Part shown: positions 1-64,000 of the stretch, piece after piece | Position numbering within the stretch: position 1 is the stretch's first letter | How the letters are laid out: each line of letters opens with the position of its first letter | NCBI RefSeq assembly: GCF_034259325.1 | Contig: NZ_JAXIVS010000022.1 | Span: 1-64,000, forward strand | DNA length: 64,000 bases | Reading direction: 5' to 3' | Origin: Hyalangium ruber | GTDB taxonomy: Bacteria > Myxococcota > Myxococcia > Myxococcales > Myxococcaceae | The notes under the pieces: model-generated | Told to the model about the DNA's origin: nothing | The model's input: the letters and a program-made list of their open reading frames with translations, nothing else | The model's database searches: none | Translations under genes and position numbers: made by a program

Positions 1-35
1 AGCGAAGAATTTGGCTCCCAGGCCAACGCGCTGGC

Positions 36-266
36 CTAGCCGAGCCGGGCACTGATGCGCTCCTCGACCTGCTCCCAGGAAACCGTCTTCACGCTCCCGT
101 TGAGCACTTCACGAGCCCGGCGCTCCAGTTCCGCAGACCACTCGACCTGGGCCTCCGGGTCCTCGTCCTCAACCTCCAAGCTGAGCAGAAGCTTGTGGGC
201 AACCTCGGCGCGCTCCTCTGGGGGAAGCCGCAGCACATCCGAGAGGAGGTCTTCCTTGGTCGCCAT
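36..266 (-). CDS. Putative addiction-module antitoxin (unstable antitoxin family)
   Basis: A 76-residue acidic protein starting MATKEDLLSDVLRLPPEER. The helix-forming N-terminus, the LPPEERAEVAHKLLLSL stretch and the C-terminal SWEQVEERI match the small addiction-module component family that pairs with RelE/ParE-type toxins. The ATG at 264-266 is chosen because the upstream extension runs through the terminator and tRNA region. A partner toxin would lie downstream on the same strand, below position 36, and so outside the window. Family assignment comes from sequence pattern only; toxin pairing is inferred. Confidence 0.7.
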   Translation of the reverse strand: MATKEDLLSDVLRLPPEERAEVAHKLLLSLEVEDEDPEAQVEWSAELERRAREVLNGSVKTVSWEQVEERISARLG

Positions 267-378
267 CGGGCAGAGTTTAAGCCCCGCCCCATCCACCGGC
301 AACGAACGCCCGGCCCGGAGGGCTGCCAGAATCGAGCCCTCTCCGCTTGCCGCGGGTTTGCGGCTGAAGGGCGTCGGG

Positions 379-431
379 GAAAAACAAAAGCCCTGGAGTT
401 TCTGCGGAAGTCCGCGAAACCCCAGGGCTTT
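379..431 (-). terminator. Rho-independent terminator of tRNA-Pro
   Basis: Inverted repeat with outer arms 387-396 (AAAGCCCTGG) and 422-431, and further pairing inside. On the minus strand it is followed by a T-rich run (TTTTGTTTTT). It lies directly downstream of the tRNA gene. Confidence 0.85.
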
Positions 432-435
432 CGAA

Positions 436-512
436 TGGTCGGGGAGACAGGATTTGAACCTGCGACCCCTTGGTCCCGAACCAAGTGCTCTACCAGGCTG
501 AGCCACTCCCCG
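436..512 (-). tRNA. tRNA-Pro (anticodon CGG)
   Basis: Read on the minus strand this is a 77-nt cloverleaf. The acceptor stem CGGGGAG pairs with CTCCCCG, followed by A and an encoded CCA. The D arm holds GGCTCAGCCTGGTAGAGC. The anticodon arm is CTTGG-TTCGGGA-CCAAG, giving anticodon CGG. The T arm contains GGTTCAAATCC. A strong terminator follows at once, so the tRNA appears to be a single-gene unit. Confidence 0.96.
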
Positions 513-679
513 TTACCTGTCCTCTGCCGGGGTGCTTCCTCGGGCCGACAGAGTGCGGCGGATGTACCCGACCCGCCCGGCTGAGTCAACGTCTCAAGCA
601 CCCCTTTTCGTTCCTCCTACCTCCCAAACGCCAGCAGGCCTCCGCTCCACCCGGGGGCTCGCCGCCCCGGTCGCCTTTC

Positions 680-1339
680 CTACCCCTCCGGCCTCAGCGA
701 ACGGATCGCCTGCGCGTAGTCCTTCGAGCCAAACACGTACGAGCCCGCCACCAGCACCGTCGCCCCCGCCTCCACCACCCGCCGCGCCGTCTCCGCGTTG
801 ATGCCCCCGTCCACCTCGATGTCCGTGTTCAACCCCCGAGCGTCCATCATCGCCCTCAGCCGCCGCACCTTGTCCACCGTCGACTCGATGAAGCTCTGCC
901 CCCCAAACCCCGGGTTCACACTCATCAACAGCACCATCTCCACCTCCCCCAACACGTCCTCCACCGCGGACACTGGCGTCGAGGGGTTCAGCACCACCGC
1001 CGGCCGCGCGCCCGCCTGGCGGATCTGCTGCAACGTCCGGTGCAGGTGAGGGCTCGCCTCCACGTGAACCGTCAGGATGTCCGCTCCCGCCTTCGCGAAC
1101 GCCTCCACGTACCGCTCCGGCTCCACGATCATCAGATGCACGTCCAGCGGCCGGGTCGCCGACCGCTTGATGGCCTCCACCACCACCGGCCCGATCGTGA
1201 TGTTCGGCACGAACCGGCCATCCATGACATCCACGTGAACCCAGTCCGCCCCCGCCGCCTCCACGGCGCGCACTTCCTCCGCCAGACGGCCGAAATCACA
1301 GGACAACAGCGACGGAGAGACGCGAACGGGACGGTTCAT
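680..1339 (-). CDS. rpe: Ribulose-phosphate 3-epimerase
   Basis: A 219-residue TIM-barrel enzyme that interconverts ribulose-5-phosphate and xylulose-5-phosphate in the pentose phosphate pathway. Visible family motifs are [12 protein letters not shown] at the N-terminus, the [12 protein letters not shown] metal/catalytic segment, [15 protein letters not shown] and the EVDGGIN catalytic Asp segment, then the phosphate-binding VAGSYVF. The ATG at 1337-1339 gives the usual family length; the longer open frame adds 19 unconserved residues. It starts back to back with the GAF/HD-GYP gene. Confidence 0.96.
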
Positions 1340-1472
1340 GGCGGGTCCGCTTCTTAACCGCTCCGGGTTTCCAACGGTACCGGACATTCCCTGCATGCAC
1401 GCCGGTGGACACCCCGCTATCCAGTATGGTGGGCGGCCAGGCAGGCCGGACCCTCACGCGTCGTGCTACAAC

Positions 1473-3023
1473 ATGCGTGCCGACCCAACCCACGCCGTCA
1501 CCCGGAGTCGCTCACCGGTGCTTTTCTCGTCCGACGAAAACGCTCTGACCCGCCGTCTTCAAAAGCTCACGTCCATTCTCGACGTGACCAAGGCGATGAG
1601 CGCCGAGCGCGATCTCGACCTGCTCCTGCCTCTCATCATCTATGAGGCCTCCAAGGTCGTCGAGGCTGACCGCTGCTCGCTCTTCATCCTCGACCGCGAG
1701 CGCAATGAGCTGTGGAGCAAGGTCGCTCAGGGCTCCAAGAACGAGATCCGCCTGCCCGTCGGCAGCGGCATCGCCGGCCAGGTCGCCGCCACCGGCGCCG
1801 TCATCAACATCCCGGATGCCTACTCCGACGAGCGTTTCAACCGCTCCTTCGACATCTCCAGCGGCTACCGCACGCAGACCATCCTCTGCGTCCCCATGCG
1901 CGATGCCAATGGTGAAGTCACCGGCGTCATCCAGGCCCTCAACAAGCGCGGCGGCCGCAGCTTCGACGCCGAGGACGAGGAGCTGCTGCTCGCTCTGGGC
2001 GCCCAGGCCGCTGGCGCCATCGAGAACGCCCTGCTCCACGAGGAGATCAACCGTCTCTTCGAGGGCTTCGTCTCCGCCTCCGTCGTCGCCATCGAAGCGC
2101 GCGACCCGTCCACCGCCGGTCACTCCGGCCGCGTGGCCGACCTCACCGTGTCGCTCGCTCAGACCCTCGAGCACCTGGAGAACGGCTCCTACGCCAACAC
2201 CCGCTTCTCCGCCGTGGAGTTGCAGGAGCTGCGCTACGCCTCGCTGCTCCATGACTTCGGCAAGGTCGGCGTGCGCGAGGCCGTGCTCGTCAAGGCCGAG
2301 AAGCTCTACCCCCATGAGCTGGAGATGCTGCGCGCCCGCTTCCAGATCGCGCGCAAGGATCTGCAGCTCCAGAGCTACCGCCGCCGCCTCGCCGCCGTGA
2401 AGGTACGCGGCGACAAGGCCCTCGCCGAGATCGACGGCGAGGAGGATGAGCGGCTCGCCGAGGACCTCAAGCGCCTGGATGAAGTGTTCGACTTCCTCCT
2501 CACCTGCAACCGCCCCACCGTGCTCGCCCAGGGCGGCTTCGAGCGCCTCACCGAGCTGCGCAAGCTCACCTATACCGACTCGCGCGAGCAGTCCCAGCCA
2601 CTGCTGCTCGACGGAGAGATCCGCTCGCTGTCCATCCCCCGTGGCACCCTCTCCACCGAGGAGCGCAAGGAGATCGAGAGCCACGTCGAGCACACCTACC
2701 GCTTCCTCTCGCAGATCCCCTGGACGCGCGCCCTGCGCCGCGTGCCGGAGATCGCCTACGCCCACCACGAGAAGCTCGATGGCACCGGCTACCCCCGCGC
2801 CATCCCCGAGAAGACCATCCCCGTGCAGTCGAAGATGATGGCCATCTCGGACATCTACGACGCGCTCACCGCCTCCGATCGGCCCTACAAGAAGGCCGTA
2901 CCCCACACGCTCGCCCTCGACATCCTCAACAAGGAGGCCAAGGGCGGACAGCTCGACCGCGAGCTGCTCACCGTGTTCATCGAGGCGGAGATCCCCCGGA
3001 AGGCCCTGGGCTCCGTGAAGTAA
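1473..3023 (+). CDS. GAF domain / HD-GYP protein with an internal insertion
   Basis: A 516-residue cytoplasmic signalling protein. Residues about 40-190 form a GAF sensor domain (RCSLFILDRERNELWSK, GIAGQVAATG, VPMRD). Residues 205-500 form an HD-GYP phosphodiesterase domain: HSGR near 217, HDFGK at 260, HVEHTY near 404 and the HHEKLDGTGYP signature at 431-441, then ISDIYDALTASDRPYK. HD-GYP enzymes hydrolyse cyclic-di-GMP. Roughly 105 extra residues (about 285-392), largely charged and helical, separate HDFGK from the next metal-ligand segment, which is much more than usual. The ATG at 1473 is preferred; the open frame extends 45 residues further but overlaps the rpe start. Confidence 0.88.
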   Translation: MRADPTHAVTRSRSPVLFSSDENALTRRLQKLTSILDVTKAMSAERDLDLLLPLIIYEASKVVEADRCSLFILDRERNELWSKVAQGSKNEIRLPVGSGIAGQVAATGAVINIPDAYSDERFNRSFDISSGYRTQTILCVPMRDANGEVTGVIQALNKRGGRSFDAEDEELLLALGAQAAGAIENALLHEEINRLFEGFVSASVVAIEARDPSTAGHSGRVADLTVSLAQTLEHLENGSYANTRFSAVELQELRYASLLHDFGKVGVREAVLVKAEKLYPHELEMLRARFQIARKDLQLQSYRRRLAAVKVRGDKALAEIDGEEDERLAEDLKRLDEVFDFLLTCNRPTVLAQGGFERLTELRKLTYTDSREQSQPLLLDGEIRSLSIPRGTLSTEERKEIESHVEHTYRFLSQIPWTRALRRVPEIAYAHHEKLDGTGYPRAIPEKTIPVQSKMMAISDIYDALTASDRPYKKAVPHTLALDILNKEAKGGQLDRELLTVFIEAEIPRKALGSVK

Positions 3024-3024
3024 G

Positions 3025-3420
3025 GCGTTCCGGCTTCGCCGCATCCTCATCCTCGGCGTGCTGCGCCCGAACGGCGCCGACGGCGGGTTCCAGCACCTGA
3101 AGCACCTGCTGGCCCCGAGGCTCGACGCGGAAGGGGGTACCCTCGTGCTCAGCGCCCACCAGACCCAGGCCACCGAGCTCGGCGGCGGCCTGCTCCACCC
3201 GCCCGTCAACGGCCACTCCTTCGTCGCGAAGTACACGATGAGCGGCGCCTTCCGCTGGGCCCGGGTGGTGGCCATGACCAGCTACTCCCCGCATGTGGCG
3301 CTGCTGCCGGATGGCGGGACCGTGGGCGTGCTGCCCGTCTTCGATCGCGTCTTCTTCGATCAGAGAACCTGGAGCAGCACCGGCCGGTTCGACACGCTCT
3401 TCTTCAACGCCGGGCCCTAG
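3025..3420 (+). pseudogene. C-terminal remnant of a beta-propeller-repeat surface protein
   Basis: The frame is open from inside the preceding gene to a stop at 3418-3420, with no good start codon or ribosome binding site. Its translation reads like the last one and a half repeats of a secreted repeat protein: DAEGGTLVL, ELGGGLLHP, SFVAKYTMSGAFRWARV, then LPDGGTVGV and STGRFDTLFF. SBBP-type repeats have this D-x-G ... FVAKY-x-x-x-G-x-x-x-W-A-R layout. The missing N-terminus, signal peptide and start suggest a decayed fragment. A short functional GTG-started ORF (3058) cannot be excluded. Confidence 0.45.
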
Positions 3421-3430
3421 CCCGCAAAGC

Positions 3431-3469
3431 AGAAGCCCCTCCCACCGGGTGGTGTGGAGGGGCTTCTTT
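3431..3469. terminator. Intrinsic terminator hairpin between the remnant and pyk
   Basis: A perfect 12-bp inverted repeat (AGAAGCCCCTCC at 3431-3442 and its complement at 3456-3467) with a 13-nt loop, followed on the plus strand by TTTA. It sits 10 bp beyond the pyk stop and 10 bp beyond the plus-strand remnant, so it can serve both strands. Confidence 0.75.
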
Positions 3470-3478
3470 ACTTCCGCG

Positions 3479-4918
3479 CTACGAAGCTCCGCCCTGGATG
3501 GTGTGCAGCCGCAGGCTGTTGATCTTGCCCGGCTGCCCCACCGGCGCGCCGTAGACGATGACGATGCGATCGCCCGCCCGGGCCAGCCCACGCGCCAGGA
3601 GCTCCTCCTCCACGCGGCGCACCATCGCCTCCGTGTCCTGGATGGGCTCCAGCACCCGCGGCACCACGCCCCACAGGAGCGCCAGCCGGCGGCGCACTTC
3701 CTGGTTCGGGCTGAACGCGACAATCGGAACCGGCGGCCGGTAGTGCGCCAGCAGCCGCGCCGTCACGCCCGACAGCGTGAACGCCGCGATGAGCGAGGCT
3801 CCGCTCGCCGCCGCCGCCTGGCACGCCACCCGGGCAATCACGTCCGGGAAGTGCGCCGGCAGCCCCAGCGGCGCGTCGATGATCCGCCCCAGGTTCTGCA
3901 CCCGCCCCGCCGACTCGGCCGCCAGCACGATGCGGTCCATCATCTGCACCGACTCGATCGGGTACTTGCCGCTGGCCGTCTCGCCCGACAGCATCACCGC
4001 GTCCGCCCCATCGAACACCGCGTTGGCCACGTCGCTGGCCTCCGCGCGCGTGGGCCGCGGGTTGTCGATCATCGAGTTGAGCATCTGCGTCGCCACGATG
4101 ACCGGCAGGCCGCGCGCGTTGGCCCGGCGGACGATGTCCTTCTGCACCGCCGGCACCTCCTCGGGCGGAATCTCCACGCCCAGGTCACCGCGCGCCACCA
4201 TCACCCCGTCCGTCTTGTCCAGGATGGCGTCCAGCCGCGCGATGGCCTCCGGCTTCTCCAGCTTGGCGATGATGGGCACCTGCCGGCCCACCTCCGCCAT
4301 CGCCTGCCGCGCCATCTCGATGTCCGCCGGCTGCCGCACGAACGACAGCGCCAGGAAGTCCACGCCCGCCTTGATGCCGAAGACCAGGTCCTCGCGGTCC
4401 TTCGGCGTCAGCGCGTCGGCCCGCACCGCCACGCCCGGCAGGTTGATGCCCTTGTTGTTCTTCAGTACGCCGCCCACCACCACCTGCGTGCGCAACAGCT
4501 GCTTCTTGTCCGTCTCGATGACCTTGAGCTCGAGCAGACCGTCATCCAGGAGGATGCGGTCGCCCGGGTTCACGTCCGCCGCCAGGTGCGGGTACGTGGT
4601 GGAGACGATGTCGTCGTTGCCCTTCACGCTCTCATCGGTGGTGATGGAGAACGTGGCGCCCTCCTTCAGCTCCGTGCTTCCGGTGATGAAGCGGCCGGTG
4701 CGGATCTTCGGGCCCTGCAGGTCCCCGAGGATGCCCACCGCCTTGCGCACCTTCATCGAGGCCGCGCGCAGCTTGGCGATGTTCTCCGCGTGCTGCTCGT
4801 GGCTGCCGTGGGAGAAGTTCAACCGGGCCACATCCATGCCCGCGTCCAGCAGCGCCTCCAGCATCTCCTGGCTCTGGCTGGCAGGGCCCAGGGTGCAGAC
4901 AATCTTTGCTCGTCGCAT
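3479..4918 (-). CDS. pyk: Pyruvate kinase
   Basis: A 479-residue glycolytic enzyme that converts phosphoenolpyruvate and ADP to pyruvate and ATP. It begins MRRAKIVCTLGPAS, the canonical start. Visible motifs are RLNFSHG (34-39), LGDLQGPKIRTG (64-75), the catalytic lysine segment IIAKLEKPEA (216-225) and the metal/substrate segment MVARGDLGVEIP (240-251), followed by ATQMLNSM, PTRAEASDVANAV and GADAVMLSGETASGKYP. The allosteric C-domain is complete. The ATG at 4916-4918 is chosen over a frame 13 codons longer. Confidence 0.97.
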   Translation of the reverse strand: MRRAKIVCTLGPASQSQEMLEALLDAGMDVARLNFSHGSHEQHAENIAKLRAASMKVRKAVGILGDLQGPKIRTGRFITGSTELKEGATFSITTDESVKGNDDIVSTTYPHLAADVNPGDRILLDDGLLELKVIETDKKQLLRTQVVVGGVLKNNKGINLPGVAVRADALTPKDREDLVFGIKAGVDFLALSFVRQPADIEMARQAMAEVGRQVPIIAKLEKPEAIARLDAILDKTDGVMVARGDLGVEIPPEEVPAVQKDIVRRANARGLPVIVATQMLNSMIDNPRPTRAEASDVANAVFDGADAVMLSGETASGKYPIESVQMMDRIVLAAESAGRVQNLGRIIDAPLGLPAHFPDVIARVACQAAAASGASLIAAFTLSGVTARLLAHYRPPVPIVAFSPNQEVRRRLALLWGVVPRVLEPIQDTEAMVRRVEEELLARGLARAGDRIVIVYGAPVGQPGKINSLRLHTIQGGAS

Positions 4919-5018
4919 AGGGGCAGGGAGGATGGGGGGCCCCTCGCGCGCGGTCAAGCACGCAACGCAGGCCCTTCGCTCGGTAAAACGGTAAAAGGGC
5001 TGCCAGGCCGCAGAGGCT

Positions 5019-5861
5019 TCAACCTCTCAACAACACGCCCAGGTTCTCCCGCTCCCAGCGCAGTGCGGCAGCGTAGTGCGGGAAGGCCTTCTCTCGGTCC
5101 CGGAACGCTCGCGGGTGGTGAACCCGCCGCCCGCCCCGCCCCGTGCTGGGGAAGAGCTGGTGCAGCATCTCGTGGAAGACGATGAACTCCACGAAGAAGG
5201 CAGGCACCTCGGGCCGGTCCAGCGCCGGGTGGATGCGAATCTCGCGCGTCTGGTGGTCGTAGACGCCCAGGCGGATGGACTTGCGCCGACGCCGCGGCGG
5301 CATGCGCCCCCAGCCAATGCGCGCCTGGATGCCGTCCTGGAAGTAGGTGCGGTTGACCGCCTCGAAGAGGGCCTGCAAATCGAAGCAACGCCCCTGCGGG
5401 TTGAGATCCGCGTCCGTCTCCCGACGGAACTGGCGGATGCGCGGCTGCTGGCCCCGGATGTAGTCGTCCAGGAGGCCGCCCGCTCCCCTGTGGCCCCGGC
5501 CGGCGTAGTCCGCCACCGCGCGCACTACTGGCTCGGGCGCGTCCAGGAACATGTGGTGCAGCCGCAGCTGCAGCACGTTGGCGCCCCGGCGAAAGGACAC
5601 CATCGTCGAGCGGTTGTCCGTCACCGCCAAACGCACCGGCATGCCCAGGTCCGCCGACAGTCGCCACGCCAGCGACTCGGCCCGGGAGAACAGCTCGTCG
5701 CGCGTATCGCTGACGACGCGCGGCGCTTCCTCCACCAACCGGTTGCGCACCGGTGGCTGCATCGGCACGGGCACCGGTACAGCCCCAGGCACGGGCTGCA
5801 CCTGCGGCGCCGGGCTGCCGGACAGGGTGAAGAGGGACATCTGGCGGGGGTACTCAGGCAT
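5019..5861 (-). CDS. SprT-like zinc metalloprotease domain protein
   Basis: About 280 residues. A proline/valine-rich N-terminus (about residues 15-40) leads into a SprT-like/DUF45-like peptidase domain. The zinc motif FHEMLH has HEMLH at about 230-234, with a further HH pair downstream (VHHPRAF) that could supply the third ligand. SprT-family domains in other organisms act in protein-DNA crosslink repair or as generic metalloproteases; the substrate here is unknown. It is the last gene of a probable operon with the CxxC protein and the NFACT protein. The exact start is uncertain (GTG 5864, ATG 5861 or ATG 5840). Confidence 0.72.
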   Translation of the reverse strand: MPEYPRQMSLFTLSGSPAPQVQPVPGAVPVPVPMQPPVRNRLVEEAPRVVSDTRDELFSRAESLAWRLSADLGMPVRLAVTDNRSTMVSFRRGANVLQLRLHHMFLDAPEPVVRAVADYAGRGHRGAGGLLDDYIRGQQPRIRQFRRETDADLNPQGRCFDLQALFEAVNRTYFQDGIQARIGWGRMPPRRRRKSIRLGVYDHQTREIRIHPALDRPEVPAFFVEFIVFHEMLHQLFPSTGRGGRRVHHPRAFRDREKAFPHYAAALRWERENLGVLLRG

Positions 5862-5939
5862 CACTCGCCCAGCATCGTACCCGGCACCCCCACGGACTCA
5901 AGGCCGGTCGACATCGCCCGCCTCCTCTCCGTCGTGCCG

Positions 5940-6497
5940 TCAACCGCGGCCATGGTTCCGCGCCTCCTCCGCCAGCTGCGCTCCCAGCGCCTCCACCACC
6001 TCGCGCGTCGTACCAAAAGCCACTAGCACTTGCTCCATGGACTCGGCCTCCTCCACCGCGAGGCATGCGCTGCCCTCCTCGCGCGCCGCCTGGAGGTCCC
6101 CATAGCGGCCGACCGCCAGGCTCCAGCTCCCATCCGCCCACCGCTCGAAAGGGTAGAGCCGGCAGGCTATCGGGCGCACGTCCGCGGGGAGCATGCAGCC
6201 ACGCTCGCGCTCATAGAAGACGCAGGCCCCTTCCTTCGCCAGCAGCGTCAACTGCACCGGCCCGCGGCGGAAGTAGCCCCGGTAGAGCGGCCAGCGGGCC
6301 TCGAAGTCCGCTGCCTCCTCCTCGGAGACGCCCACCTCCCGGATGAAGCGGCGCGGGGCGAGCCACGTATGCGCGGCGATGCGCTCCACGTCCGAGCGCG
6401 TCACCATCGCCAGCGACTCGGTGCCTCGCGGCTCGCAGCAGGACTTGCCCAACAGCTTCGGGCAGCGCGCACAGGCCGGGCTCTGCGGCGGCTTCAT
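5940..6497 (-). CDS. YkgJ-type cysteine-cluster protein
   Basis: A 185-residue protein with the cysteine pattern of the YkgJ/UPF0153 zinc- or iron-chelating family: CARCPKLLGKSCCEP at the N-terminus and FYERERGCMLPADVRPIACRLYPF in the middle. Such proteins are thought to bind a metal or Fe-S cluster, but their reaction is generally unknown. The ATG at 6495-6497 overlaps the stop of the upstream NFACT gene by 4 bp, so translation is probably coupled. Confidence 0.75.
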   Translation of the reverse strand: MKPPQSPACARCPKLLGKSCCEPRGTESLAMVTRSDVERIAAHTWLAPRRFIREVGVSEEEAADFEARWPLYRGYFRRGPVQLTLLAKEGACVFYERERGCMLPADVRPIACRLYPFERWADGSWSLAVGRYGDLQAAREEGSACLAVEEAESMEQVLVAFGTTREVVEALGAQLAEEARNHGRG

Positions 6498-7954
6498 CCG
6501 AGCTGCGGCTCCGCGTGGCGCGTCTTCAGCAGGCGCTCGAGCCGCTCGGGCTCCAGGCGCACCATGAACGTCTTCTCGCGGCTGTAGAGCACCTGGCCGG
6601 GCGAGGCTCCCTTCACCTTGCGGACGAACTTCACCGGCACGTAGCTCACCTCGCCCCGCGGCTCTCCCTTGGCTCCCGAGTGGTGGAGCGCCAGGTGCGC
6701 GGCATCCAGCAACACCTCCTGCGCCACCTCCATGCCCTTGCCCAGCGGCACCACCACGTGGCTGCCCGGCTGCCCCCTCGCGTGCAGCCACAGGTGGTAG
6801 GGCCGCGCCACCTTGAAGGTCAGCGCGTCATTGTCCTCCGAGCCCCGCCCCACCCAGATGCGCTGGCCCCCGTGCCCCACGTACTCCTTATAAGGACGGC
6901 CCTCCTGCGGCCCCTCCTCTCCCGCCGGGATGTGGAGCACCTCCGCCTGGGCCAGCAGCGCCGCCTCGTCCATTCGCTCCAACTGCTCCAGCGCTGACTG
7001 CGCGTGCGCCACCTCGCGGGCCAGCTCCGCCTCGCGCCGGCGCGCCTGCTCCACGCCTCGCGTCAGCCGCTTGTACTGGTGGAAGCGCCAGTCCACCTCC
7101 TCCTTCGGCGAGCGCTTCGGGTCCAGCGTCACCTTCACGTCCTCCACGCCCGCCTCCGTATAGGCGGTGAGCGTCACCTCCGTGGCGCCCCGGCGCAGGC
7201 GGTGCATGTTCTGCGTGAGCAGCTCGCCCAGCCGGCGGTGCTCCTCCGCCTCCGGTCCTCGCGCCGCTTCGGCCCGCACCTTCTCCAGTGTCCGCCCCGA
7301 GCGCTTGAGCCGCGCCCGATAGGGCTGCGCCAGGCGCCGACGAATCGTCTCCGCGCGGCTCTTGCGGTCCCGCTCTCCCAGCAGCCGCTCGGCGGCCTCC
7401 GCATAGGGGGCGAAGTCTCCCGGCACGGGTGCCAGGCGCGAGGAGGACTGGCGCGCCTTCTCCAGCGCCTCGGGCGCGAGGGGCTCCGGTGGCGTCCACT
7501 GCGCTCCCGGGTACAGCCCCCGACGCTGGCCCAGTCCCTCGCCCGAGAGCATCAGCACCCGCCCGCTCTCGCTCAGCAGCACCAGCCCGCCCGGTGACGA
7601 CAGCTCCAGCACCAGCCGCCGCGTGCCCTCCTCCTCTTGATGGAAGTCGAGCTCCACCACGCGCTCGGCCTCGCGCCAGCGCGCGCCGCGCAGCTTGAAG
7701 CCCGTGAGCTCCTGGCGCAGCCACCGCTGAAAGGGCGCGGGCTCTCCCGGCGTGGGGAAGCGATCAGCGGCCACCGAGAGCCGCGAGAGCTCTCCTTCCG
7801 CGCACAGGCACAGGAAGAAGGAGCGTCCGGGAATGCGCATCTCCACGTACGCCAGGCGCGGCAGCGGGCACCACGCCTTCTGCACCACCGCGCCCTTGAG
7901 GCGCTCCCCCACCTCCACCACCACCTGCTCCAGCTCCGTGGGCCGCAGCGACAT
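6494..7954 (-). CDS. NFACT-family protein, RqcH/Rqc2-like
   Basis: A 486-residue protein with an NFACT-N domain (about 1-200), a long helical coiled-coil middle (about 200-350, RRRLAQPYRARLKRSGRTLEKVR onward) and an NFACT-R domain (about 360-460, GRPYKEY, IWVGRGSEDNDALTFKVA, LWLHARGQPGSHVVV). Bacillus RqcH binds stalled 50S subunits and recruits Ala-tRNA for C-terminal tailing. Here the NFACT-N segment that carries the Asp-Arg pair in RqcH reads WREAERVVEL, so the pair appears to be Glu-Arg. It is the first gene of a three-gene operon. Family certain; tailing activity inferred. Confidence 0.85.
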   Translation of the reverse strand: MSLRPTELEQVVVEVGERLKGAVVQKAWCPLPRLAYVEMRIPGRSFFLCLCAEGELSRLSVAADRFPTPGEPAPFQRWLRQELTGFKLRGARWREAERVVELDFHQEEEGTRRLVLELSSPGGLVLLSESGRVLMLSGEGLGQRRGLYPGAQWTPPEPLAPEALEKARQSSSRLAPVPGDFAPYAEAAERLLGERDRKSRAETIRRRLAQPYRARLKRSGRTLEKVRAEAARGPEAEEHRRLGELLTQNMHRLRRGATEVTLTAYTEAGVEDVKVTLDPKRSPKEEVDWRFHQYKRLTRGVEQARRREAELAREVAHAQSALEQLERMDEAALLAQAEVLHIPAGEEGPQEGRPYKEYVGHGGQRIWVGRGSEDNDALTFKVARPYHLWLHARGQPGSHVVVPLGKGMEVAQEVLLDAAHLALHHSGAKGEPRGEVSYVPVKFVRKVKGASPGQVLYSREKTFMVRLEPERLERLLKTRHAEPQLG

Positions 7955-7971
7955 GAGGCCCCTCCCCTCTG

Positions 7972-8010
7972 GAAAAATGAAAACGGCTCGGCGGAGTCCG
8001 CCGAGCCGTT
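7972..8010 (-). terminator. Terminator of the histone-like gene
   Basis: A near-perfect 14-bp palindromic stem (AACGGCTCGGCGGA at 7982-7995, complement at 7997-8010). On the minus strand it is followed by TTTTCATTTTT. It lies 40 bp past the stop of the histone-like gene. Confidence 0.85.
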
Positions 8011-8050
8011 CACGGGAGTCTAATGGAGTCTAACGCCCGTGGAGACCGCT

Positions 8051-8212
8051 TCAGGCCGTGGGGGCCGGGGTCGCAGCCGCCTTCTTGCGGGAGGCAGTCT
8101 TGCGCGTGGCCTTCTTGGCAGCCCCGCCCTTCTTCGCCGCCGTCTTCTTCTTCGGGGCGGCGGACTTCTTCGTGGTCTTCGCGGTCTTCGCGGTCTTCTT
8201 CTTGGCGGCCAT
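8051..8212 (-). CDS. Small histone H1-like lysine/alanine-rich protein
   Basis: A 53-residue, extremely basic protein starting MAAKKKTAKTAKTTKKSAA, made almost entirely of Lys, Ala, Thr, Pro and Arg, as in the C-terminal tails of histone H1 and bacterial H1-like proteins. No folded domain is evident. It probably binds nucleic acid non-specifically and helps compact the nucleoid. It has its own upstream region and terminator, so it is monocistronic. Function is inferred from composition. Confidence 0.8.
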   Translation of the reverse strand: MAAKKKTAKTAKTTKKSAAPKKKTAAKKGGAAKKATRKTASRKKAAATPAPTA

Positions 8213-8508
8213 GCAAAACCCTCCGTTGAGTTGGTTGCCCACACCCAAGGGGGGTGGGGCCCTGCACTCGCACTTCGTGATCGAGTGCTTGGAACTAATG
8301 GTAGAGGCGACTTGCGTGTGTGTCAACGCATGGTGACGTATTGCAGTGCGTGGCGAGGGCCGATTTTTCGGCCTCCGCGCATTCAGCGGCCCCAAAGTCG
8401 GGCCAGCGGCGAGCAGCCGAGCCCTCGCCGAGGCCGAAAAATCGGCTCCGGACGCGCTTCGCCGCGCGGGCCGAGAATTCGGCTCCGGACTAGGGTGCGC
8501 GCCCGACC
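8213..8508. other. Intergenic region between histone-like gene and GH1 gene
   Basis: About 300 bp of divergent upstream sequence. The part nearest the histone-like gene (8270-8340) is relatively AT-rich and probably holds its promoter. The right half holds a family of short palindromic repeats, listed separately. No coding frame here looks real. Confidence 0.5.
8359..8490. repeat. Cluster of short palindromic repeats (REP-like)
   Basis: Three related units share the core CCGA-A/T-rich-TCGG. GCCGATTTTTCGGCCTC (8359-8375) is the exact inverted copy of 8430-8446. A third unit, CCGAGAATTCGGCTCCGGAC (8471-8490), is a direct near-copy of the second (CCGAAAAATCGGCTCCGGAC). The inverted pair could form a hairpin with a 54-nt loop. 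The first bases of the window (GAAGAATTTGGCTCC) resemble the same unit. Confidence 0.6.
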
Positions 8509-9804
8509 ATGAGTGCCGACGAGAAGACGTTTCCCGAGGACTTCACCTTTGGAGTGGCCACCTCCGCGTACCAGGTGGAGGGCGGAATCGAGAACGACTG
8601 GGCCGAGTGGGAGCGCGCCGGGAAGCTGAAGGAGCCGCACGTGCGCTGCGGCCGCGCGGTGGACCACTGGAACCGTTACGAAGAGGACTATGGGCTCGCG
8701 CTGGAGGCGGGGGCGCGCGCCTTCCGCATCTCGCTGGAGTGGGCGCGCATCGAGCCGGAGCGGGGCCGCTTCGATGGCGCGGCGCTCGAGGCCTACCGCG
8801 AGCGGCTCTTGCGGATGAAGGCCCGCGGCCTGCGCCCCGTGGTGACGCTGCACCACTTCACCCACCCCACGTGGTTCCACCGGGAGACGCCGTGGCACCT
8901 GCCGTCCAGCGTGGAAGCCTTTCGCGCTTATTCCCGCGTGTGCGCGCCGCTGCTGAAGGACCTGGACGCGCTGCTCATCACCCTCAACGAGCCCATGGTG
9001 GTGCTGCTGGGCGGCTATCTGCAGGGCCTGCTGCCGCCGGGCATCGCCGACGGGCCGAAGACGATGGCGGCCCTGGAGAACATGGTGCGGGCGCACGTGG
9101 CCGCGCGCGAGGAGCTGCAGGCGGTGCTCGGGAAGGTGGAGCTGGGAATTTCCCAGAACATGCTCTGCTTCGCGCCGGACCGGTGGTGGCACCCGCTGGA
9201 CCGCGCCCTGGTCCGGCTGGGCGGCCACGCCTACAACCACGCCTTCCATGAGGCGCTCGTCACCGGAAAGCTCCGGGTGACGATGCCGGGCGTGGCCTCC
9301 ACCCGGGTGGACATTCCCCAGGCGAAGGGCTCGTGCGAGTTCATCGGCGTCAACTACTACTCCCGCGCCCACCTGCGCTTCATCCCCCGCCCCCCGTTCA
9401 TCGAGTTCAAGTTCCGCGACAAGCTCGGCCGCGGCCTCACCGACATCGGCTGGGAGGACTACCCCGAGGGCTTCGGAGACATCCTCCGCGAGGTGAAGCG
9501 CTACGGGCTGCCCGTGTGGGTGACGGAGAACGGCATCGACGACCGCGACGGCGCGCGCCGGCCCCACTACATCCACCGGCACCTGGAGCAGGTACTCGCC
9601 GCCCGGGCGCAGGGCGTGGACGTGCGCGGCTACCTCTATTGGAGCCTGCTGGACAACTTCGAGTGGCTGGAGGGCTGGGGGCCCCGCTTCGGGCTCTACC
9701 ACGTCGACTTCGAGACGCTGGAGCGCCGCCCCACCCCCGCCTGCGCGTACTTCCGCGAGGTGGCGCAGGGCCGAAAGCTGGTTCAGCCCAGCGCGGCCCG
9801 GTAG
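8509..9804 (+). CDS. Glycoside hydrolase family 1 beta-glycosidase
   Basis: A 431-residue (beta/alpha)8 glycosidase. The N-terminal signature FTFGVATSAYQVEGG is at 12-26. The acid/base glutamate is in TLNEP (E161) and the nucleophile in VTENG (E340). The aglycone-site strip is YWSLLDNFEWLEGWGPRFGLYHVD. No signal peptide is seen, so it probably acts in the cytoplasm on beta-glucosides or related disaccharides; the exact sugar cannot be read from sequence. Its 3' end overlaps the convergent dusB by 22 bp. Confidence 0.93.
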   Translation: MSADEKTFPEDFTFGVATSAYQVEGGIENDWAEWERAGKLKEPHVRCGRAVDHWNRYEEDYGLALEAGARAFRISLEWARIEPERGRFDGAALEAYRERLLRMKARGLRPVVTLHHFTHPTWFHRETPWHLPSSVEAFRAYSRVCAPLLKDLDALLITLNEPMVVLLGGYLQGLLPPGIADGPKTMAALENMVRAHVAAREELQAVLGKVELGISQNMLCFAPDRWWHPLDRALVRLGGHAYNHAFHEALVTGKLRVTMPGVASTRVDIPQAKGSCEFIGVNYYSRAHLRFIPRPPFIEFKFRDKLGRGLTDIGWEDYPEGFGDILREVKRYGLPVWVTENGIDDRDGARRPHYIHRHLEQVLAARAQGVDVRGYLYWSLLDNFEWLEGWGPRFGLYHVDFETLERRPTPACAYFREVAQGRKLVQPSAAR

Positions 9805-10796
9805 TCCACGTCCTGCTCCTCCTCGGGAGCCGACAGGTCCACGAGGGCGGAGGCGAAGAAGCGCCGCACGGCCTCCTCCACCGCCTCGGGCGTATCCAGC
9901 GCGTTGACCTCCGCGCGGAAGGTAGCGGCACCGCGCAGGCCGTGCGCGTACCAGGCCATGTGCTTGCGGAACGAGCGCACCGCGCCCAGCACGTCGCCCA
10001 CGAAGTCCACGTGCGCGCGGAAGTGCTCCAGTACCCCCGCGCAGCGCTCCTCGGGCGTGGGCGGCTCGCCTCCGGCCAGCTCGCGGAAGATCCACGGGTT
10101 GCCCAGCGCCGCCCGGCCAATCATCACGAAGTCACAGCCGGTGGACTCCTGCATCCGCCGGGCGTCCGCGGGCGTCTTCACGTCCCCATTGCCGATGATG
10201 ACCCGGTCCGGGAAGTGGCGCTTGAGGTCGGCGATGACGTTCCAGTCCGCGTGCCCCGAGTAACCCTGGTCCCGCGTGCGCGGGTGGATGGCCAGCGCCG
10301 CGCAGCCCGCCTCGAACAACGTGCCCGCGAGCTGCAGGTAGTTCAGGTTCTGACGGTCCCAGCCCGAGCGAATCTTGCAGGTAACAGGCAGCCCCGTGGC
10401 GATGACGATTTGCCGGACGATGTCCGCGGCGCGCAGCGGCTCGCACAGCAGGGCGCTGCCGGCCCCGTTCTTCGTCACCTTCTTCACCGGGCAGCCCATG
10501 TTGATGTCGATGATCTGCGCGCCGTACTCCTTGCCCATCACCGCCGCGCGCGCCATGGCCTCCGGCTCGCCTCCAAAAATCTGCAGCGAGTAGGGGCGCT
10601 CCACCTTGGAGTCGAAGCGCAGGTACTTCAGCGTGCGCTGGTTGGCGCGCATCAACCCCTGCGAGCTCACCAGCTCCGTGGGGCACAGCGCCGCGCCCAT
10701 CCGAAAGGCGATGACCCGGAAGGGGCGCTCGCTCACCCCCGCCATGGGCGCGAGAATGTAGGGGTTGGGGAGGCTATAGGGGCCGATCTGCAACAT
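9783..10796 (-). CDS. dusB: tRNA-dihydrouridine synthase
   Basis: A 337-residue FMN-dependent enzyme that reduces uridine to dihydrouridine in tRNA D-loops. Visible features are the FMN-barrel start YILAPMAGVSERPFR, QIFGG, the catalytic cysteine in NMGCPVKKV (C102), GAGSALL, PVTCKIRSGWD, AIHPRTRDQGYSG, GNGDV and MIGRAALGNPWIF. The pattern best fits the DusB/Nifr3 branch. The ATG at 10794-10796 gives the canonical start; the open frame is 17 codons longer. It diverges from the M50 protease gene. Confidence 0.93.
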   Translation of the reverse strand: MLQIGPYSLPNPYILAPMAGVSERPFRVIAFRMGAALCPTELVSSQGLMRANQRTLKYLRFDSKVERPYSLQIFGGEPEAMARAAVMGKEYGAQIIDINMGCPVKKVTKNGAGSALLCEPLRAADIVRQIVIATGLPVTCKIRSGWDRQNLNYLQLAGTLFEAGCAALAIHPRTRDQGYSGHADWNVIADLKRHFPDRVIIGNGDVKTPADARRMQESTGCDFVMIGRAALGNPWIFRELAGGEPPTPEERCAGVLEHFRAHVDFVGDVLGAVRSFRKHMAWYAHGLRGAATFRAEVNALDTPEAVEEAVRRFFASALVDLSAPEEEQDVDYRAALG

Positions 10797-10888
10797 GGGG
10801 GGCAGGGAAACTAGCGGATTGCCAAACGGTGTGCAGGTGCCTAGCAACAGCCTGCACGGTCACACCCTAACGGTTAAGGTGGTAGCCC

Positions 10889-12271
10889 ATGTTCCGCTTT
10901 CGCCTCGGGACGATTCCCGTCGAGGTCCAGGCCAGCCATCTGCTCACCTCGGCGGTGCTCGCCTTCTCTTTCATGCCCGAGACCCGGCCCGGCATCACCG
11001 GCTCGGCCGCCTTCTATGTGCTGTCGTGGGTGCTCATCGTCTTCGTGTCCGTGCTCATCCATGAGCTGGGCCATGCCCTGGTCAGTCGGGTGTACGGCTA
11101 CCAGCCGAGCATCACCCTGGCCTGGATGGGCGGGCATACCCACCCCAATGCCCCCGGCCCCATCCCCTGGCACCGGGACGTGCTGCTGACCCTGGCCGGC
11201 CCCCTCTTCGGGCTGATGCTGGGGGTGGCGTGCTGGGCGAGCCTCCGCTTCCTCCAGCCCGAGTCGGAGGCGCTCCAGTACTTCTTGATGGTGGGCGCCA
11301 TCGCCAACTTCTTCTGGGCCGGCTTCAACATGCTGCCCGTGCTGCCGCTGGATGGAGGGCGCATCTCCAGCGTGCTGGCGGTGAAGTTCTTCGGACACCG
11401 CGGCTTCGTGGTGTCCCAGGCCGTGGCGCTGCTCACCTGCGTGGCCCTGGTGGCCTGGGGGCTCCAGCAGCGCGCGCCCATGCTCACCCTGTTCTTCGCC
11501 ATGTTCGGATTCCAGGCGGCGCGCACCCTCACCGAGGCGCTGCGCGGCGGTGGCAAGCAGGTGGGCCTGGAGCAGGCGCCCCTGGTGAATGCGCTCGAGC
11601 AGGCCGAGCTGGCGCTCTCCCAGGGAGAGACCCGGGAGGCGCGGGTCCGGGCCGCCTCCGTGCTCGACGCGGGCGAGGCGCTCACCCCGGAGCTGGCCAG
11701 CCGCGCCCACTATCTTCTGGGGTGGGTGGCCCTCAAGGAGGGCCAGGGCCGGCCGGCGCTGGACCACTTCTCCCAGGTGCAGGGCCAGTCCGTGGAGGCC
11801 CACGCCCTGGGCGCGGCCTTCTCGCTGATCGGCGACGAGCCGCGCGCCCTGCCCCTGTGGGAGAAGGCCTGGCGCGACAGCGGGGATCGCACGGTGATGC
11901 ACGAGTACGCTGGCTGCCTCATCCGCTCGGGCAGGACGCCCCAGGCGCTCAAGCTCCCGGGGGTGGACCCGGCGGCGGCCTTCTCCTGCGCCGAGCGCGT
12001 GCTCTTCATCCGGGGCGCGTACTCGGAGGCGGCGGCCATGGGAGAAGAGGCGCTCGCCCACGCGCCCAACCCCACCATCGCCTATGACGCGGCGTGTGCA
12101 TTCGCTCGCGCACACAACACCTCTGACGCGGTGCGCATGCTGCACCGCGCCAGCGAGCTGGGCTTCCGCGACGCGGCCTATGCCGCCTCGGACGAGGATC
12201 TGGCGCCGCTGCACGGGCACCCGGGGTTCGAGGCCTGGCTGGCCGCACTGCGGCAATCTGCATCCTCCTGA
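10889..12271 (+). CDS. Site-2-type (M50) membrane metalloprotease with C-terminal TPR region
   Basis: A 460-residue protein. The first about 220 residues hold several membrane segments, with the zinc motif HELGH at 58-62 and the third-ligand motif NMLPVLPLDGG at about 147-157, as in M50 intramembrane proteases. The rest (about 235-455) is soluble and helical, with TPR-like repeats (AHYLLGWVALKEGQGRPALDHF). M50 enzymes cut membrane-bound regulators; the substrate is unknown, and the TPR part may recruit partners. The inter-genic leader carries an imperfect inverted repeat (GTGCAGG/CCTGCAC). Confidence 0.85.
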   Translation: MFRFRLGTIPVEVQASHLLTSAVLAFSFMPETRPGITGSAAFYVLSWVLIVFVSVLIHELGHALVSRVYGYQPSITLAWMGGHTHPNAPGPIPWHRDVLLTLAGPLFGLMLGVACWASLRFLQPESEALQYFLMVGAIANFFWAGFNMLPVLPLDGGRISSVLAVKFFGHRGFVVSQAVALLTCVALVAWGLQQRAPMLTLFFAMFGFQAARTLTEALRGGGKQVGLEQAPLVNALEQAELALSQGETREARVRAASVLDAGEALTPELASRAHYLLGWVALKEGQGRPALDHFSQVQGQSVEAHALGAAFSLIGDEPRALPLWEKAWRDSGDRTVMHEYAGCLIRSGRTPQALKLPGVDPAAAFSCAERVLFIRGAYSEAAAMGEEALAHAPNPTIAYDAACAFARAHNTSDAVRMLHRASELGFRDAAYAASDEDLAPLHGHPGFEAWLAALRQSASS

Positions 12272-12289
12272 CAGAGCCATGACAAAGGG

Positions 12290-12339
12290 GGGTGTTGATG
12301 CGGGGTGAGGCTGAGCACTTTCCCGCCCGCTCAACACCC
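12290..12339 (+). promoter_or_regulatory. Leader hairpin upstream of the desaturase gene
   Basis: GGGTGTTGA-T-GCGGG (12290-12304) pairs with CCCGCTCAACACCC (12326-12339): 14 base pairs with one bulged T and a 21-nt loop. It ends 4 bp before the GAGG ribosome-binding sequence of the desaturase. No U-tract follows, so a simple terminator is less likely than a structured 5' leader, but either is possible. Confidence 0.5.
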
Positions 12340-12353
12340 TGCCGAGGCTCCGC

Positions 12354-13358
12354 TTGCAAACCGACTCCCCCCTCCAGGTTTCCGACGAGAAGATCAACTG
12401 GGTCAGCTCCATCCCCTTCATCGCGATGCACCTGATGTGCCTCTTCGTGTTCTACGTGGGGGCCAAGCCGGTGGACGTGCTGGTGTGCCTGGCGCTGTAC
12501 GTGGTGCGCATGTGGGGCATCACCGCGGGCTACCACCGCTACTTCAGCCACCGGGCCTATAAGACGAACCGCGTCTTCCAGTTCATCCTGGCCTTCGTGG
12601 GCACCACCGCCACGCAGAAGGGCGTGCTGTGGTGGGCGGCCAACCACCGGCACCACCACCGCGAGTCGGACTCCGAGAAGGACATCCACTCGCCCATCCA
12701 GAAGGGCTTCTGGTGGAGCCACATGGGGTGGATCATGTGCCCCAAGTACGAGGCCACCCGCTTCGAGTCCATCAAGGACTTCGCGCGCTTCCCGGAGCTG
12801 CGCTTCCTCAACCGCTTCCACCTGCTGCCGCCCATCGCCCTGGCCGTGGCGCTGTACTTCATCGGCGGCTTCTCGATGCTGGTGTGGGGCTTCTTCGTGA
12901 GCACCACCGTGCTGTGGCACGGCACCTTCACCATCAACTCGCTGAGCCACATCTTCGGCAAGCGCCGCTACAAGACGACCGACACCAGCAAGAACAACTG
13001 GCTGCTGGCGCTCATCACCCTGGGCGAGGGGTGGCACAACAACCACCACTACCACCAGAACACCGCCAACCAGGGCTGGTTCTGGTGGGAGGTGGACTTC
13101 AGCTACTACTCGCTCAAGGCGCTCTCGTGGATGCGCATTGTCAGTGACTTGCGCACCCCGTCCGATTCGGTGAAGTACTCCTTCAAGAAGTACTCGGCCG
13201 AGGACCGCGCGGCGCTCAACGCCCCCACGGCCTTCTGGGGTGCGATGGCGGCGCAGAAGAAGGCGGCGGAGGGCAAGGTGCGCGAGGCCCTGGCCGCCGC
13301 GGCCGACCACCTGCCCACCTCGGCGCCGGCTCCCCAGCCGATGCTCAAGCGGCAGTAG
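12354..13358 (+). CDS. Acyl-CoA/stearoyl-type fatty-acid desaturase
   Basis: A 334-residue di-iron membrane desaturase that introduces a cis double bond (delta-9 type by family) into acyl chains. The three histidine boxes are present: HRYFSH (61-66), HRHHH (98-102) and HNNHH (228-232). Hydrophobic stretches at about 22-50, 75-90 and 160-188 fit membrane spans. The start is TTG, supported by GAGG at 12344-12347; no ATG occurs before residue 25. A hairpin in the leader suggests post-transcriptional control. It is preceded by the M50 protease gene on the same strand. Confidence 0.92.
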   Translation: MQTDSPLQVSDEKINWVSSIPFIAMHLMCLFVFYVGAKPVDVLVCLALYVVRMWGITAGYHRYFSHRAYKTNRVFQFILAFVGTTATQKGVLWWAANHRHHHRESDSEKDIHSPIQKGFWWSHMGWIMCPKYEATRFESIKDFARFPELRFLNRFHLLPPIALAVALYFIGGFSMLVWGFFVSTTVLWHGTFTINSLSHIFGKRRYKTTDTSKNNWLLALITLGEGWHNNHHYHQNTANQGWFWWEVDFSYYSLKALSWMRIVSDLRTPSDSVKYSFKKYSAEDRAALNAPTAFWGAMAAQKKAAEGKVREALAAAADHLPTSAPAPQPMLKRQ

Positions 13359-13425
13359 GGCAGGCAGGGCGGCCCGCACGTCACTCCCCCGGTCGCCCAG
13401 GCGCCGGGGTAGAGTGCGCGGGCCT

Positions 13426-14046
13426 GTGTCACCTTCTTTCGTGAAACCTGAAGCCGGCCTCCCGCGTACAGGACAGGCCTCGGCGCGCAGCGGCGCCGAG
13501 GAGTCCGACGAGGAGTTGATGGCCAGGTTCTGCCAGGGAGAGGCGGGAGCGTTCGACGCGCTGTTCCAGCGCTATTCGCGCCCGGTCCACGGCTACCTGA
13601 CGCGGCTCACGGGAAGCCCCTCGGCGGCCGAGGACCTGGTGCAGCTCACCTTCCTGTCCCTGGTGCGCGCCCGTGGGCGCTTCCAGCCGGGCGCCCGGGT
13701 GAAGCCGTGGCTGTACGCCATCGCCACCAACGCCGCCCGCGACAACCAGCGCCGCAACAAGCGCCCGGAGGAGCTCACCGAGGAGGGAGAGCTGCCCGCC
13801 ACCGTCGCCGCCGACTCGCCCGGCCCCCGGGACACGGGCCTGGAGCGCACGGTGCAGCGCGCCCTGGAGATGCTGCCCGAGGGCCAGCGCGTCCCCATCG
13901 TCCTCCACCGCTTCGAGGGCATGAGCTTCGCGGAGATCGCCGAGTCCATGGGCCTGACGGAGTCAGCGGTGAAGGTGCGCGCCCACCGGGGCTATGCGCG
14001 GCTGCGCGAGCTGCTCGCGGGCCTGCGAGAGGAAACGAGCTCATGA
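13426..14046 (+). CDS. RNA polymerase sigma factor, ECF (sigma-70 family)
   Basis: A 206-residue ECF sigma factor. Region 2 (about 45-110) includes FDALFQRYSRPVHGYL, the AAEDLVQLTFL helix and PWLYAIATNAARDNQRR. Region 4 (about 145-200) includes LPEGQRVPIVLHRFEGMSF and the helix-turn-helix SFAEIAESMGLTESAVKVRAHR. The GTG at 13426 is the likely start; GTG 13441 is an alternative. Its TGA overlaps the ATG of the next gene (ATGA), so it is co-translated with its probable anti-sigma factor. Confidence 0.9.
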   Translation: MSPSFVKPEAGLPRTGQASARSGAEESDEELMARFCQGEAGAFDALFQRYSRPVHGYLTRLTGSPSAAEDLVQLTFLSLVRARGRFQPGARVKPWLYAIATNAARDNQRRNKRPEELTEEGELPATVAADSPGPRDTGLERTVQRALEMLPEGQRVPIVLHRFEGMSFAEIAESMGLTESAVKVRAHRGYARLRELLAGLREETSS

Positions 14047-14831
14047 GCCCCGAGTGCGAACGCGTGATGGATGCCCTGGGAGGCCCGCTGCCGCCCGAGC
14101 TGGCCGCGCATGCCGCCTCGTGCCCGGACTGCCGCGCCCTCACCGCGGGCTTCGGCGCGCTCGAGGCCCTGCCGGTCGCCGCCCCGCCGGCGCCCGCGGT
14201 CTCGGCCCCGAAGCTCGAGGCGGCGCGCACCCAGGCCCTCCAGGAGTTGGCCGCCAAGCCCCTCCCCACGCCGTGGTGGCGCGAGCTGCTCGTGCTGCTG
14301 GCGGTGTATGCCGTGGTGATGGTGGGCGGCGTGTTCGGGCTGGGCCGCGTGGGGCTGGTGGCCAACATGGCCCCTCCGATGGTGGTGGCCGGCATCGCCT
14401 TGCTCCTGCTCGCGCTGGTGGGCGGCGGCGCGTTCATCGCCGTGTCTCCCTCGGGCCGGCGGACGCCCTGGCTGTTCATCGGCGCGGTCGCCGTGGCCGT
14501 GGCCATCGTCCAGATCGTCGGAGGCTCGGGTCAGCCAGGGCTGCGCGGCTTCCTCGCGGGTGTGATTGGGTGCATGAAGACGGAGGTGCTCTTGTCGGTG
14601 CCTCCCCTGCTCATCACCCTGGTGCTGCTGTGCCGCACCGCCTTCCAGCCCGTGCGCGCCGTGGCCGCCGGGCTGTCCGCGGCCGGAGTGAGCCTCTTCG
14701 TCCTGCACCTGCACTGCTCGGACGGCACCGCCTCGCACCTGGCGCTCGGCCATGTGCTGCCGTGGCTGGTGCTGGCCGGGGTGGCGCTGCTGCTTCGCGC
14801 GTGGCTGCCCACGCGCAGCTACGCCCCCTGA
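14043..14831 (+). CDS. Membrane anti-sigma factor with zinc-finger motif
   Basis: A 262-residue protein. The N-terminus carries an H-x3-C-x2-C motif (HAASCPDC, H23/C27/C30), typical of zinc-binding anti-sigma domains. A short linker is followed by about six hydrophobic membrane segments (from about residue 80 to the end). The layout resembles NrsF/DUF1109-type anti-sigma factors. It overlaps the ECF sigma gene by 4 bp and so most likely holds that sigma factor at the membrane until a signal arrives. Confidence 0.82.
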   Translation: MSPECERVMDALGGPLPPELAAHAASCPDCRALTAGFGALEALPVAAPPAPAVSAPKLEAARTQALQELAAKPLPTPWWRELLVLLAVYAVVMVGGVFGLGRVGLVANMAPPMVVAGIALLLLALVGGGAFIAVSPSGRRTPWLFIGAVAVAVAIVQIVGGSGQPGLRGFLAGVIGCMKTEVLLSVPPLLITLVLLCRTAFQPVRAVAAGLSAAGVSLFVLHLHCSDGTASHLALGHVLPWLVLAGVALLLRAWLPTRSYAP

Positions 14832-14877
14832 AAGGCCCGCGTGTAACCGGCGCGCGCGGAGCGGCGTACCACCGGGT

Positions 14878-15609
14878 ATGCACGCCGTCCTCCTCGCCCT
14901 GCCCATGCTCCTCACCGCCGCCACGCCGCGCACCCCTGTCCTGGTGGAGCTGTTCACCTCCGAGGGCTGCTCGAGCTGTCCCTCCGCGGATGACTCCCTG
15001 GCGCGGCTGGCCCAGAAGCAGCCCGTGGAGGGCGCCGAGCTCATCGCGCTTGGGTTCCACGTGGACTACTGGGACTCCCTCGGGTGGAAGGACCCCTACG
15101 CCGCGCCCGAGTACGGCGCCCGCCAGCGCCGCTACGTGCTCGATGGGGACGAGAACCGCGTCTACACCCCGCAAATGGTGGTGGACGGCGAGCGCACCTT
15201 CGTCGGCAACGAGGAGGAGGCCCGCGCCCAGGCCGCCGCCGCCGCCAAGCGCCCCAAGGTTCCCCTGAACCTCACCGCGCGCGTGGAGGGCAGCGCGGTG
15301 GTGGTGCGCGTGCGAACGGAGACGGCCCCCGCCGAGGGCCTGGAGCTGTGGGCGGCGCTGGCCGAGGACGGGCTCTCCTCGGAGGTGAAGCGGGGGGAGA
15401 ACGCCGGGCGGAAGCTGGTACACGCGGCGGTGGTGCGCACCCTGGCGAGCCTGCCCGCGCCCAAGGCGGCGGAGGGCAGCTTCGTCTCCGAGGCACGGCT
15501 GAAGCTCGCGCCGGGCTGGAAGCGGGAGAAGCTGCGCGCGGTGGTGGTGCTACAGGCGCCCGGCGGCGCGGTGCGCGGCGCGGCGGCGGTGGAGCTGGCG
15601 CAGCGCTGA
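14878..15609 (+). CDS. DUF1223 thioredoxin-fold secreted protein
   Basis: A 243-residue protein with a hydrophobic N-terminus (about 1-16) that could be a signal peptide. Next comes the DUF1223 signature VLVELFTSEGCSSCPSADD with a CxxC pair (C31/C34) and HVDYWDSLGWKDPY. It continues to YTPQMVVDGERTFVGN and a beta-rich C-terminus. DUF1223 proteins have a thioredoxin-like fold; no reaction is established. It follows the sigma/anti-sigma pair by 46 bp on the same strand and may belong to that operon. Confidence 0.82.
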   Translation: MHAVLLALPMLLTAATPRTPVLVELFTSEGCSSCPSADDSLARLAQKQPVEGAELIALGFHVDYWDSLGWKDPYAAPEYGARQRRYVLDGDENRVYTPQMVVDGERTFVGNEEEARAQAAAAAKRPKVPLNLTARVEGSAVVVRVRTETAPAEGLELWAALAEDGLSSEVKRGENAGRKLVHAAVVRTLASLPAPKAAEGSFVSEARLKLAPGWKREKLRAVVVLQAPGGAVRGAAAVELAQR

Positions 15610-15668
15610 AGGGGGCGGAGGCGCACCCGGGTCCTGCCCGGACACGCCCCGCCGTCCCTGAAAGCGGG

Positions 15669-16106
15669 TCAGACCTCCGAGAGCGCCTGCTGGGGGAAGG
15701 CGCGCGCGTCCACCTTCGGGTAGTACGCCTTCACCAGCCCGTCCGGGCCGACGATGACCCCCACCCGGCGCGCGTTGGGCGCCTTGGCGTCGTCACAAGC
15801 GCCGTAGGCCATCCCCACCGTGCGCTCGGTGTCGCACAGCAGGGGGAAGTTGAACCCGAACTTCTCGGCGAAGGCCTTGTTCTCCTCGGCCGTGTCGAAG
15901 CTGATGCCGAGGATCTCCGCGGACTTCTCCTGGTACTTCGGCTTGTGGTCGCGGAAGCCGCACCCCTCGGCCGTGCAGCCCGGGGTGTCCGCCTTCGGGT
16001 AGAACCAGAGAATCACGGTCTTGCCCCGGTACTCGGACAGCGTGTGCGTCCGACCGGTGTGGTCCTTCACCGTGAAGTTCGGGGCCATGTCTCCAGGCTT
16101 GAGCAT
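15669..16106 (-). CDS. bcp: Peroxiredoxin, Bcp/PrxQ type
   Basis: A 145-residue thiol peroxidase that reduces hydroperoxides. The peroxidatic cysteine is in [10 protein letters not shown] (C44), with the resolving cysteine five residues on (C49), the usual PrxQ arrangement. The start [18 protein letters not shown] is canonical. It is 15 bp downstream of ugd on the same strand and probably co-transcribed. It serves as an internal Cys-containing comparison for the candidate selenocysteine peroxiredoxin at 25264-25782. Confidence 0.93.
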
Positions 16107-16121
16107 GGGGCGCTTTCTAAC

Positions 16122-17420
16122 TCAGGGACGGCCGATGCCGTAATAGGTGAAGCCTTCCTCCCGCATCTGTGTCGGGTCGAAGATATTGCGGCCATCGAAG
16201 ATGACCGGGTTCTTCATCAGGCCCTTGAGCCGCTGGAAGTCCGGGCGCCGGAACTCGTTCCACTCCGTCACCAGGAAGAGCGCGTCGGCCCCTTCCGCCG
16301 CCGCGTACCCGGAGGGCGCGTACCGCACGCGGTTGCCGAAGTAGCGCTGCGCTGCCTGCGTGGCCACCGGGTCATGGCACTGCACCCGGGCGCCCTTGCC
16401 CAGCAGCCCCTCGATGAGCTCCACCGAGGGCGCCTCGCGCATGTCGTCCGTCTTCGGCTTGAAGGCCAGCCCCCACACCGCGAACGTCTTGTCCGACAGC
16501 TCCCCGAAGTGCCGCACCGCCTTCGCCAACAGGCAGCGCTTCTGCCGCTGGTTGGTGTGCTCCACGGCGCGCAGCAGGTCCAGCTCCACGCCGTTCTCCC
16601 GCCCCGTGGCCATCAGCGCCTTCACGTCCTTGGGGAAGCACGAGCCGCCGTAGCCCACGCCCGGGTGCAGGAACGGGTGGCCGATGCGCCGGTCCGAGCC
16701 CATGCCCTTGCGCACGAAGTCCACGTCCGCGCCCACCTTCTCGCAGAGCGCGGCGATGTCGTTCATGAAGGAGATGCGCGTGGCCAGCATCGCGTTGGCC
16801 GCGTACTTCGTCATCTCCGCCGAGCGCGCATCCATATAGAGGATGGGGTTCTCCGTGCGCACGAACGGCGCGTAGAGCTGCCCCATGATGCGCCGCGCCC
16901 GCTCGGAGCTGGTGCCAATCACCACCCGGTCCGGCTTGAGGAAGTCCTCCAGCGCCGCGCCCTCCTTGAGGAACTCGGGGTTGGAGACGACGTCGAACTC
17001 CACCTTCGTCACCTGGGCAATGACTTCCCGCACCTTGTCCGCCGTGCCCACCGGCACGGTGCTCTTGTCCACCACCACCGTGTACTGGCGCAGCGCCCGG
17101 CCGATGCCCTCGGCCGCGTCCAGCACGTAGCTCAGGTCCGCGTCCCCACTCTCGCCCTGCGGCGTGCCCACGGCGATGAACACCACCTGCGCCGACTCCA
17201 CCGCGGCCGAGAGGCTCGTGGTGAAGTGCAGCCGCAGCGCCTTCATGTTGCGGTGCAGCAGCTCCTCCAGCCCCGGCTCATAGATGGGGCACACGCCGGC
17301 CTGGAGCGCGCGGACCTTGCCCTCGTCCACGTCCACGCAGGTGACGTCATTGCCAGACTCGGCGAGGCAGGTGCCTGCCACCAGGCCCACATACCCTGTA
17401 CCCACGACTGCGATCTTCAT
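16122..17420 (-). CDS. ugd: UDP-glucose 6-dehydrogenase
   Basis: A 432-residue NAD-dependent enzyme that oxidises UDP-glucose to UDP-glucuronate. Visible features are the N-terminal Rossmann motif MKIAVVGTGYVG, KSTVPVGT, SNPEFLKEGAALEDF, the central-helix KYAANAMLATRISFMN and the catalytic cysteine in GVGYGGSCFPKD (C261). The C-terminal UDP-binding domain includes WGLAFKPKTDDMREAPS. It lies between a glycosyltransferase gene (51 bp upstream) and bcp. Its product is the substrate of the decarboxylase-like enzyme at 22552. Confidence 0.96.
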   Translation of the reverse strand: MKIAVVGTGYVGLVAGTCLAESGNDVTCVDVDEGKVRALQAGVCPIYEPGLEELLHRNMKALRLHFTTSLSAAVESAQVVFIAVGTPQGESGDADLSYVLDAAEGIGRALRQYTVVVDKSTVPVGTADKVREVIAQVTKVEFDVVSNPEFLKEGAALEDFLKPDRVVIGTSSERARRIMGQLYAPFVRTENPILYMDARSAEMTKYAANAMLATRISFMNDIAALCEKVGADVDFVRKGMGSDRRIGHPFLHPGVGYGGSCFPKDVKALMATGRENGVELDLLRAVEHTNQRQKRCLLAKAVRHFGELSDKTFAVWGLAFKPKTDDMREAPSVELIEGLLGKGARVQCHDPVATQAAQRYFGNRVRYAPSGYAAAEGADALFLVTEWNEFRRPDFQRLKGLMKNPVIFDGRNIFDPTQMREEGFTYYGIGRP

Positions 17421-17471
17421 GGCGTGCCAGTCCCTTTCACGTCGGTGTCGAAAGTGTTGCGCCGCCCTTGC

Positions 17472-18611
17472 TCAGGCGGTGACCCGCTCCTGAGTCATCG
17501 GCTGCGCCGGCCGGGTCTCCAGGCCCAGCTCGCGGCAGATGATGAGGAGCTCCTCCACGCGGTGGGCGCAGGTGTGGCGCGCCAGCACCGTGCGCAGGCC
17601 CCGCAGGGCGAACTCGCGGCGCATGGCCTCGTCCGCGAGCAGCTCCGCGAGCATGCGCTTCATCTCCTCGCCCGTGCGGGCGACGAGGAAGTCCATTCCT
17701 GGCCGGAAGAGGCCCTCCGCGTCCCACCAGGGCGCGCTCACCAGGGGGATGCCGCACGCCAGCGCCTCGAAGGGGCGGATGGTGGGGATGCCCGGCAGCG
17801 CCCGGACATAGGGCCTGCGTGGCACATGCACCGTCACCTTCGCTCGGGCGAAGGCCTCGGGCGCCTCGTGGTTGGGCAGCCAGCCCGTGTAGGAGATGCC
17901 CGCCTCCGCCAGCGCCTCGCGCGCCGACTCCGGGTAGCGCACGCCGTAAACCGTGGCCTTCAGCTTCAGCGCCTCCACCGGCTTCAGGAGGTATTCATGC
18001 AGCTCGGCGGTGCGCTCGTCGTCTCCCCAGTTGCCAATCCAGACGAGGTCCTCACTCCGCTCGGTGCCCGGCATGGGGCGGAAGACACGCGTGTCGGCCG
18101 CCTCGTGCCACGTCCAGGCGCGGCGCGCCCAGCCCTTGGAGACGTAGAGCTGGCGGATGACCTCTCCGAAGGCGAGCACGCCGTCGTAGGGGTTCAGGTC
18201 GTAGCTGGCCAGCTCGTGCGGCGCGGTGACGCTGCGGTGGTGGGTGTCATGGAACAGGAGCCGGAAGCGGCCGCCCTGTGCGCGCAACTGGCCCAGGCGC
18301 TGGACCAGCTCCGGCGTACACCACTCGTGGACGATGACCAGGTCGGCGCCCTCGACGGCGCCCTCCAGGTGGAGCGTGCGCGGGTCGTACCGGAGCGGGC
18401 GCACGCGCGGGTAGGTGAAGCGCACCGCGTCCAGCGCCTCCTTCGCCCGGGGCTCGGCCAGGAGGTTGCGCATGCTCCAGGCATCCCCGGGCTCGTAGAC
18501 ACGGACCTCATGCCCCCGCGCGCAGAGTTCCGTGACGACACCCCGCAGGAAGTGGGCGTTGCCGTGGTTCCAGTCCGACAGCAGCGAATGACAGAAGAGG
18601 ACGACTCTCAT
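17472..18611 (-). CDS. CgeB-like glycosyltransferase
   Basis: A 379-residue protein of the GT-B fold. The N-terminus MRVVLFCHSLLSDWNHGNAH, the VYEPGDAWS segment and the C-terminal donor-binding region IPTIRPFEALACGIPLVSAPW match CgeB-type family-1 glycosyltransferases. It is related to the transferase at 21321 (compare SDWNHGNAHFLRG with [13 protein letters not shown]). It leads a probable operon with ugd and bcp, so its donor may be a UDP-glucuronate-derived sugar (inference). The ATG at 18609-18611 is used; the longer frame adds 39 unconserved residues. Confidence 0.82.
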   Translation of the reverse strand: MRVVLFCHSLLSDWNHGNAHFLRGVVTELCARGHEVRVYEPGDAWSMRNLLAEPRAKEALDAVRFTYPRVRPLRYDPRTLHLEGAVEGADLVIVHEWCTPELVQRLGQLRAQGGRFRLLFHDTHHRSVTAPHELASYDLNPYDGVLAFGEVIRQLYVSKGWARRAWTWHEAADTRVFRPMPGTERSEDLVWIGNWGDDERTAELHEYLLKPVEALKLKATVYGVRYPESAREALAEAGISYTGWLPNHEAPEAFARAKVTVHVPRRPYVRALPGIPTIRPFEALACGIPLVSAPWWDAEGLFRPGMDFLVARTGEEMKRMLAELLADEAMRREFALRGLRTVLARHTCAHRVEELLIICRELGLETRPAQPMTQERVTA

Positions 18612-19001
18612 GAGACGGGTCCCTCGAGCAGGGCCGCCGGTTTCCCGGAGGCGCGGGGAAAATGACGCCACGCGTGAGCCCTTCGCCCCCCCTGGGAAAA
18701 GGAGAGGCGACGGAGCCGGCGACAGCACCCGGCCCCGTTGCGCGCATCGCGACTCGCTTGGTCGTGGCCGAACCTAGGCAGGCGTGCATGGGGCCGGAAG
18801 CCCTCCCAGCCCATGTCCGGCCGGCGTACAGGGCGATCAGCCGCCAGTGAGCAAGTGCTTGAGACTCCAGGGCTTTCAGGGACTCGACACCCCACCTGCC
18901 CTGGCCCCGCGGGGCGATTGACGGGCTCCAAGGTCGTCCGTCACGCTCACAACGTGTCAGGTCGGTGGCCAGGGCTCGCGGAGGCGCCGCAGCCCCCATG
19001 A
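18612..19001. other. Intergenic region between the divergent glycosyltransferase and regulator genes
   Basis: About 390 bp with no convincing ORF. It must hold the promoter of the minus-strand glycosyltransferase-ugd-bcp operon. Sequence is GC-rich without a clear -10/-35 pair. The regulatory sites of the plus-strand regulator begin just to its right. Confidence 0.4.
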
Positions 19002-19043
19002 CGCAAGATTTGCGGCCTCAGATGGGCGAGCGCAAAGTTTGCG
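19002..19043 (+). promoter_or_regulatory. Two 13-bp palindromic sites, possible activator binding sites
   Basis: CGCAAGATTTGCG (19002-19014, near palindrome) and CGCAAAGTTTGCG (19031-19043, perfect palindrome) lie 29 bp apart centre to centre, 40-80 bp upstream of the sigma-54-like element. This is the position where enhancer-binding proteins usually bind. Confidence 0.45.
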
Positions 19044-19078
19044 TGTACTCAAGAGGATTCTTCCCCTCTGTTCATTGG

Positions 19079-19092
19079 GGAACACTGCTTGC
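19079..19092 (+). promoter_or_regulatory. Possible sigma-54 (-24/-12) promoter
   Basis: GG-AACACTGC-TTGC followed by A (19079-19093) keeps the invariant GG-N10-GC spacing and a perfect TTGCA -12 element. The -24 element is partial (GGAAC instead of GGCAC). Transcription would start near 19104, about 20 bp before the GTG at 19125, leaving room for the GAGGG ribosome site at 19112-19116. Confidence 0.45.
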
Positions 19093-19124
19093 AGTATTGA
19101 GGGGCCTTACCCGAGGGCCCCACC

Positions 19125-19784
19125 GTGCGAGAGCCAAGCATTGCGATTTTGTCGGACCGAAAGCCGTTTCGAGAAGGCATCGTCCGTTTCCTGCAGTCCC
19201 AAGGGCTTCAGCACATCACCGAGTACGACTCGGGGGCGGAGCTGGTGCGAGACCTGCGCAGCGTGGTGACGCGGCTGGTGCTCATCGACATGGAGCATCG
19301 CTCGGAGGCGCCCTTCTCCCTGCTGCTGGAGGTGCGCCGCCACGCGCCTGGCTGCACGGCCATGATTCTGGGAGCGACGCTGCCGAGCGCGGCGGCCAAC
19401 AGCGACGGTGACGCCGCCACTCCGGAGCGCGGGGTGCTCGGAGTCGATCCGCAGATGCTCATGGCGGTGGCGCAGCTGGCCCAGGCGAACGCCGAGCCTG
19501 GCACGCTTCAGGCCCAGGAGCCCCAGCGCCAGCGCTGGTCCACCCTGACGCCCCGGCAACGCGAGGTGCTGGGCTACCTCTCCACCGGCTCGGACAACCT
19601 GAAGATCGCCGCCCACCTGGGCATCTCCGAGCGGGCCGTGAAGGCGCACGTCTCCGCCCTGCTCTCGCTCTTCAGCGCGGAGAACCGCACGGAGCTGGCG
19701 GTCCTCGCCTGCCGGGCCGGGATGCGGCCTCCCCACCGCAGCCAGCCGACTCCGCCTCCCTTGCCCCAGCCCCGCCTCGCCTGA
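19125..19784 (+). CDS. LuxR/NarL-type response regulator with atypical receiver
   Basis: A 219-residue protein. The N-terminal receiver-like domain (about 1-120) has an acidic residue (SIAILSDRKPF) and a candidate phospho-acceptor Asp in RLVLIDMEH, but no clear Lys-Pro switch motif. The C-terminal GerE/LuxR helix-turn-helix (about 140-200) reads LTPRQREVLGYLSTGSDNLK and IAAHLGISERAVKAHVSAL. A proline-rich tail ends the protein. The GTG start has GAGGG upstream. It probably regulates transcription; upstream palindromes and a sigma-54-like promoter suggest controlled expression. It lies beside an orphan HisKA-like gene. Confidence 0.82.
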   Translation: MREPSIAILSDRKPFREGIVRFLQSQGLQHITEYDSGAELVRDLRSVVTRLVLIDMEHRSEAPFSLLLEVRRHAPGCTAMILGATLPSAAANSDGDAATPERGVLGVDPQMLMAVAQLAQANAEPGTLQAQEPQRQRWSTLTPRQREVLGYLSTGSDNLKIAAHLGISERAVKAHVSALLSLFSAENRTELAVLACRAGMRPPHRSQPTPPPLPQPRLA

Positions 19785-19961
19785 GAGCGCCTCCGGAGCG
19801 CGCCCGCCCCACGGGACCGTGTCGCAGGTGGGACGACATGCCCTGGAGAGCGATCTCCTCGGAGCGCGTTTCGGTTGAAGATGTCGAAGTCACGGCAATG
19901 TGACACATCCAATGCACGGGAGCGTCTCGCCGACGCCTCCGTGCTGGGGGGGTGGAAGACC

Positions 19962-20225
19962 ATGGGAACGATCACCACGGGAGGTGCGATGCACCTCCTC
20001 GAGGAAGCGACGACCGTTGTGGACACCGCGGAGCGCGTCGCCTCCGAGTTGCGCTACCCGCTCACGGCCCTGCGGCTGTCGGCCGAGGGGTTGTTGAGGC
20101 AGCTCCAGGACACGCAAGGCGACCCGACAGAGATCGACGCGGCGCAATCCCTCATCCACTCGGTGGAGCGGATGAGCCGCATGGTCCAGACCTTCCTGGA
20201 AGTCCAAGCGTCCGAGCTCACCTGA
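19962..20225 (+). CDS. Stand-alone HisKA-like domain lacking the phospho-acceptor histidine
   Basis: About 87 residues. The core VASELRYPLTALRLSAEGLL aligns with the first helix of histidine-kinase dimerisation domains (usual ASHELRTPL), but the histidine is missing. HSVERMSRMVQTFLEVQ matches the second helix. There is no catalytic ATPase domain. The ATG at 19962 is preceded by a G-rich ribosome site; TTG 19875 and ATG 19881 would give longer versions. It lies just after the LuxR-type regulator. It could dimerise with or sequester a kinase, or be a kinase remnant. Confidence 0.6.
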   Translation: MGTITTGGAMHLLEEATTVVDTAERVASELRYPLTALRLSAEGLLRQLQDTQGDPTEIDAAQSLIHSVERMSRMVQTFLEVQASELT

Positions 20226-20245
20226 GCGAGAGCCCCACACGCGGG

Positions 20246-20278
20246 CCGAGCCCTTCACCTCGCGAGGCGGGGGCTCGG
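20246..20278. terminator. Hairpin after the HisKA-like gene
   Basis: CCGAGCCC (20246-20253) pairs with GGGCTCGG (20271-20278) around an inner palindrome CCTCGCGAGG (20258-20267). There is no T-tract, so a terminator role is only possible. Confidence 0.4.
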
Positions 20279-20397
20279 CACCTGCCCGCTCTGTACGCTG
20301 GTCCACGGAAGTCCTGCCCGGACCGCCAGTGGTGGCACCGGGGCTCTATCCCCAGCATGGGCGGGGGTTCAGCCGGCGGGCGGCCCTGGGAGGCAGG

Positions 20398-21324
20398 ATG
20401 CTGCGCCAGCTGTGGGTCACCGAGCTTGATGCCGTGCGTCCGGGCGCGTGGGAGGCCTGGACGCTCCTCTCGACGGAGTTCCCCACGGTGGCGGTGTTGC
20501 CGCCGGCCTCCGATGAGGGCGCCGAGGTGGTGCGCCTGGATGTCGAGGAGTGGCGCTCGCCGGACTTCGATCCCCTTACGTGGGATCCGCGCGTCTTCTC
20601 GGCGGAAGGGGCGCCGGTGCTCGCGCTGCACCTGGAGGGCGCGCGGGGGGCGGAGCTCGCCATGGCGGCGCTGGAGATCCTCACGCGCTACCAGGCGCTG
20701 GTGGGCCGGCGCAACCGGGCCTCCTCGACGCCGTTGTTCGAGCGCATCCTCAAGAAGCACCGGGAGCTGCACGACATGCGCAAGCCCCTGGTCCGCTCCG
20801 ACTACCTGCACGCGCTGGACGCGTGGCAGTGGGTGCTGCGGCTGGAGCCGGGGGCGGAGCTGAGCGTGCAGGTGGCGGCGCTCTTCCATGACGTGGAGCG
20901 GCTGCTCTCGGAGCCCGACTTCCGGGTGGAGCATCACGCCACCGACTACCAGGCCTTCAAGGACGCCCACGCCGAGCGCGGCGCGGAGCTGACGCGCGCG
21001 CTGCTCTCGGAGATGGCGGTGGACGCGGCCACGCGCGAGCGGGTGCGCTGGCTCGTCACCCGCCACGAGCGGCCCGGCGAGGATGAGGGGCTGGCGCTGC
21101 TCAACGACGCGGACGCCCTCTCCTTCTTCTCGCTCAACGCCTCGGGCTTCGCCCGCTACTTCACCCCCGAGCACACCCGCCGCAAGGTGGCCTATACGCT
21201 CGCCCGCCTCCGTCCCCAGCACCACGCGCGGCTGGAGTGGATGCGCCTGGCGCCGGAGGTGCGGCTCCTGCTCGACGACCAGTTGCAGGAGCTGCGCTCG
21301 CCCTTTCAGGAGGGCGTCGCATGA
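20398..21324 (+). CDS. DUF4202 / HD-like domain protein
   Basis: A 308-residue protein. The C-terminal half (about 130-300) resembles DUF4202: HRELHDMRKPLVRSDYLHALD, VAALFHDVERL, DAHAERGAEL, WLVTRHERP and LLNDADALSFFSLN form an HD-superfamily-like set of His/Asp residues (H-HD-H-D). The N-terminal 100 residues are unassigned. The ATG at 20398 follows GGGAGGC. Its stop overlaps the ATG of the downstream glycosyltransferase (ATGA), so the two are translationally coupled. Function unknown; a phosphohydrolase role in the glycan cluster is a guess. Confidence 0.72.
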   Translation: MLRQLWVTELDAVRPGAWEAWTLLSTEFPTVAVLPPASDEGAEVVRLDVEEWRSPDFDPLTWDPRVFSAEGAPVLALHLEGARGAELAMAALEILTRYQALVGRRNRASSTPLFERILKKHRELHDMRKPLVRSDYLHALDAWQWVLRLEPGAELSVQVAALFHDVERLLSEPDFRVEHHATDYQAFKDAHAERGAELTRALLSEMAVDAATRERVRWLVTRHERPGEDEGLALLNDADALSFFSLNASGFARYFTPEHTRRKVAYTLARLRPQHHARLEWMRLAPEVRLLLDDQLQELRSPFQEGVA

Positions 21325-22448
21325 AGCTCGTCATCTTCGGTCTCACGGTCAGCTCTTCGTGGAGCAACGGCCACGCCACGCTCTGGCGTGGGCTCATCTC
21401 CGCGCTGGTGGCGAAGGGCTACCGGGTCGTCTTCTTCGAGCAGGACCTGCCCTTCTACTCCCCGCGCCGGGACCTGACGGAGCTGCCGCAGGGTGGAGAG
21501 CTGGTGCTCTACTCCTCGTGGCAGGAGGTGTTGCCCCGCGCCCGTCGGGAGCTGGCGGGCGCGGACGTGGGGCTGGTGACGTCCTACTGCCCGGATGGCG
21601 TGGCCGCCTCGCGGCTGGTGCTGGACTCGAACGTGCCGGTCCGCTGCTTCTATGACCTGGACACGCCCCACACCCTGGAGCGCGTCCAGCGAGGCGAGCG
21701 TGTGGAGTACCTGCTTCCGAACGGGCTGGGCGCCTTCGACCTGGTGCTGAGCTACACGGGAGGCCGTTCGCTCACGGCGTTGCGGGAAGTGCTGGGCGCG
21801 CGCCACGTGGCGCCCCTCTACGGGAGCGTGGACCCGGGCATGTACTATCCGGTGCCGCCCAAGCAGGTCTACTGGTCGGACTTCTCGTACCTGGGCCCTC
21901 ACGAGGAGGCGCTGGAGCGCTTCTTCCTGGAGCCCGCGCGGCGGCTCCCCCGGCGGCGCTTCGTCCTCGGAGGAGAGCGCTACCCGACGGACTTCGCCTG
22001 GCCGCCCAACCTCTTCCTCGTCCAGCACCTGCCCCCCACCGAGCACCCGGCCTTCTACAGCTCCTCGCTGCTCACGCTGAACGTGACGCGCGGCCCCATG
22101 GCGGAGCTGGGCTACTGCCCCTCGGGGCGCCTCTTCGAATCGGCCGCGTGCGGTACCCCCGTGCTCAGCGACAGCTGGGAGGGCCTGGGGACGTTCTTCC
22201 GCATCGGCGAAGAAATCCTCGTGGCCCGCAGCACGGAAGAGGCCCTCGAGGCCATCTCCCTGCCAGCGGAGCAGCTGATGCGCATCGGCCGGGCCGCCCG
22301 GGAGCGGGCCCTCACCGAGCACACATCGGATCACCGCGCCGAGGAGCTGGTCCGGCTGCTGGAGGCCGCTCACTCCCCCTACACCCGTCCGCCCCGGCGC
22401 CCCGAGCCCCCCTCCCCACAGGCGGGCGCCTTCAGCGCAAGGACCTGA
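21321..22448 (+). CDS. CgeB-like glycosyltransferase
   Basis: A 375-residue GT-B-type protein starting [20 protein letters not shown]. It is related to the transferase at 17472. The spore-coat CgeB-like pattern is visible: [33 protein letters not shown] and [10 protein letters not shown]. The C-terminal donor-site region is [20 protein letters not shown], then [16 protein letters not shown]. Family members often glycosylate surface or spore components; the acceptor is unknown. It is coupled to the DUF4202 gene (4-bp overlap) and followed after 103 bp by the UDP-sugar decarboxylase-like gene. Confidence 0.85.
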
Positions 22449-22551
22449 ACCCAACGCTGGCGGTCGGGGACGTGTCGAGAGAAGAACCGTCGCGCGGCTC
22501 CGGAGTCCCTCGCCTCTTTCGTTCCAGGCCCTCCCGCCAAAGCTTGTGGGC

Positions 22552-23556
22552 ATGAGTGACATGAACGGCAAGCGCATCGTGGTCCTCGGGGGAACGGGCT
22601 TCCTCGGCTCTCACCTGTGTGAGCGACTGCTGCGCGATGGCGCCGAAGAGGTCATCAGCCTCGACAACGGCATCACCGGTGACGAAAGCAACGTCACCCG
22701 CCTGTCCGAGCTGGGCAACATCCTCCCCGTGCGCCACGACATCACCGAGCCCATCCGCCTGCTGGGGCCGGTGGACTACGTGTTCAACCTGGCCTCGCCC
22801 GCCTCGCCCATCAACTATTCCCAGTTGCCCATCGAGACGCTGCGCGTGGGCGCGCTGGGCACGGAGAACGGGCTGCGGCTGGCGCGCGAGAAGGGCGCCG
22901 TGTTCCTCCAGGCCTCCACATCGGAGGTGTACGGAGATCCGCTCGTACATCCGCAGCGAGAGGACTATTGGGGAAACGTGAACCCCATCGGCCCGCGCGC
23001 CTGCTACGACGAGGCCAAGCGCTACGGCGAGGCCCTCGTCATGGCCTACCACCGCGCGCACGGGGTGCGCACCCGCATCGCCCGCATCTTCAATACCTAT
23101 GGGCCGAAGATGCGGCTGGTGGACGGCCGCGTGGTGCCCGCCTTCATCGGCCAGGCGCTGCGCGGCGAGGACTTCACCGTGTTCGGCGATGGCTCGCAGA
23201 CGCGCTCGTTCTGCTACGTGCGGGACCTCATCGATGGGCTGGTGCGGCTGGCCCTCTCGGACGTCCTCGTGCCGGTGAACCTGGGCAACCCGCGCGAGAT
23301 GACCATCCTCCAGCTCGCCGAGGCGGTGCGCACCGCGGCGGGAGGTGGAGGCCGCATCGTCTTCCAGCCGCTGCCCCGGGAGGACCCCAAGCAGCGCCGC
23401 CCGGACATCTCCCGTGCCCGGCTGTTGCTGGGCTGGGAGCCCCAGGTGTCCCTGGAGGAGGGACTCGCGGAGACGCTCGCGTACTTCCGCAAGGTGCTCG
23501 GCATCAGCGCTCCAGCCGGGTACGAGAGCACGGAGCAGGGCCCGCTGCTCATGTAG
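22552..23556 (+). CDS. uxs: UDP-glucuronate decarboxylase-like NAD-dependent epimerase/dehydratase (UDP-xylose synthase type)
   Basis: A 334-residue extended short-chain dehydrogenase. The NAD-binding [10 protein letters not shown] is at 13-22, with [12 protein letters not shown] at 75-86. TSEVYGDP is at 123-130 and the catalytic YDEAK (Y152/K156) follows [14 protein letters not shown]. These and [11 protein letters not shown] and [11 protein letters not shown] are typical of UDP-xylose synthases, which turn UDP-glucuronate into UDP-xylose. Together with ugd this would give the two-step UDP-xylose route. ATG 22552 is used; GTG 22546 and ATG 22561 are alternatives. Confidence 0.87.
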
Positions 23557-23569
23557 GCGTTACCGAGGG

Positions 23570-24136
23570 TCAGCGCTCCCAGAGCGCGCCCAGTTCCAGG
23601 GCGAGCTGGGCGAACGGCTCGGCCTGCACCGTGACGTCGCCCAGGTGCGCGCCGGTCCGAGTCCACTGGCCATCCTCCAGGCGGTACACCTCCAGCACAT
23701 GAGGCCGTGGGTCCACCAGCCACAGGTGCTTCACGCCCTCGCGTGCGTACGAAGCCATCTTCTGGACGCGATCCAACGCCTCCGTGGAGGGCGATAGCAC
23801 CTCACAGACCCAATCGGGTGCCAGCGTCATCGCGGCGGTATCGGGCAGCTCCGGCAGGCGTTCGCGCCGCCACCCGGCCAGGTCTGGCACCAGCGCCTCG
23901 CCACTCAGGTGCAGTTCGGGCTCGAACAGGAGCACCCAGCCGCCAGGGCCCTCCCCCTCCAGATTCCGGTCGAACGGCCGCAGCGCTCCGCTCAGTCGGA
24001 AGGCCGCTCGGGCATGCCGGGGCCTCGGTCGGGGACTCACATAGAGCTCGCCCCCGACGATCTCCCCCACGAAGTTGGAGGGAACCGCCTCCAGATCTTC
24101 GTATGTGGCCTCACGCCGTGGCGGCCTGTCGCTCAT
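23570..24136 (-). CDS. Uma2 family (DUF820) endonuclease-like protein
   Basis: A 188-residue PD-(D/E)XK-fold protein. The family pattern is clear: TYEDLEAVPSN, EIVGGELYVSPRP, the catalytic-region LVPDLAGWRRERLPELP and DWVCEVLSPSTEALDR, then KHLWLVDPRPHVLEVYRL. Uma2-family genes are abundant in cyanobacteria, Chloroflexi and myxobacteria, but their role is unsettled. The ATG at 24134-24136 is used; upstream residues are unconserved. It runs convergent to uxs. Confidence 0.85.
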   Translation of the reverse strand: MSDRPPRREATYEDLEAVPSNFVGEIVGGELYVSPRPRPRHARAAFRLSGALRPFDRNLEGEGPGGWVLLFEPELHLSGEALVPDLAGWRRERLPELPDTAAMTLAPDWVCEVLSPSTEALDRVQKMASYAREGVKHLWLVDPRPHVLEVYRLEDGQWTRTGAHLGDVTVQAEPFAQLALELGALWER

Positions 24137-24291
24137 CCGCTCAGGATGCAGCCCCGCCTGTGTCACCGCAACCGGCCCCTCTACCCGCCCTTGGACATGC
24201 TCGCTCATACGCCCAGCATGCACCCTACCTCTGACATCCTCTCTCGGTGGCGCTACTCTGTAGGTCGCAGGAGCACCTTCCCGGGATACCA

Positions 24292-24320
24292 TTGGCAATT
24301 CATGATTTTCTTGCTATCCA
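24292..24320 (+). promoter_or_regulatory. Possible sigma-70-type promoter
   Basis: TTGGCA (24292-24297), a 17-bp spacer and TATCCA (24315-24320) in a locally AT-rich stretch. Transcription would start almost at the ATG (24328), which fits the absence of a ribosome-binding site there (leaderless mRNA). Confidence 0.35.
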
Positions 24321-24327
24321 AGAATAC

Positions 24328-25191
24328 ATGAAAAACCACATTTTCAAGGCGTGCGTCGCTGCCCTCGTGTCCACCGCGTGCGGAGGCGAGCTGCCTGAAG
24401 CAGATGAGGCGCTCTCGACCCGAGAGCAGGCCGCCTACGCGGGCGTGAACGGCTCCTACTGTCTCGAGAGCCCCTACAACTGCAAGCTTCAGGCATCTGG
24501 CGGCAATCGCGTCCCCACCAACGATCCCGCCGATGACAACTGGGGCCTGGTAACGGGCGTCCTCATCCGCGACGGCAACGGCACCGTGATGGGCACCAAC
24601 ACCCGCACCAGCTCCGCCTTCAACTACGGGCAGACGCGCACCTTCGCCGGCGAGCTCCATGCCTTCGCGGTGTCCACCTCCAACTCGAGCGCCGGGTGGC
24701 TGCCGATCTCCGCCATCCTCGGGCGCACGTCCTTCGAGCAGAAGGTCGGCCACGTCTCGGCGCTGGGCGCGGGCCTGGCCAAGCTGGGTTGCTACTCCGT
24801 GCGCAACTCGCACGACACCACCCTCGAGCTCAAGAAGGTGGTCTACGACAGCCAGGCGACCCATGAGCGCGCGGGCGACTACCTGCCGCTGGTGCGCGCC
24901 AACGGCCTGCGCTCCGCCAACCTCACCTTCAACGTGCCGGGCTTCGCCCTCGGAGGCCCCGCGGTGGACCACTTCCCCGCCGGCACCAAGTTCCAGCGCC
25001 TGGACGTGCCCACCGACAATGGCGCCCCGTCCATCGACATCCCGCTCTGGGTCCAGGACAGCGTCGGCCGCTACCGCCAGCAGTCGGGGACCATGAAGTT
25101 CATCTACGGCTACGTCATCGCCGCCACCGGCACCAAGCGCAACGGGTGGATGGCCTACGACGCGCTCCAGGTCAGCTCCGGCTGCCCCTGA
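24328..25191 (+). CDS. Secreted lipoprotein of unknown function
   Basis: A 287-residue protein with a lipoprotein signal: MKNHIFKACVAALVSTACGG, lipobox STAC, cleavage before C18. The mature part contains YCLESPYNC near its start (possible disulfide), NWGLVTGVLIRDGNGTVMGTN, KLGCYSVRNSHDTTLELKKVVYD and a C-terminal GYVIAATGTKRNGWMAYDAL. I do not recognise a family. The start is set by the signal peptide; no ribosome site precedes it. A bidirectional hairpin separates it from the convergent peroxiredoxin gene. Confidence 0.75.
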   Translation: MKNHIFKACVAALVSTACGGELPEADEALSTREQAAYAGVNGSYCLESPYNCKLQASGGNRVPTNDPADDNWGLVTGVLIRDGNGTVMGTNTRTSSAFNYGQTRTFAGELHAFAVSTSNSSAGWLPISAILGRTSFEQKVGHVSALGAGLAKLGCYSVRNSHDTTLELKKVVYDSQATHERAGDYLPLVRANGLRSANLTFNVPGFALGGPAVDHFPAGTKFQRLDVPTDNGAPSIDIPLWVQDSVGRYRQQSGTMKFIYGYVIAATGTKRNGWMAYDALQVSSGCP

Positions 25192-25209
25192 GCCTCTACT
25201 GAAGGCCCA

Positions 25210-25241
25210 GCCTCGCTCGAGCGCTACCGCTCGGGCGAGGC
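25210..25241. terminator. Hairpin between convergent genes
   Basis: GCCTCGCTCGAGCG (25210-25223) and CGCTCGGGCGAGGC (25228-25241) pair over 14 positions with one mismatch and a CTAC loop. It sits between two convergent stops and has no T-tract. Confidence 0.6.
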
Positions 25242-25263
25242 GGACCCCTTCTCGCGTTCCGGG

Positions 25264-25782
25264 TTACGGCGTCCCCGCGTCCGGCTTCTTCTCCGGCCTG
25301 CGCAGCGGACACGCCACGATGGCTCCTTCCGGATCGATGGCGTCCTTGCCGGACTCCACCTTGAGGATCTTCCGACCCTCGCCAATCACGAACGTGTAGC
25401 GCTGGGCGAAGGACACCACCGGTGTCTTCACGTCGAACGACTTCACCACCTTGCCTTCCGGGTCGGGGATGAAGGCGAACGGCGCCTTCAACGATTCCTT
25501 GAACTTCTTCAACGTCACCGCGTCATCCATGGAGACGGCCAGGACCTGGCCGTTGAGCTTCTCGATGTCCGCGTACCGGTCCCGGTACGCCGAGAGCTCG
25601 CGCGTTCAACCAGGTGTGAACGCCTTGGGGAAGAAGGCCACGATGACCGGGCCCTGCTTCACCATCTCCGACAACGTGTACGTCTTGCCGTCAGTGTCCG
25701 TCACCGTGAAGTCCGGCGCCGTGTCACCAACTTGCGGGACGGCTCCCGAAAAGAAGCCCGTCACCAATATGGGAAGGAGCAT
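25264..25782 (-). CDS. Candidate selenocysteine-containing peroxiredoxin (in-frame TGA)
   Basis: Reading through one TGA (25606-25608) gives a 172-residue peroxiredoxin. Residues 16-58 read [20 protein letters not shown] ... [13 protein letters not shown], the TGA is codon 59, and the frame goes on [20 protein letters not shown] to a TAA/TGA-free end at 25264. The TGA is exactly where the peroxidatic Cys of Bcp-type enzymes lies (TPGCT; compare 15669-16106). A near-perfect hairpin follows 15 nt after the TGA. This supports selenocysteine insertion (TPGUT). The N-terminal 16 residues are hydrophobic and may be a signal. It lies 56 bp downstream of an SsnA-family gene, same strand. A nonsense mutation is the alternative. 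Confidence 0.8.
25571..25590 (-). promoter_or_regulatory. Candidate bacterial SECIS hairpin
   Basis: On the coding (minus) strand GCGTACCG and CGGTACGC form an 8-bp perfect stem with a GGAC loop (a ninth G-C pair is possible in theory). The loop begins 24 nt after the TGA codon, within the spacing reported for bacterial SECIS elements, and starts with G residues as required. It is inside the coding sequence. Confidence 0.7.
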
Positions 25783-25838
25783 GCCTCCGTCTTAGTGGCC
25801 CGCCCGCCTGCAAAGCAAGCTGGCCCGGAGTGCCACTG

Positions 25839-27134
25839 TCAGCCGCCCGCCATCCGCGCCCACACCGCCGAGGCCGCCTCGCGCGCCTGATCCGCCACCA
25901 CCGTCGGGTTCACCGACAGCGGCCGGCGCGCCCACAGGCGCCACGTGCCCTCCACCATCACCGCCTCCACGTGCCGCGAGCCCAGGCCGAACACCACGTG
26001 CCAGGCCAGGTTCTCCGCCGAAAGCGGCGTGGCCGGCAGGTAGTCCAGGATGAGCAGGTCCGCCAGCGCGCCCTCGCGCAACGGCCCCACCGGCGTGTCG
26101 AACGCCTGCGTCGCCAGCCGGTGGCCATTGGCCAGGTAGCGCAGCACGTCGATGGGCTGCCCCGCCTCCTGCGAGCGCAGGTACGCCGCCTGGGCCTCGG
26201 CGAAGAGATCCGCGCACAGCCAGTCGGCGCCCAGCGTCGCCCGCGCGCCGAACTTCAGCGCCGGCGCGTACCCCACCTCGAGCCGCTGGTTGGAGCGCGG
26301 CGTGTGGACCAGCCACGCGCCCGTGCTGATGACCTGCGCCAGGTCCGCCCACGCCAGGTGCCCCGCGTGCGCCATCAGGCTCTTGGGCGACAGCAGGCCG
26401 TTGTCCATCAACCGCGACACCGGCGCCGCCCCGTGGCGCTCCACCGAGAGCTTCTCGTCCAGCGGATCCTCCGCCAGCGGCAGGTGCAGCCCCGTGTTGG
26501 TGGAGGCCAGCGCCTCCTTCAGCCCCTCCAGCGCGTCATTGCCCAGGGTGAAGGTCGGCCCGGCGCCCACCTGGCCCCGGAAGCGCCCCTTGGCCTTGCG
26601 GGCAAAGCCCACCGTCTCCTCCAGCCCTTCCTCGCGCCCCACCGCCCCCATCCGGTCCGTCACCGCGTAGGAGAGCACCCCGCGCACCCCCACCTCGTGC
26701 AGCCCGCGCGCGACCCGTACCAGCGAGCCGGAGATGGCCTTGGGCGAGGAGTGCCAGTCGAACAGCGTGGTGGTGCCGCATTGCAGCGCCTCGAGGCCTC
26801 CCGCGCAGGCGGCCACCTGCACCGCGTCCCCGTCCAGCGCGCCCTCGTAGCGCCAGCGCACCTTCTCCAGCACCTCCTGGTAGCTGTCCAGCTTCGGCTC
26901 GGGCATGCCCCGGCCCAGCGACATGTGCAGCCGGTGGTGCGCGCTCACCAGGCCCGGGAAGACGAGCTTGCCCGACAGGGCCACCACCTCGTCCTCCGGC
27001 CCGGGCCGCAGATCCGGCCCGCGCGCGACGATGCGCTCGCCCTCGATGCGCAGGTCCACGCGCTCGACGACGGCCGGCTCCAGCTCGACGACATTTCCAC
27101 CCTTGAGGACGGTGCCCAACGGCCCTCCCACCAC
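25839..27134 (-). CDS. ssnA: SsnA-family amidohydrolase-like protein with altered metal ligands
   Basis: A 431-residue amidohydrolase-superfamily protein. It matches SsnA, a family linked to selenium metabolism, over its whole length: GKLVFPGLVSAHH, CGTTTLFDWHSSP, VGVRGVLSYAVTDR, LVHTPRSNQ and FGLGSRHVEAVMVEG near the C-terminus. The usual H-x-H ligand motif (SHNH in Escherichia coli SsnA) reads HHR, and the strand-5 HIHxAE reads HLPLAE, so two metal ligands seem lost. The later His (MAHAGH) and Asp (LGADWL) remain. Catalysis is therefore doubtful. GTG start; GTG 27131 or TTG 27119 are possible. It precedes the candidate selenoprotein by 56 bp. Confidence 0.82.
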   Translation of the reverse strand: MVGGPLGTVLKGGNVVELEPAVVERVDLRIEGERIVARGPDLRPGPEDEVVALSGKLVFPGLVSAHHRLHMSLGRGMPEPKLDSYQEVLEKVRWRYEGALDGDAVQVAACAGGLEALQCGTTTLFDWHSSPKAISGSLVRVARGLHEVGVRGVLSYAVTDRMGAVGREEGLEETVGFARKAKGRFRGQVGAGPTFTLGNDALEGLKEALASTNTGLHLPLAEDPLDEKLSVERHGAAPVSRLMDNGLLSPKSLMAHAGHLAWADLAQVISTGAWLVHTPRSNQRLEVGYAPALKFGARATLGADWLCADLFAEAQAAYLRSQEAGQPIDVLRYLANGHRLATQAFDTPVGPLREGALADLLILDYLPATPLSAENLAWHVVFGLGSRHVEAVMVEGTWRLWARRPLSVNPTVVADQAREAASAVWARMAGG

Positions 27135-27275
27135 GAAGAACGGCGACGTATCGCGTCATACCGGGCACCCCACGCTTCGGGGCTCCCGGCTCTGTCCGAG
27201 GTTACCACCGCCTCCGGCGCTGGCCAGCGGTGGCGGCACAGGCAATCGACTCCCTGGGGTCCGCCTGACTCGCCC

Positions 27276-27725
27276 TCAGCGAGCGGCGACCGGGGGACGG
27301 GGCTCGCCCTGGGCTGGCCGCTCGGCGCTGCCTGCCCGCTTGAGCTTCACCACCTCCGCCGTCACTGTCACGCTGCTGGGCAGCGGCACGAAGAAGAAGA
27401 TGGCGCCCAGCACCTTCTGTACGGGCAGGTACTGCGTCTGCCGGAAACGGACGTTGATGGCGCCATCCCCGCCCATCTCCCGCACCTGGGGGATGAGCAC
27501 CTCGCGCAGGCCCGCGTCGATGTCCGTGCCCACCACGTCAATGAAGCCGAGCAGCAGCACGCCCGAGCGCGTGGCCTGCACCACGCCCAGGCTCTCGTAG
27601 GGCTCGGCGATGTCGCCCGCGGCGAGGAAGGTGTCCGGGCCGCCGGGCTGCGAGGGGATGGAGGCGGTGTTGATGACGGTGCAGCCGGTGAGGGCCACGA
27701 GCGAGAGGGCAAGCACGAGACGCAT
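27276..27725 (-). CDS. Paralogous lipoprotein 3 of 3
   Basis: A 149-residue lipoprotein: MRLVLALSLVALTGC with lipobox LTGC. The conserved core is YESLGVVQATRSGVLLLGF, then VLIPQVREMGGDGAINVRF and QTQY. It is closely similar to the gene at 28177 and more distantly to 27737. A GTG at 27740 would overlap the upstream stop (GTGA), adding five residues; the ATG at 27723-27725 gives a signal peptide like its paralogues. Last gene of a three-gene lipoprotein operon. Function unknown. Confidence 0.78.
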   Translation of the reverse strand: MRLVLALSLVALTGCTVINTASIPSQPGGPDTFLAAGDIAEPYESLGVVQATRSGVLLLGFIDVVGTDIDAGLREVLIPQVREMGGDGAINVRFRQTQYLPVQKVLGAIFFFVPLPSSVTVTAEVVKLKRAGSAERPAQGEPRPPVAAR

Positions 27726-27736
27726 CGAAGGAGGCC

Positions 27737-28180
27737 TCACGGAGCAGACAGGAACTGGATGACTTCGCCGGTGACCACCACCGAGCGGTTGCGCGTCTTC
27801 ACGCCTCCGCCCGAGCCGCTCAGGGCGCTGGAGACCGATTCGGAGAGGTCCGAGACCCGCTCCACCTCGGTGGGTGGGTTCTCGTCGTTGAACTCGATGT
27901 GGATGACGCCATCGCCGCCCATGCCCAGGGCCACCTGGGAGAGCGTGCCCCGGATGGTGCCGTCCAGCCCAGCCTCGCCCATGTCCGACACGCCGGCGAC
28001 GGTGACGCCGTAGCCCGTCACCTGCGCGAAGCCCAGCGTGCGGTAGGCGCGTGGGGCGCCACCGGTGCTCAGGTAGACGCCGCGCTCGTCGGCGGAGGGA
28101 CGGTTGGACAGCGGCGAGCCGCGCACCGTGGCGCCGCAGCCGGTGGCCACCACCAGCAGCAGGGGGAGCAGCAGTCTCAT
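27737..28180 (-). CDS. Paralogous lipoprotein 2 of 3
   Basis: A 147-residue lipoprotein: MRLLLPLLLVVATGCG, lipobox ATGC. The core YRTLGFAQVTGYGVTVAGV and VALGMGGDGVIHIEF corresponds to SLGVVQATRSGVLLLGF and MGGDGAINVRF in its neighbours, but it is the most diverged of the three. The C-terminus VVVTGEVIQF matches TAEVVKL of the others. Its ATG overlaps the preceding stop by 4 bp (ATGA). Function unknown. Confidence 0.8.
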   Translation of the reverse strand: MRLLLPLLLVVATGCGATVRGSPLSNRPSADERGVYLSTGGAPRAYRTLGFAQVTGYGVTVAGVSDMGEAGLDGTIRGTLSQVALGMGGDGVIHIEFNDENPPTEVERVSDLSESVSSALSGSGGGVKTRNRSVVVTGEVIQFLSAP

Positions 28181-28632
28181 AGCGAGGTACCCGGGACGCT
28201 CGTCACCGTGCCGGTTCCCGGAGGTGCGCCGCCGGGCTCGAGCTTCACCACCTCGCCGGTGAGGGTGGCCTCGTTGGGCAGCGGCAGGAAGAAGAGGATG
28301 GCAAAGAGGATGCGGGTGGGCAGCGTGTACTGCGTCTGCTGGAAGCGCACGTTGATGACGCCGTCGCCGCCCATGTTCCAGATCTGCGGCATGAGCTGCT
28401 CCTCCAGCGTCCCCTGAAGGTCCGTGCCGGCGGGGTCCGCGAAGCCGAACAGGAGCACACCGCGCCGCGTCGCCTGCACCACGCCCATGCTCTTGTAGGG
28501 CCCGGGGATGTCCGAGGTGGAGACGAACACGCCCCGGCTGCTCCGGTCGGCGGGTACCCGCGCCACGTCCACCGTGGTGCAGCCTCCCAGCACCGCCACC
28601 CACCCCAGCACAAGTACCAGCCGACCCCACAT
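28177..28632 (-). CDS. Paralogous lipoprotein 1 of 3
   Basis: A 151-residue lipoprotein: MWGRLVLVLGWVAVLGGC, lipobox LGGC. The mature domain holds YKSMGVVQATRRGVLLFGF, QIWNMGGDGVINVRF, QQTQY and a hydrophobic strip ILFAILFFLPLP before TLTGEVVKLE. First gene of the lipoprotein operon, facing the Ser/Thr kinase gene across 156 bp. The hydrophobic strip and GGDG turn are shared with the gene at 27276. Function unknown. Confidence 0.82.
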   Translation of the reverse strand: MWGRLVLVLGWVAVLGGCTTVDVARVPADRSSRGVFVSTSDIPGPYKSMGVVQATRRGVLLFGFADPAGTDLQGTLEEQLMPQIWNMGGDGVINVRFQQTQYTLPTRILFAILFFLPLPNEATLTGEVVKLEPGGAPPGTGTVTSVPGTSL

Positions 28633-28788
28633 GCGGTGCGCCCTCCGTTGCCGCGGACGCGGAGCGTGGGGCGGGAAACACCCGTGGGCAAATTTCCGGC
28701 TTCCCCGGTCTCCTGCCCGGCAATCAGGCGGCGGCGCGCCTCAGGGAGATAGGACGGGGGCCTCCGGCTACGTAGACTGCGGCCCGCC

Positions 28789-30921
28789 TTGAGCGCCCCG
28801 GATCAGAACCCCAACTGGATGGGCCCTTACCGCCTGAGCGCGCGCATCGCGACAGGTGGCATGGCGGAGGTGTACCTCGCCCGCCGCATCGATGAGGACG
28901 GGCGGCGCGGCCCCTCCGTGGCGGTGAAGCGGCTGTTGCCCCACCTCATCAATGACCGGCGCATCGTCCAGATGTTCCTCAATGAGGCGCGCATCACCGC
29001 CCAGGTGCGTCACCCTCACGTCGTCTCCATCCTCGAGCTGGGGATGGCCGAGAGCGAGCCCTTCATCGCGATGGAGCTGCTGGAGGGCCGCTCGTTCGCG
29101 GAGGTGCGCCAGGAGGCCGCCGAGCGCGCCCGCCGCGTGCCCCTGGGCGTCACGTTGCGCGTGCTGGTGGATGCGTGCCGGGGGTTGGACGCCGCCCACC
29201 GAGCCGTGGACGAGGCGGGCCGCCCGCTGCGCATCGTCCACCGCGACTTCACCCCGGACAACATCCACGTCGGCGTCAACGGCTCCATCAAGGTCATCGA
29301 CTTCGGCATCGCCAAGGCCGAGTCGCTCGGCTCCGGCACCGAGCCCGGCACCCTCAAGGGCAAGTTCTTCTACATGTCGCCGGAGATGATCGTCGGACAG
29401 ACGGTGGACCACCGCGCCGACATCTTCGCCGCGGGGGTGATGCTCTACGAGCAGCTCTGTGGCCGCCGCCCCTTCACCGGCCTCAACCCCGAGGAGGTGC
29501 TCTCACGCATCGCCGAGGGCCGCCCCCGCCCGCCCACCGACTTCGACCCCTCGGTGCCCCTCGCCCTGGAGCACATCTGCCTCACCGCGCTCCACCGCCA
29601 GCCGTCGGCGCGCTTCGAGACGCTGCAGATGTTCATCGACGCCATCGAGAGCGTGGGCGGCCCCGCCGAGGTCGCCACTCCCGAGCAGGTGGCCGCCTAC
29701 GTCGAGTCGCTCTTCCCGCTGGACCGGGACCCCAAGCGGCAGGCGCTGCAGCGCGCCCGCTCCGCCGACCCTTCGGACTCGGGCTCCGAGCCGATTCGGC
29801 CCCTGGTGGACCTCGCTCGGATCGCCGCCGCCCAGGCCGCCAGCTCCGCCACGGTGTCGGTGCCGCCTCCGCCCGCGCCGCTGGCGCCCGTGGCCTCCGC
29901 GCCCCCCTCGCTCCCTCCGGAGCCCGCCACCCGGCCCGCCACGCCCTCCGCCAAGGCGCGCACTCCCTCCACCGAGGCGCGCTCTCGTGGCCCGGGGCGC
30001 GCGCTGCTCCTGGCCGGGGTGCTGCTGCTCGCGCTCGGCGCGGGCGTGACCTTCCTGCTGCTGCGCCCCAGCATGCCTCCGGCCGAGCGGCTCACCACCG
30101 CCGAGGCCTCCTCCACCCGCGAGGCGCGGACCTCCGCCCTGAAGGGGTTGGGCGAGGACCCTCGCTCCACCGCCCAGGAGCTGGCGCGGGCCGGGGCGCT
30201 GCTCATGGACGTGGGCGCGCATGACGCGGCGCTCGAGCTGGCGGAGGCCTTCACCCGGCGCTTCCCTCGAGAGGTGGAGTCGCACCTGCTGGCCGCGCGG
30301 GCCGCGACCGAGACCCGCATGGGCAAGCGGGCCGAGCGCGCCATCGAGGAGGCCTCCGCGCTGGCCCCCGGAGATGTGCGTCCCATGCTCGCCCTCGCCG
30401 AGCTGCGCGAGCGCCAGGGGGATGTGTCCGGCGCGGCGGCGGCGCTCTCCAAGGCCTACGAGAAGCGCCCCAAGGACACCCGGATCGCCCCGCGCTACGG
30501 GCGGCTGCTGTCCCTGAGCGGCAAGCTGGACGAGGCGGCCGAGGTGCTCGGCGCCTGGACCAAGGACAACAATGACGCGGAGGCCCTCGCCGAGCTGGCC
30601 TTCGTGCGCTACCGCCAGGAGCGCATGGACGACGCGGCGGCGCTGCTCAAGCGCGCGCTGCGCAAGGCCCCCAAGCTCGCCGTGGCGCACTACTACCTGG
30701 GCGCCGTCCTGTTCCACCAGGGAGACAGCACGGGCGCCGAGCGCGCCTACCGCGAGGCGGATCAGCTCGCGCCCCAGGATCCGCGTGCCCTCGCCGCGCG
30801 CTGCCAGCTCCATGCCCGAAAGGGCAACGCGGCTGCCGTGGCCGAAATCCGACGGGAGCTGGCCTCCCGCTTCCCGGACCGCTCCGAAGCGCTGGCGGCG
30901 GAGTGCCAGGCGCGCGATTAA
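28789..30921 (+). CDS. Ser/Thr protein kinase with membrane anchor and TPR sensor region
   Basis: A 710-residue Pkn2/Hanks-type kinase. The catalytic domain is at about 12-280: glycine loop ARIATGGMAEVYLA, ATP lysine in VAVKRLLPH, HRDFTPDNIHV, DFGIAKAES and SPEMIVGQTVDHRADIF. A Pro/Ala/Ser-rich linker (about 350-400) leads to a single membrane helix (about 405-425, LLLAGVLLLALGAGVTFLLL). The extracytoplasmic part consists of TPR repeats (DVSGAAAALSKAYEKRP; LAVAHYYLGAVLFHQGD). TTG start. Its targets are unknown; it diverges from the lipoprotein operon. Confidence 0.92.
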   Translation: MSAPDQNPNWMGPYRLSARIATGGMAEVYLARRIDEDGRRGPSVAVKRLLPHLINDRRIVQMFLNEARITAQVRHPHVVSILELGMAESEPFIAMELLEGRSFAEVRQEAAERARRVPLGVTLRVLVDACRGLDAAHRAVDEAGRPLRIVHRDFTPDNIHVGVNGSIKVIDFGIAKAESLGSGTEPGTLKGKFFYMSPEMIVGQTVDHRADIFAAGVMLYEQLCGRRPFTGLNPEEVLSRIAEGRPRPPTDFDPSVPLALEHICLTALHRQPSARFETLQMFIDAIESVGGPAEVATPEQVAAYVESLFPLDRDPKRQALQRARSADPSDSGSEPIRPLVDLARIAAAQAASSATVSVPPPPAPLAPVASAPPSLPPEPATRPATPSAKARTPSTEARSRGPGRALLLAGVLLLALGAGVTFLLLRPSMPPAERLTTAEASSTREARTSALKGLGEDPRSTAQELARAGALLMDVGAHDAALELAEAFTRRFPREVESHLLAARAATETRMGKRAERAIEEASALAPGDVRPMLALAELRERQGDVSGAAAALSKAYEKRPKDTRIAPRYGRLLSLSGKLDEAAEVLGAWTKDNNDAEALAELAFVRYRQERMDDAAALLKRALRKAPKLAVAHYYLGAVLFHQGDSTGAERAYREADQLAPQDPRALAARCQLHARKGNAAAVAEIRRELASRFPDRSEALAAECQARD

Positions 30922-30935
30922 TCCTCACGCCCTCT

Positions 30936-31958
30936 ATGCCCTCCTCCTCCCGCCTGCTGGCTCTCGGCGCCGCGCTGCTCCTGCTCGGCGCCACCGGTTG
31001 CGACTCTTCCTCCACGCCTCCGGCCCAACCCGACGCGGGCACCCCGACGCCCGACAGCGGCTACCCGCCCATCGTGGACCGCACCTCCTGCTCCGGCCTC
31101 ACCGTGGGGCCGGGCGACCACGAGTGGACGGTGCAGCACCAGGGTCGCGCCCGCTCCTACAAGGTCCACGTGCCTTCGGGCTACGTCGCCACGCGCCCCA
31201 CGCCCACCGTCATCGCCTTCCACGGCTTTGGCTCCAACGCGCTGGAGCAGGAGGGCCTCAGCCAGATGTCCCAGGTGGCCGACGAGGAGGGCTTCATCGC
31301 CATCTACCCCACGGGAGTGAACTACCCCGAGGCGCTGCGCAACCCGGACGCGGGGCTGGACGACACGCGCAGTTGGAACGGGGGCGGGTGCTGCGGCCCG
31401 GCGCAGATCTACAACGTGGATGACGTGGGCTTCGTGGAGGCCCTCTTCAACGACCTGGACACGCGCGTGTGCGTGGACACCCGGCGCACCTACGCCACGG
31501 GCATGTCCAATGGCGCTTTCTTCTCGTACCGATTGGCGTGCGACCGGGCCGAGCGCTTCGCGGCCATCGCTCCCGTGGCGGGCATGGAGAACAACACCTC
31601 CTGCGAGCCCCGCCGCCCGGTGCCGGTGATGCACTTCCACGGCACCGCGGACACCACCATCCCCTTCGACGGAGGCACCATCCCCCTCGGTCGCCCCTAC
31701 ACCTCCGCGCCGGCCACGGTGGCGCGACAGGCCAGCCGCAACGGCTGCAACGGAGCGCTCCAGGAGACGTACCGCCGGGGGGACAGCACCTGCCAGACGC
31801 ACACCGGCTGCACCGCCCCGGCCACCCTCTGCACCATCCGGGACGGAGGCCACACCTGGCCGGGAGGGCTGATGCCTCCCGAGTTCGGCCACACCACGCG
31901 GGACCTCGACGCCACGCGCGAGATGTGGCGCTTCTTCGAGGCGCACCCCCGTCCCTGA
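30936..31958 (+). CDS. Secreted CE1/LpqC-type esterase lipoprotein
   Basis: A 340-residue alpha/beta hydrolase. The signal peptide ends in lipobox GATGC, followed by a Pro/Thr/Asp-rich linker. Motifs match polyhydroxybutyrate-depolymerase/feruloyl-esterase relatives: VIAFHGFGSNALEQ (oxyanion region), the nucleophile in TGMSNGAFFSYRL, Asp in HGTADTTIPF and His in RDGGHTWPGG. Extra cysteines (CCGP, CQTHTGC, CTI) suggest disulfides. It cleaves ester bonds outside the cell, perhaps in polyesters or plant phenolic esters. It follows the kinase by 14 bp on the same strand. Confidence 0.85.
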   Translation: MPSSSRLLALGAALLLLGATGCDSSSTPPAQPDAGTPTPDSGYPPIVDRTSCSGLTVGPGDHEWTVQHQGRARSYKVHVPSGYVATRPTPTVIAFHGFGSNALEQEGLSQMSQVADEEGFIAIYPTGVNYPEALRNPDAGLDDTRSWNGGGCCGPAQIYNVDDVGFVEALFNDLDTRVCVDTRRTYATGMSNGAFFSYRLACDRAERFAAIAPVAGMENNTSCEPRRPVPVMHFHGTADTTIPFDGGTIPLGRPYTSAPATVARQASRNGCNGALQETYRRGDSTCQTHTGCTAPATLCTIRDGGHTWPGGLMPPEFGHTTRDLDATREMWRFFEAHPRP

Positions 31959-31972
31959 GCGCGAGGCCTTCC

Positions 31973-32719
31973 CTGAGCGCCCGCGCCCTCATCATCAACG
32001 CCGATGACCTGGGCTACGAGCCCGCCATCACCCGGGGAATCCTCCGCGCGATGCGCGAAGGGGTCGTCTCCTCGGCCACCTTCATGGTGAACACGCCCTA
32101 CTCCGAGGAGGCGGCGCGCCAGGCCGGCGGGCTGTCCATCGGTCTGCACCTCAACCTCGCGCGCGGCAGCCCCGTGTGGCCTGGCTTCCCTCGGAACTTC
32201 CTGGTGGACGGTGCCTTCTCCGAGCCCCTCGCGCCCACGCTGCCGGTGGAGGTGGTGGAGGCCGAGACCCGCGCCCAGCTCGAGCGGCTCTCCGCGCTGC
32301 TGGGCCAGCTGGCCACCCACGTGGATGTGCATCGACACTTGCACCAACACTCGAACGTGCTCACCGGGGTGGCTCGCGCCGCCCGGGCCGCGGGGCTGCC
32401 GGTGCGCTCCATCCATGAGGCCATGCGCCGCGAGCTCCAGGCTCAGGGTGTGGCCACCAACGCGCACTTCGTGGGCGAGTCGGGCGCCGAGGCGTACTGG
32501 ACGCTGGAGCGCTTCGAGGCCGTGCTGGCCGCGCTGCCTCCCACCGGCGTCACCGAGCTGATGTGCCACCCCGGCTACCGCCCCGAGATGTTCAAGGGAA
32601 GCTATGCGGCCCAGCGCGAGGTGGAGCTCGACACCTTCCTCCACGCGCGGGCCCGCGAGGCGCTCGCCCGCGCGGGGCTCACCCCCACGGGCTTCGGCGC
32701 CCTCACAGCCGGGCGCTGA
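31973..32719 (+). CDS. ChbG/HpnK-type carbohydrate deacetylase (YdjC family)
   Basis: About 248 residues. The family signature is clear: IINADDLGYEPAITRGI, MVNTPYSEEA, GLHLNLARGSP, the metal/catalytic motif HVDVHRHLHQH and LMCHPGYRPEM near the end. YdjC enzymes deacetylate oligosaccharides such as chitobiose. No ATG, GTG or TTG is close; CTG 31973 has GCGAGG six bases upstream, and GTG 31925, inside the previous gene, is the alternative. It overlaps the convergent histidine kinase gene by 17 bp. Confidence 0.82.
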   Translation: MSARALIINADDLGYEPAITRGILRAMREGVVSSATFMVNTPYSEEAARQAGGLSIGLHLNLARGSPVWPGFPRNFLVDGAFSEPLAPTLPVEVVEAETRAQLERLSALLGQLATHVDVHRHLHQHSNVLTGVARAARAAGLPVRSIHEAMRRELQAQGVATNAHFVGESGAEAYWTLERFEAVLAALPPTGVTELMCHPGYRPEMFKGSYAAQREVELDTFLHARAREALARAGLTPTGFGALTAGR

Positions 32720-34622
32720 CCTCTTCCAGGACGCGAGGATTGGTCTCCTCGGCCACCGGCCAACCCGGATCCGGCGTCAGCGCCAGCGTGTTGCGCACCC
32801 GGGCGATCAGCTCGTCGGCGCGGTAGGGCCGTGAGCAGAGGATGGTGCCCTCCCAGGCCCAGGCCGGAAGCTCCGCGCCGGCCAGGAGGATGGGCACCGG
32901 CCGGGCGCGCGGCAGGGTGGCGAACGTCTCCAGGAAGAGGCCCACCTCCTTCTGCGAGGCGCTGGCCGACAAGAGGATGATGTCCACCGGAAGGTGCGCC
33001 GCGTCCCGCAGCGCGTCGCTGCCGTTGCGCACCGTGAGCACCTCGAAGCCCTCGGCGCGCAGCGCACGCTCGGCCTCGGCCTCCTGCAGCCGGTCCTCGT
33101 CCAGCAGGAGCACGCGCGGCGGGAGCTGCCGCACCTCGCGCGCCGGCATGCGCGGCAGGCACACGGTGAAGGTAGAGCCCAGGCCCTCGGCGCTGGAGAG
33201 CGTGAGGTTGCCCCCGTGCAGGTTGCAGATGGAGTGGCTGATGAAGAGCCCCAGCCCCAGCCCGCCGAAGTTGCGGTGCGACACGTTGCGCGCCCGGTAG
33301 AAGCGCTGGAACACCTGCGACTGGTCCGCGCCGGGGATGCCGATGCCGTGGTCCTTCACGTGGATACGCGCCTGGCCATCCAGCTCCTCCAGCTCCACGT
33401 GGATGGGCTCGCCCGCGGGGCTGTACTTGTGCGCGTTCTCCAGCAGGTTGACGATGACCTGCTCCAGCCGGTCCCGGTCTCCCTGCACCCACAGGCGCCG
33501 GGGCGGCATGTCCACCGTGAAGGAGCGCTCGAAGGCGTGGCGGAACTGGTCCACCACCTCGGCCACCAGTTGCCCAATCTCCAGCGGCGAGCGGTGCAGC
33601 TCCAGCTTGCCCAGCTCCAGCCGCGAGGCGTCCAGCAAGTCATCCACCAGCCCCACCAGCCGGTCCACCTGCCGCTTGGACTTGAGCACGCTGGAGAGCT
33701 CCACCGGCTGCCCGGCGCCGATGCGCCGCTCCATGGTGAAGAGGCTGAGCTTGAGCGGCGTCAGCGGCGTCTTCAGCTCGTGCGAGGCGATGGACATGAA
33801 CTCCTCGCGCACCCGGAGCGCCGCCTGGGCCTCTCTCAGGAGCCGCGCGTTCTCCACCGCCACCGCGAGCTGGCCCGCCGCCGCCGTCCACAGGTCCAGC
33901 TCGCGCGCGGAGAACGAAGCGCCCTGCTCCTTATAAAGGAGCAGCAGCCCTACCGTGCGCCGCGGCGCGCACAGCGGCACCGCGGCGAAGATGGAGCCCA
34001 TGGAGTCGCCATAGCCCCGCTGAATTCCAATCTGCGCCCGCCGCGTCCCCAGCGCCTGCTGGAAGGGGTCCGCCGACGGGTCAAAGGCATCTTCGGGAGA
34101 CTCCGTGCTGGCCAGGTCCGACACCGCCGCGCGTCGCAGCGTGCCCTGCTGGCCCTCCTCGCAGAGGAACACCTCGGCGCGCCGCACCCGGGCATAGCGC
34201 ACCAGGGCCGTCACCGCGGCGGCGCACACGCTGTCCACCTCCAGCGTCTCGCCCACCGCGCGCGCCACCTCCTGGACGACTTGAGAGAAGGCCTCCTCGT
34301 CATCCAGCCCCGAGGGCTCGAAGAGCAGCCACATGCCCGGCGCCTCGCCCTCGCAGGGAGGCCGCACCTGGACACGTACCTGTCGCATCATGTGGGTAAT
34401 CACATGGCCGACGTGCTCGCGCTCCTCGCGGACGGCGCGCTCCAGCGCGTCGCGGCCCCTGCCGAACTCCAGGACTTCGAGCAGGTTGCGGCCGAGTGTC
34501 GGCGCTACTCCCACCTTCCGGGCGAAGTCCGCCTCCAGCCACTGCACTCGCAGATCCGTTCCCACGCGGGCCATGGCCTGCGGCAGGTGGGAGAGGACGT
34601 TTTCGAGGTCAGGGGGAAGCAT
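32703..34622 (-). CDS. Hybrid histidine kinase: PAS-like, GAF, kinase and degenerate receiver
   Basis: A 639-residue soluble sensor kinase. Order: N-terminal PAS-like region (about 1-100); GAF domain (about 115-260, containing VCAAAVTALVRYARV and IFAAVPLC); HisKA with phospho-acceptor H281 in ASHELKTPLTPL; HATPase with NLLENAHKYS, VKDHGIGIP and GGLGLGLF; C-terminal receiver (about 502-615). In the receiver the Asp pair (LLDED, 507-510) is kept, but the phospho-acceptor position reads DIILLS (S552) and the switch Lys reads SRPY (R598), so phosphorylation there is unlikely. No membrane spans. The ATG at 34620-34622 is used. Confidence 0.9.
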   Translation of the reverse strand: MLPPDLENVLSHLPQAMARVGTDLRVQWLEADFARKVGVAPTLGRNLLEVLEFGRGRDALERAVREEREHVGHVITHMMRQVRVQVRPPCEGEAPGMWLLFEPSGLDDEEAFSQVVQEVARAVGETLEVDSVCAAAVTALVRYARVRRAEVFLCEEGQQGTLRRAAVSDLASTESPEDAFDPSADPFQQALGTRRAQIGIQRGYGDSMGSIFAAVPLCAPRRTVGLLLLYKEQGASFSARELDLWTAAAGQLAVAVENARLLREAQAALRVREEFMSIASHELKTPLTPLKLSLFTMERRIGAGQPVELSSVLKSKRQVDRLVGLVDDLLDASRLELGKLELHRSPLEIGQLVAEVVDQFRHAFERSFTVDMPPRRLWVQGDRDRLEQVIVNLLENAHKYSPAGEPIHVELEELDGQARIHVKDHGIGIPGADQSQVFQRFYRARNVSHRNFGGLGLGLFISHSICNLHGGNLTLSSAEGLGSTFTVCLPRMPAREVRQLPPRVLLLDEDRLQEAEAERALRAEGFEVLTVRNGSDALRDAAHLPVDIILLSASASQKEVGLFLETFATLPRARPVPILLAGAELPAWAWEGTILCSRPYRADELIARVRNTLALTPDPGWPVAEETNPRVLEEVSARL

Positions 34623-34835
34623 GGGAGGGGCAATCACCGAAATAAGGGTGCCCCACCCCGATCGACAACCCACCCCCTGGTTTTTCCTGCGTATCCGACA
34701 CCTGCCCCGTTCTAGGGCGGACAGAGCATGCGGGGGAGCCTCCGGGGCTCGACAGTGCTCTTGCCCCACGGGCGGGTAGACGTCGTTTACGGAACCCATG
34801 CATCCGCGATTCCGTGTGGTAGACGACACCCCGCC

Positions 34836-35198
34836 ATGCCTTCTCAGCCCACCAAGGACCTACAGACCTTCCCCAACCCGGCCACCGACCGGGACTACGA
34901 GATCGCCTTCGATGTGCCGGAGTTCACCTGCCTGTGCCCACTCACGGGCCAGCCGGACTTCGCGCACTTCAAGATCCGCTACGTGCCAGATCAGCTCTGT
35001 GTGGAGCTCAAGAGCCTGAAGCTCTACATGTGGGCGTACCGCAACGAGGGCGCCTTCCACGAGAAGGTGACGAACACCATCGCCGACGACATCGTCCGGG
35101 CCATCAACCCGCGCAAGCTCACGGTGGTGGGCGACTTCTTCGTGCGCGGTGGCATCGGCACCGTCGTCACGGTGACGCACGAGAAGAAGAAGGACTAG
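34836..35198 (+). CDS. queF: 7-cyano-7-deazaguanine (preQ0) reductase
   Basis: A 120-residue single-domain QueF that reduces preQ0 to preQ1 with NADPH in queuosine synthesis. It has the catalytic cysteine and flanks [16 protein letters not shown] (C34, D41) and the QueF motif [10 protein letters not shown]. The length fits the short (Bacillus-type) class. The start [15 protein letters not shown] is canonical. Its stop codon overlaps the truB stop by two bases (CTAG, 35195-35198). No preQ1 riboswitch is recognisable in its leader. Confidence 0.95.
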
Positions 35199-36112
35199 AG
35201 CCCGCCGCGCAGCTCCAGCTCCGCGCGCAGCTCTCCGGTCTGGGCCCGCAGGAGCGCCACCAGGCGCCCCTGGTGGAAGCCGCGCACGGGGGCCTCGGGA
35301 TCCGGGTACCCGGCGGGGAGTCTCCAGTCGGGCGGCAGGAGCCTCCCCATGGGGATGGGCCGCTCGCGCCGGAGCTCTCCCACCTCCGCGTCCGAGAGCT
35401 CGCGCGTGGCGCACCAGGGCAGCACCTGCCGGCCGTGGAGCCCCACGCGCTGGCCTGGGCCTGGGTCTTCCCAGGGGCCGATGGCGGTGCGGTGGAGCCG
35501 GGACAGGTGCGCTCCGCAGCCGAGCGTCCGCCCCAGCTCTCGCGCCAGCGCGCGCACGTAGAAGCCACCGCGGCACGTCAGCTCCAGGCGGCTCGCGCGA
35601 GGCAGCTCATGGGAGAGCCAGCGCGCCGCGTGGAGGTAGACGCGCGAGGGCGGCAGCACCACCTCCTCGCCTCGGTGGGCCTTGCGGTAGGCGGGCTCTC
35701 CGTCCACCTTCTTGGCGCTGGTGGCCGGGGGCACCTGGTCGTGCCAGCCTCTGAAGCCCGCCAGCGCCGCGTCGAGCGCCTCGGGGGTGAGGGGGTCGGT
35801 GCGGCCCTGGTGGACGACACGGCCCAACAGGTCTCCGTTGTCGGTCTCGGTGCCCCACACCACCTCCGCCACGTAGCGCTTGGGCACGGAGTGGATGAGG
35901 TCCATCAACCGCGTGGCCTGTCCCACCAGCAGCAGCAGAAGCCCCTCGGCGAACGGATCCAGCGTGCCGCCATGACACACGGGGGTACGCTTGCCGGGCT
36001 TCGCGGCCTGGAGCTCCGCCATGAAGGTCCGCACCACCGAGAAGCTCGTGTCACCCACGGGTTTGTGCGCGAGGTAGATGCCGGGCTTCATCCGCGAGTC
36101 GTGGGTGGGCAT
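35195..36112 (-). CDS. truB: tRNA pseudouridine(55) synthase
   Basis: A 305-residue enzyme that forms pseudouridine 55 in the T-loop of tRNAs. Motifs are [17 protein letters not shown], the catalytic Asp segment [23 protein letters not shown] (D52), [39 protein letters not shown] and [14 protein letters not shown] 36112 is used; ATG 36091 is possible and would remove seven residues. The NmrA-like gene is 58 bp upstream on the same strand. Confidence 0.94.
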
Positions 36113-36170
36113 GGCCCGTGGCTCCAAGGCCGAACAGAGGCCCGGAGCATAGGCGCGAAGTCCGCGGGCT

Positions 36171-37049
36171 TCACCTCGACAGTTCACCCCAGTCTTGGGC
36201 CTCCGCCCACTGAGCGAAGGTGCGCCAGCCCACCTCCGGGTACTGGCGGCGAAGCGCGGGAATGTCCACGTGGAAGCCGGTGCGCGCCATCCAGGCGAGT
36301 GTGGCCGCGACGTTCCGGCCGAGTTCCCCTTCGACTGGGAAGGACTCGAGGGGAAGCGACACGGGCTGGACGGTGCGCCCCAGCAAGCGCGAGAGGATGG
36401 CGGCGAGTAGGGGAGCGTTGAGCGCGTCTCCGGCGATGTCGACGCGGCGGCCCAGGAAGTCCTCCCGGTGCGCGAACACACTGGCGCAGAAGCGGCCGAT
36501 GTCCTCGACCGTGATGAGCTGCACTGTCTTCTCGGGCGGCATCCACCGGACGTACTGCCCCTCCCGCAGGCGCGTGAGGGCGAAGGGCGTCAGCAGGTTC
36601 TCCATGAAGTACACCGGCCCCACGAGGGTGAAAGGCACCCCGGAGTCGCGCAGGTGCTGCTCCACCTTCCGCTTGCTCTCGAAGCTGGGGATGCCGGTGG
36701 ACTCGTCGGTATGGGCGGCCGAGGCATAGACCACGTGGGAGATGCCCGCGCGCCGAGCGGCCTCCACCCACGCGATGCCATGGCGCACCTCGGCGGCGAT
36801 TCCCTCGAAGGGAGTCGTGATTCCGAAGAGCGCGTCTGCCCCCGCGAGCACCCGGTCGAGGGAGGCCGGGTCCTCCCAACTGCCCGCCCATACTTCCACC
36901 CCCCAGCTCCGAAGCCGTTCAGCCGCCGGAGCCTCCGGCGTGCGAACCAGCGCCCGAACGGGGATGCCCCTGTCCCGGAGTGCGCGGGCCACGGCGCCTC
37001 CTTGCTGCCCCGTGGCTCCGAGAACGACGACCTGCCGTGGCTGACGCAT
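36171..37049 (-). CDS. NmrA-family NAD(P)-binding protein
   Basis: A 292-residue atypical short-chain dehydrogenase. The Rossmann motif VVVLGATGQQGGAVARAL at 7-24 is the NmrA/TMR-type GxxGxxG. There is no YxxxK catalytic pair: the region reads ESKRKVEQHLRDSG, typical of NmrA sensors and of isoflavone-reductase-like proteins. It also has VGPVYFMENL and VEDIGRFCASVF. It may sense NAD(P) redox state or act on an unknown substrate. GAGAGGAG precedes the ATG. Confidence 0.85.
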   Translation of the reverse strand: MRQPRQVVVLGATGQQGGAVARALRDRGIPVRALVRTPEAPAAERLRSWGVEVWAGSWEDPASLDRVLAGADALFGITTPFEGIAAEVRHGIAWVEAARRAGISHVVYASAAHTDESTGIPSFESKRKVEQHLRDSGVPFTLVGPVYFMENLLTPFALTRLREGQYVRWMPPEKTVQLITVEDIGRFCASVFAHREDFLGRRVDIAGDALNAPLLAAILSRLLGRTVQPVSLPLESFPVEGELGRNVAATLAWMARTGFHVDIPALRRQYPEVGWRTFAQWAEAQDWGELSR

Positions 37050-37170
37050 CCGCGCTCCTCTCGCTCATGAGATGGAGTGCCATGCCGTGCCTTCCAACGA
37101 CCGCGACGCCCAGCCTTCCAGACAGGCCCCCTCATGCACGGCTCCCCTCCATCCGAAGTACCCTCGGGTC

Positions 37171-37591
37171 ATGGATGGGCCTAGCCAGAGCGTCGCCACC
37201 TTCCTCACCGCGCTTCAGGATGCACGCACGCAGTTGACCACCCACAGGAACGCCTTCGCGCGACATGGCTTGCGCGTGGAGACCTACTTCGTCCTGGGCG
37301 GGCGTCCGTTCACCGTCCTGGAGAACGAAACCCAACGGGTGTTCTCCGGCACCATCAGCCTGGGGCTGCTCGTCACGGGAGCCAATCGACGGGAGTACCA
37401 GCTCGGCGTCGATCTGATGTGGGACGAGCAGCAGTGGACGCTGCAGACCGAGGCCTGGGTCGAGGCCGAGACGGAAGGAATGAACTTCCTTCGCGGCCTC
37501 CCCGAGCGCACGGCGGACACCCTGCCCCAGTGCCTGGAGCACCTGCGCGCCGCCATCGAGGACCTGTCGACCTTCGCCGACCTGGTCCCCG

Positions 37592-37602
<11 letters not shown>
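37171..37602 (+). CDS. Hypothetical protein
   Basis: A 143-residue protein of unknown family. The middle (about 40-95) looks like a beta-sheet domain: LRVETYFVLGGRPFTVLEN, FSGTISLGLLV and WTLQTEAWVEAETEG, flanked by helices (LPQCLEHLRAAIEDLSTFADLV). No signal peptide. The ATG at 37171 follows a weak ribosome site; a longer frame starts at 37072. It overlaps the convergent kinase gene by 11 bp. Confidence 0.6.
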
Positions 37603-38704
<1,102 letters not shown>

Positions 38705-38816
38705 GGCGCGCAGGGTATCGAGTTGTGCCCGGACCGTCGACAGCCCCGCACGCCTGCCTGTGGATTGAGCGGGCGGCCCATCGCATTTCGGCCGAGTCTG
38801 GATAGGCTGCGCTCCC

Positions 38817-39014
38817 ATGACCCTCCGTCTTCTCCTGCCTGTCGTTGCCCTCCTCTCACTGGGAGGCTGCATCGTCCGCACGCCCGTCGCGGCGCCCGCC
38901 AAGACGAAGAAGTCCAAGCTGTCCGCCTCCGACTGCCACCCCAGCCAGTACTGGGACGGGGACCAGTGCCGCCACAAGGGCAAGGGCAAGGGCGCGCGGA
39001 AGCACGACGATTGA
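38817..39014 (+). CDS. Small basic lipoprotein
   Basis: A 65-residue lipoprotein: MTLRLLLPVVALLSLGGC, lipobox LGGC at C18. The mature peptide of about 48 residues is rich in Lys and ends GKGKGARKHDD. It contains one Cys pair (DCHPSQYWDGDQCRH) that could form a disulfide. It diverges from the Ser/Thr kinase gene. Function unknown. Confidence 0.72.
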   Translation: MTLRLLLPVVALLSLGGCIVRTPVAAPAKTKKSKLSASDCHPSQYWDGDQCRHKGKGKGARKHDD

Positions 39015-39063
39015 TGCACCCGTCGCGTTCTGCCCGAAGAGGAAAGTTCCAGGTCTGACAGCC

Positions 39064-40185
39064 TTGAGGCCCGAACCGCTGCTTGCTCCGCCGCCGGACC
39101 TGGACTCTGTGGAGGCCGGGAGCCGGTGGGTGACGTTGCTCGACGGTGGCGCCGAGGCGTACCCGCAGATGCTGGAGGCCATCGCGTCGGCCACACGGCG
39201 GGTCCACCTGGAGGTCTACGCGTTTGACCGGGAGGGCGTGGGCACGAGCTTCCTGGCGGCGCTGGCGGCGGCGGCGCAGCGGGGCGTGGAGGTGAAGGTC
39301 ATCGTCGATGGCTGGGGAAGCATCGGCGACAGTGGGCCCATCACCCGGATGCTGCGGGCGGCGGGGGCGAAGGTGCGCATCTACAACCCGCTCTCGTCGC
39401 TCTTCACGGGGCGGGCGTGGCGCAACCACCGGAAGATCCTCCTGGTGGATGACCGGGTGGCGTTCCTGGGCGGCATCAACATCGGCGACCCGTACATGGG
39501 GGTGGATGGGGAGCCGGGCTGGGCGGACCTGGCGCTAAAGCTGCGGGGAGACATCTGCGTGCAGCTGGGAGCGAAGCTGCATGCGGGGGCGGTGGAGATC
39601 GCCTCGGGGCCACTGCGGGTGCTGCTGTCGGGCTTCGGGGGTGGGCGGCGGCTGCGGCAGCGCTACCTGGACGCGCTGGAGAAGGCGCAGCGGGAGGTGG
39701 TGCTGGCGCATGCGTACTTCCTGCCGGACCGGGGGTTCATGCGCGCGCTGAACCGGGCGGCGAGGCGAGGCGTCGCGGTACACTTGCTGCTGGCGGGGCG
39801 GAGCGATGTGGCCTTCGCGCGCGCGGCGACGATGCGGCTGTACCGCGCGTTCCTGCGGGCGGGGGTGCAGATTCACGAGTGGACGGCGTCCACGCTGCAC
39901 GCGAAGGCGGCGGTGGTGGATGGGAAGCGGCTGCTGGTGGGCAGCTTCAACCTGGACCCGCTGTCGCTGGTGAATCTGGAGACGCTGGTGGATGTGGAGG
40001 ACGAGGTGGTGGCGGCGCAGGCGACCGCGTGGCTGGACAGACACCTGCGCGAGGCACGGCGCGTCTCGCTGGAGGACTGCGGGCGCTCGGGGCTTCAGCG
40101 CTGGCTACTGGATGTACTGGGGCTGGCGGCGGCGCGCTTCACCGAGGCCTTCGCGAGCTTCATGGGCCGGCGGCGGCGGCGGTAG
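39064..40185 (+). CDS. Phospholipase D-family cardiolipin synthase-like protein
   Basis: About 373 residues with two HKD motifs: WRNHRKILLVDDRVAFLGG (H122, K124, D129) and STLHAKAAVVDGKRLLVGS (H279, K281, D286), each followed by the family's GG/GS-N/S segment. Such enzymes join phosphatidylglycerols into cardiolipin. No N-terminal membrane segments are seen, unlike Cls-type enzymes, so it resembles ClsB-like forms. A TTG at 39064 is the likely start; the frame is open further upstream. Confidence 0.87.
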   Translation: MRPEPLLAPPPDLDSVEAGSRWVTLLDGGAEAYPQMLEAIASATRRVHLEVYAFDREGVGTSFLAALAAAAQRGVEVKVIVDGWGSIGDSGPITRMLRAAGAKVRIYNPLSSLFTGRAWRNHRKILLVDDRVAFLGGINIGDPYMGVDGEPGWADLALKLRGDICVQLGAKLHAGAVEIASGPLRVLLSGFGGGRRLRQRYLDALEKAQREVVLAHAYFLPDRGFMRALNRAARRGVAVHLLLAGRSDVAFARAATMRLYRAFLRAGVQIHEWTASTLHAKAAVVDGKRLLVGSFNLDPLSLVNLETLVDVEDEVVAAQATAWLDRHLREARRVSLEDCGRSGLQRWLLDVLGLAAARFTEAFASFMGRRRRR

Positions 40186-40203
40186 CCACTCACGGCGCGG
40201 GCC

Positions 40204-41232
40204 CTACGCGGTCGTGTCGCCGAGCACGTCCAAGAGGCGGGTGGCGCTCAGTGCCCGTGCAAACCATTGGTCGAGGGTGGCCATGTCCATGCACGACAAA
40301 ATGCGCTGCCGCGTCTGAGCATCCACGTGTACGCCCCGAGCCCCGAGCACCTGAAGCACGCTCTCGGCCCTCGCTTCGGCTCGTCCCTTGGACCATCCCT
40401 CCTGCTGTCCCTCCTGCCGCCCTTGCTGGCGTCCCTGCTCGAAGATCTTCTCCCCCACGGTCGGCATCAGTTCCTCCGCTCGCTGCGCACCCACCACCGA
40501 ATGTAACACTTCCACCGTGGCGGCTTGCGCCGCCTCGTCTCCTACCCACAGCAGATAGTGAACCACCGTGCCGAGCGCCTCGAAGCCGTTGGGGGCCGCC
40601 TGCACCTGAGCAAAGAGCGACTCCCAACCCGGCAGCTGTTCCGCCAGCGCTTCGGTCCGCCCGTAGCGCAGCACCCGCCAGGCCAGCCGCACCAACGGTG
40701 GACCCGGGCGCATCAGCAACACCTCAGCTCGCTCGGCCGTCAGGTCATCCACCTGGTACTCGAAACGCGGCAGCAGCGCTCTCCAGCGCTCTGGCTGCTG
40801 CTCCTCCCCAGGCACTTCGAAGAGCTCTTCCACCCGGCGCGGAGCGCTCCAAGCCCCTTCCGGCCCGTGGTACAGCACCAGCGGGAGGATGAGCGGTAGC
40901 ACCTCATGCTCGGGGTGCTCGTGTCGCCAGCGCTCCAACTGGCGCACCACGTAGCGCAGCATCCGCAGCGCCATCCACCGGTCCACCGAAGACTGGTGCT
41001 CGATCAACACATAGCAGAGCAGCGATCCGCCCCCACGCAGCCGAGCGGAGAACAGCAGGTCGCTCTCGGTTTCCCGCAGTTCCGGGTCGATGACAGAGCC
41101 TGGCTCTCTGTGCAAGGTGTCCCAATCCACCTGAGACACCAGTTCTGGAGGCAGGACCGCGCGCAGTTCGGCCGCCGCGTGCTCGGGATGGCCGAAGGTT
41201 CGGCGAACAAAGAGGTCATGAGGGCCGGACAT
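40204..41232 (-). CDS. Rpn-family recombination-promoting nuclease/putative transposase
   Basis: A 342-residue protein of the YhgA/Rpn (PF04754-type) family. The pattern HDLFVRRTFGHPEHAAAELRAVLP, then ESDLLFSARLRGGGSLLCYVLIEHQS (PD-(D/E)XK core) and LPLILPLVLYHGPEGAWSAPRR is typical. The C-terminus has a Gln/Glu/Arg-rich helix (GRQQGRQEGQQEGWSKGRAE). These proteins are nucleases linked to recombination and phage defence in enterics. The ATG at 41230-41232 is used. It is convergent with the PLD gene, 18 bp apart. Confidence 0.88.
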   Translation of the reverse strand: MSGPHDLFVRRTFGHPEHAAAELRAVLPPELVSQVDWDTLHREPGSVIDPELRETESDLLFSARLRGGGSLLCYVLIEHQSSVDRWMALRMLRYVVRQLERWRHEHPEHEVLPLILPLVLYHGPEGAWSAPRRVEELFEVPGEEQQPERWRALLPRFEYQVDDLTAERAEVLLMRPGPPLVRLAWRVLRYGRTEALAEQLPGWESLFAQVQAAPNGFEALGTVVHYLLWVGDEAAQAATVEVLHSVVGAQRAEELMPTVGEKIFEQGRQQGRQEGQQEGWSKGRAEARAESVLQVLGARGVHVDAQTRQRILSCMDMATLDQWFARALSATRLLDVLGDTTA

Positions 41233-41343
41233 CGCCCCAAGGCCCCAAGCACAAGGTGGGCCAACGCCACCGCGCAGGGACTCAGCATGCTTCAGGTGTC
41301 CACCGCTGAAGAACACAGTCCCGCTCGGGAGACGGTCTCGCCG

Positions 41344-42747
41344 TCATGGCGGGTCCGAGGTCGGCGCGCGAATGGGAGGGAAGACGGGGACATAGCACTT
41401 GCCCTTGTACACGTACCCGTCCCCATTGCAGGCAGTGGTGTCCGCATCCAATGCCAACCAGCATCCCCCGTTGATGGCGACTTGGAGCTTGCTGTAACAC
41501 CGCCCATTCGCATCAGGCCTGCGCTGTCCCGGAAAGGGCTCCCTGGGCAGATCCAACATGATGGGCTCGCGTCTGCTCGGCTTGGCTGAGGACGCTGGAG
41601 TCGCTACAGCGGTGCTCCCCAATGCCACCACACTGTCATCCTGTGCTGCTTCAGGCTGAGTGGCTCGTGCCTCCACGCCCTCCCATCGCGTCTTCAGGAT
41701 GAGGTGCAAACCCATGGCCGCCATGGCGATCCAGGGCAGCCACTTCCATGCGTGCTCCTGGATTCGTGCTCGCTCCTGAGTTGGAGCGTTCCCGCCGCGC
41801 TCCCTTTCCTCGACGGCCTCTGCACTCCCTCGAGCGCTCCCCCTCACTGGCACATCCGCTTCGGGGCCAGCACCCTTCAGTGCGGCCTCGGCGGCCTCCG
41901 CCACCTCGCGCGCCGAGCCCCTGGCTTCGGGGGTCTCGGCCAGCAACCGATCGATGAGTTCCACCAACTCTGGGGCCACACGCAGCGCAGCTCCCACTTG
42001 CCCCGTGGCACGACTCCGCTTCACCAGGGTCCGCGAAGCCACCTCCGGAGAGGGATACTGGCCAGTGAGCACACGGTGGGCGGTGACGCCCAGCGCGTAG
42101 AGGTCATCCGCCGCGCCTGCCACGTAGCGCGCGCCAGGCGTGTCCCTGAAGCGCGCCTGGAAGCGGAGCGCCTCGGGGCTGCGGTACTCAGGGGTGCCGG
42201 GAGGCAGGAGGTCGTCCGTGAGCCGTGGCGCCCCGCTCCAGGTGCCCGAACCGAAGTCCAGCAGGAAGGCCTGCCCCTCCGGCCCCACGAGCAGGTTGTC
42301 ACCCTTCACATCCCGGTGCAGGCAGCCCGCCTGGTGCGTCGCATCGAGCGCTTGGGCCAGTTGTGCGATCAGCCGGAGCACCTCGCGAGAGGTGGGGTTG
42401 TGCGCGGTGGCCCACGCGTACAGCGGCGCCCCCTCCACCCAGGGCATGACCAGATAGGCCAAGAGGCCCCTTCCGGGCGACCGCCAGACCCCCTGATCCA
42501 GAAGCGCTGGTACGCATGGATGACGGACGCGCAGCAGCAGCTCTGCCTCTCGCGCGAAGCGAAGATCGCGAGGATGCAGCGCGAGTTTGAGCGCAACGTG
42601 GCCGGACTCCTCTGCTCCCGCGCTGACGGCGCGATAGACGGCGCCATAGGTGCCGCGGCTCCGCAGGCTCACCACGCGCCAGGCGCCCACCTTCGTCCCC
42701 GATGGCAGGGCGGCGGGGTTCAACTCGGGGCCGCGCGTCAATTCCAT
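41344..42747 (-). CDS. Ser/Thr protein kinase with membrane segment and Cys-containing tail
   Basis: A 467-residue protein. Kinase domain at about 20-285: LRSRGTYGAVYRA, VALKLALHP, GCLHRDVKGDNLLVG, FLLDFGSGTWSG and PGTPEYRSPEALRF. A charged linker precedes a membrane helix at about 335-352 (WKWLPWIAMAAMGLHLIL). The C-terminal extracytoplasmic tail has spaced cysteines (GRCYSKLQVAINGGCW, ACNGDGYVYKGKCYVP). Similar tails occur on other myxobacterial kinases. It diverges in base composition from the genes to its right. Confidence 0.86.
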   Translation of the reverse strand: MELTRGPELNPAALPSGTKVGAWRVVSLRSRGTYGAVYRAVSAGAEESGHVALKLALHPRDLRFAREAELLLRVRHPCVPALLDQGVWRSPGRGLLAYLVMPWVEGAPLYAWATAHNPTSREVLRLIAQLAQALDATHQAGCLHRDVKGDNLLVGPEGQAFLLDFGSGTWSGAPRLTDDLLPPGTPEYRSPEALRFQARFRDTPGARYVAGAADDLYALGVTAHRVLTGQYPSPEVASRTLVKRSRATGQVGAALRVAPELVELIDRLLAETPEARGSAREVAEAAEAALKGAGPEADVPVRGSARGSAEAVEERERGGNAPTQERARIQEHAWKWLPWIAMAAMGLHLILKTRWEGVEARATQPEAAQDDSVVALGSTAVATPASSAKPSRREPIMLDLPREPFPGQRRPDANGRCYSKLQVAINGGCWLALDADTTACNGDGYVYKGKCYVPVFPPIRAPTSDPP

Positions 42748-42963
42748 CCGGTGCCTGGCCCCAAGTCAGGGGCTCCTCCCGCCACCACCCTACCTTCTCA
42801 GTCGTGCCGCGTCAGCCCATTCTCATGAATCCACTCAACACCGAGTTTGGAGAAAGGGCGACGAAATCTGTCGAAGGCATCCAGGTCCCTACACACCAAG
42901 ATGCGCTGTCGAACCTATCGGCATCAACTTCTCCGCTCGTCATGCACCGGACAACTGACTGAG

Positions 42964-43545
42964 TCAGGGCATACCGGCATCTGTTGATGGCTGCGGGCCT
43001 TCTGACGTACCGGCGTCCACGGACTGCAGCGGGGCGCGCTCGGCACGGACCTCCACATGCGCGATCCGCTTCCCCTCGAAAGAAAGCAGCGAAACTTCGG
43101 CTTGGATGCATTCCGGACCAGGCTTGGTGAACAACAGGAAGTGCATTTGGGTGCCGTACCAATAGCCGCTGTTCAAGATGAGTCGTTCCTCTTCGCGAGC
43201 GGCCGGACGGAACCCATCCATGGTCACAAACGACACCAACTGCCCCGTGGCACAATCCGCCACGGAATCGACGTTGATATCAGCACCAGAGTCCAGTCGC
43301 TTATCCAAACGCAGACCATCGACCAATGACCCCACTAGCAGCCTTCCAGAAAGGATGCGTCCGTCATACTGGCTATTGTGAACTTCCAAGACCGCGAGCG
43401 GACTCTGCTGCGTATCCTCCGACATACGCTCCGACTCAGCCACTCCAATGTAAGCGGCCTCTTTGTTTCCAGAGAAGAGAGTGCCCGTACAGGCAATCAT
43501 CAGCCAAGGGATGACCCACGCCAGCTTGATGACAGTTATTCGCAT
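42964..43545 (-). CDS. Hypothetical lipoprotein in a lower-GC patch
   Basis: A 193-residue protein. Signal MRITVIKLAWVIPWLMIACTG, lipobox MIAC. The mature part is beta-rich (YDGRILSGRLLVGSLVDGL, DCATGQLVSFVTMDGF, IAHVEVRAERAP) with two cysteines. No family recognised. It overlaps the upstream HELAH lipoprotein by 10 bp and probably shares its transcript. Codon use is less GC-biased than its neighbours. Confidence 0.65.
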   Translation of the reverse strand: MRITVIKLAWVIPWLMIACTGTLFSGNKEAAYIGVAESERMSEDTQQSPLAVLEVHNSQYDGRILSGRLLVGSLVDGLRLDKRLDSGADINVDSVADCATGQLVSFVTMDGFRPAAREEERLILNSGYWYGTQMHFLLFTKPGPECIQAEVSLLSFEGKRIAHVEVRAERAPLQSVDAGTSEGPQPSTDAGMP

Positions 43546-44033
43546 AGAACCAGCCCGTTGCTCCTGACGACACACTCACACTCACGTATCGTCGTTGTAT
43601 CTCCAGGGACACCACCCCCTCGCCCATGCCGCCACCCGCAGGAGTGCGCCAGCTCGTGGACAATCACCTGGAGGATGCATTTGAAGGAGGCAGGTTCTTC
43701 ACACCAGTGGGCTTCTTTCACCGGAGAGGATGTGGTGGTTGATGCCAAGGGAGCATCTACGTAGGCCAGGATGTTCTTCTTCCTGAGCTTGCTTTCCTCC
43801 TTGCATAGCTTCCGAATCTCCTCACCACACTTCACGGTCGCATCGCCGCACTGCCGAGTGACACAGGCTCTGAGTTCTCCATTGCTGATCACCAAAGCGG
43901 CCTCACGACATTCCTCAACGGTAGGCAGCGTGACCGTCGCGGGACAGTTCGTTTGCATGGGAGTACCGGGCTGGCGCGGAGTCGCGCATCCGGCCCACAC
44001 CATGAAGCCCAGCAACCAGAGCCCTCGAAGCAT
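43536..44033 (-). CDS. Lipoprotein with a HELAH metallopeptidase-like motif
   Basis: A 165-residue protein. Signal MLRGLWLLGFMVWAGC, lipobox WAGC. The C-terminal part contains QVIVHELAHSCGWRHGRG: an HExxH zinc-motif with a further His six residues after it (WRH), as in small zinc peptidases. Many cysteines (about ten) suggest disulfides. Family unassigned; peptidase activity is inferred only from the motif. It overlaps the next lipoprotein gene. Confidence 0.62.
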   Translation of the reverse strand: MLRGLWLLGFMVWAGCATPRQPGTPMQTNCPATVTLPTVEECREAALVISNGELRACVTRQCGDATVKCGEEIRKLCKEESKLRKKNILAYVDAPLASTTTSSPVKEAHWCEEPASFKCILQVIVHELAHSCGWRHGRGGGVPGDTTTIRECECVVRSNGLVLCE

Positions 44034-44042
44034 AGCTTTCCG

Positions 44043-46232
44043 TCAACTCGCCGGAGGCACGGGCGCGGTCGGTGAGCGCAGCGTCTCGGCCGGCAGTTCC
44101 GGCGCCGCCGCGTGCCGCATCAGCGACTCGATGGGCTTCGGGTCTGCCATGCGCCGCGCCATCTCCAAGAGCACCATCTGGCTGCGCACGGGTGCCCCAT
44201 CCTGCCCCACCGGTACATACGTCCCCTCGCGCTGCAGCCTTCGCGCCTTCACGTTGTCCTTCAGCCCCACCCCCAGCACCTCGTCCAGCAACCGCTGCCT
44301 CAGCGCCGGCTCCTCCACTGGGAACATCGTCTCGATGCGCCGCACGAAGTTGCGCGGCATCCAGTCCGCGCTCGACATCCACACCTCCGCCTGGGCCCCT
44401 TCCCCAAACGCGAACACCCGGCTGTGCTCCAGGAACCGATCCACCACGCTCGTCACCCGGATGTTCTCGCTCACCCCGGGCACTCCCGGCCTCAAGCAGC
44501 ACACGCCTCGAACCAATAGATCGATGCGCACCCCCACCTGACTCGCCACATACAGCGCGCGAATCACGCTCGGGTCCACCAGCGAGTTCATCTTCGCCAC
44601 GATGCGCGCCGGCTCTCCCTTCTTCGCCTTGTCCACCTCGCGCTGGATCAGCGACAGCACCTTCTCCTGCAACCCCATCGGCGCCACCGCCAGCCGCTTC
44701 CACTGCGGCGCCGTCGAGTACCCCGTCAGCATGTTGAACAGCGCCGTCACGTCCTCGGCGATCTCCTGCCGCGTCGTGAACAGCGACAGGTCCGTGTATT
44801 GCCGCGCCGTCGTCGGGTTGTAGTTCCCCGTCCCCAGATGCACGTAGCGGCGAATCCCGTTCCCCTCACGCCGCACCACCATCGCCACCTTGCAGTGCGT
44901 CTTCAGGCCGATCAGCCCGTAGACCACGTGGACCCCGTTCTCTTCCATCCTCCGCGCCCAGGCGATGTTGTTCGCCTCGTCCAGCCGCGCCTTGATCTCC
45001 ACCAACACCGCCACCTGCTTGCCGTTCTCCACCGCTCGCGTCAGCGCCCGAGCAATGGGGCTGTCTCCGCTCGTCCGGTACAGCGTCTGTTTGATCGCCA
45101 GGACGTTCGGGTCCTCCGCCGCCTCCTCCAGGAAGCGCACCACCGGATCGAACGACTCGTAAGGGTGGTGCAGCAGCAAGTCCTTCTTGGCGATGACGCT
45201 CAGCACCGGCTCCTCGTCCCGCAGCACCGGAGGCACCGCCGGAACGAACGGCTCCACCCGCAGCTCCGGCCGCGCATCCAAGTCCGTCAGCGTCATCAAG
45301 TCCGAAGGCTGCAACGGCCCGTGCAGCCGATACACATCCGGCGTGCCCAGCTTCAGCGCCGCCGCCAGTGCCGCCTCCAGCTCCGCGCTCGCCGCCGCGT
45401 CCAGCTCCAGCCGCACCGCCGCGCCCCGGTCCCTCCGGCGCAGCTCCTCCTGAATCGTGGAGAGCAGATCCGCGCTCTCCTCCTCGTCCACGTTCAAGTC
45501 CCAGTTGCGCGTCACGCGGAAGGCCGCCGTCTGCTCCACCGCGAAGCCTGGGAACAGCTCCCCTGCGCACAGGGAGATCAACTCCTCCAGCGGCAGCACC
45601 GCCAGCACCACGCCCTGCGGCGCCGGCAGCGGCACCAACCGGCTGAGCACGCTGGGCACCTGCACCACCGCCAGCGAGGTCTCCCGCATGTTGCGCTTGC
45701 GCTTGGGCCCCTCGCGCCGCAGCAGCACCGCCACGTTCAACGACTTGTTGCGCAGGTGCGGAAACGGGTGCCCCGGATCCACCGCCAGCGGCGTGAGCGC
45801 CGGAAACACCGAGGAGCTGAAGTACGTCTTCGCCGCCGCCTTCTGCTCCGACGTGAGCTTGTCCCGCGTCAGCACCGCCACCCCGTGGCTCGCCAGCTTC
45901 GGCAGCAGCTCCTCGCGCCACAGCCGGTACGCCGCGTCCACCATCGCGTGGACCCGCTCGCTGATGGCCGAGAGCTGCTCCGCCGGCAACATGCCGTCCG
46001 CCGCCGTCTCCGCCACGCCGCTGGCCAACTGCTGCTTCAACCCCGCCACCCGCACCATGAAGAACTCGTCCAGGTTCGAGGTGGTGATGGCGAAGAACTT
46101 CAGCCGCTCGTAGATGGGCAGGCTCGCGTCCGCCACATCCGCCAGGACTCGCTCGTTGAAGGCAAGCCAGGACAGCTCGCGGTTGATGAAGAGCTGGGGG
46201 TCGTTGAGATCCACGAAGACAGACTCTTGCAT
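44043..46232 (-). CDS. ppk1: Polyphosphate kinase 1
   Basis: A 729-residue enzyme that makes polyphosphate from ATP. Canonical start region FINRELSWLAFNERVL and LKFFAITTSNLDEFFMVRVAG. The autophosphorylated histidine is in GLKTHCKVAMVVRRE (H446), followed by HLGTGNYNPTTA and DLSLFTTRQEIAEDV. The C-terminal SADWMPRNFVRRIETMFPV is typical. ATG 46230-46232 is the start; the frame extends four codons to a GTG. It is divergent from the ppx/gppA gene, 113 bp apart. Confidence 0.96.
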   Translation of the reverse strand: MQESVFVDLNDPQLFINRELSWLAFNERVLADVADASLPIYERLKFFAITTSNLDEFFMVRVAGLKQQLASGVAETAADGMLPAEQLSAISERVHAMVDAAYRLWREELLPKLASHGVAVLTRDKLTSEQKAAAKTYFSSSVFPALTPLAVDPGHPFPHLRNKSLNVAVLLRREGPKRKRNMRETSLAVVQVPSVLSRLVPLPAPQGVVLAVLPLEELISLCAGELFPGFAVEQTAAFRVTRNWDLNVDEEESADLLSTIQEELRRRDRGAAVRLELDAAASAELEAALAAALKLGTPDVYRLHGPLQPSDLMTLTDLDARPELRVEPFVPAVPPVLRDEEPVLSVIAKKDLLLHHPYESFDPVVRFLEEAAEDPNVLAIKQTLYRTSGDSPIARALTRAVENGKQVAVLVEIKARLDEANNIAWARRMEENGVHVVYGLIGLKTHCKVAMVVRREGNGIRRYVHLGTGNYNPTTARQYTDLSLFTTRQEIAEDVTALFNMLTGYSTAPQWKRLAVAPMGLQEKVLSLIQREVDKAKKGEPARIVAKMNSLVDPSVIRALYVASQVGVRIDLLVRGVCCLRPGVPGVSENIRVTSVVDRFLEHSRVFAFGEGAQAEVWMSSADWMPRNFVRRIETMFPVEEPALRQRLLDEVLGVGLKDNVKARRLQREGTYVPVGQDGAPVRSQMVLLEMARRMADPKPIESLMRHAAAPELPAETLRSPTAPVPPAS

Positions 46233-46238
46233 GGAAAG

Positions 46239-46267
46239 GCCCACGTCACGTCACGGACGTGTCACAG
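46239..46267 (-). promoter_or_regulatory. Spaced direct repeats upstream of ppk1 (PHO-box-like)
   Basis: On the minus strand CTGTGAC-N4-CCGTGAC-N4-CGTGGGC, an 11-bp repeat period like that of PhoB boxes (CTGTCAT-N4-CTGTCAT). It ends only 7 bp before the ppk1 ATG, which is close for an activator site, so it is a weak candidate. Confidence 0.25.
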
Positions 46268-46345
46268 GGGACCCACCCCGCCAACGCTCCGGCAGGGACT
46301 GCATCCCCCTCGCGTTGGAGCCGCTACACTGCCGCCCTCCTGTTT

Positions 46346-47848
46346 ATGCCCACTTCGACGATCCAGCCCGTCCTCGCCGCCATCGACGTCGGCACCAATG
46401 CCGTCCGCCTGGAGCTCGCGCGTCCGGATCCCGACGGCGCCCTCGAGACGCTCCACCAGGAGCGAGACCCCATCCGTCCGGGCGAGGGCGTCTTCTCCAC
46501 CGGCTCCATGCCCAAGGAGACGGCGGACCGGCTGCTGTCCACCCTGCGCCGCTACTCCGCCCTGTGCCGCCGTCACAAGGCACGCGTGCGCGCCGTGGCC
46601 ACCAGCGCCCTGCGCGAGGCGCGCAACCGCACCGAGGTCGTCCGTCGCGTGCGCGAGGAGGCCGGGCTGGACCTCGAGGTCGTCAGCGGCAAGGAGGAGG
46701 CGCGCCTCATCTGCCTCGGCGTGCTGCACCGCAAGCCGTCCGATGCGCGCTCGCTGCTGGTGGACATCGGCGGCGGCTCCACCGAGGTGGCCACCGCCAC
46801 CGGTGAGCGGCCCGACAACCTGTGGAGCCTCGCCCTGGGCGCCGTGCGCCTCACCGAGGTGTTCGACGCCTCCAAATCCGTGACGCCCAAGCAGCTGAAG
46901 CTGATGCGCAGCTTCGTGGCCGAGGTCATGCGCAAGACGCTGCCCGAGAAGCTCCCCAAGGTGCCCCGCGTGGCCCTGGGCTCCTCGGGCACCATCAACG
47001 GGGTGGTGGGCTTTGCCTCCGCCGACGGCGCCGGCAGCGCCACCGCCCGGCAGATCAGCCACGCGGTGGAGACCCTGGCGGAGATGTCTCCGGAGCGGCG
47101 CCGCAAGCGCTTCGATCCCCGCCGCGCCGACATCATCGTCTCCGGCGCCGTCATCCTCGAAGGCGTGGTAAAGCACCTGGGCGTGGAGTCGGTGGCCGCC
47201 GTCAACCGCGGCCTCCGCGACGGCCTGCTGGTGGACCTGCTCTACCGCCAGGACGCCTCGCGCGCCGACCACAGCCTGCGGGAGGCGGCGCTGGCCATCG
47301 GGCGGCGCTTCTTCTTCGACGAGAAGCACTCGCGCCAGGTGGCCCGGCTGGCCCTCGCCCTGTTCGATGACCTGGCGGCGCTGCACCACCTGCCCCTGTC
47401 CACCCGGCCGTACCTGGAGGTCGCCGCGCTGCTGCACGACATTGGCACCGCCGTGAGCCACGAGCGCCACCACAAGCACACCTATTACCTCATCCACAAC
47501 GCGGACATCCCCGGCCTGGCCGACCGCGAGCGCGAGCTGGTGGCCCGCGTGGCCCGCTACCACCGCCGCAGCGCCCCGGACCTCGCCCACTCCGGCATGG
47601 AGGGCCTGACCGCTCCCGAGAGACGCACGGTGCGCAAGCTCGCCACCCTGCTGCGCCTCGCCAACTCGCTGGACCACAGCCACCAGCAGCCCATCAAGTC
47701 GCTCAAGGCCACCAAGAGCCGCGAGGGCGTCTCCCTGCACCTGTCCGCGCACAAGCCCGTGGACCTGGAGCTCTGGAACGCCGAGCGCGAGGTGGCCAAC
47801 TTCCGCAGCGTCTACGGCAAGCGGCTCTCGTTCCACGCCAGCCGATAG
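46346..47848 (+). CDS. ppx: Ppx/GppA-type phosphatase with C-terminal HD domain
   Basis: A 500-residue protein. The N-terminal ASKHA fold (about 8-310) has AAIDVGTNAVRLELA, VATSALREARN, the catalytic-region VVSGKEEARLI and LLVDIGGGSTEV. The C-terminal HD-like half (about 330-490) has LLHDIGTAVSHERHHKHTYYLI. Enzymes of this type degrade polyphosphate from the ends or hydrolyse pppGpp to ppGpp; the sequence does not separate the two. Divergent partner of ppk1. Confidence 0.92.
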   Translation: MPTSTIQPVLAAIDVGTNAVRLELARPDPDGALETLHQERDPIRPGEGVFSTGSMPKETADRLLSTLRRYSALCRRHKARVRAVATSALREARNRTEVVRRVREEAGLDLEVVSGKEEARLICLGVLHRKPSDARSLLVDIGGGSTEVATATGERPDNLWSLALGAVRLTEVFDASKSVTPKQLKLMRSFVAEVMRKTLPEKLPKVPRVALGSSGTINGVVGFASADGAGSATARQISHAVETLAEMSPERRRKRFDPRRADIIVSGAVILEGVVKHLGVESVAAVNRGLRDGLLVDLLYRQDASRADHSLREAALAIGRRFFFDEKHSRQVARLALALFDDLAALHHLPLSTRPYLEVAALLHDIGTAVSHERHHKHTYYLIHNADIPGLADRERELVARVARYHRRSAPDLAHSGMEGLTAPERRTVRKLATLLRLANSLDHSHQQPIKSLKATKSREGVSLHLSAHKPVDLELWNAEREVANFRSVYGKRLSFHASR

Positions 47849-47997
47849 CGCTCGACCCCTCCCCTGCCCTCCAGAAGAGGCGGCGCCGCGCGCTTTGCCC
47901 TCCCCCGGCCGGATGGCCAGCCTCCATGGCGCAGGGCTCGCCGTGCGGGCGCGCCCGTACCCTCCCAGCGCCCGGTTGGGGGAAGGAGCTGCGCGCG

Positions 47998-49218
47998 ATG
48001 AAAGCCGTCGTTTTCCATGGAATCGGTGACATCCGGCTCGAGGAAGTCGAGGAGCCGCGAATCGAGAAGCCCACGGACGCCATCGTCCGCCTGAGCGCCA
48101 GCGCCATCTGCGGCACGGACCTGCACATGATTCGCGGCACCATGCCCGGCATGCGCCCCGGCACCATCCTCGGCCACGAGGGCGTGGGCTACATCGAGGA
48201 GCTGGGCGAGGACGTGCGCAACTTCAACGTGGGCGACCGCGTCGTCATCCCCTCCACCATCGCCTGTGGCAGCTGCGTGTACTGCCGCGCCGGCTACTAC
48301 GCCCAGTGCAACGAGGCCAACCCCAACGGCGCCCAGGCGGGCACCGCCTTCTTCGGCGGCCCGGAGATGACGGGCCCCTTCCACGGCATGCAGGCCGAGA
48401 AGGTACGCGTGCCCTATGCCCACGTGGGCCTGGTGCGCGTGCCCGAGGGCGTCACCGATGAGCAGGCCATCCTCCTGTCGGACATCTTCCCCACCGGCTA
48501 CATGGGCGCGGAGCTGGCGGAGATCAAACCCGGAGACACCGTGGCGGTGTTCGGCTGCGGCCCCGTGGGCCAGTTCGCCATCGTGAGCGCCAAGCTCCTG
48601 GGCGCCGGCCGCGTCTTCGCCATCGACTGCCACGACGACCGGCTGGAGATGGCGCGCGCCCAGGGCGCGGAGATCATCAACTTCGACGCCGAGCACCCCG
48701 TGGAGACGCTGCTGCGGCTCACCGGCGGCATCGGCGTGGACCGCGCCATCGACGCGGTGGGCGTGGACGCCATGCACCCGCACCACGGGCCAGCCGCCAA
48801 GGAGGCCAAGGCCGAGAAGTCGGAGTTCAAGCGCGAGGTGAAGGAGGTGGCCCCCAAGACGAACCCGGACGGCGGCAACTGGGTGCCAGGGGATGCGCCC
48901 GCGCAGGCGCTCATCTGGGCCGTGGCGGCGCTGGCCAAGGCGGGCACCCTGTCCATCATCGGCGTCTACCCGCAGACGGCGCGCACCTTCCCCATCGGCG
49001 AGGCGATGAACAAGAACCTCACGATGAAGATGGGCAACTGCAACCACCGCAAGTACATCCCCAAGCTGCTGGAGCTGGTGCGCACCGGCGTGGTGGACCC
49101 CACCGCCATCCTCTCGCGCGTGGAGTCGATGACGAGCGCCATCGACGCCTACCGCAACTTCGACCTGCGCAAGCCCGGCTGGCTCAAGGTGGAGCTCGAG
49201 CCGCCCATGCTCACCTGA
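47998..49218 (+). CDS. Zinc-dependent alcohol/formaldehyde dehydrogenase
   Basis: A 406-residue medium-chain dehydrogenase. Catalytic zinc residues are in ICGTDLHMIRG and GHEGVGYIEE, and the structural-zinc lobe is CGSCVYCRAGYYAQC. The cofactor motif is GCGPVGQFAIVSAK. An insertion of about 45 residues (HHGPAAKEAKAEKSEFKREV onward) is typical of the glutathione-independent formaldehyde-dehydrogenase branch. The substrate is not certain. AAGGAG precedes the ATG at a good distance. A terminator follows. Confidence 0.88.
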   Translation: MKAVVFHGIGDIRLEEVEEPRIEKPTDAIVRLSASAICGTDLHMIRGTMPGMRPGTILGHEGVGYIEELGEDVRNFNVGDRVVIPSTIACGSCVYCRAGYYAQCNEANPNGAQAGTAFFGGPEMTGPFHGMQAEKVRVPYAHVGLVRVPEGVTDEQAILLSDIFPTGYMGAELAEIKPGDTVAVFGCGPVGQFAIVSAKLLGAGRVFAIDCHDDRLEMARAQGAEIINFDAEHPVETLLRLTGGIGVDRAIDAVGVDAMHPHHGPAAKEAKAEKSEFKREVKEVAPKTNPDGGNWVPGDAPAQALIWAVAALAKAGTLSIIGVYPQTARTFPIGEAMNKNLTMKMGNCNHRKYIPKLLELVRTGVVDPTAILSRVESMTSAIDAYRNFDLRKPGWLKVELEPPMLT

Positions 49219-49234
49219 GCCCCGCTGGAAAGGC

Positions 49235-49273
49235 AGAGGCCCGACACTCTCGAAGGAGTGCCGGGCCCTCTTT
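49235..49273 (+). terminator. Rho-independent terminator of the dehydrogenase gene
   Basis: AGAGGCCCGACACTC (49235-49249) pairs with GGAGTGCCGGGCCCTCT after a 5-nt loop, with minor bulges, followed by TTT. It starts 16 bp after the stop. Confidence 0.75.
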
Positions 49274-49338
49274 GCGCGGGAGGAGGGGGTCGATACCTCC
49301 CGCGCGGTCACCGTGAGGAGCGCCTCGGGCGCTCGGGA

Positions 49339-52300
49339 CTACCGGTACACCGTGTAGCCGGCGGCCGCGCCGTCGTCGATGCCACCGCGGCCCGACTGGT
49401 CGTGCGGCACCACGAACTTGCAGGTGGCCGTCTGCTGGGCGCCGGAGCTGTCCGTCACCTTGAAGCGCACGCCGTACACCCGGCCGTTGCCCTTGCCCTG
49501 ACGCTCGGCGCGGAGCTTGAAGCTGCTGGCGCCGGTGATCTCGATGTCGTCATCCGTGTTGCCGTCGCCGTTGCCGTTCGCGTCCTCGGGCTCGTCGCTG
49601 TAGATGGAGAGGATGGTGCCCATGGTGTTGATGTTGCCGTTGCTGCCGCCGTTGTCGCCGCAACCGCCCCCATCATCGTCGCCGCACGTGGTCTGAACCG
49701 AGGCGCAATCCGAGAGACGGAAGGACTGCATCTTGTGGTTCGGCGGCCAGATCTCCTGCGTGGGCTTGACCGTCACCGTGGTGGAGCAGGCGTTCACCAC
49801 CGTCACGGACCGCGTCACCGAGGCGGACAGGCCCACCGCGTCCTGCACCCGGTAGGTCAGGGTGTAGGTGCCAGCCACCGCGGTGTTCACCGAGCCCGTC
49901 TTCACGATGGCGCTCGTCAGGTTGCCGGCGCAGCTGTCCGAGGCCGTGGCGCCCGGATCCGTGAAGGACGCGCCGCGATTGACGCTCATGGAGGCGGAGC
50001 CCACCAGGGCGATGCTCGGCGCCTTCGTGTCGTTCACGGTCACCGTGCGCACCACCGAGGCCGCGTTGCCCGAGGCATCCTGCACCCGGTACGTCAGCGG
50101 GTAGGCGCCGCGCACCGCCGCGTTCACCGAGCCCGTCTTCACGATGGCGCTCGTCAGGTTGCCGGCGCACACGTCGCTGGCCACCGCACCAGCCTCCGTG
50201 TACTGGCCCACGCCGCACTCCAGCGTCTGCGCGGCCGCGCCGTTGAGCGCGATGCTCGGCGCCTTGGTGTCCGCCACCTGCACCGCGCGCGCCACCGAGG
50301 CGCTCAGGCCCGCGCCGTCCTGCACCGAGTAGTTCACCGTGTAGCTGCCCACCGCCGCCGCGTTCACCGCGCCGGAGGTGACGATGGCGCCCGTCAGGTT
50401 GCCCGAGCAGACATCCGCCGCCGTGGCGCCCGGGTTGCTGAAGCTGTCCACGCCGCACTCCAGCCGCATCGACGCCGCGCCCACCAGGGCGATGCTCGGG
50501 GCCAGCGTGTCATTCACGCTCACCGTGCGCACCGCCGAGGCCGCGTTGCCCGAGGCGTCCTGCACCCGGTACGTCACCGCGTAGGCGCCACGGGCCGCCG
50601 CGTTCACCGCGCCGCTCTTCACGATGGCGCTCGTCAGGTCGCCCATGCACAGGTCGCTGGCCACCGCGCCGGCCTCCGTGTAGTGGCCCACGCCGCACTC
50701 CAGCGCCTGGGTCGCCGCGCCGTTGAGCGTGAGGCTCGGCGCCTGGGTGTCCGCCACCTGCACCGCGCGCGCCGCCGAGGCGCTCAGGCCCGCGCCGTCC
50801 TGCACCGAGTAGCTCACCGTGTAGCTGCCCACCGCCGCCGCGTTCACCGCGCCGGAGGTGACGATGGCGCTCGTCAGGTTGCCCGAGCAGGCGTCCGCCG
50901 CCGTGGCGCCCGGGTTGTTGAAGCTGTCCACACCGCACTCCAGCCGCATCGAAGAGGCGCCGTTCAGCGTCACGCTCGGGGCCAGCGTGTCATCCACGTT
51001 CACCGTGCGCACCGCCGAGGCCGCGTTGCCCGAGGCATCCTTCACCGAGTAGCTCACCGCGTAGGCGCCGCGCGCCGCCGCGTTCACCGCGCCGCTCTTG
51101 ATGATGGCGCCCGTCAGGTCACCCGCGCAGGCATCGCTGGCCACCGCGCCGGCCTCCGTGTACTGGCCCACGCCGCACTCCAGCGCCTGGGTGGCCGCGC
51201 CGTTGAGCGCGAGGCTCGGCGCCACCGTGTCCGCCACCCGCACCTCGCGGCTCACCGAGGCCGTGTTGCCCGCGCCATCCTGCACCCGGTAGTTCACCGT
51301 GTAGCTGCCCACCGCCGCCGCGTTCACCGCGCCGCTCTTGGAGATGGCGCCCGTCAGGTTGCCCGCGCAGGCATCCGCCGCCGTGGCGCCCGCCTCCGTG
51401 TACTGGCTCAGGCCGCACTCCAGCGTCTGCAGGGCCGCGCCGTTGAGGTCGATGCCAGGCGAGCGCGTGTCCACCATCGTCACGGAGGTGGCGCACGTCG
51501 CGTCATTCGTCCCGTCGTTGGCCAGCCACGTCACCGTGCGCGGCGTGCCCAGCGCGTAGGACTCGCCCTCCATCAGGTACGTCACGAACGGGGTGCCGCA
51601 GTTGTCCGTCGCCGTGGCCGGGTTGTGCTCCGGAGAGACGCTGCCCATGCCGCACTCGAAGGAGCGGGCCGCCGGGCAAGAGATCTCCGGGGCGATGCTG
51701 TCCACCACGTTGATGGTGGCGGTGCAGCTGCCCACCAGCCCGTGCGCGTCCGTGCAGGTCAGCGTGGCGGTGTACCGGCCGATGCCGAAGGAGGTCACGT
51801 CCTGCGTGCAGCCCACCAGGTCCCCGTCCGCGTCATACGAGCCGTCGTCGATGGAGCCGCCCGCGCCGCAGGTGCCGGCCGGCGTGCCCAGCGTCAGGTG
51901 CTTGCACACGGCCACCGGCGGGCGGCGCGTGGGCGGAGGGGGCGGGGGCGGCGTCGGCAGCAGCCGGCAGGAGCGCGGGCACACGCCCTTGCCGTTATCG
52001 AAGCCCAGGTCGCAGTCCTCACCCTCGTTGACGACGCCATCGCCACACCAGTCCAGCCGGCACGTCGCCGAGCACACCGAGCCCAGAGCGCCGCTCTCCT
52101 GGCCCAGATCGCACTCCTCGTCCTCCTGCTGCTCCCCGTCACCGCAGCCCACCAGCGTCACGCCGCGCGCCAGCACGTAGGGGGCGCCGAACGTGCCGTC
52201 CGTGAAGTCGTGCCCGCCCTGGTGCGCCCCGCGCGAGCTCTTCTCGTACACCGCGATGGACCAGGGGGAGAAGTCGGCCATGGGGAAGGTGTCGAACGCG

Positions 52301-52962
52301 GCGCCCACCGAGCAGGCCCAGTTGGACATCGTCTCGTCCGAGAGCGCATCCAGCGTCGGGTGCGAGGCAACGATGTGGGCCTTGCCGTGGCAGCCGCCGC
52401 TCTGCACCGAGAACTGGCCGAAGGGCTCCAGCAGCTCCACGTGCGTGTTGGGCGCCGCGTTCTGGTAGTAGCAGCTCAGCGAGGCGTAGAAGCCCGTCTT
52501 GCCGGACAGCCGGGAAGCGAACTGGATGGACTTCTCCGTCACCTGCCCCGGGGCGCCGTTATGCACCGGCGCCGTGCCCGAGATGAGGATGTTGCCGTTG
52601 ACCACCGGGCCCCACACGTGGCGGTTGGCCACCGCCGCCGACACCGCCTCCAGGTTCGCGCACGAGGCATCGCCCAGGACGATGGCGCGGTAGGCGCCGA
52701 ACTCCTCGGCCGACATCATCGCCCACTGCTCCGGGGTGGCGAGGACCGCCGTGTAGCCCAGATCGCTGACCGCCTGGAACTCGGCGCTCTGCGCACCGCC
52801 CGTCACCGTGCTGTCCAGGATGAGCACCTGGTTCGTGCTGAACACCGCGTCCTGGCGAGTGGCCAGGGCACGGTGCGACTCGGTGGGAACCGACTCCTGA
52901 CCACAGGCAGCGGTCAGGGCGACCATCAGCAGTGACGCTTTCCACAAGTTTGCGCGGCTCAT
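49339..52962 (-). CDS. Large surface lipoprotein with seven Ig-like repeats
   Basis: A 1207-residue protein. Signal MSRANLWKASLLMVALTAAC, lipobox TAAC. Order: an N-terminal domain (about 45-250); a Cys-rich EF-hand-like region with repeated CGDG...CDLG motifs (about 275-330); a Pro-rich linker; two HYR/PKD-like domains; then seven Ig-like repeats of 80 residues (DUF5011-type, LxGAAxQxLECG...YTEAG...GNLTxAI); and a C-terminal domain with EIWPPNHKMQSFRL and an Asp/Gly-rich loop. The repeats have a 240-bp DNA period. Probably a surface adhesin or structural protein; function inferred. GGAG precedes the ATG. Confidence 0.88.
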   Translation of the reverse strand: MSRANLWKASLLMVALTAACGQESVPTESHRALATRQDAVFSTNQVLILDSTVTGGAQSAEFQAVSDLGYTAVLATPEQWAMMSAEEFGAYRAIVLGDASCANLEAVSAAVANRHVWGPVVNGNILISGTAPVHNGAPGQVTEKSIQFASRLSGKTGFYASLSCYYQNAAPNTHVELLEPFGQFSVQSGGCHGKAHIVASHPTLDALSDETMSNWACSVGAAFDTFPMADFSPWSIAVYEKSSRGAHQGGHDFTDGTFGAPYVLARGVTLVGCGDGEQQEDEECDLGQESGALGSVCSATCRLDWCGDGVVNEGEDCDLGFDNGKGVCPRSCRLLPTPPPPPPPTRRPPVAVCKHLTLGTPAGTCGAGGSIDDGSYDADGDLVGCTQDVTSFGIGRYTATLTCTDAHGLVGSCTATINVVDSIAPEISCPAARSFECGMGSVSPEHNPATATDNCGTPFVTYLMEGESYALGTPRTVTWLANDGTNDATCATSVTMVDTRSPGIDLNGAALQTLECGLSQYTEAGATAADACAGNLTGAISKSGAVNAAAVGSYTVNYRVQDGAGNTASVSREVRVADTVAPSLALNGAATQALECGVGQYTEAGAVASDACAGDLTGAIIKSGAVNAAARGAYAVSYSVKDASGNAASAVRTVNVDDTLAPSVTLNGASSMRLECGVDSFNNPGATAADACSGNLTSAIVTSGAVNAAAVGSYTVSYSVQDGAGLSASAARAVQVADTQAPSLTLNGAATQALECGVGHYTEAGAVASDLCMGDLTSAIVKSGAVNAAARGAYAVTYRVQDASGNAASAVRTVSVNDTLAPSIALVGAASMRLECGVDSFSNPGATAADVCSGNLTGAIVTSGAVNAAAVGSYTVNYSVQDGAGLSASVARAVQVADTKAPSIALNGAAAQTLECGVGQYTEAGAVASDVCAGNLTSAIVKTGSVNAAVRGAYPLTYRVQDASGNAASVVRTVTVNDTKAPSIALVGSASMSVNRGASFTDPGATASDSCAGNLTSAIVKTGSVNTAVAGTYTLTYRVQDAVGLSASVTRSVTVVNACSTTVTVKPTQEIWPPNHKMQSFRLSDCASVQTTCGDDDGGGCGDNGGSNGNINTMGTILSIYSDEPEDANGNGDGNTDDDIEITGASSFKLRAERQGKGNGRVYGVRFKVTDSSGAQQTATCKFVVPHDQSGRGGIDDGAAAGYTVYR
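49880..51560 (-). repeat. Seven 240-bp tandem coding repeats
   Basis: The marker sequence ATGGCGCTCGTCAGGTT or its close variants recurs at 49907, 50144, 50384, 50624, 50864, 51104 and 51344: five intervals of exactly 240 bp and one of 237. Two sub-types alternate (YTEAG type and FNNPG/FSNPG type), so a 480-bp unit was itself duplicated. Confidence 0.9.
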
Positions 52963-53027
52963 GTGGCACTCCGGGGTGGGCTGATGTAGGACGTGGGCTG
53001 AAGGATTCCAGCTGCCCGCGAATATTC

Positions 53028-53058
53028 TATCTATGTACGAAACCCGGAAAACAGTCAA
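53028..53058 (-). promoter_or_regulatory. Possible sigma-70-type promoter of the repeat lipoprotein
   Basis: On the minus strand TTGACT (53058-53053) is followed 18-19 bp later by ATAGAT/TAGATA (53034-53028). It lies in a locally AT-rich stretch in the 198-bp gap, 66 bp upstream of the ATG. Confidence 0.45.
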
Positions 53059-53160
53059 GCGCAGCTGAACTTTTACAGTAGGAAAGGTCTTCAAAGCAGG
53101 TTTACCCAGCGTGAAAACGCTGAGACACACCTATTTTCAGTAGGTTACGGGACTCCAGGT

Positions 53161-54186
53161 TCAGGGATCGAGGATGAGGCAGGCGTCGCCGAACTCGTGG
53201 CCCAGGTAGCCGAGCGCCTCGGCCCGCTTCGCCGCCTCCTTTAATAGGGGCTGCGGCGCGAAGGCCTGGAGCAGGGTGTAGTGACTGGTGGTTGGCTCGT
53301 GTACACCGGTGAGCAAGCCCTGCACCACGCGAAGCTGGAAGCCTGGCCCCAGGAGCAGGTCCGTCACCCCTTCGCCGGGCGTGAGGGTGCCTCCCCCCTG
53401 GGCGGCGCGTCCTTCCAGGGCGCGGACCACGGTGGTGCCCACGGCGATGACGCGCCCGCCGCGCTCCCGCGTGGCGTGGATGGCCTCCACCGTGGCCGAG
53501 GGGAGCTCGAAGCGCTCGGGGCGAGGCAGCGCGGCGTCGAGCGCCGGGTCTCCGGTGGAGGACAGCCCGGCGGCGTGGGTGAGGGAGGCGAGCTGCACGC
53601 CGTTGCGCCGCAGCTCGAGCAGCATCGCCCACGTCAGCGGCAGTCCCGCGGACGGAGGCTCCACCGCCCAGGGCCGGGCCGCGTACGCCGTCTGGATGTG
53701 CCAGAGCGAGAGCGGACCCGCGAGGTACGAGTACTGAACGGGGCGACCGGCGCGGTACAGCCCGGCCCACAGCGCGGCGCCCTCGGCGTCGAAGGCCACT
53801 CGCAGCAGGCGGGGAGAAGGCGGCAGCACCTCCACCACGCGCGCCGTCAGCGGGCCCAGCAGCAAGCGGGCACCCACGGGCAACACGGGCGGAGGAGGCC
53901 GATCCTCGGTGCGCATCCGCCAGTCACCCGCGCCGAAGAGCACCGCCGTCCATGTCCCCTGGGGCTCACGCGCGAGGAGCCGCAGTTCGAGCGCCGCGCC
54001 CTCCTCCGTCTGGCCCTGCAGGGAGGCCGGGAGCGTGGCCGCGTCGTTCATCACTAGCAGGTCTCCCGAGCGCAGCAGCGTGGGGAGCTGCTCCACCCGG
54101 GTGTCTTGGATTTCCCCGGTGGCCGGCGCGACGCGCAGCAGCCGGGCCGCCTCCGGGCGCTCTCGAGGCCAGCGCGCGGCGTTCAT
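53161..54186 (-). CDS. QueA-like S-adenosylmethionine:tRNA ribosyltransferase-isomerase, divergent
   Basis: A 341-residue protein of the QueA family, which transfers the ribosyl part of SAM to preQ1-modified tRNA to form epoxyqueuosine. It retains DLLVMNDAATLPASLQG, IQTAYA, the GGRVIAVGTTVVRALE segment and LRVVQGLLTGVH. It departs from canonical QueA at the C-terminal motif (usually FHLPRSTLLML, here VHEPTTSHYTLL) and in a shorter middle. It may be a QueA paralogue with another role. Its ATG overlaps the SDR stop by 4 bp. Confidence 0.8.
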   Translation of the reverse strand: MNAARWPRERPEAARLLRVAPATGEIQDTRVEQLPTLLRSGDLLVMNDAATLPASLQGQTEEGAALELRLLAREPQGTWTAVLFGAGDWRMRTEDRPPPPVLPVGARLLLGPLTARVVEVLPPSPRLLRVAFDAEGAALWAGLYRAGRPVQYSYLAGPLSLWHIQTAYAARPWAVEPPSAGLPLTWAMLLELRRNGVQLASLTHAAGLSSTGDPALDAALPRPERFELPSATVEAIHATRERGGRVIAVGTTVVRALEGRAAQGGGTLTPGEGVTDLLLGPGFQLRVVQGLLTGVHEPTTSHYTLLQAFAPQPLLKEAAKRAEALGYLGHEFGDACLILDP

Positions 54187-54908
54187 GCGGCCTCCAGACG
54201 CGCGGCTTCCAGGCGGCTGCCCGTGGGCACGGCCTCGGCGCGCTCGATCAAGGTGACGAGGCGGGCGGCCACATCTTCGGGACGCGCCAGCGTGGCGGGG
54301 TCGGCCTCCGGCAAGGCGTCGCGGTGCATCCGCGTGTCCATGTCGCCCGGGTCTACGTTGAGGAAGCGCACCCCGGTGGCCTCCAGCTCCGCGGCCCAGA
54401 TGCGGCCCAGGTGCTCCAGCGCCACCTTGGAGACGCCATACGCGCCCCAGCGCGGGTAGGCAGACACGGCCGCGTCCGAGGTGAGGTGGACCACCAGGCC
54501 CCCGCCGCGCAGCGCCATGGCACCGGCCACCGCCTTGGTGAGGCGGAAGGGCCCCACCACGTTCACCTCCAGCACGCGCGTGAGGTCCTCGCACGCGGTG
54601 TCCAGCAGCAGCGGCAGCGGCGTGGGCCCCAGGGTGCTGGCGTTGTGCACCAGCACGTCGATGGGCCCCACCAGCGCGCTGGCCGCGCCCACCAGCGGGT
54701 AGATGGCCTCCTTGTCCCCCACGTCGTAGGCCAGCGCATGCGCCTCGTGCCCTTCCGCGCGAAGGGCGGCCGCTACCGCCTCTATCTCTCCCGCGTTGCG
54801 CGACACCCCCACCACGCGCGCCCCCTTGCGCGCCAGCCGCTTCAGCAGCGCCTCACCCAGCCCCCGGCTTGCTCCCGTCACCAGTACCGCCTTGCCCTCG
54901 AGCTTCAT
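54183..54908 (-). CDS. Short-chain dehydrogenase/reductase
   Basis: A 241-residue classical SDR. Cofactor motif VTGASRGLGEALL (TGxxxGxG, at 10-22), NNAG-equivalent HNAST near 90, and the catalytic set S/YxxxK as YGVSK near 153. The substrate is unknown. AGGAGG precedes the ATG. First gene of an operon with the QueA-like gene and divergent from the XRE-cupin regulator, 85 bp apart. Confidence 0.92.
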   Translation of the reverse strand: MKLEGKAVLVTGASRGLGEALLKRLARKGARVVGVSRNAGEIEAVAAALRAEGHEAHALAYDVGDKEAIYPLVGAASALVGPIDVLVHNASTLGPTPLPLLLDTACEDLTRVLEVNVVGPFRLTKAVAGAMALRGGGLVVHLTSDAAVSAYPRWGAYGVSKVALEHLGRIWAAELEATGVRFLNVDPGDMDTRMHRDALPEADPATLARPEDVAARLVTLIERAEAVPTGSRLEAARLEAA

Positions 54909-54964
54909 CGTGACTCCTCCTGTGCCTCATGGAGTACACGTGTTCCGCCCATGGATTGGCTTGC

Positions 54965-54982
54965 CTGCCAAGGCATTGGCAG
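54965..54982. promoter_or_regulatory. Candidate operator in the SDR/XRE intergenic region
   Basis: Inverted repeat CTGCCA-N6-TGGCAG, 11 bp before the regulator ATG. Its position between divergent genes fits an autoregulatory site of the XRE-type regulator. Confidence 0.45.
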
Positions 54983-54993
54983 AATGCCACCGC

Positions 54994-55554
54994 ATGAGCG
55001 ACGAAGAGCTGGCGGGCTGGCTGGCGCGCAACATCAAGGCGCTGCGAGAGGCGCGAGGAGCCACCCAGGCGCAGCTCTCGAAGCTGGCGGGCATTCCCCG
55101 CGCCACCTGGGCCCACCTGGAGTCAGGAGCGAGCAACCCCACGCTCGCCGTGCTCCACCGGGTGGCGAGCGCGCTCCAGGTCTCCTTGGAGGAGCTGGTG
55201 GCCCGGCCCCGGGCCAACGCCCGGTACTACCCTCGCGAGAGCCTGACCGTGCGCCAGCGCGGCGCGGGCCTGCTGCGCAAGCTGCTGCCGGATCCGATTC
55301 CGGGCATGGAGTTCGATCGGATGGAGCTGCCCCCTCGGGTGCGGATGACGGGCGTGCCGCACACCCCGGGCACGCGCGAGTACCTGGCATGCGAGGCGGG
55401 GCAGCTGGCGCTGGTGGCCAGCGGCGAGCGCTTCCTGCTCCAAGTCGGGGACGTGGTGGTGTTCCGGGGGGACCAGAAACACTCCTATGAGAACCCCGGG
55501 GACCGGACCGCGGTGGGCTACTCCGTCGTCCTGCTGGCACCGCCCTCGAGGTGA
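54994..55554 (+). CDS. XRE-family regulator with cupin domain
   Basis: A 186-residue regulator. The N-terminal helix-turn-helix (about 8-70) reads NIKALREARGATQAQLSKLAGIPRATWAHLE. The C-terminal cupin (about 100-180) includes LLQVGDVVVFRGDQKHSYENPG, with a His that may contact a ligand or metal. The layout matches small-molecule-responsive repressors. It probably controls the divergent SDR/QueA-like operon and itself through the palindrome at 54965-54982 (inference). Confidence 0.85.
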   Translation: MSDEELAGWLARNIKALREARGATQAQLSKLAGIPRATWAHLESGASNPTLAVLHRVASALQVSLEELVARPRANARYYPRESLTVRQRGAGLLRKLLPDPIPGMEFDRMELPPRVRMTGVPHTPGTREYLACEAGQLALVASGERFLLQVGDVVVFRGDQKHSYENPGDRTAVGYSVVLLAPPSR

Positions 55555-55566
55555 GCCGCGCCCGCG

Positions 55567-56400
55567 CTACGAGGTGCCCGTCACCGCGCGCAGCATCGCC
55601 ATGGGCCCCACGGCGCGCACCCGCTCGAGCAACTCGCGGTTCTTCACCAGCAGCGAGCCCGCGAAGGCCAGGGAGTTGAGCGAGATGCCCTCGAAGCACT
55701 CCTGCGCGCGGGGGACCACCAGCGTCCAGTCCCGCGTGGCCAGCAGGTTGTAGGGCGTACCGGGCCGCTCGCAGCCCACGGCGCGCAGCAGGTCCAGATA
55801 GGTGGCGTGCGCCTGCGTGGGCGTCTGGGGCGGCGGCCCCAGGGCGTGGCGGAACGGCAGCGGGCCCCGAGCGATGGCCACGTCCATGGGGGTGCGGAGC
55901 CCTCCGGCGGCCAGGGGCACCGGGACGAGCTGGAGGTGCTTGTGGGGCTGGCTCGCTCCGGCGGTCCTTCCACCATTATAGAAGGCGAGCGCGTCGAACT
56001 CGGCCATGCCGCACAGCAGCGCCTCGAAGTCGGCCGGGGTGAGCAGCTCGTCCTGGTCCTCGTAGTCCCGGGTGACGAGCAGCGCGTGGTGCTCGAAGAC
56101 GTTGAACTTGTTCAGCAGACACACGTGCGCGGGCGGCACGTGGCCCACGAACAGGTCCTCCTCATAAGGAGGCAGGAACGGGTTCTTCGGCGGCTTGCCC
56201 TGCGCCGGAGGCTGCGCGGCCCGCGCCTTGCGCTCCAGGCTGGAGACGACCCGAACGAGGAAGGGAACGCCCTCGTCCTCGACGTGCTCCACCTCGGTGT
56301 GGATGGGCACGAGCGCGCCGCTGGCCAGGGCCCGTTCGGTGCGCTGGACGATGGCGCTCCAGAAGGTGCCTCGCGCGAAGAAGGGAGGAAGCTCGCTCAT
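55567..56400 (-). CDS. Ap4A phosphorylase/ATP adenylyltransferase-like protein
   Basis: A 277-residue protein of the Apa1/2 type. It shows the histidine-triad-like core QPHKHLQLVPVPL, with a preceding LLNKFNVFEHHALLVTRDYEDQ and PYNLLATRDWTLVVPR. Such enzymes split diadenosine tetraphosphate with phosphate to ATP and ADP or do the reverse. The ATG overlaps the stop of the upstream hydroxylase gene by 4 bp. The enzyme appears complete. Convergent with the XRE gene. Confidence 0.85.
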   Translation of the reverse strand: MSELPPFFARGTFWSAIVQRTERALASGALVPIHTEVEHVEDEGVPFLVRVVSSLERKARAAQPPAQGKPPKNPFLPPYEEDLFVGHVPPAHVCLLNKFNVFEHHALLVTRDYEDQDELLTPADFEALLCGMAEFDALAFYNGGRTAGASQPHKHLQLVPVPLAAGGLRTPMDVAIARGPLPFRHALGPPPQTPTQAHATYLDLLRAVGCERPGTPYNLLATRDWTLVVPRAQECFEGISLNSLAFAGSLLVKNRELLERVRAVGPMAMLRAVTGTS

Positions 56401-57005
56401 CGGCCCACCGTATCGCGCCCGTAGTACCACGCCGTCAGGGCGAGCCTCGGCGCGTGCGCGGGCAGCACCTCGTGCTCCAGCTTCTCACTGAGGAAGACCA
56501 CCAGCCGGTCCAACGTGGGCGCCACCTCCACCGTCCCCTCCTCCAAGAACAGCCGGAGCTGGCCGCCATGCTCGGGGCGCCAGTCCGGGTTGGCGTAGAA
56601 GATCGCCGTCACCCGCCGGTTCGACTGGCCAGGGAAGGCGTCCCGGTGCCGCACATAGCGCGCCCCCTCGCCGGGATACCAGGCGAGCTGAACATCGAAG
56701 CGGCCCAGCCCCAGGTAGGCCGCCGCCGAGAGCGACTGCCCCAGCGCCTCGAAGGCCTCCCACAGGGAGCCCAGCGCCGTGCTGCCCGGCTCTGGCGTCA
56801 CCCAGGTGATGAAGTCTCCGCGCACGGAGGTGTCCTCGGTCCGGTCCGCGCCGCGACGAATGCCTGCGGGCCGCAGCGCTCCAGCCTCCACCCGCGCGAG
56901 TGCCGCCGCGTGGACGGCGCTCGCCCGCTCCCTGCCCAGGAAGGCCTCTCGCGTGAAGAAGCCCTGCGTGCCCAGCGCTTCGATTTCCTCGTCTCGGAGC
57001 TCCAT
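56397..57005 (-). CDS. 2-oxoglutarate/Fe(II)-dependent prolyl-hydroxylase-like oxygenase
   Basis: A 202-residue enzyme. The iron motif H-x-D is in RYVRHRDAFPG, with the third His in LEHEVLPAH and the 2-oxoglutarate-binding Arg in RLALTAWYYGR. The NRRVTAIFYANPDW strand and HGGQLRLF segment fit the prolyl 4-hydroxylase/EGLN-like group. Its target protein is unknown. It is translationally coupled to the Ap4A phosphorylase-like gene and diverges from the DUF4230 gene. Confidence 0.87.
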   Translation of the reverse strand: MELRDEEIEALGTQGFFTREAFLGRERASAVHAAALARVEAGALRPAGIRRGADRTEDTSVRGDFITWVTPEPGSTALGSLWEAFEALGQSLSAAAYLGLGRFDVQLAWYPGEGARYVRHRDAFPGQSNRRVTAIFYANPDWRPEHGGQLRLFLEEGTVEVAPTLDRLVVFLSEKLEHEVLPAHAPRLALTAWYYGRDTVGR

Positions 57006-57065
57006 GTGTTCACCCGCACCGTGCCCCAGACGCGGCCCTCTGTCAGCCGGAGTAGACTTGGGGAC

Positions 57066-57680
57066 ATGAGGCTCATCCTGCGGATCCTCCCCGTCGTGCT
57101 CGCCGCCGTCCTGGGTGCGGTGGGTGCCTTCGTCGCGCTGCGCCCCTCACCGAAGCTCCTGCCGGACCCGCCGGCCCTGGTGCTCCAGATGCGCGAGGTG
57201 ACGCGGCTGGAGACGCTGGATGTCTCCCTCTACAAGAAGGTGAGCTTCAGCCCCGAGCCCACCGCCTCGGACGCGCTCTGGAAGGACGTCATCCACTGGG
57301 CCGCCTACTCCCTGCGCACACCCCGGGGCCGCGCCATCGTCTTCGCCGACGTCCACCTGGGCTATGACTTCCAGCGCGTCGACACCTCGTCGCTTCGCGT
57401 GACGGGCACCCGCGTGGAGGTGGTGCTGCCACCGCTGGAGGTGAAGGTGGAACTGCGCCCGGGGGAGACGGAGATCATCGACTCCAACCTGGACAGCGCG
57501 CAGACGGCGCAACTGCTGGAGCGCGCCCGCCTCGCCTTCGAGAAGGAGGTGCGCGGCGATGTGCGCCTCCAGCAGCGCGCGCGTCAGTCCGCGGAGCGCT
57601 CGCTGCGCGGCCTGTTCCTGTCGCTGGGCTTCAACGAAGTGCGCTTCGTGGACCAGCTCACCCAGGCCTCGGCGGGGTAA
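57066..57680 (+). CDS. DUF4230 membrane-anchored protein
   Basis: A 204-residue protein with an N-terminal membrane helix (about 5-26, ILRILPVVLAAVLGAVGAFV). The DUF4230 pattern follows: RLETLDVSLYKKVSF, AIVFADVHLGYDFQRVD, LRVTGTRVEVVLPPLEV, and a helical C-terminus (LEKEVRGD-type ... QQRARQSAERSLRGLFLSLGF). Function of the family is unknown. Confidence 0.85.
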   Translation: MRLILRILPVVLAAVLGAVGAFVALRPSPKLLPDPPALVLQMREVTRLETLDVSLYKKVSFSPEPTASDALWKDVIHWAAYSLRTPRGRAIVFADVHLGYDFQRVDTSSLRVTGTRVEVVLPPLEVKVELRPGETEIIDSNLDSAQTAQLLERARLAFEKEVRGDVRLQQRARQSAERSLRGLFLSLGFNEVRFVDQLTQASAG

Positions 57681-57784
57681 CGCGCCCCGCGCACCGCCCT
57701 GGCCCAAAGGGGACTGATGATGTGGGTGACAGCGCTACACACCCTCTGCGTATAGCGCCTCGGAGCGCAAGCCGAGGGCTGCCG

Positions 57785-59035
57785 CTACAGTCGCGTCAGC
57801 CCCTCGGCGGTGAGGCGAAAGAGGCCGGGGATTCCATCCGGTGCGTGGCCCACCTTCGCCAGCGCCTCGCACTCGGCCTCATCCCCCTCGCGGCACACCA
57901 GAGCGAATTCGCGGTGCCCCAGGCTCACCCGCAGGGGACCTTCCCCCGCCTGCTGCACCAGACGCCGCCGCTGCTCGGCGGTGAGCAGCCGCGCGCCATC
58001 ATGCCCGTCTCCCTCCGCCACGGCCCACAGGCCGCTGAACGCCTCGGCCAGCCGCACCATGCCCCGGTCCAGCACCACGGGGTGAACGGGCGCCGGAGCG
58101 GCCTCCAGGTTGCGCCATGCCGCCTGCTCCACCGCCTCCGTGCTCAGCCCGGCGGTCTCCAGGGCGGACACAGGCAGGTAGCGCACGTACTGCGCATCCT
58201 CCAGCACGAAGAAGACCTCCAGCCCGGCGGGCCCCGGGCGGTGCAGCGCTCCCACGGCCTGAGCCTCGAAGCCCGCCGGTCTCAGCACGGGCCGGAGCCG
58301 CGACTCCAGCGTGGTCGCGTCTCCTCCGAGCCCGGTGCCCATGCCGCCCAACTGCCGGGCCAGGTCCTCGACATAGGCCGTCAGCCCACTCCGGCCGCCG
58401 GGATAGGCGCCATACAGCGAGGCCACATCCACCCGGGCCAGCTCGCCGCTCTCGAGTTTCACCAGCACGTTGCGTCCCTGGAGGCGGAACTTCACGCCTG
58501 CCCGCCTCAGCGCCGCCGCCAGCGCCGCATTGAACTCAGGGCGCAGCACCTGCTCCTCGGGCTGTGCCGGAGGAGGCAGCTCCACCGCCTCCAGCTCTTC
58601 CTTCAGGAGCCGTGCCTCCTCGTCGAACGGGTCACGCTCCAGCACGTCGCGGACATACTCCTGCGCCCTCCCCTTCTCGCCCCGGCGCAGCGCCAGCACG
58701 GCCAGCACCTTGATGGCCTCGGGGTCTCCGGGGCTCAGCGCCAGCGCTTCCCGCAGCGCCACCTCCGCATCGCCGTAGCGGTCCAGCCCGAGCAGCGCCC
58801 GAGCTAGGCCCAGGCGCACCTGCAAGTCCTTCGGGAAGTCGCGCCGCAGTCGCTCCAGCAGCGGCAGGGCCTCGCGCTCGGCGCCCGCGTTGACGAGGGC
58901 ATGCGCCACGGTGAGCCACAACGTGGCGCCCGAGCTGCCCGCGGCCGCGGCCCGCAGCGCGTCCAGCTCCGCCTCGCTCAACGTCTCGCCCAGTTCCACC
59001 TTGCGGCGGAGGCTCTCCAGATTGCCGCTGCTCAC
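57785..59035 (-). CDS. TPR-containing protein with unassigned C-terminal domain
   Basis: A 416-residue protein. The first about 160 residues contain TPR repeats (ALPLLERLRRDFPKDLQVRLG, LVALREALALSPGDPEAIKVL-like, AQEYVRDVLERDPFDEEARLL). The rest (about 175-416) is an alpha/beta domain with VLVKLESGELARVDVASLYG and EVFFVLEDAQYVRYLPVS, which resembles DUF1444-like proteins. GTG start. No signal peptide. It is followed by a convergent DUF4230 gene. Function unknown. Confidence 0.7.
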   Translation of the reverse strand: MSSGNLESLRRKVELGETLSEAELDALRAAAAGSSGATLWLTVAHALVNAGAEREALPLLERLRRDFPKDLQVRLGLARALLGLDRYGDAEVALREALALSPGDPEAIKVLAVLALRRGEKGRAQEYVRDVLERDPFDEEARLLKEELEAVELPPPAQPEEQVLRPEFNAALAAALRRAGVKFRLQGRNVLVKLESGELARVDVASLYGAYPGGRSGLTAYVEDLARQLGGMGTGLGGDATTLESRLRPVLRPAGFEAQAVGALHRPGPAGLEVFFVLEDAQYVRYLPVSALETAGLSTEAVEQAAWRNLEAAPAPVHPVVLDRGMVRLAEAFSGLWAVAEGDGHDGARLLTAEQRRRLVQQAGEGPLRVSLGHREFALVCREGDEAECEALAKVGHAPDGIPGLFRLTAEGLTRL

Positions 59036-59044
59036 AGCGCGACT

Positions 59045-60046
59045 CTAATCCATCAGCGCCTGGGGGCGTTCGGGCATCAGCATCCGAAGAACCTCGGCCG
59101 CCCGCTCCCAATAGCCGTCCTCCACCTCCTGCCCGAGCTGCACGGAGAAGAGCACACCTCTCTCCCCATGGAGAAACCAACGGAGTTCATCCCATGTCCG
59201 GGTGGGGCGCTCCGTCTGGAGACAAGCCTTCAAGTCCTGGAGAGAAAAACCAAGGAACCGTGCCGCCAGCCGCACCTGGACGTCACTCCATTTCGAGCCC
59301 TCGGGTACACCATGAATGAAGAGGAGGCGCGGCTCGGGCATGGACGACAGGAGCGCGCCCAGGAAGGCCTCGCGTTCGCCTACGGGAGTGGCGACCGAGT
59401 CGGAGCGCCTGTCCGCGGGGACAGTGGAGAGCTCGAGCAAATAGACATCATCGAGCAGGTGGGGCGCGGTGTTGTCCGCGACGCGCTTGGGCTGGAGCAG
59501 ATCCCGAGGAGTGCCGCCCCAAGCGAGCGCGATGAGCGAAGCAAGCCGGCCCCAGGTGCTGCGCGAGGGATTCCGGTAGAAGTCATTGGGATAGCGCTGA
59601 AAGGGAACCTCACTCCAAGCAGAGCACTCCAAGGCACCGGCCGCGACGTGGACATCCGCGTCCGCGAGCCAGAGGGCCTGGAGGAGCAACCCTTCCAATA
59701 GGAACTCAGGGCTATCCAATGTGTAGACAGGTTCGGGCCCCAAGACGAGCAGGGGCGCGGAGGGATTGCCCAATCCCACGGCCCAGGAGTTCAACAACTC
59801 CGGATGCCCGCCCGCTCGATGGAGCGGCGCGAAGGGGATCCGGAGGTCGGATGGAGCCAGTTGCCGGGTCCGCAAGACCTGGTCCAGCAGCTGAGCCAGG
59901 GTTCGCGCCACCTCTCGGAGCGCCACGCTTTGAAGAGCCCCGGAGGACCGGCTGCACAGCTCGCGAAGATGTACCAGGTACCGCCGGGCGCCCTCTTCGA
60001 CCACAGAAAGATACGCCGTCCGAGCCGGGCTTCGTCCGCCTTCCAT
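59045..60046 (-). CDS. Hypothetical protein
   Basis: A 333-residue protein of unrecognised family. It has helical segments (about 1-60), GNPSAPLLVLGPEPVYT near 95-115 and LLFIHGVPEGSKWSDVQVRL near 245-265, and ends in helices. The GNPSAPLLVLG strand is vaguely like the first motif of uracil-DNA-glycosylase-fold proteins, but the other motifs are not evident. The ATG at 60044-60046 is used. It lies 9 bp upstream of the TPR gene and may share its transcript. Confidence 0.6.
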   Translation of the reverse strand: MEGGRSPARTAYLSVVEEGARRYLVHLRELCSRSSGALQSVALREVARTLAQLLDQVLRTRQLAPSDLRIPFAPLHRAGGHPELLNSWAVGLGNPSAPLLVLGPEPVYTLDSPEFLLEGLLLQALWLADADVHVAAGALECSAWSEVPFQRYPNDFYRNPSRSTWGRLASLIALAWGGTPRDLLQPKRVADNTAPHLLDDVYLLELSTVPADRRSDSVATPVGEREAFLGALLSSMPEPRLLFIHGVPEGSKWSDVQVRLAARFLGFSLQDLKACLQTERPTRTWDELRWFLHGERGVLFSVQLGQEVEDGYWERAAEVLRMLMPERPQALMD

Positions 60047-60161
60047 GCATGAACGATAGCACCTGCTTACCTCAAGCCCTCCAGCTCCTCGTTCCTTGCA
60101 GATTGTACTGAGCGGTGCGAGGAGTCTGGTCAGGACGCAACCCACACTCGATGGAGAAGCC

Positions 60162-60566
60162 ATGAAGAAGGCGATCGCGGCCGCGAACCCTACGGCATAC
60201 GTCGCGGCCCTCTCCGGCTGGCAGCATGCGTGTGTCACGAAGCTGCGAGCAGCCGTCCGGGCGGCAGGCCGCGCTGCGGGGCCACTCGATGAAGTGATCA
60301 AGTGGGGGCACCTGGTCTATTTGGCGCAGGGGCCGGTGCTGCTGATCCGCGCCGAGCCGACGCGCGTGCTCCTTGGCTTCTGGCACGGGAAGCGGTTGCG
60401 CGACCTCGAGCCGCGCCTGCGCCCGGGCGGCAAGTACGAGATGGCGACGCTCGAGCTCCGCGAGGGCGATGCCATGAGCAAGGCGAGCGTGCAGCGATTG
60501 ACGGAGGCCGCGCTCCAGCTCAACGCCACGCTCGGCGATCCGACGCAGGCCGTGCGCGCCCGGTAG
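60162..60566 (+). CDS. DUF1801 protein
   Basis: A 134-residue protein of the DUF1801 (YdhG/YjbR-like) family: MKKAIAAANPTAYVAALSG, a core of AAGPLDEVIKWGHLVYLAQG and RVLLGFWHGKRLRDLEPRL, and GGKYEMATLELREG. Family function is unknown. GGAG precedes the ATG. It is convergent with the sensor kinase gene. Confidence 0.8.
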   Translation: MKKAIAAANPTAYVAALSGWQHACVTKLRAAVRAAGRAAGPLDEVIKWGHLVYLAQGPVLLIRAEPTRVLLGFWHGKRLRDLEPRLRPGGKYEMATLELREGDAMSKASVQRLTEAALQLNATLGDPTQAVRAR

Positions 60567-60593
60567 GAATACGTGCGCCGCTCACCCGCGGCT

Positions 60594-61985
60594 TCAACCC
60601 GGGGCGCAGGGGCCCTCGATGATGACCTTGAGGCCGTGAGGCGCGTTGGGCACGAAGGCCACCTCGAGCCCGACGCGCCGGCCCAGCTCTCGAACGATGG
60701 CCACGCCCAGGCCACTGCCGCGGGGATCCCTGCGCCGCGCCTGGCTCGAGCGGAAGAGACGCTCGCCCAGGCGCTCCAGCTCCTCGGGAGTGACGCCAGG
60801 CCCGTCATCGAGCACCGTGAGGCGAAAGCGCTCGGCCCCCACGGCCTCGAGCACCGCCACCACGTGGCCACCCCGGTGGCCATGGGTGATGGCGTTGTGG
60901 AGGAGGTTGCTCACGGCCTGCTCCAGCATCGTCGGGTTGCAGCGCACCCAGAGGGCGGCGTCCGGGTATGCGGCCTCCAGGGTCAGCTCCTTGCGGCGAG
61001 CCAGCAGCGAGAGCCGCCGGGTGACGCGCTGGACAATGGCCCCCAGCTCGGCCCGGGGATCGCCCGCCAACGGGTCCACGCCCTCGCCGAGCTGGCAGGC
61101 CAGGCGCAGGTTGTCCACGAGCGAGGTGAGGTAGACCGTGTCCTCGATGCCCTGCACCAGCAGCCCGGAGACCTCTTCCGAGGGAGCGGTCGCGGCGAGT
61201 TCCAGCGAGAGCTGCAGCGAGGCGATCGGTGTCTTCAGATCGTGGGCCACGTCGGACAGGAAACGCTCCAGCGCGTGCTTCTGCTCCTCGATGCGGGCGG
61301 CGTCCGCCACGACGCGCGCGTGGGCGGTGTCGAGCACCCGCGACAGCTCTCCCAGCTCATCGGGGAGCTTGTCCTCCGTGGACGCATAGCTCGAGCCGCC
61401 GAGCTGTCCGGCCGCCCGGTGCAGCCGACGGAGCCTCCGCAGGAGCGGCCGGATGACGGAGGTAGTCGAGAGCGCGGCCCCCAGCGAGGCGACAATCACG
61501 GCCGCCAGCAGCATCCACCGCAACCCGTACAGACGAACCGTGGTGACTGGCCACCGGCACTCGATGAGGCTGCAGGGCCCGCTCTCCGCGCCCCGCATCA
61601 GCACGGCCCCACCCCACCGCTTGCCCTCGAAGAGCGGGAAGTACAAGATGATGGGCTGCTCTTCACCCGCGGCCAGCCGTGCGACCAGGGAGGGATCGGG
61701 CCCGGTGTCCGGAGCGGCGGTCCACCCCGGGGCCAGCACCTGGCTGGCATCGAACGCCACGAGATGGAGGCCCTCGGGCAAGGTGAAGCTCCACCCCGCT
61801 GGAGCCGCCTGGCACTGGGGCACATAGGTCGCGCGCAACGCGCTGGAGAGGAAATGGGTCGTGGACCGGATGCCCGCCTCCGAGCCTCTCCGGAAGAAGA
61901 AGTAGGCCACCACCGTGGTCGTCAGCAGCCCCAGCAGCACGGAGAAGGCCACCGTGCGCCGGGCCAGCCCGCTCCAGAGCCTCAT
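60594..61985 (-). CDS. Sensor histidine kinase
   Basis: A 463-residue membrane kinase. Membrane helix 1 at about 9-31 and helix 2 at about 155-175 (GLRWMLLAAVIVASLGAALS) flank a periplasmic sensor loop with two Cys. HAMP-like linker (IRPLLRRLRRLHRAAGQLGG). HisKA phospho-acceptor in FLSDVAHDLKTPIASL. HATPase motifs NLLHNAITHG, VLDDGPGVTP and GSGLGVAIVREL. Its ATG overlaps the regulator stop by 4 bp (ATGA), so the pair is coupled. The signal is unknown. Confidence 0.93.
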   Translation of the reverse strand: MRLWSGLARRTVAFSVLLGLLTTTVVAYFFFRRGSEAGIRSTTHFLSSALRATYVPQCQAAPAGWSFTLPEGLHLVAFDASQVLAPGWTAAPDTGPDPSLVARLAAGEEQPIILYFPLFEGKRWGGAVLMRGAESGPCSLIECRWPVTTVRLYGLRWMLLAAVIVASLGAALSTTSVIRPLLRRLRRLHRAAGQLGGSSYASTEDKLPDELGELSRVLDTAHARVVADAARIEEQKHALERFLSDVAHDLKTPIASLQLSLELAATAPSEEVSGLLVQGIEDTVYLTSLVDNLRLACQLGEGVDPLAGDPRAELGAIVQRVTRRLSLLARRKELTLEAAYPDAALWVRCNPTMLEQAVSNLLHNAITHGHRGGHVVAVLEAVGAERFRLTVLDDGPGVTPEELERLGERLFRSSQARRRDPRGSGLGVAIVRELGRRVGLEVAFVPNAPHGLKVIIEGPCAPG

Positions 61986-62668
61986 GGCTGGAGCTCCAGC
62001 TCGAAGCGGTAGCCGATCCCCCACGCGGTCTTGAGGTGTACCCCCGCCGGCCCGAGCTTCTTGCGGATGCGCGCCACGTGCGAGTCCACCGTCCGATCAT
62101 CCCGCTCCTCGTTGGCCGGCAGCGCATGCTCCGCGATCTGCGCCCGGGTGAGGGCCCGGCCGGGGCGCTCGACGAGGTACAGGAGCACATCCAGCTCGTG
62201 GCGGGTGAAGGGCAGCGCACCCAGGCCGGGGCGGCTCACGGTCCGCGCGTCCAGATCGAGGGTCACATCTCCCCAGCGCAACACCTTGCGCTCACTCTCC
62301 TCGGGGACCTGAAGCCGCGCCTGGATGCGGGCGATGAGCTCCTCCATCCAGAAGGGCTTGGCCAGGTAGTCCGCAGCGCCCAGGCCGAAGGAGCGCAGCC
62401 GGGCCTCCAGTTCCTGCCGCGCGGTGAGGACGATGACGGGCACCCGGAGCCGCGTCTGCCAGGTCTCGAGCAGCGCGAAGCCGTCTGGCCCCGGGAGGTT
62501 GAGGTCGAGCACCACCAGGGCCGGCCGCTCCTTCTCCGCGGCCTGCAGCGCCAGGTTCCCGTCCGTGGCGAGCGAGACCTGGAAGCCCGCGCGCTTCAGC
62601 CCGCGGACCAGGCCCGCGGCGATGGGTGGGTCGTCCTCCACGACCAGGATGGGACCGCGTGATTCCAT
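61982..62668 (-). CDS. OmpR/PhoB-type response regulator
   Basis: A 228-residue regulator. Receiver (about 5-120) with VVEDDPPIAAGL, phospho-acceptor in LVVLDLNLPGPDGFALL, PVIVLTARQ and the switch Lys in YLAKPFWMEELI. Winged-helix output (about 130-225) with FTRHELDVLLYLVERPGRAL and VDSHVARIRKKLG. Upstream member of the two-gene operon with the kinase; transcribed divergently from the FG-GAP lipoprotein. Confidence 0.95.
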   Translation of the reverse strand: MESRGPILVVEDDPPIAAGLVRGLKRAGFQVSLATDGNLALQAAEKERPALVVLDLNLPGPDGFALLETWQTRLRVPVIVLTARQELEARLRSFGLGAADYLAKPFWMEELIARIQARLQVPEESERKVLRWGDVTLDLDARTVSRPGLGALPFTRHELDVLLYLVERPGRALTRAQIAEHALPANEERDDRTVDSHVARIRKKLGPAGVHLKTAWGIGYRFELELQP

Positions 62669-62823
62669 GCAGCTCGCCTCCAGAGGGATGCTTCCAGCAT
62701 GGGGGCGCTCCTGCCCTCATTCAACCGCGCCTTCGCCGCCCTCCACAAAGTCTCCACACTCTTCGGGCTTCATGGAGTCCGTGCAGCGCCAACGCGGCGC
62801 CGCGACTCCGAGGAGGAGACACC

Positions 62824-64000
62824 ATGAAGTGGAAGAACGTGCGCGGTATCGGCAAGGCGCTCCTATCGCTGCCCCTGATGGGGCTGATGGCCTGCGGGCA
62901 GGGCCTGCCGGAGGAGGCGGCCGCGCGGAGTGCCGCACCCGAGCCCTCGGCAGGTCCCTCTCAGGGGGCGGGGCTCCTGGCCCGCCTGGCAGCCGCGAGC
63001 GACTGCAGTATCAACCCCTTCGGCGCGCGCCTCATGCTCGGGGGCGAGTTCGAGCCCTTCGTGGCCTTCCGCTACCCCCGGGAGCCCGTCAATCACATGG
63101 CGGACACGACACCCTATGTCACGATGCTGGATCGTGTCGTGAGCAGCCCCAGCAACGAATACCTCACCGAGCAGTGGATGTACTCGGACGCCTCGAATGG
63201 GCGCTACTACACCCAGGCGCACGACGCGACGGCGGCCGACCTGAACGGCGACGGTCGGGACGAGCTCGTGCAGGCATTCCGGGACGCCGACCAGCGAATC
63301 CAGATCCTCTCCATGAGCAATGCCGGCACGGGCACCCCTTCGGTCTCCACCTGGACCACCCTTCCGGGCACTCAGATCTTCAGGGATATCCGCTGGATGG
63401 CGACCACCGCGGGAAACCTCGACCGCTCCAGCAACCTGGATGAAGAGCTCAGCTTCGGCTTCGTGCGCCCCAACGGGTTGTTCGACATCTACATGCTGGA
63501 CGGCAACTCCGCGGGCGGCATCGCGCAGGCGGCGGGCCAGTTCCAGGGCTGGTGGAAGCCGAGCCTCAGCGAGGCTTCGCGCGTGAATGTGAAGTACCTG
63601 GGCGTGGCCAGCGGGGACCTCGATGGAGACAGCTACAACGACGAGATCGTGGTGGCCTTCCTCGACGCGGAGCAGATGGTCCAGCTCATCGTCCTGAAGT
63701 ACCAGCAGGGCTATACGAACGAGAACAAGGCGCTCAACTACAAGGAGATCGCCTCGGCGCGCTTCATGCCGAACGCCCCCCTCACGGGAGACCTGCGGGT
63801 CGCCGTCGGCAACATCGATGGAGGCTTCCGGGACGAGATCGTGGTGGCCGCCGGCGTTGTCGACGCCGATGTCCGCATGAACACCCAGCTCCAGCTGCGC
63901 ACCTTCAAGCTCGCCTTCGACACCACGGGGGCTGTGATCGGACTCACCCCCTACTCCGCCTGGGACCAGCACTTCAACTTCGACTCCCTGGCGCTGGCGG
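62824..64000 (+). CDS. FG-GAP repeat lipoprotein (partial, cut by window end)
   Basis: Open from the ATG at 62824 through the window end: at least 392 residues and no stop reached. Signal MKWKNVRGIGKALLSLPLM, lipobox GLMAC. The mature protein has calcium-loop FG-GAP/VCBS-type repeats (ATAADLNGDGRDELVQAF, ASGDLDGDSYNDEIVVAF, VGNIDGGFRDEIVVAAG). GAGGAGGAG precedes the start. Such proteins form beta-propellers in secreted or surface proteins. The divergent two-component system may regulate it (inference from position). Confidence 0.88.
   Translation, partial: MKWKNVRGIGKALLSLPLMGLMACGQGLPEEAAARSAAPEPSAGPSQGAGLLARLAAASDCSINPFGARLMLGGEFEPFVAFRYPREPVNHMADTTPYVTMLDRVVSSPSNEYLTEQWMYSDASNGRYYTQAHDATAADLNGDGRDELVQAFRDADQRIQILSMSNAGTGTPSVSTWTTLPGTQIFRDIRWMATTAGNLDRSSNLDEELSFGFVRPNGLFDIYMLDGNSAGGIAQAAGQFQGWWKPSLSEASRVNVKYLGVASGDLDGDSYNDEIVVAFLDAEQMVQLIVLKYQQGYTNENKALNYKEIASARFMPNAPLTGDLRVAVGNIDGGFRDEIVVAAGVVDADVRMNTQLQLRTFKLAFDTTGAVIGLTPYSAWDQHFNFDSLALA

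Follow-up and report, generated by a model that had tools for sequence, protein, structure and literature searches.

PrxU of Eubacterium (Peptoclostridium) acidaminophilum is an AhpC/TSA protein with selenocysteine (Sec) as its peroxidatic residue. Peroxiredoxins with a TxxU motif (Prx, PF00578) are an established family of bacterial selenoproteins, a class of proteins said to be rare in aerobic lineages (PMC13188914). Three Sec-peroxiredoxins were listed in 2006 for the myxobacterium Anaeromyxobacter dehalogenans (PMC1794560, Table 3); our literature search, which covered few subscription journals, found no myxobacterial Sec-peroxiredoxins beyond those of Anaeromyxobacter. We present here a peroxiredoxin gene of Hyalangium ruber from a 64,000-nucleotide stretch of its genome, the whole of which is referred to as the window. 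On its open frame, the position of its UGA, the Sec machinery of the genome, the exchange of UGA and Cys codons among homologues, a conserved hairpin and the predicted fold, the gene very probably encodes a selenoprotein in which UGA codon 59 is read as Sec. The original prediction had called such proteins an established class elsewhere and their presence here new; the class is indeed known and this gene is a further member of it, while the claim of novelty has to be narrowed in view of the Anaeromyxobacter proteins. With this gene, a selenoprotein would be added to a lineage that is usually considered aerobic.

Gene, predicted fold and proposed activity

The gene occupies 25264 to 25782, in line with the original prediction, which named no strand; it lies on the minus strand and is read from 25782 downward, the plus strand not being the coding strand. 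Its frame contains exactly one internal TGA, at codon 59 (25606 to 25608, minus strand), and ends in a normal TAA; translated with TGA as U, it yields 172 amino acids plus the stop. The predicted Sec occupies the peroxidatic position of a PxxxTxxU motif (PKAFTPG-U-T). Pfam AhpC-TSA (PF00578) matches residues 18 to 139 across the TGA (3.7e-33, 114.5 bits versus a cut-off of 26), in agreement with the original reading of a complete peroxiredoxin interrupted by one TGA. The full frame is absent from standard ORF calling, which meets a stop at the catalytic codon, and standard annotation would miss or split the gene, as it would in dozens of relatives. A hydrophobic stretch at the N-terminus (residues 1 to 16; 25735 to 25782, minus strand), conserved in its start and hydrophobicity and missing in the PrxQ paralogues, is possibly an export signal or membrane anchor. 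An ordinary Bcp-like paralogue is also found in the window (16094 to 15747, minus strand), and none of the 17 other AhpC/TSA paralogues of the genome has a TGA.

An AlphaFold2 model from 47 orthologues (pLDDT 87.8) matched BcpB best among solved structures (5epf; Z 24.8, rmsd 1.9 over 149 residues), with further matches to AhpE (1xvw; Z 23.5) and Sulfolobus Bcp1 (Z 23.4). The protein thus combines the family profile with the thioredoxin-like peroxiredoxin fold, and it has both the PxxxTxxC/U motif (PKAFTPGU) and the conserved catalytic Arg (R128). The orthogroup alignment A4 (47 sequences) shows no variation at Sec/Cys59, Arg128 or Cys158, and T56 is conserved in more than 90%. Cys158 (TGT; 25309 to 25311, minus strand), a candidate resolving cysteine, lies just past the C-terminal helix and is lacking in PrxQ-type paralogues. 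Its local spacing is similar to that of the resolving Cys151 of human Prx5; equating the two residues was considered and left unsupported, the structural alignment ending at model residue 158 on residue 161 of 1hd2.

In the mechanism that we propose, the ribosome would decode UGA codon 59 as Sec by means of SelB, tRNA-Sec and a SECIS hairpin within the coding sequence. Sec59 would be the peroxidatic residue, its selenolate attacking peroxide to give a selenenic acid. The partner in the selenenylsulfide that probably follows would be either Cys158 or a thioredoxin-like protein itself, and the latter would then reduce Sec59 again. That Sec is inserted, that the protein acts as a peroxidase and that Cys158 takes this part are what we infer.

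A Sec protein of peroxiredoxin fold that acts mainly as a thiol-disulfide oxidoreductase or redox sensor, and not as a peroxidase, would account for weaker matches to ResA-like oxidoreductases and for scores below the cut-off of every named peroxiredoxin equivalog model, including PrxU (NF040737; 47.6 bits, far under the cut-off of 270) and Bcp thiol peroxidase (NF006960; 72.9 bits versus 140). We consider this unlikely, however, given the PxxxTxxU motif, the invariant Arg128, the rank of Bcp and AhpE peroxiredoxins as the closest structures, and the absence of a UxxC or CxxU motif.

Selenocysteine machinery and SECIS-like hairpin

A search for selA, selB, selC and selD had been named as a check on the original prediction, and the H. 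ruber genome contains all four, the set that marks a bacterial selenoprotein producer: tRNA-Sec (selC; anticodon TCA, 72 bits), SelB (307 bits, cut-off 242), SelA (567 bits) and SelD (386 bits). Of 145 genomes across the order, 128 have a selA that scores above the cut-off, and tRNA-Sec was found in 118. The selD gene (L018, G000:C7:62733-63659, minus strand) has an in-frame TGA of its own in the catalytic loop (HCAG-U-AAK), with a G-loop hairpin downstream (GGCGCAG-GTC-CTGCGCC). SelD is therefore a second predicted selenoprotein of this genome, and the organism has at least two. No match above the cut-off was obtained in the genome for a Sec formate dehydrogenase, and the weak matches have no TGA.

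The core SECIS-like hairpin of the peroxiredoxin gene (25571 to 25590, minus strand), recognized by folding, conservation and pair counts, consists of an 8-bp stem, GCGTACCG/CGGTACGC, and the loop GGAC. It begins exactly 15 nt past the TGA, with the apical loop, which starts with GG, 23 nt past it. The 20-mer folds at -13.1 kcal/mol, and a 61-nt stretch that includes it folds at -25.7 kcal/mol (z -2.47 versus dinucleotide shuffles). Folding also gives an extended hairpin (25555 to 25599, minus strand) with a lower stem from the arms AGCTCTCG...CGAGAAGCT, which is seen in the TGA forms of the nearest relatives. The published bSECIS model has a loop of 3 to 9 nt with G in the first two positions, a stem of 4 to 16 bp, a distance of 16 to 37 nt from the UGA and a minimum free energy of -7.5 or lower (PMC13188914), and the core hairpin falls within all of these limits with its GGAC loop, 8 bp, 23 nt and -13.1 kcal/mol.

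The place of the hairpin and its G-containing loop are as originally described; as evidence for a SECIS, the hairpin in this one gene is weaker than had been supposed. The peptide AYRDRYA alone yields a mean of 6.7 of the 8 pairs, and about 13% of its synonymous codings give a perfect 8-bp stem. Because the peptide nearly forces the stem, a hairpin in a single gene proves little, and conservation across species bears the weight. Among 36 TGA forms, 97.6% of cells keep the stem paired, versus 66.8% among 29 Cys forms. A stem of 8 bp or more within the bSECIS constraints is present in 31 of 42 TGA forms and in 6 of 39 Cys forms; the rate at random in-frame places is 4%. All sequences in these TGA and Cys counts were taken irrespective of relatedness. 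Three TGA sequences (L166, L174 and L180) show a compensatory AU-to-UA change on both sides of the stem, with the amino acids altered too. A tree-controlled test of hairpin against TGA, for which there were too few independent pairs, went in the expected direction without reaching significance (median p 0.25). Some TGA forms, from Pyxidicoccus/Myxococcus relatives and from family f2, have no perfect 8-bp stem and would need another fold; hairpins are shorter or shifted in the L029-type, L047/L048 and f2 forms. In six f2 loci with TGA (L190 to L194 and L196), from another family of the order, the usual hairpin is missing, and a shifted TCGGCG...CGCCGA is present instead.

Codon 59 across homologues and its history

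Codon 59 was compared in 121 homologous loci, a set that includes duplicates where the same genome was fetched twice, and was TGA in 65, TGC in 52, TGT in 4 and nothing else. The gene thus has an in-frame UGA at a redox-active position for which Cys homologues exist, and both the placement of the TGA at the peroxidatic codon and the expectation that orthologues would not all have Cys codons are confirmed. The orthogroup extends beyond this family, and beyond this class, within the phylum, with TGA there too. In genomes G077, G054 and G008, which have the orthologue but no properly identified selA or tRNA-Sec, codon 59 is Cys; the exception is an 87% complete metagenome-assembled genome (G124) with the TGA form, in which selA and tRNA-Sec were not found. 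Two Archangium-group genomes, G045 (L039, L142) and G048 (L042, L143), each have a TGA copy and a Cys copy. Apparent second TGAs in L148 and L181 to L183 proved to be the codons at which the gene normally ends.

The nearest relatives, L022 and L023, also have the TGA. Past this codon, L021 differs from L022 at 2, 3 and 13 sites in the first, second and third codon positions, respectively, and from L023 at 5, 1 and 16. Since changes between close TGA forms fall mainly at third positions, the region downstream of the TGA is translated, and the original description of these codons as open and conserved stands. A nonsense mutation that cut the gene and left a pseudogene would explain why standard calling meets a stop here, but this is very unlikely: dozens of species throughout the phylum share the TGA at the identical position, the coding sequence after it is conserved, no disabling change other than the TGA was found in the gene, and the TGA is replaced by Cys codons only. 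Near-cognate read-through of TGA occurs in bacteria, so the codon might instead be suppressed or read as another amino acid, such as Trp, without SelB. That reading is just as improbable, as the exchange partner is only Cys and never Trp, the genome has Sec machinery and the gene has a SECIS-like hairpin. An assembly or sequencing error, for which one base (TGA versus TGC or TGT) would be enough, has a negligible probability, with the TGA recurring in L022, L023 and dozens of loci from other assemblies. With the TGA common to many independently sequenced species and the sequence downstream translated, pseudogene and error are both excluded for practical purposes, and reading of UGA codon 59 as Sec is the interpretation that we retain.

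Exchange between Sec and Cys was traced on a tree inferred by maximum likelihood from 104 sequences and 134 columns, with the catalytic and hairpin codons excluded. With the outgroup counted, the tree needs at least 14 changes between TGA and Cys codons, and well-supported branches force 8 of these. Within the orthogroup, a Sec root implies a minimum of 13 changes (8 to 9 from Sec to Cys, 4 to 5 back) and a Cys root a minimum of 15 (7 to 9 from Sec to Cys, 6 to 8 gains). Log likelihoods were -40.7 for the free model, -44.5 for Sec-to-Cys changes only and -67.3 for Cys-to-Sec changes only, the last being a far worse fit. The probability of Sec at the root was 0.63, compared with 0.79 on an earlier tree. 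We think it likely that, in this Myxococcota orthogroup of mostly aerobic members, Sec is old and gave way to Cys on many separate occasions (every most parsimonious history contains 7 to 9 such replacements, beside 4 to 8 changes by which Sec was gained or regained), with remnants of the SECIS left behind. This history is at odds with published accounts, in which no Sec-to-Cys events were counted in peroxiredoxins (PMC1794560) or such events were limited mainly to FdhA and SelD (PMC13188914).

A close pair of sequences illustrates the exchange. Codon 59 is TGT in Archangium lansinium (L049/L056) and TGA in its relative A. violaceum Cb vi76 (L048, matching L059). The two genes differ at 19 of 507 nt (about 96% identical DNA), their catalytic codons are one base apart, and the 52 nt after that codon, including the hairpin region, are identical. 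Judging from this orthogroup, bacteria have swapped selenium and sulfur at a peroxidatic site many times, and the natural series that close species provide, with TGA in some and Cys in others, makes it directly testable why selenium is kept or dropped in an antioxidant enzyme.

Neighboring genes and comparison with known systems

Directly upstream on the same strand, with a gap of about 56 nt, is a gene for a 431-amino-acid amidohydrolase (25839 to 27134, minus strand), which possibly forms a two-gene transcript with the peroxiredoxin gene. It is SsnA-like only, scoring below the cut-offs of the NCBIfam SsnA models TIGR03314, titled "putative selenium metabolism protein SsnA" (296 bits, cut-off 455.5), and NF005540 (304 bits, cut-off 444). 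The SsnA-like gene adjoins the peroxiredoxin gene in 19 of 19 named, family-level myxobacterial loci (L051 to L069), but none was found close by in 11 further loci, most of them more distant; its adjacency is therefore lineage-bound, and it was rejected as a conserved partner. Farther upstream are tandem short putative lipoprotein-like genes with no Pfam match (27276 to 27740 and 28177 to 28632, minus strand), one of which has three matches nearby in L052.

This peroxiredoxin shares with the Sec-Prx family the AhpC/TSA fold, the PxxxTxxU motif, a UGA at the peroxidatic Cys and a downstream SECIS, the last represented here by the SECIS-like hairpin. The orthogroup differs from the known members in its C-terminal Cys158, hydrophobic N-terminus and frequent Sec/Cys exchange. 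Myxococcaceae are an aerobic group, and the host here, unlike those of the known Sec-Prx systems, is a large-genome relative of that family and not an anaerobe. What this peroxiredoxin has in common with PrxU (NF040737) is an AhpC/TSA protein in which Sec, here predicted, is the peroxidatic residue. Closest in sequence and fold are Bcp/PrxQ (NF006960) and BcpB/AhpE of Mycobacterium tuberculosis (5epf, 1xvw), from which it differs in that Sec would replace Cys and that the CxxxxC resolving Cys is absent, with the C-terminal Cys158 present instead.
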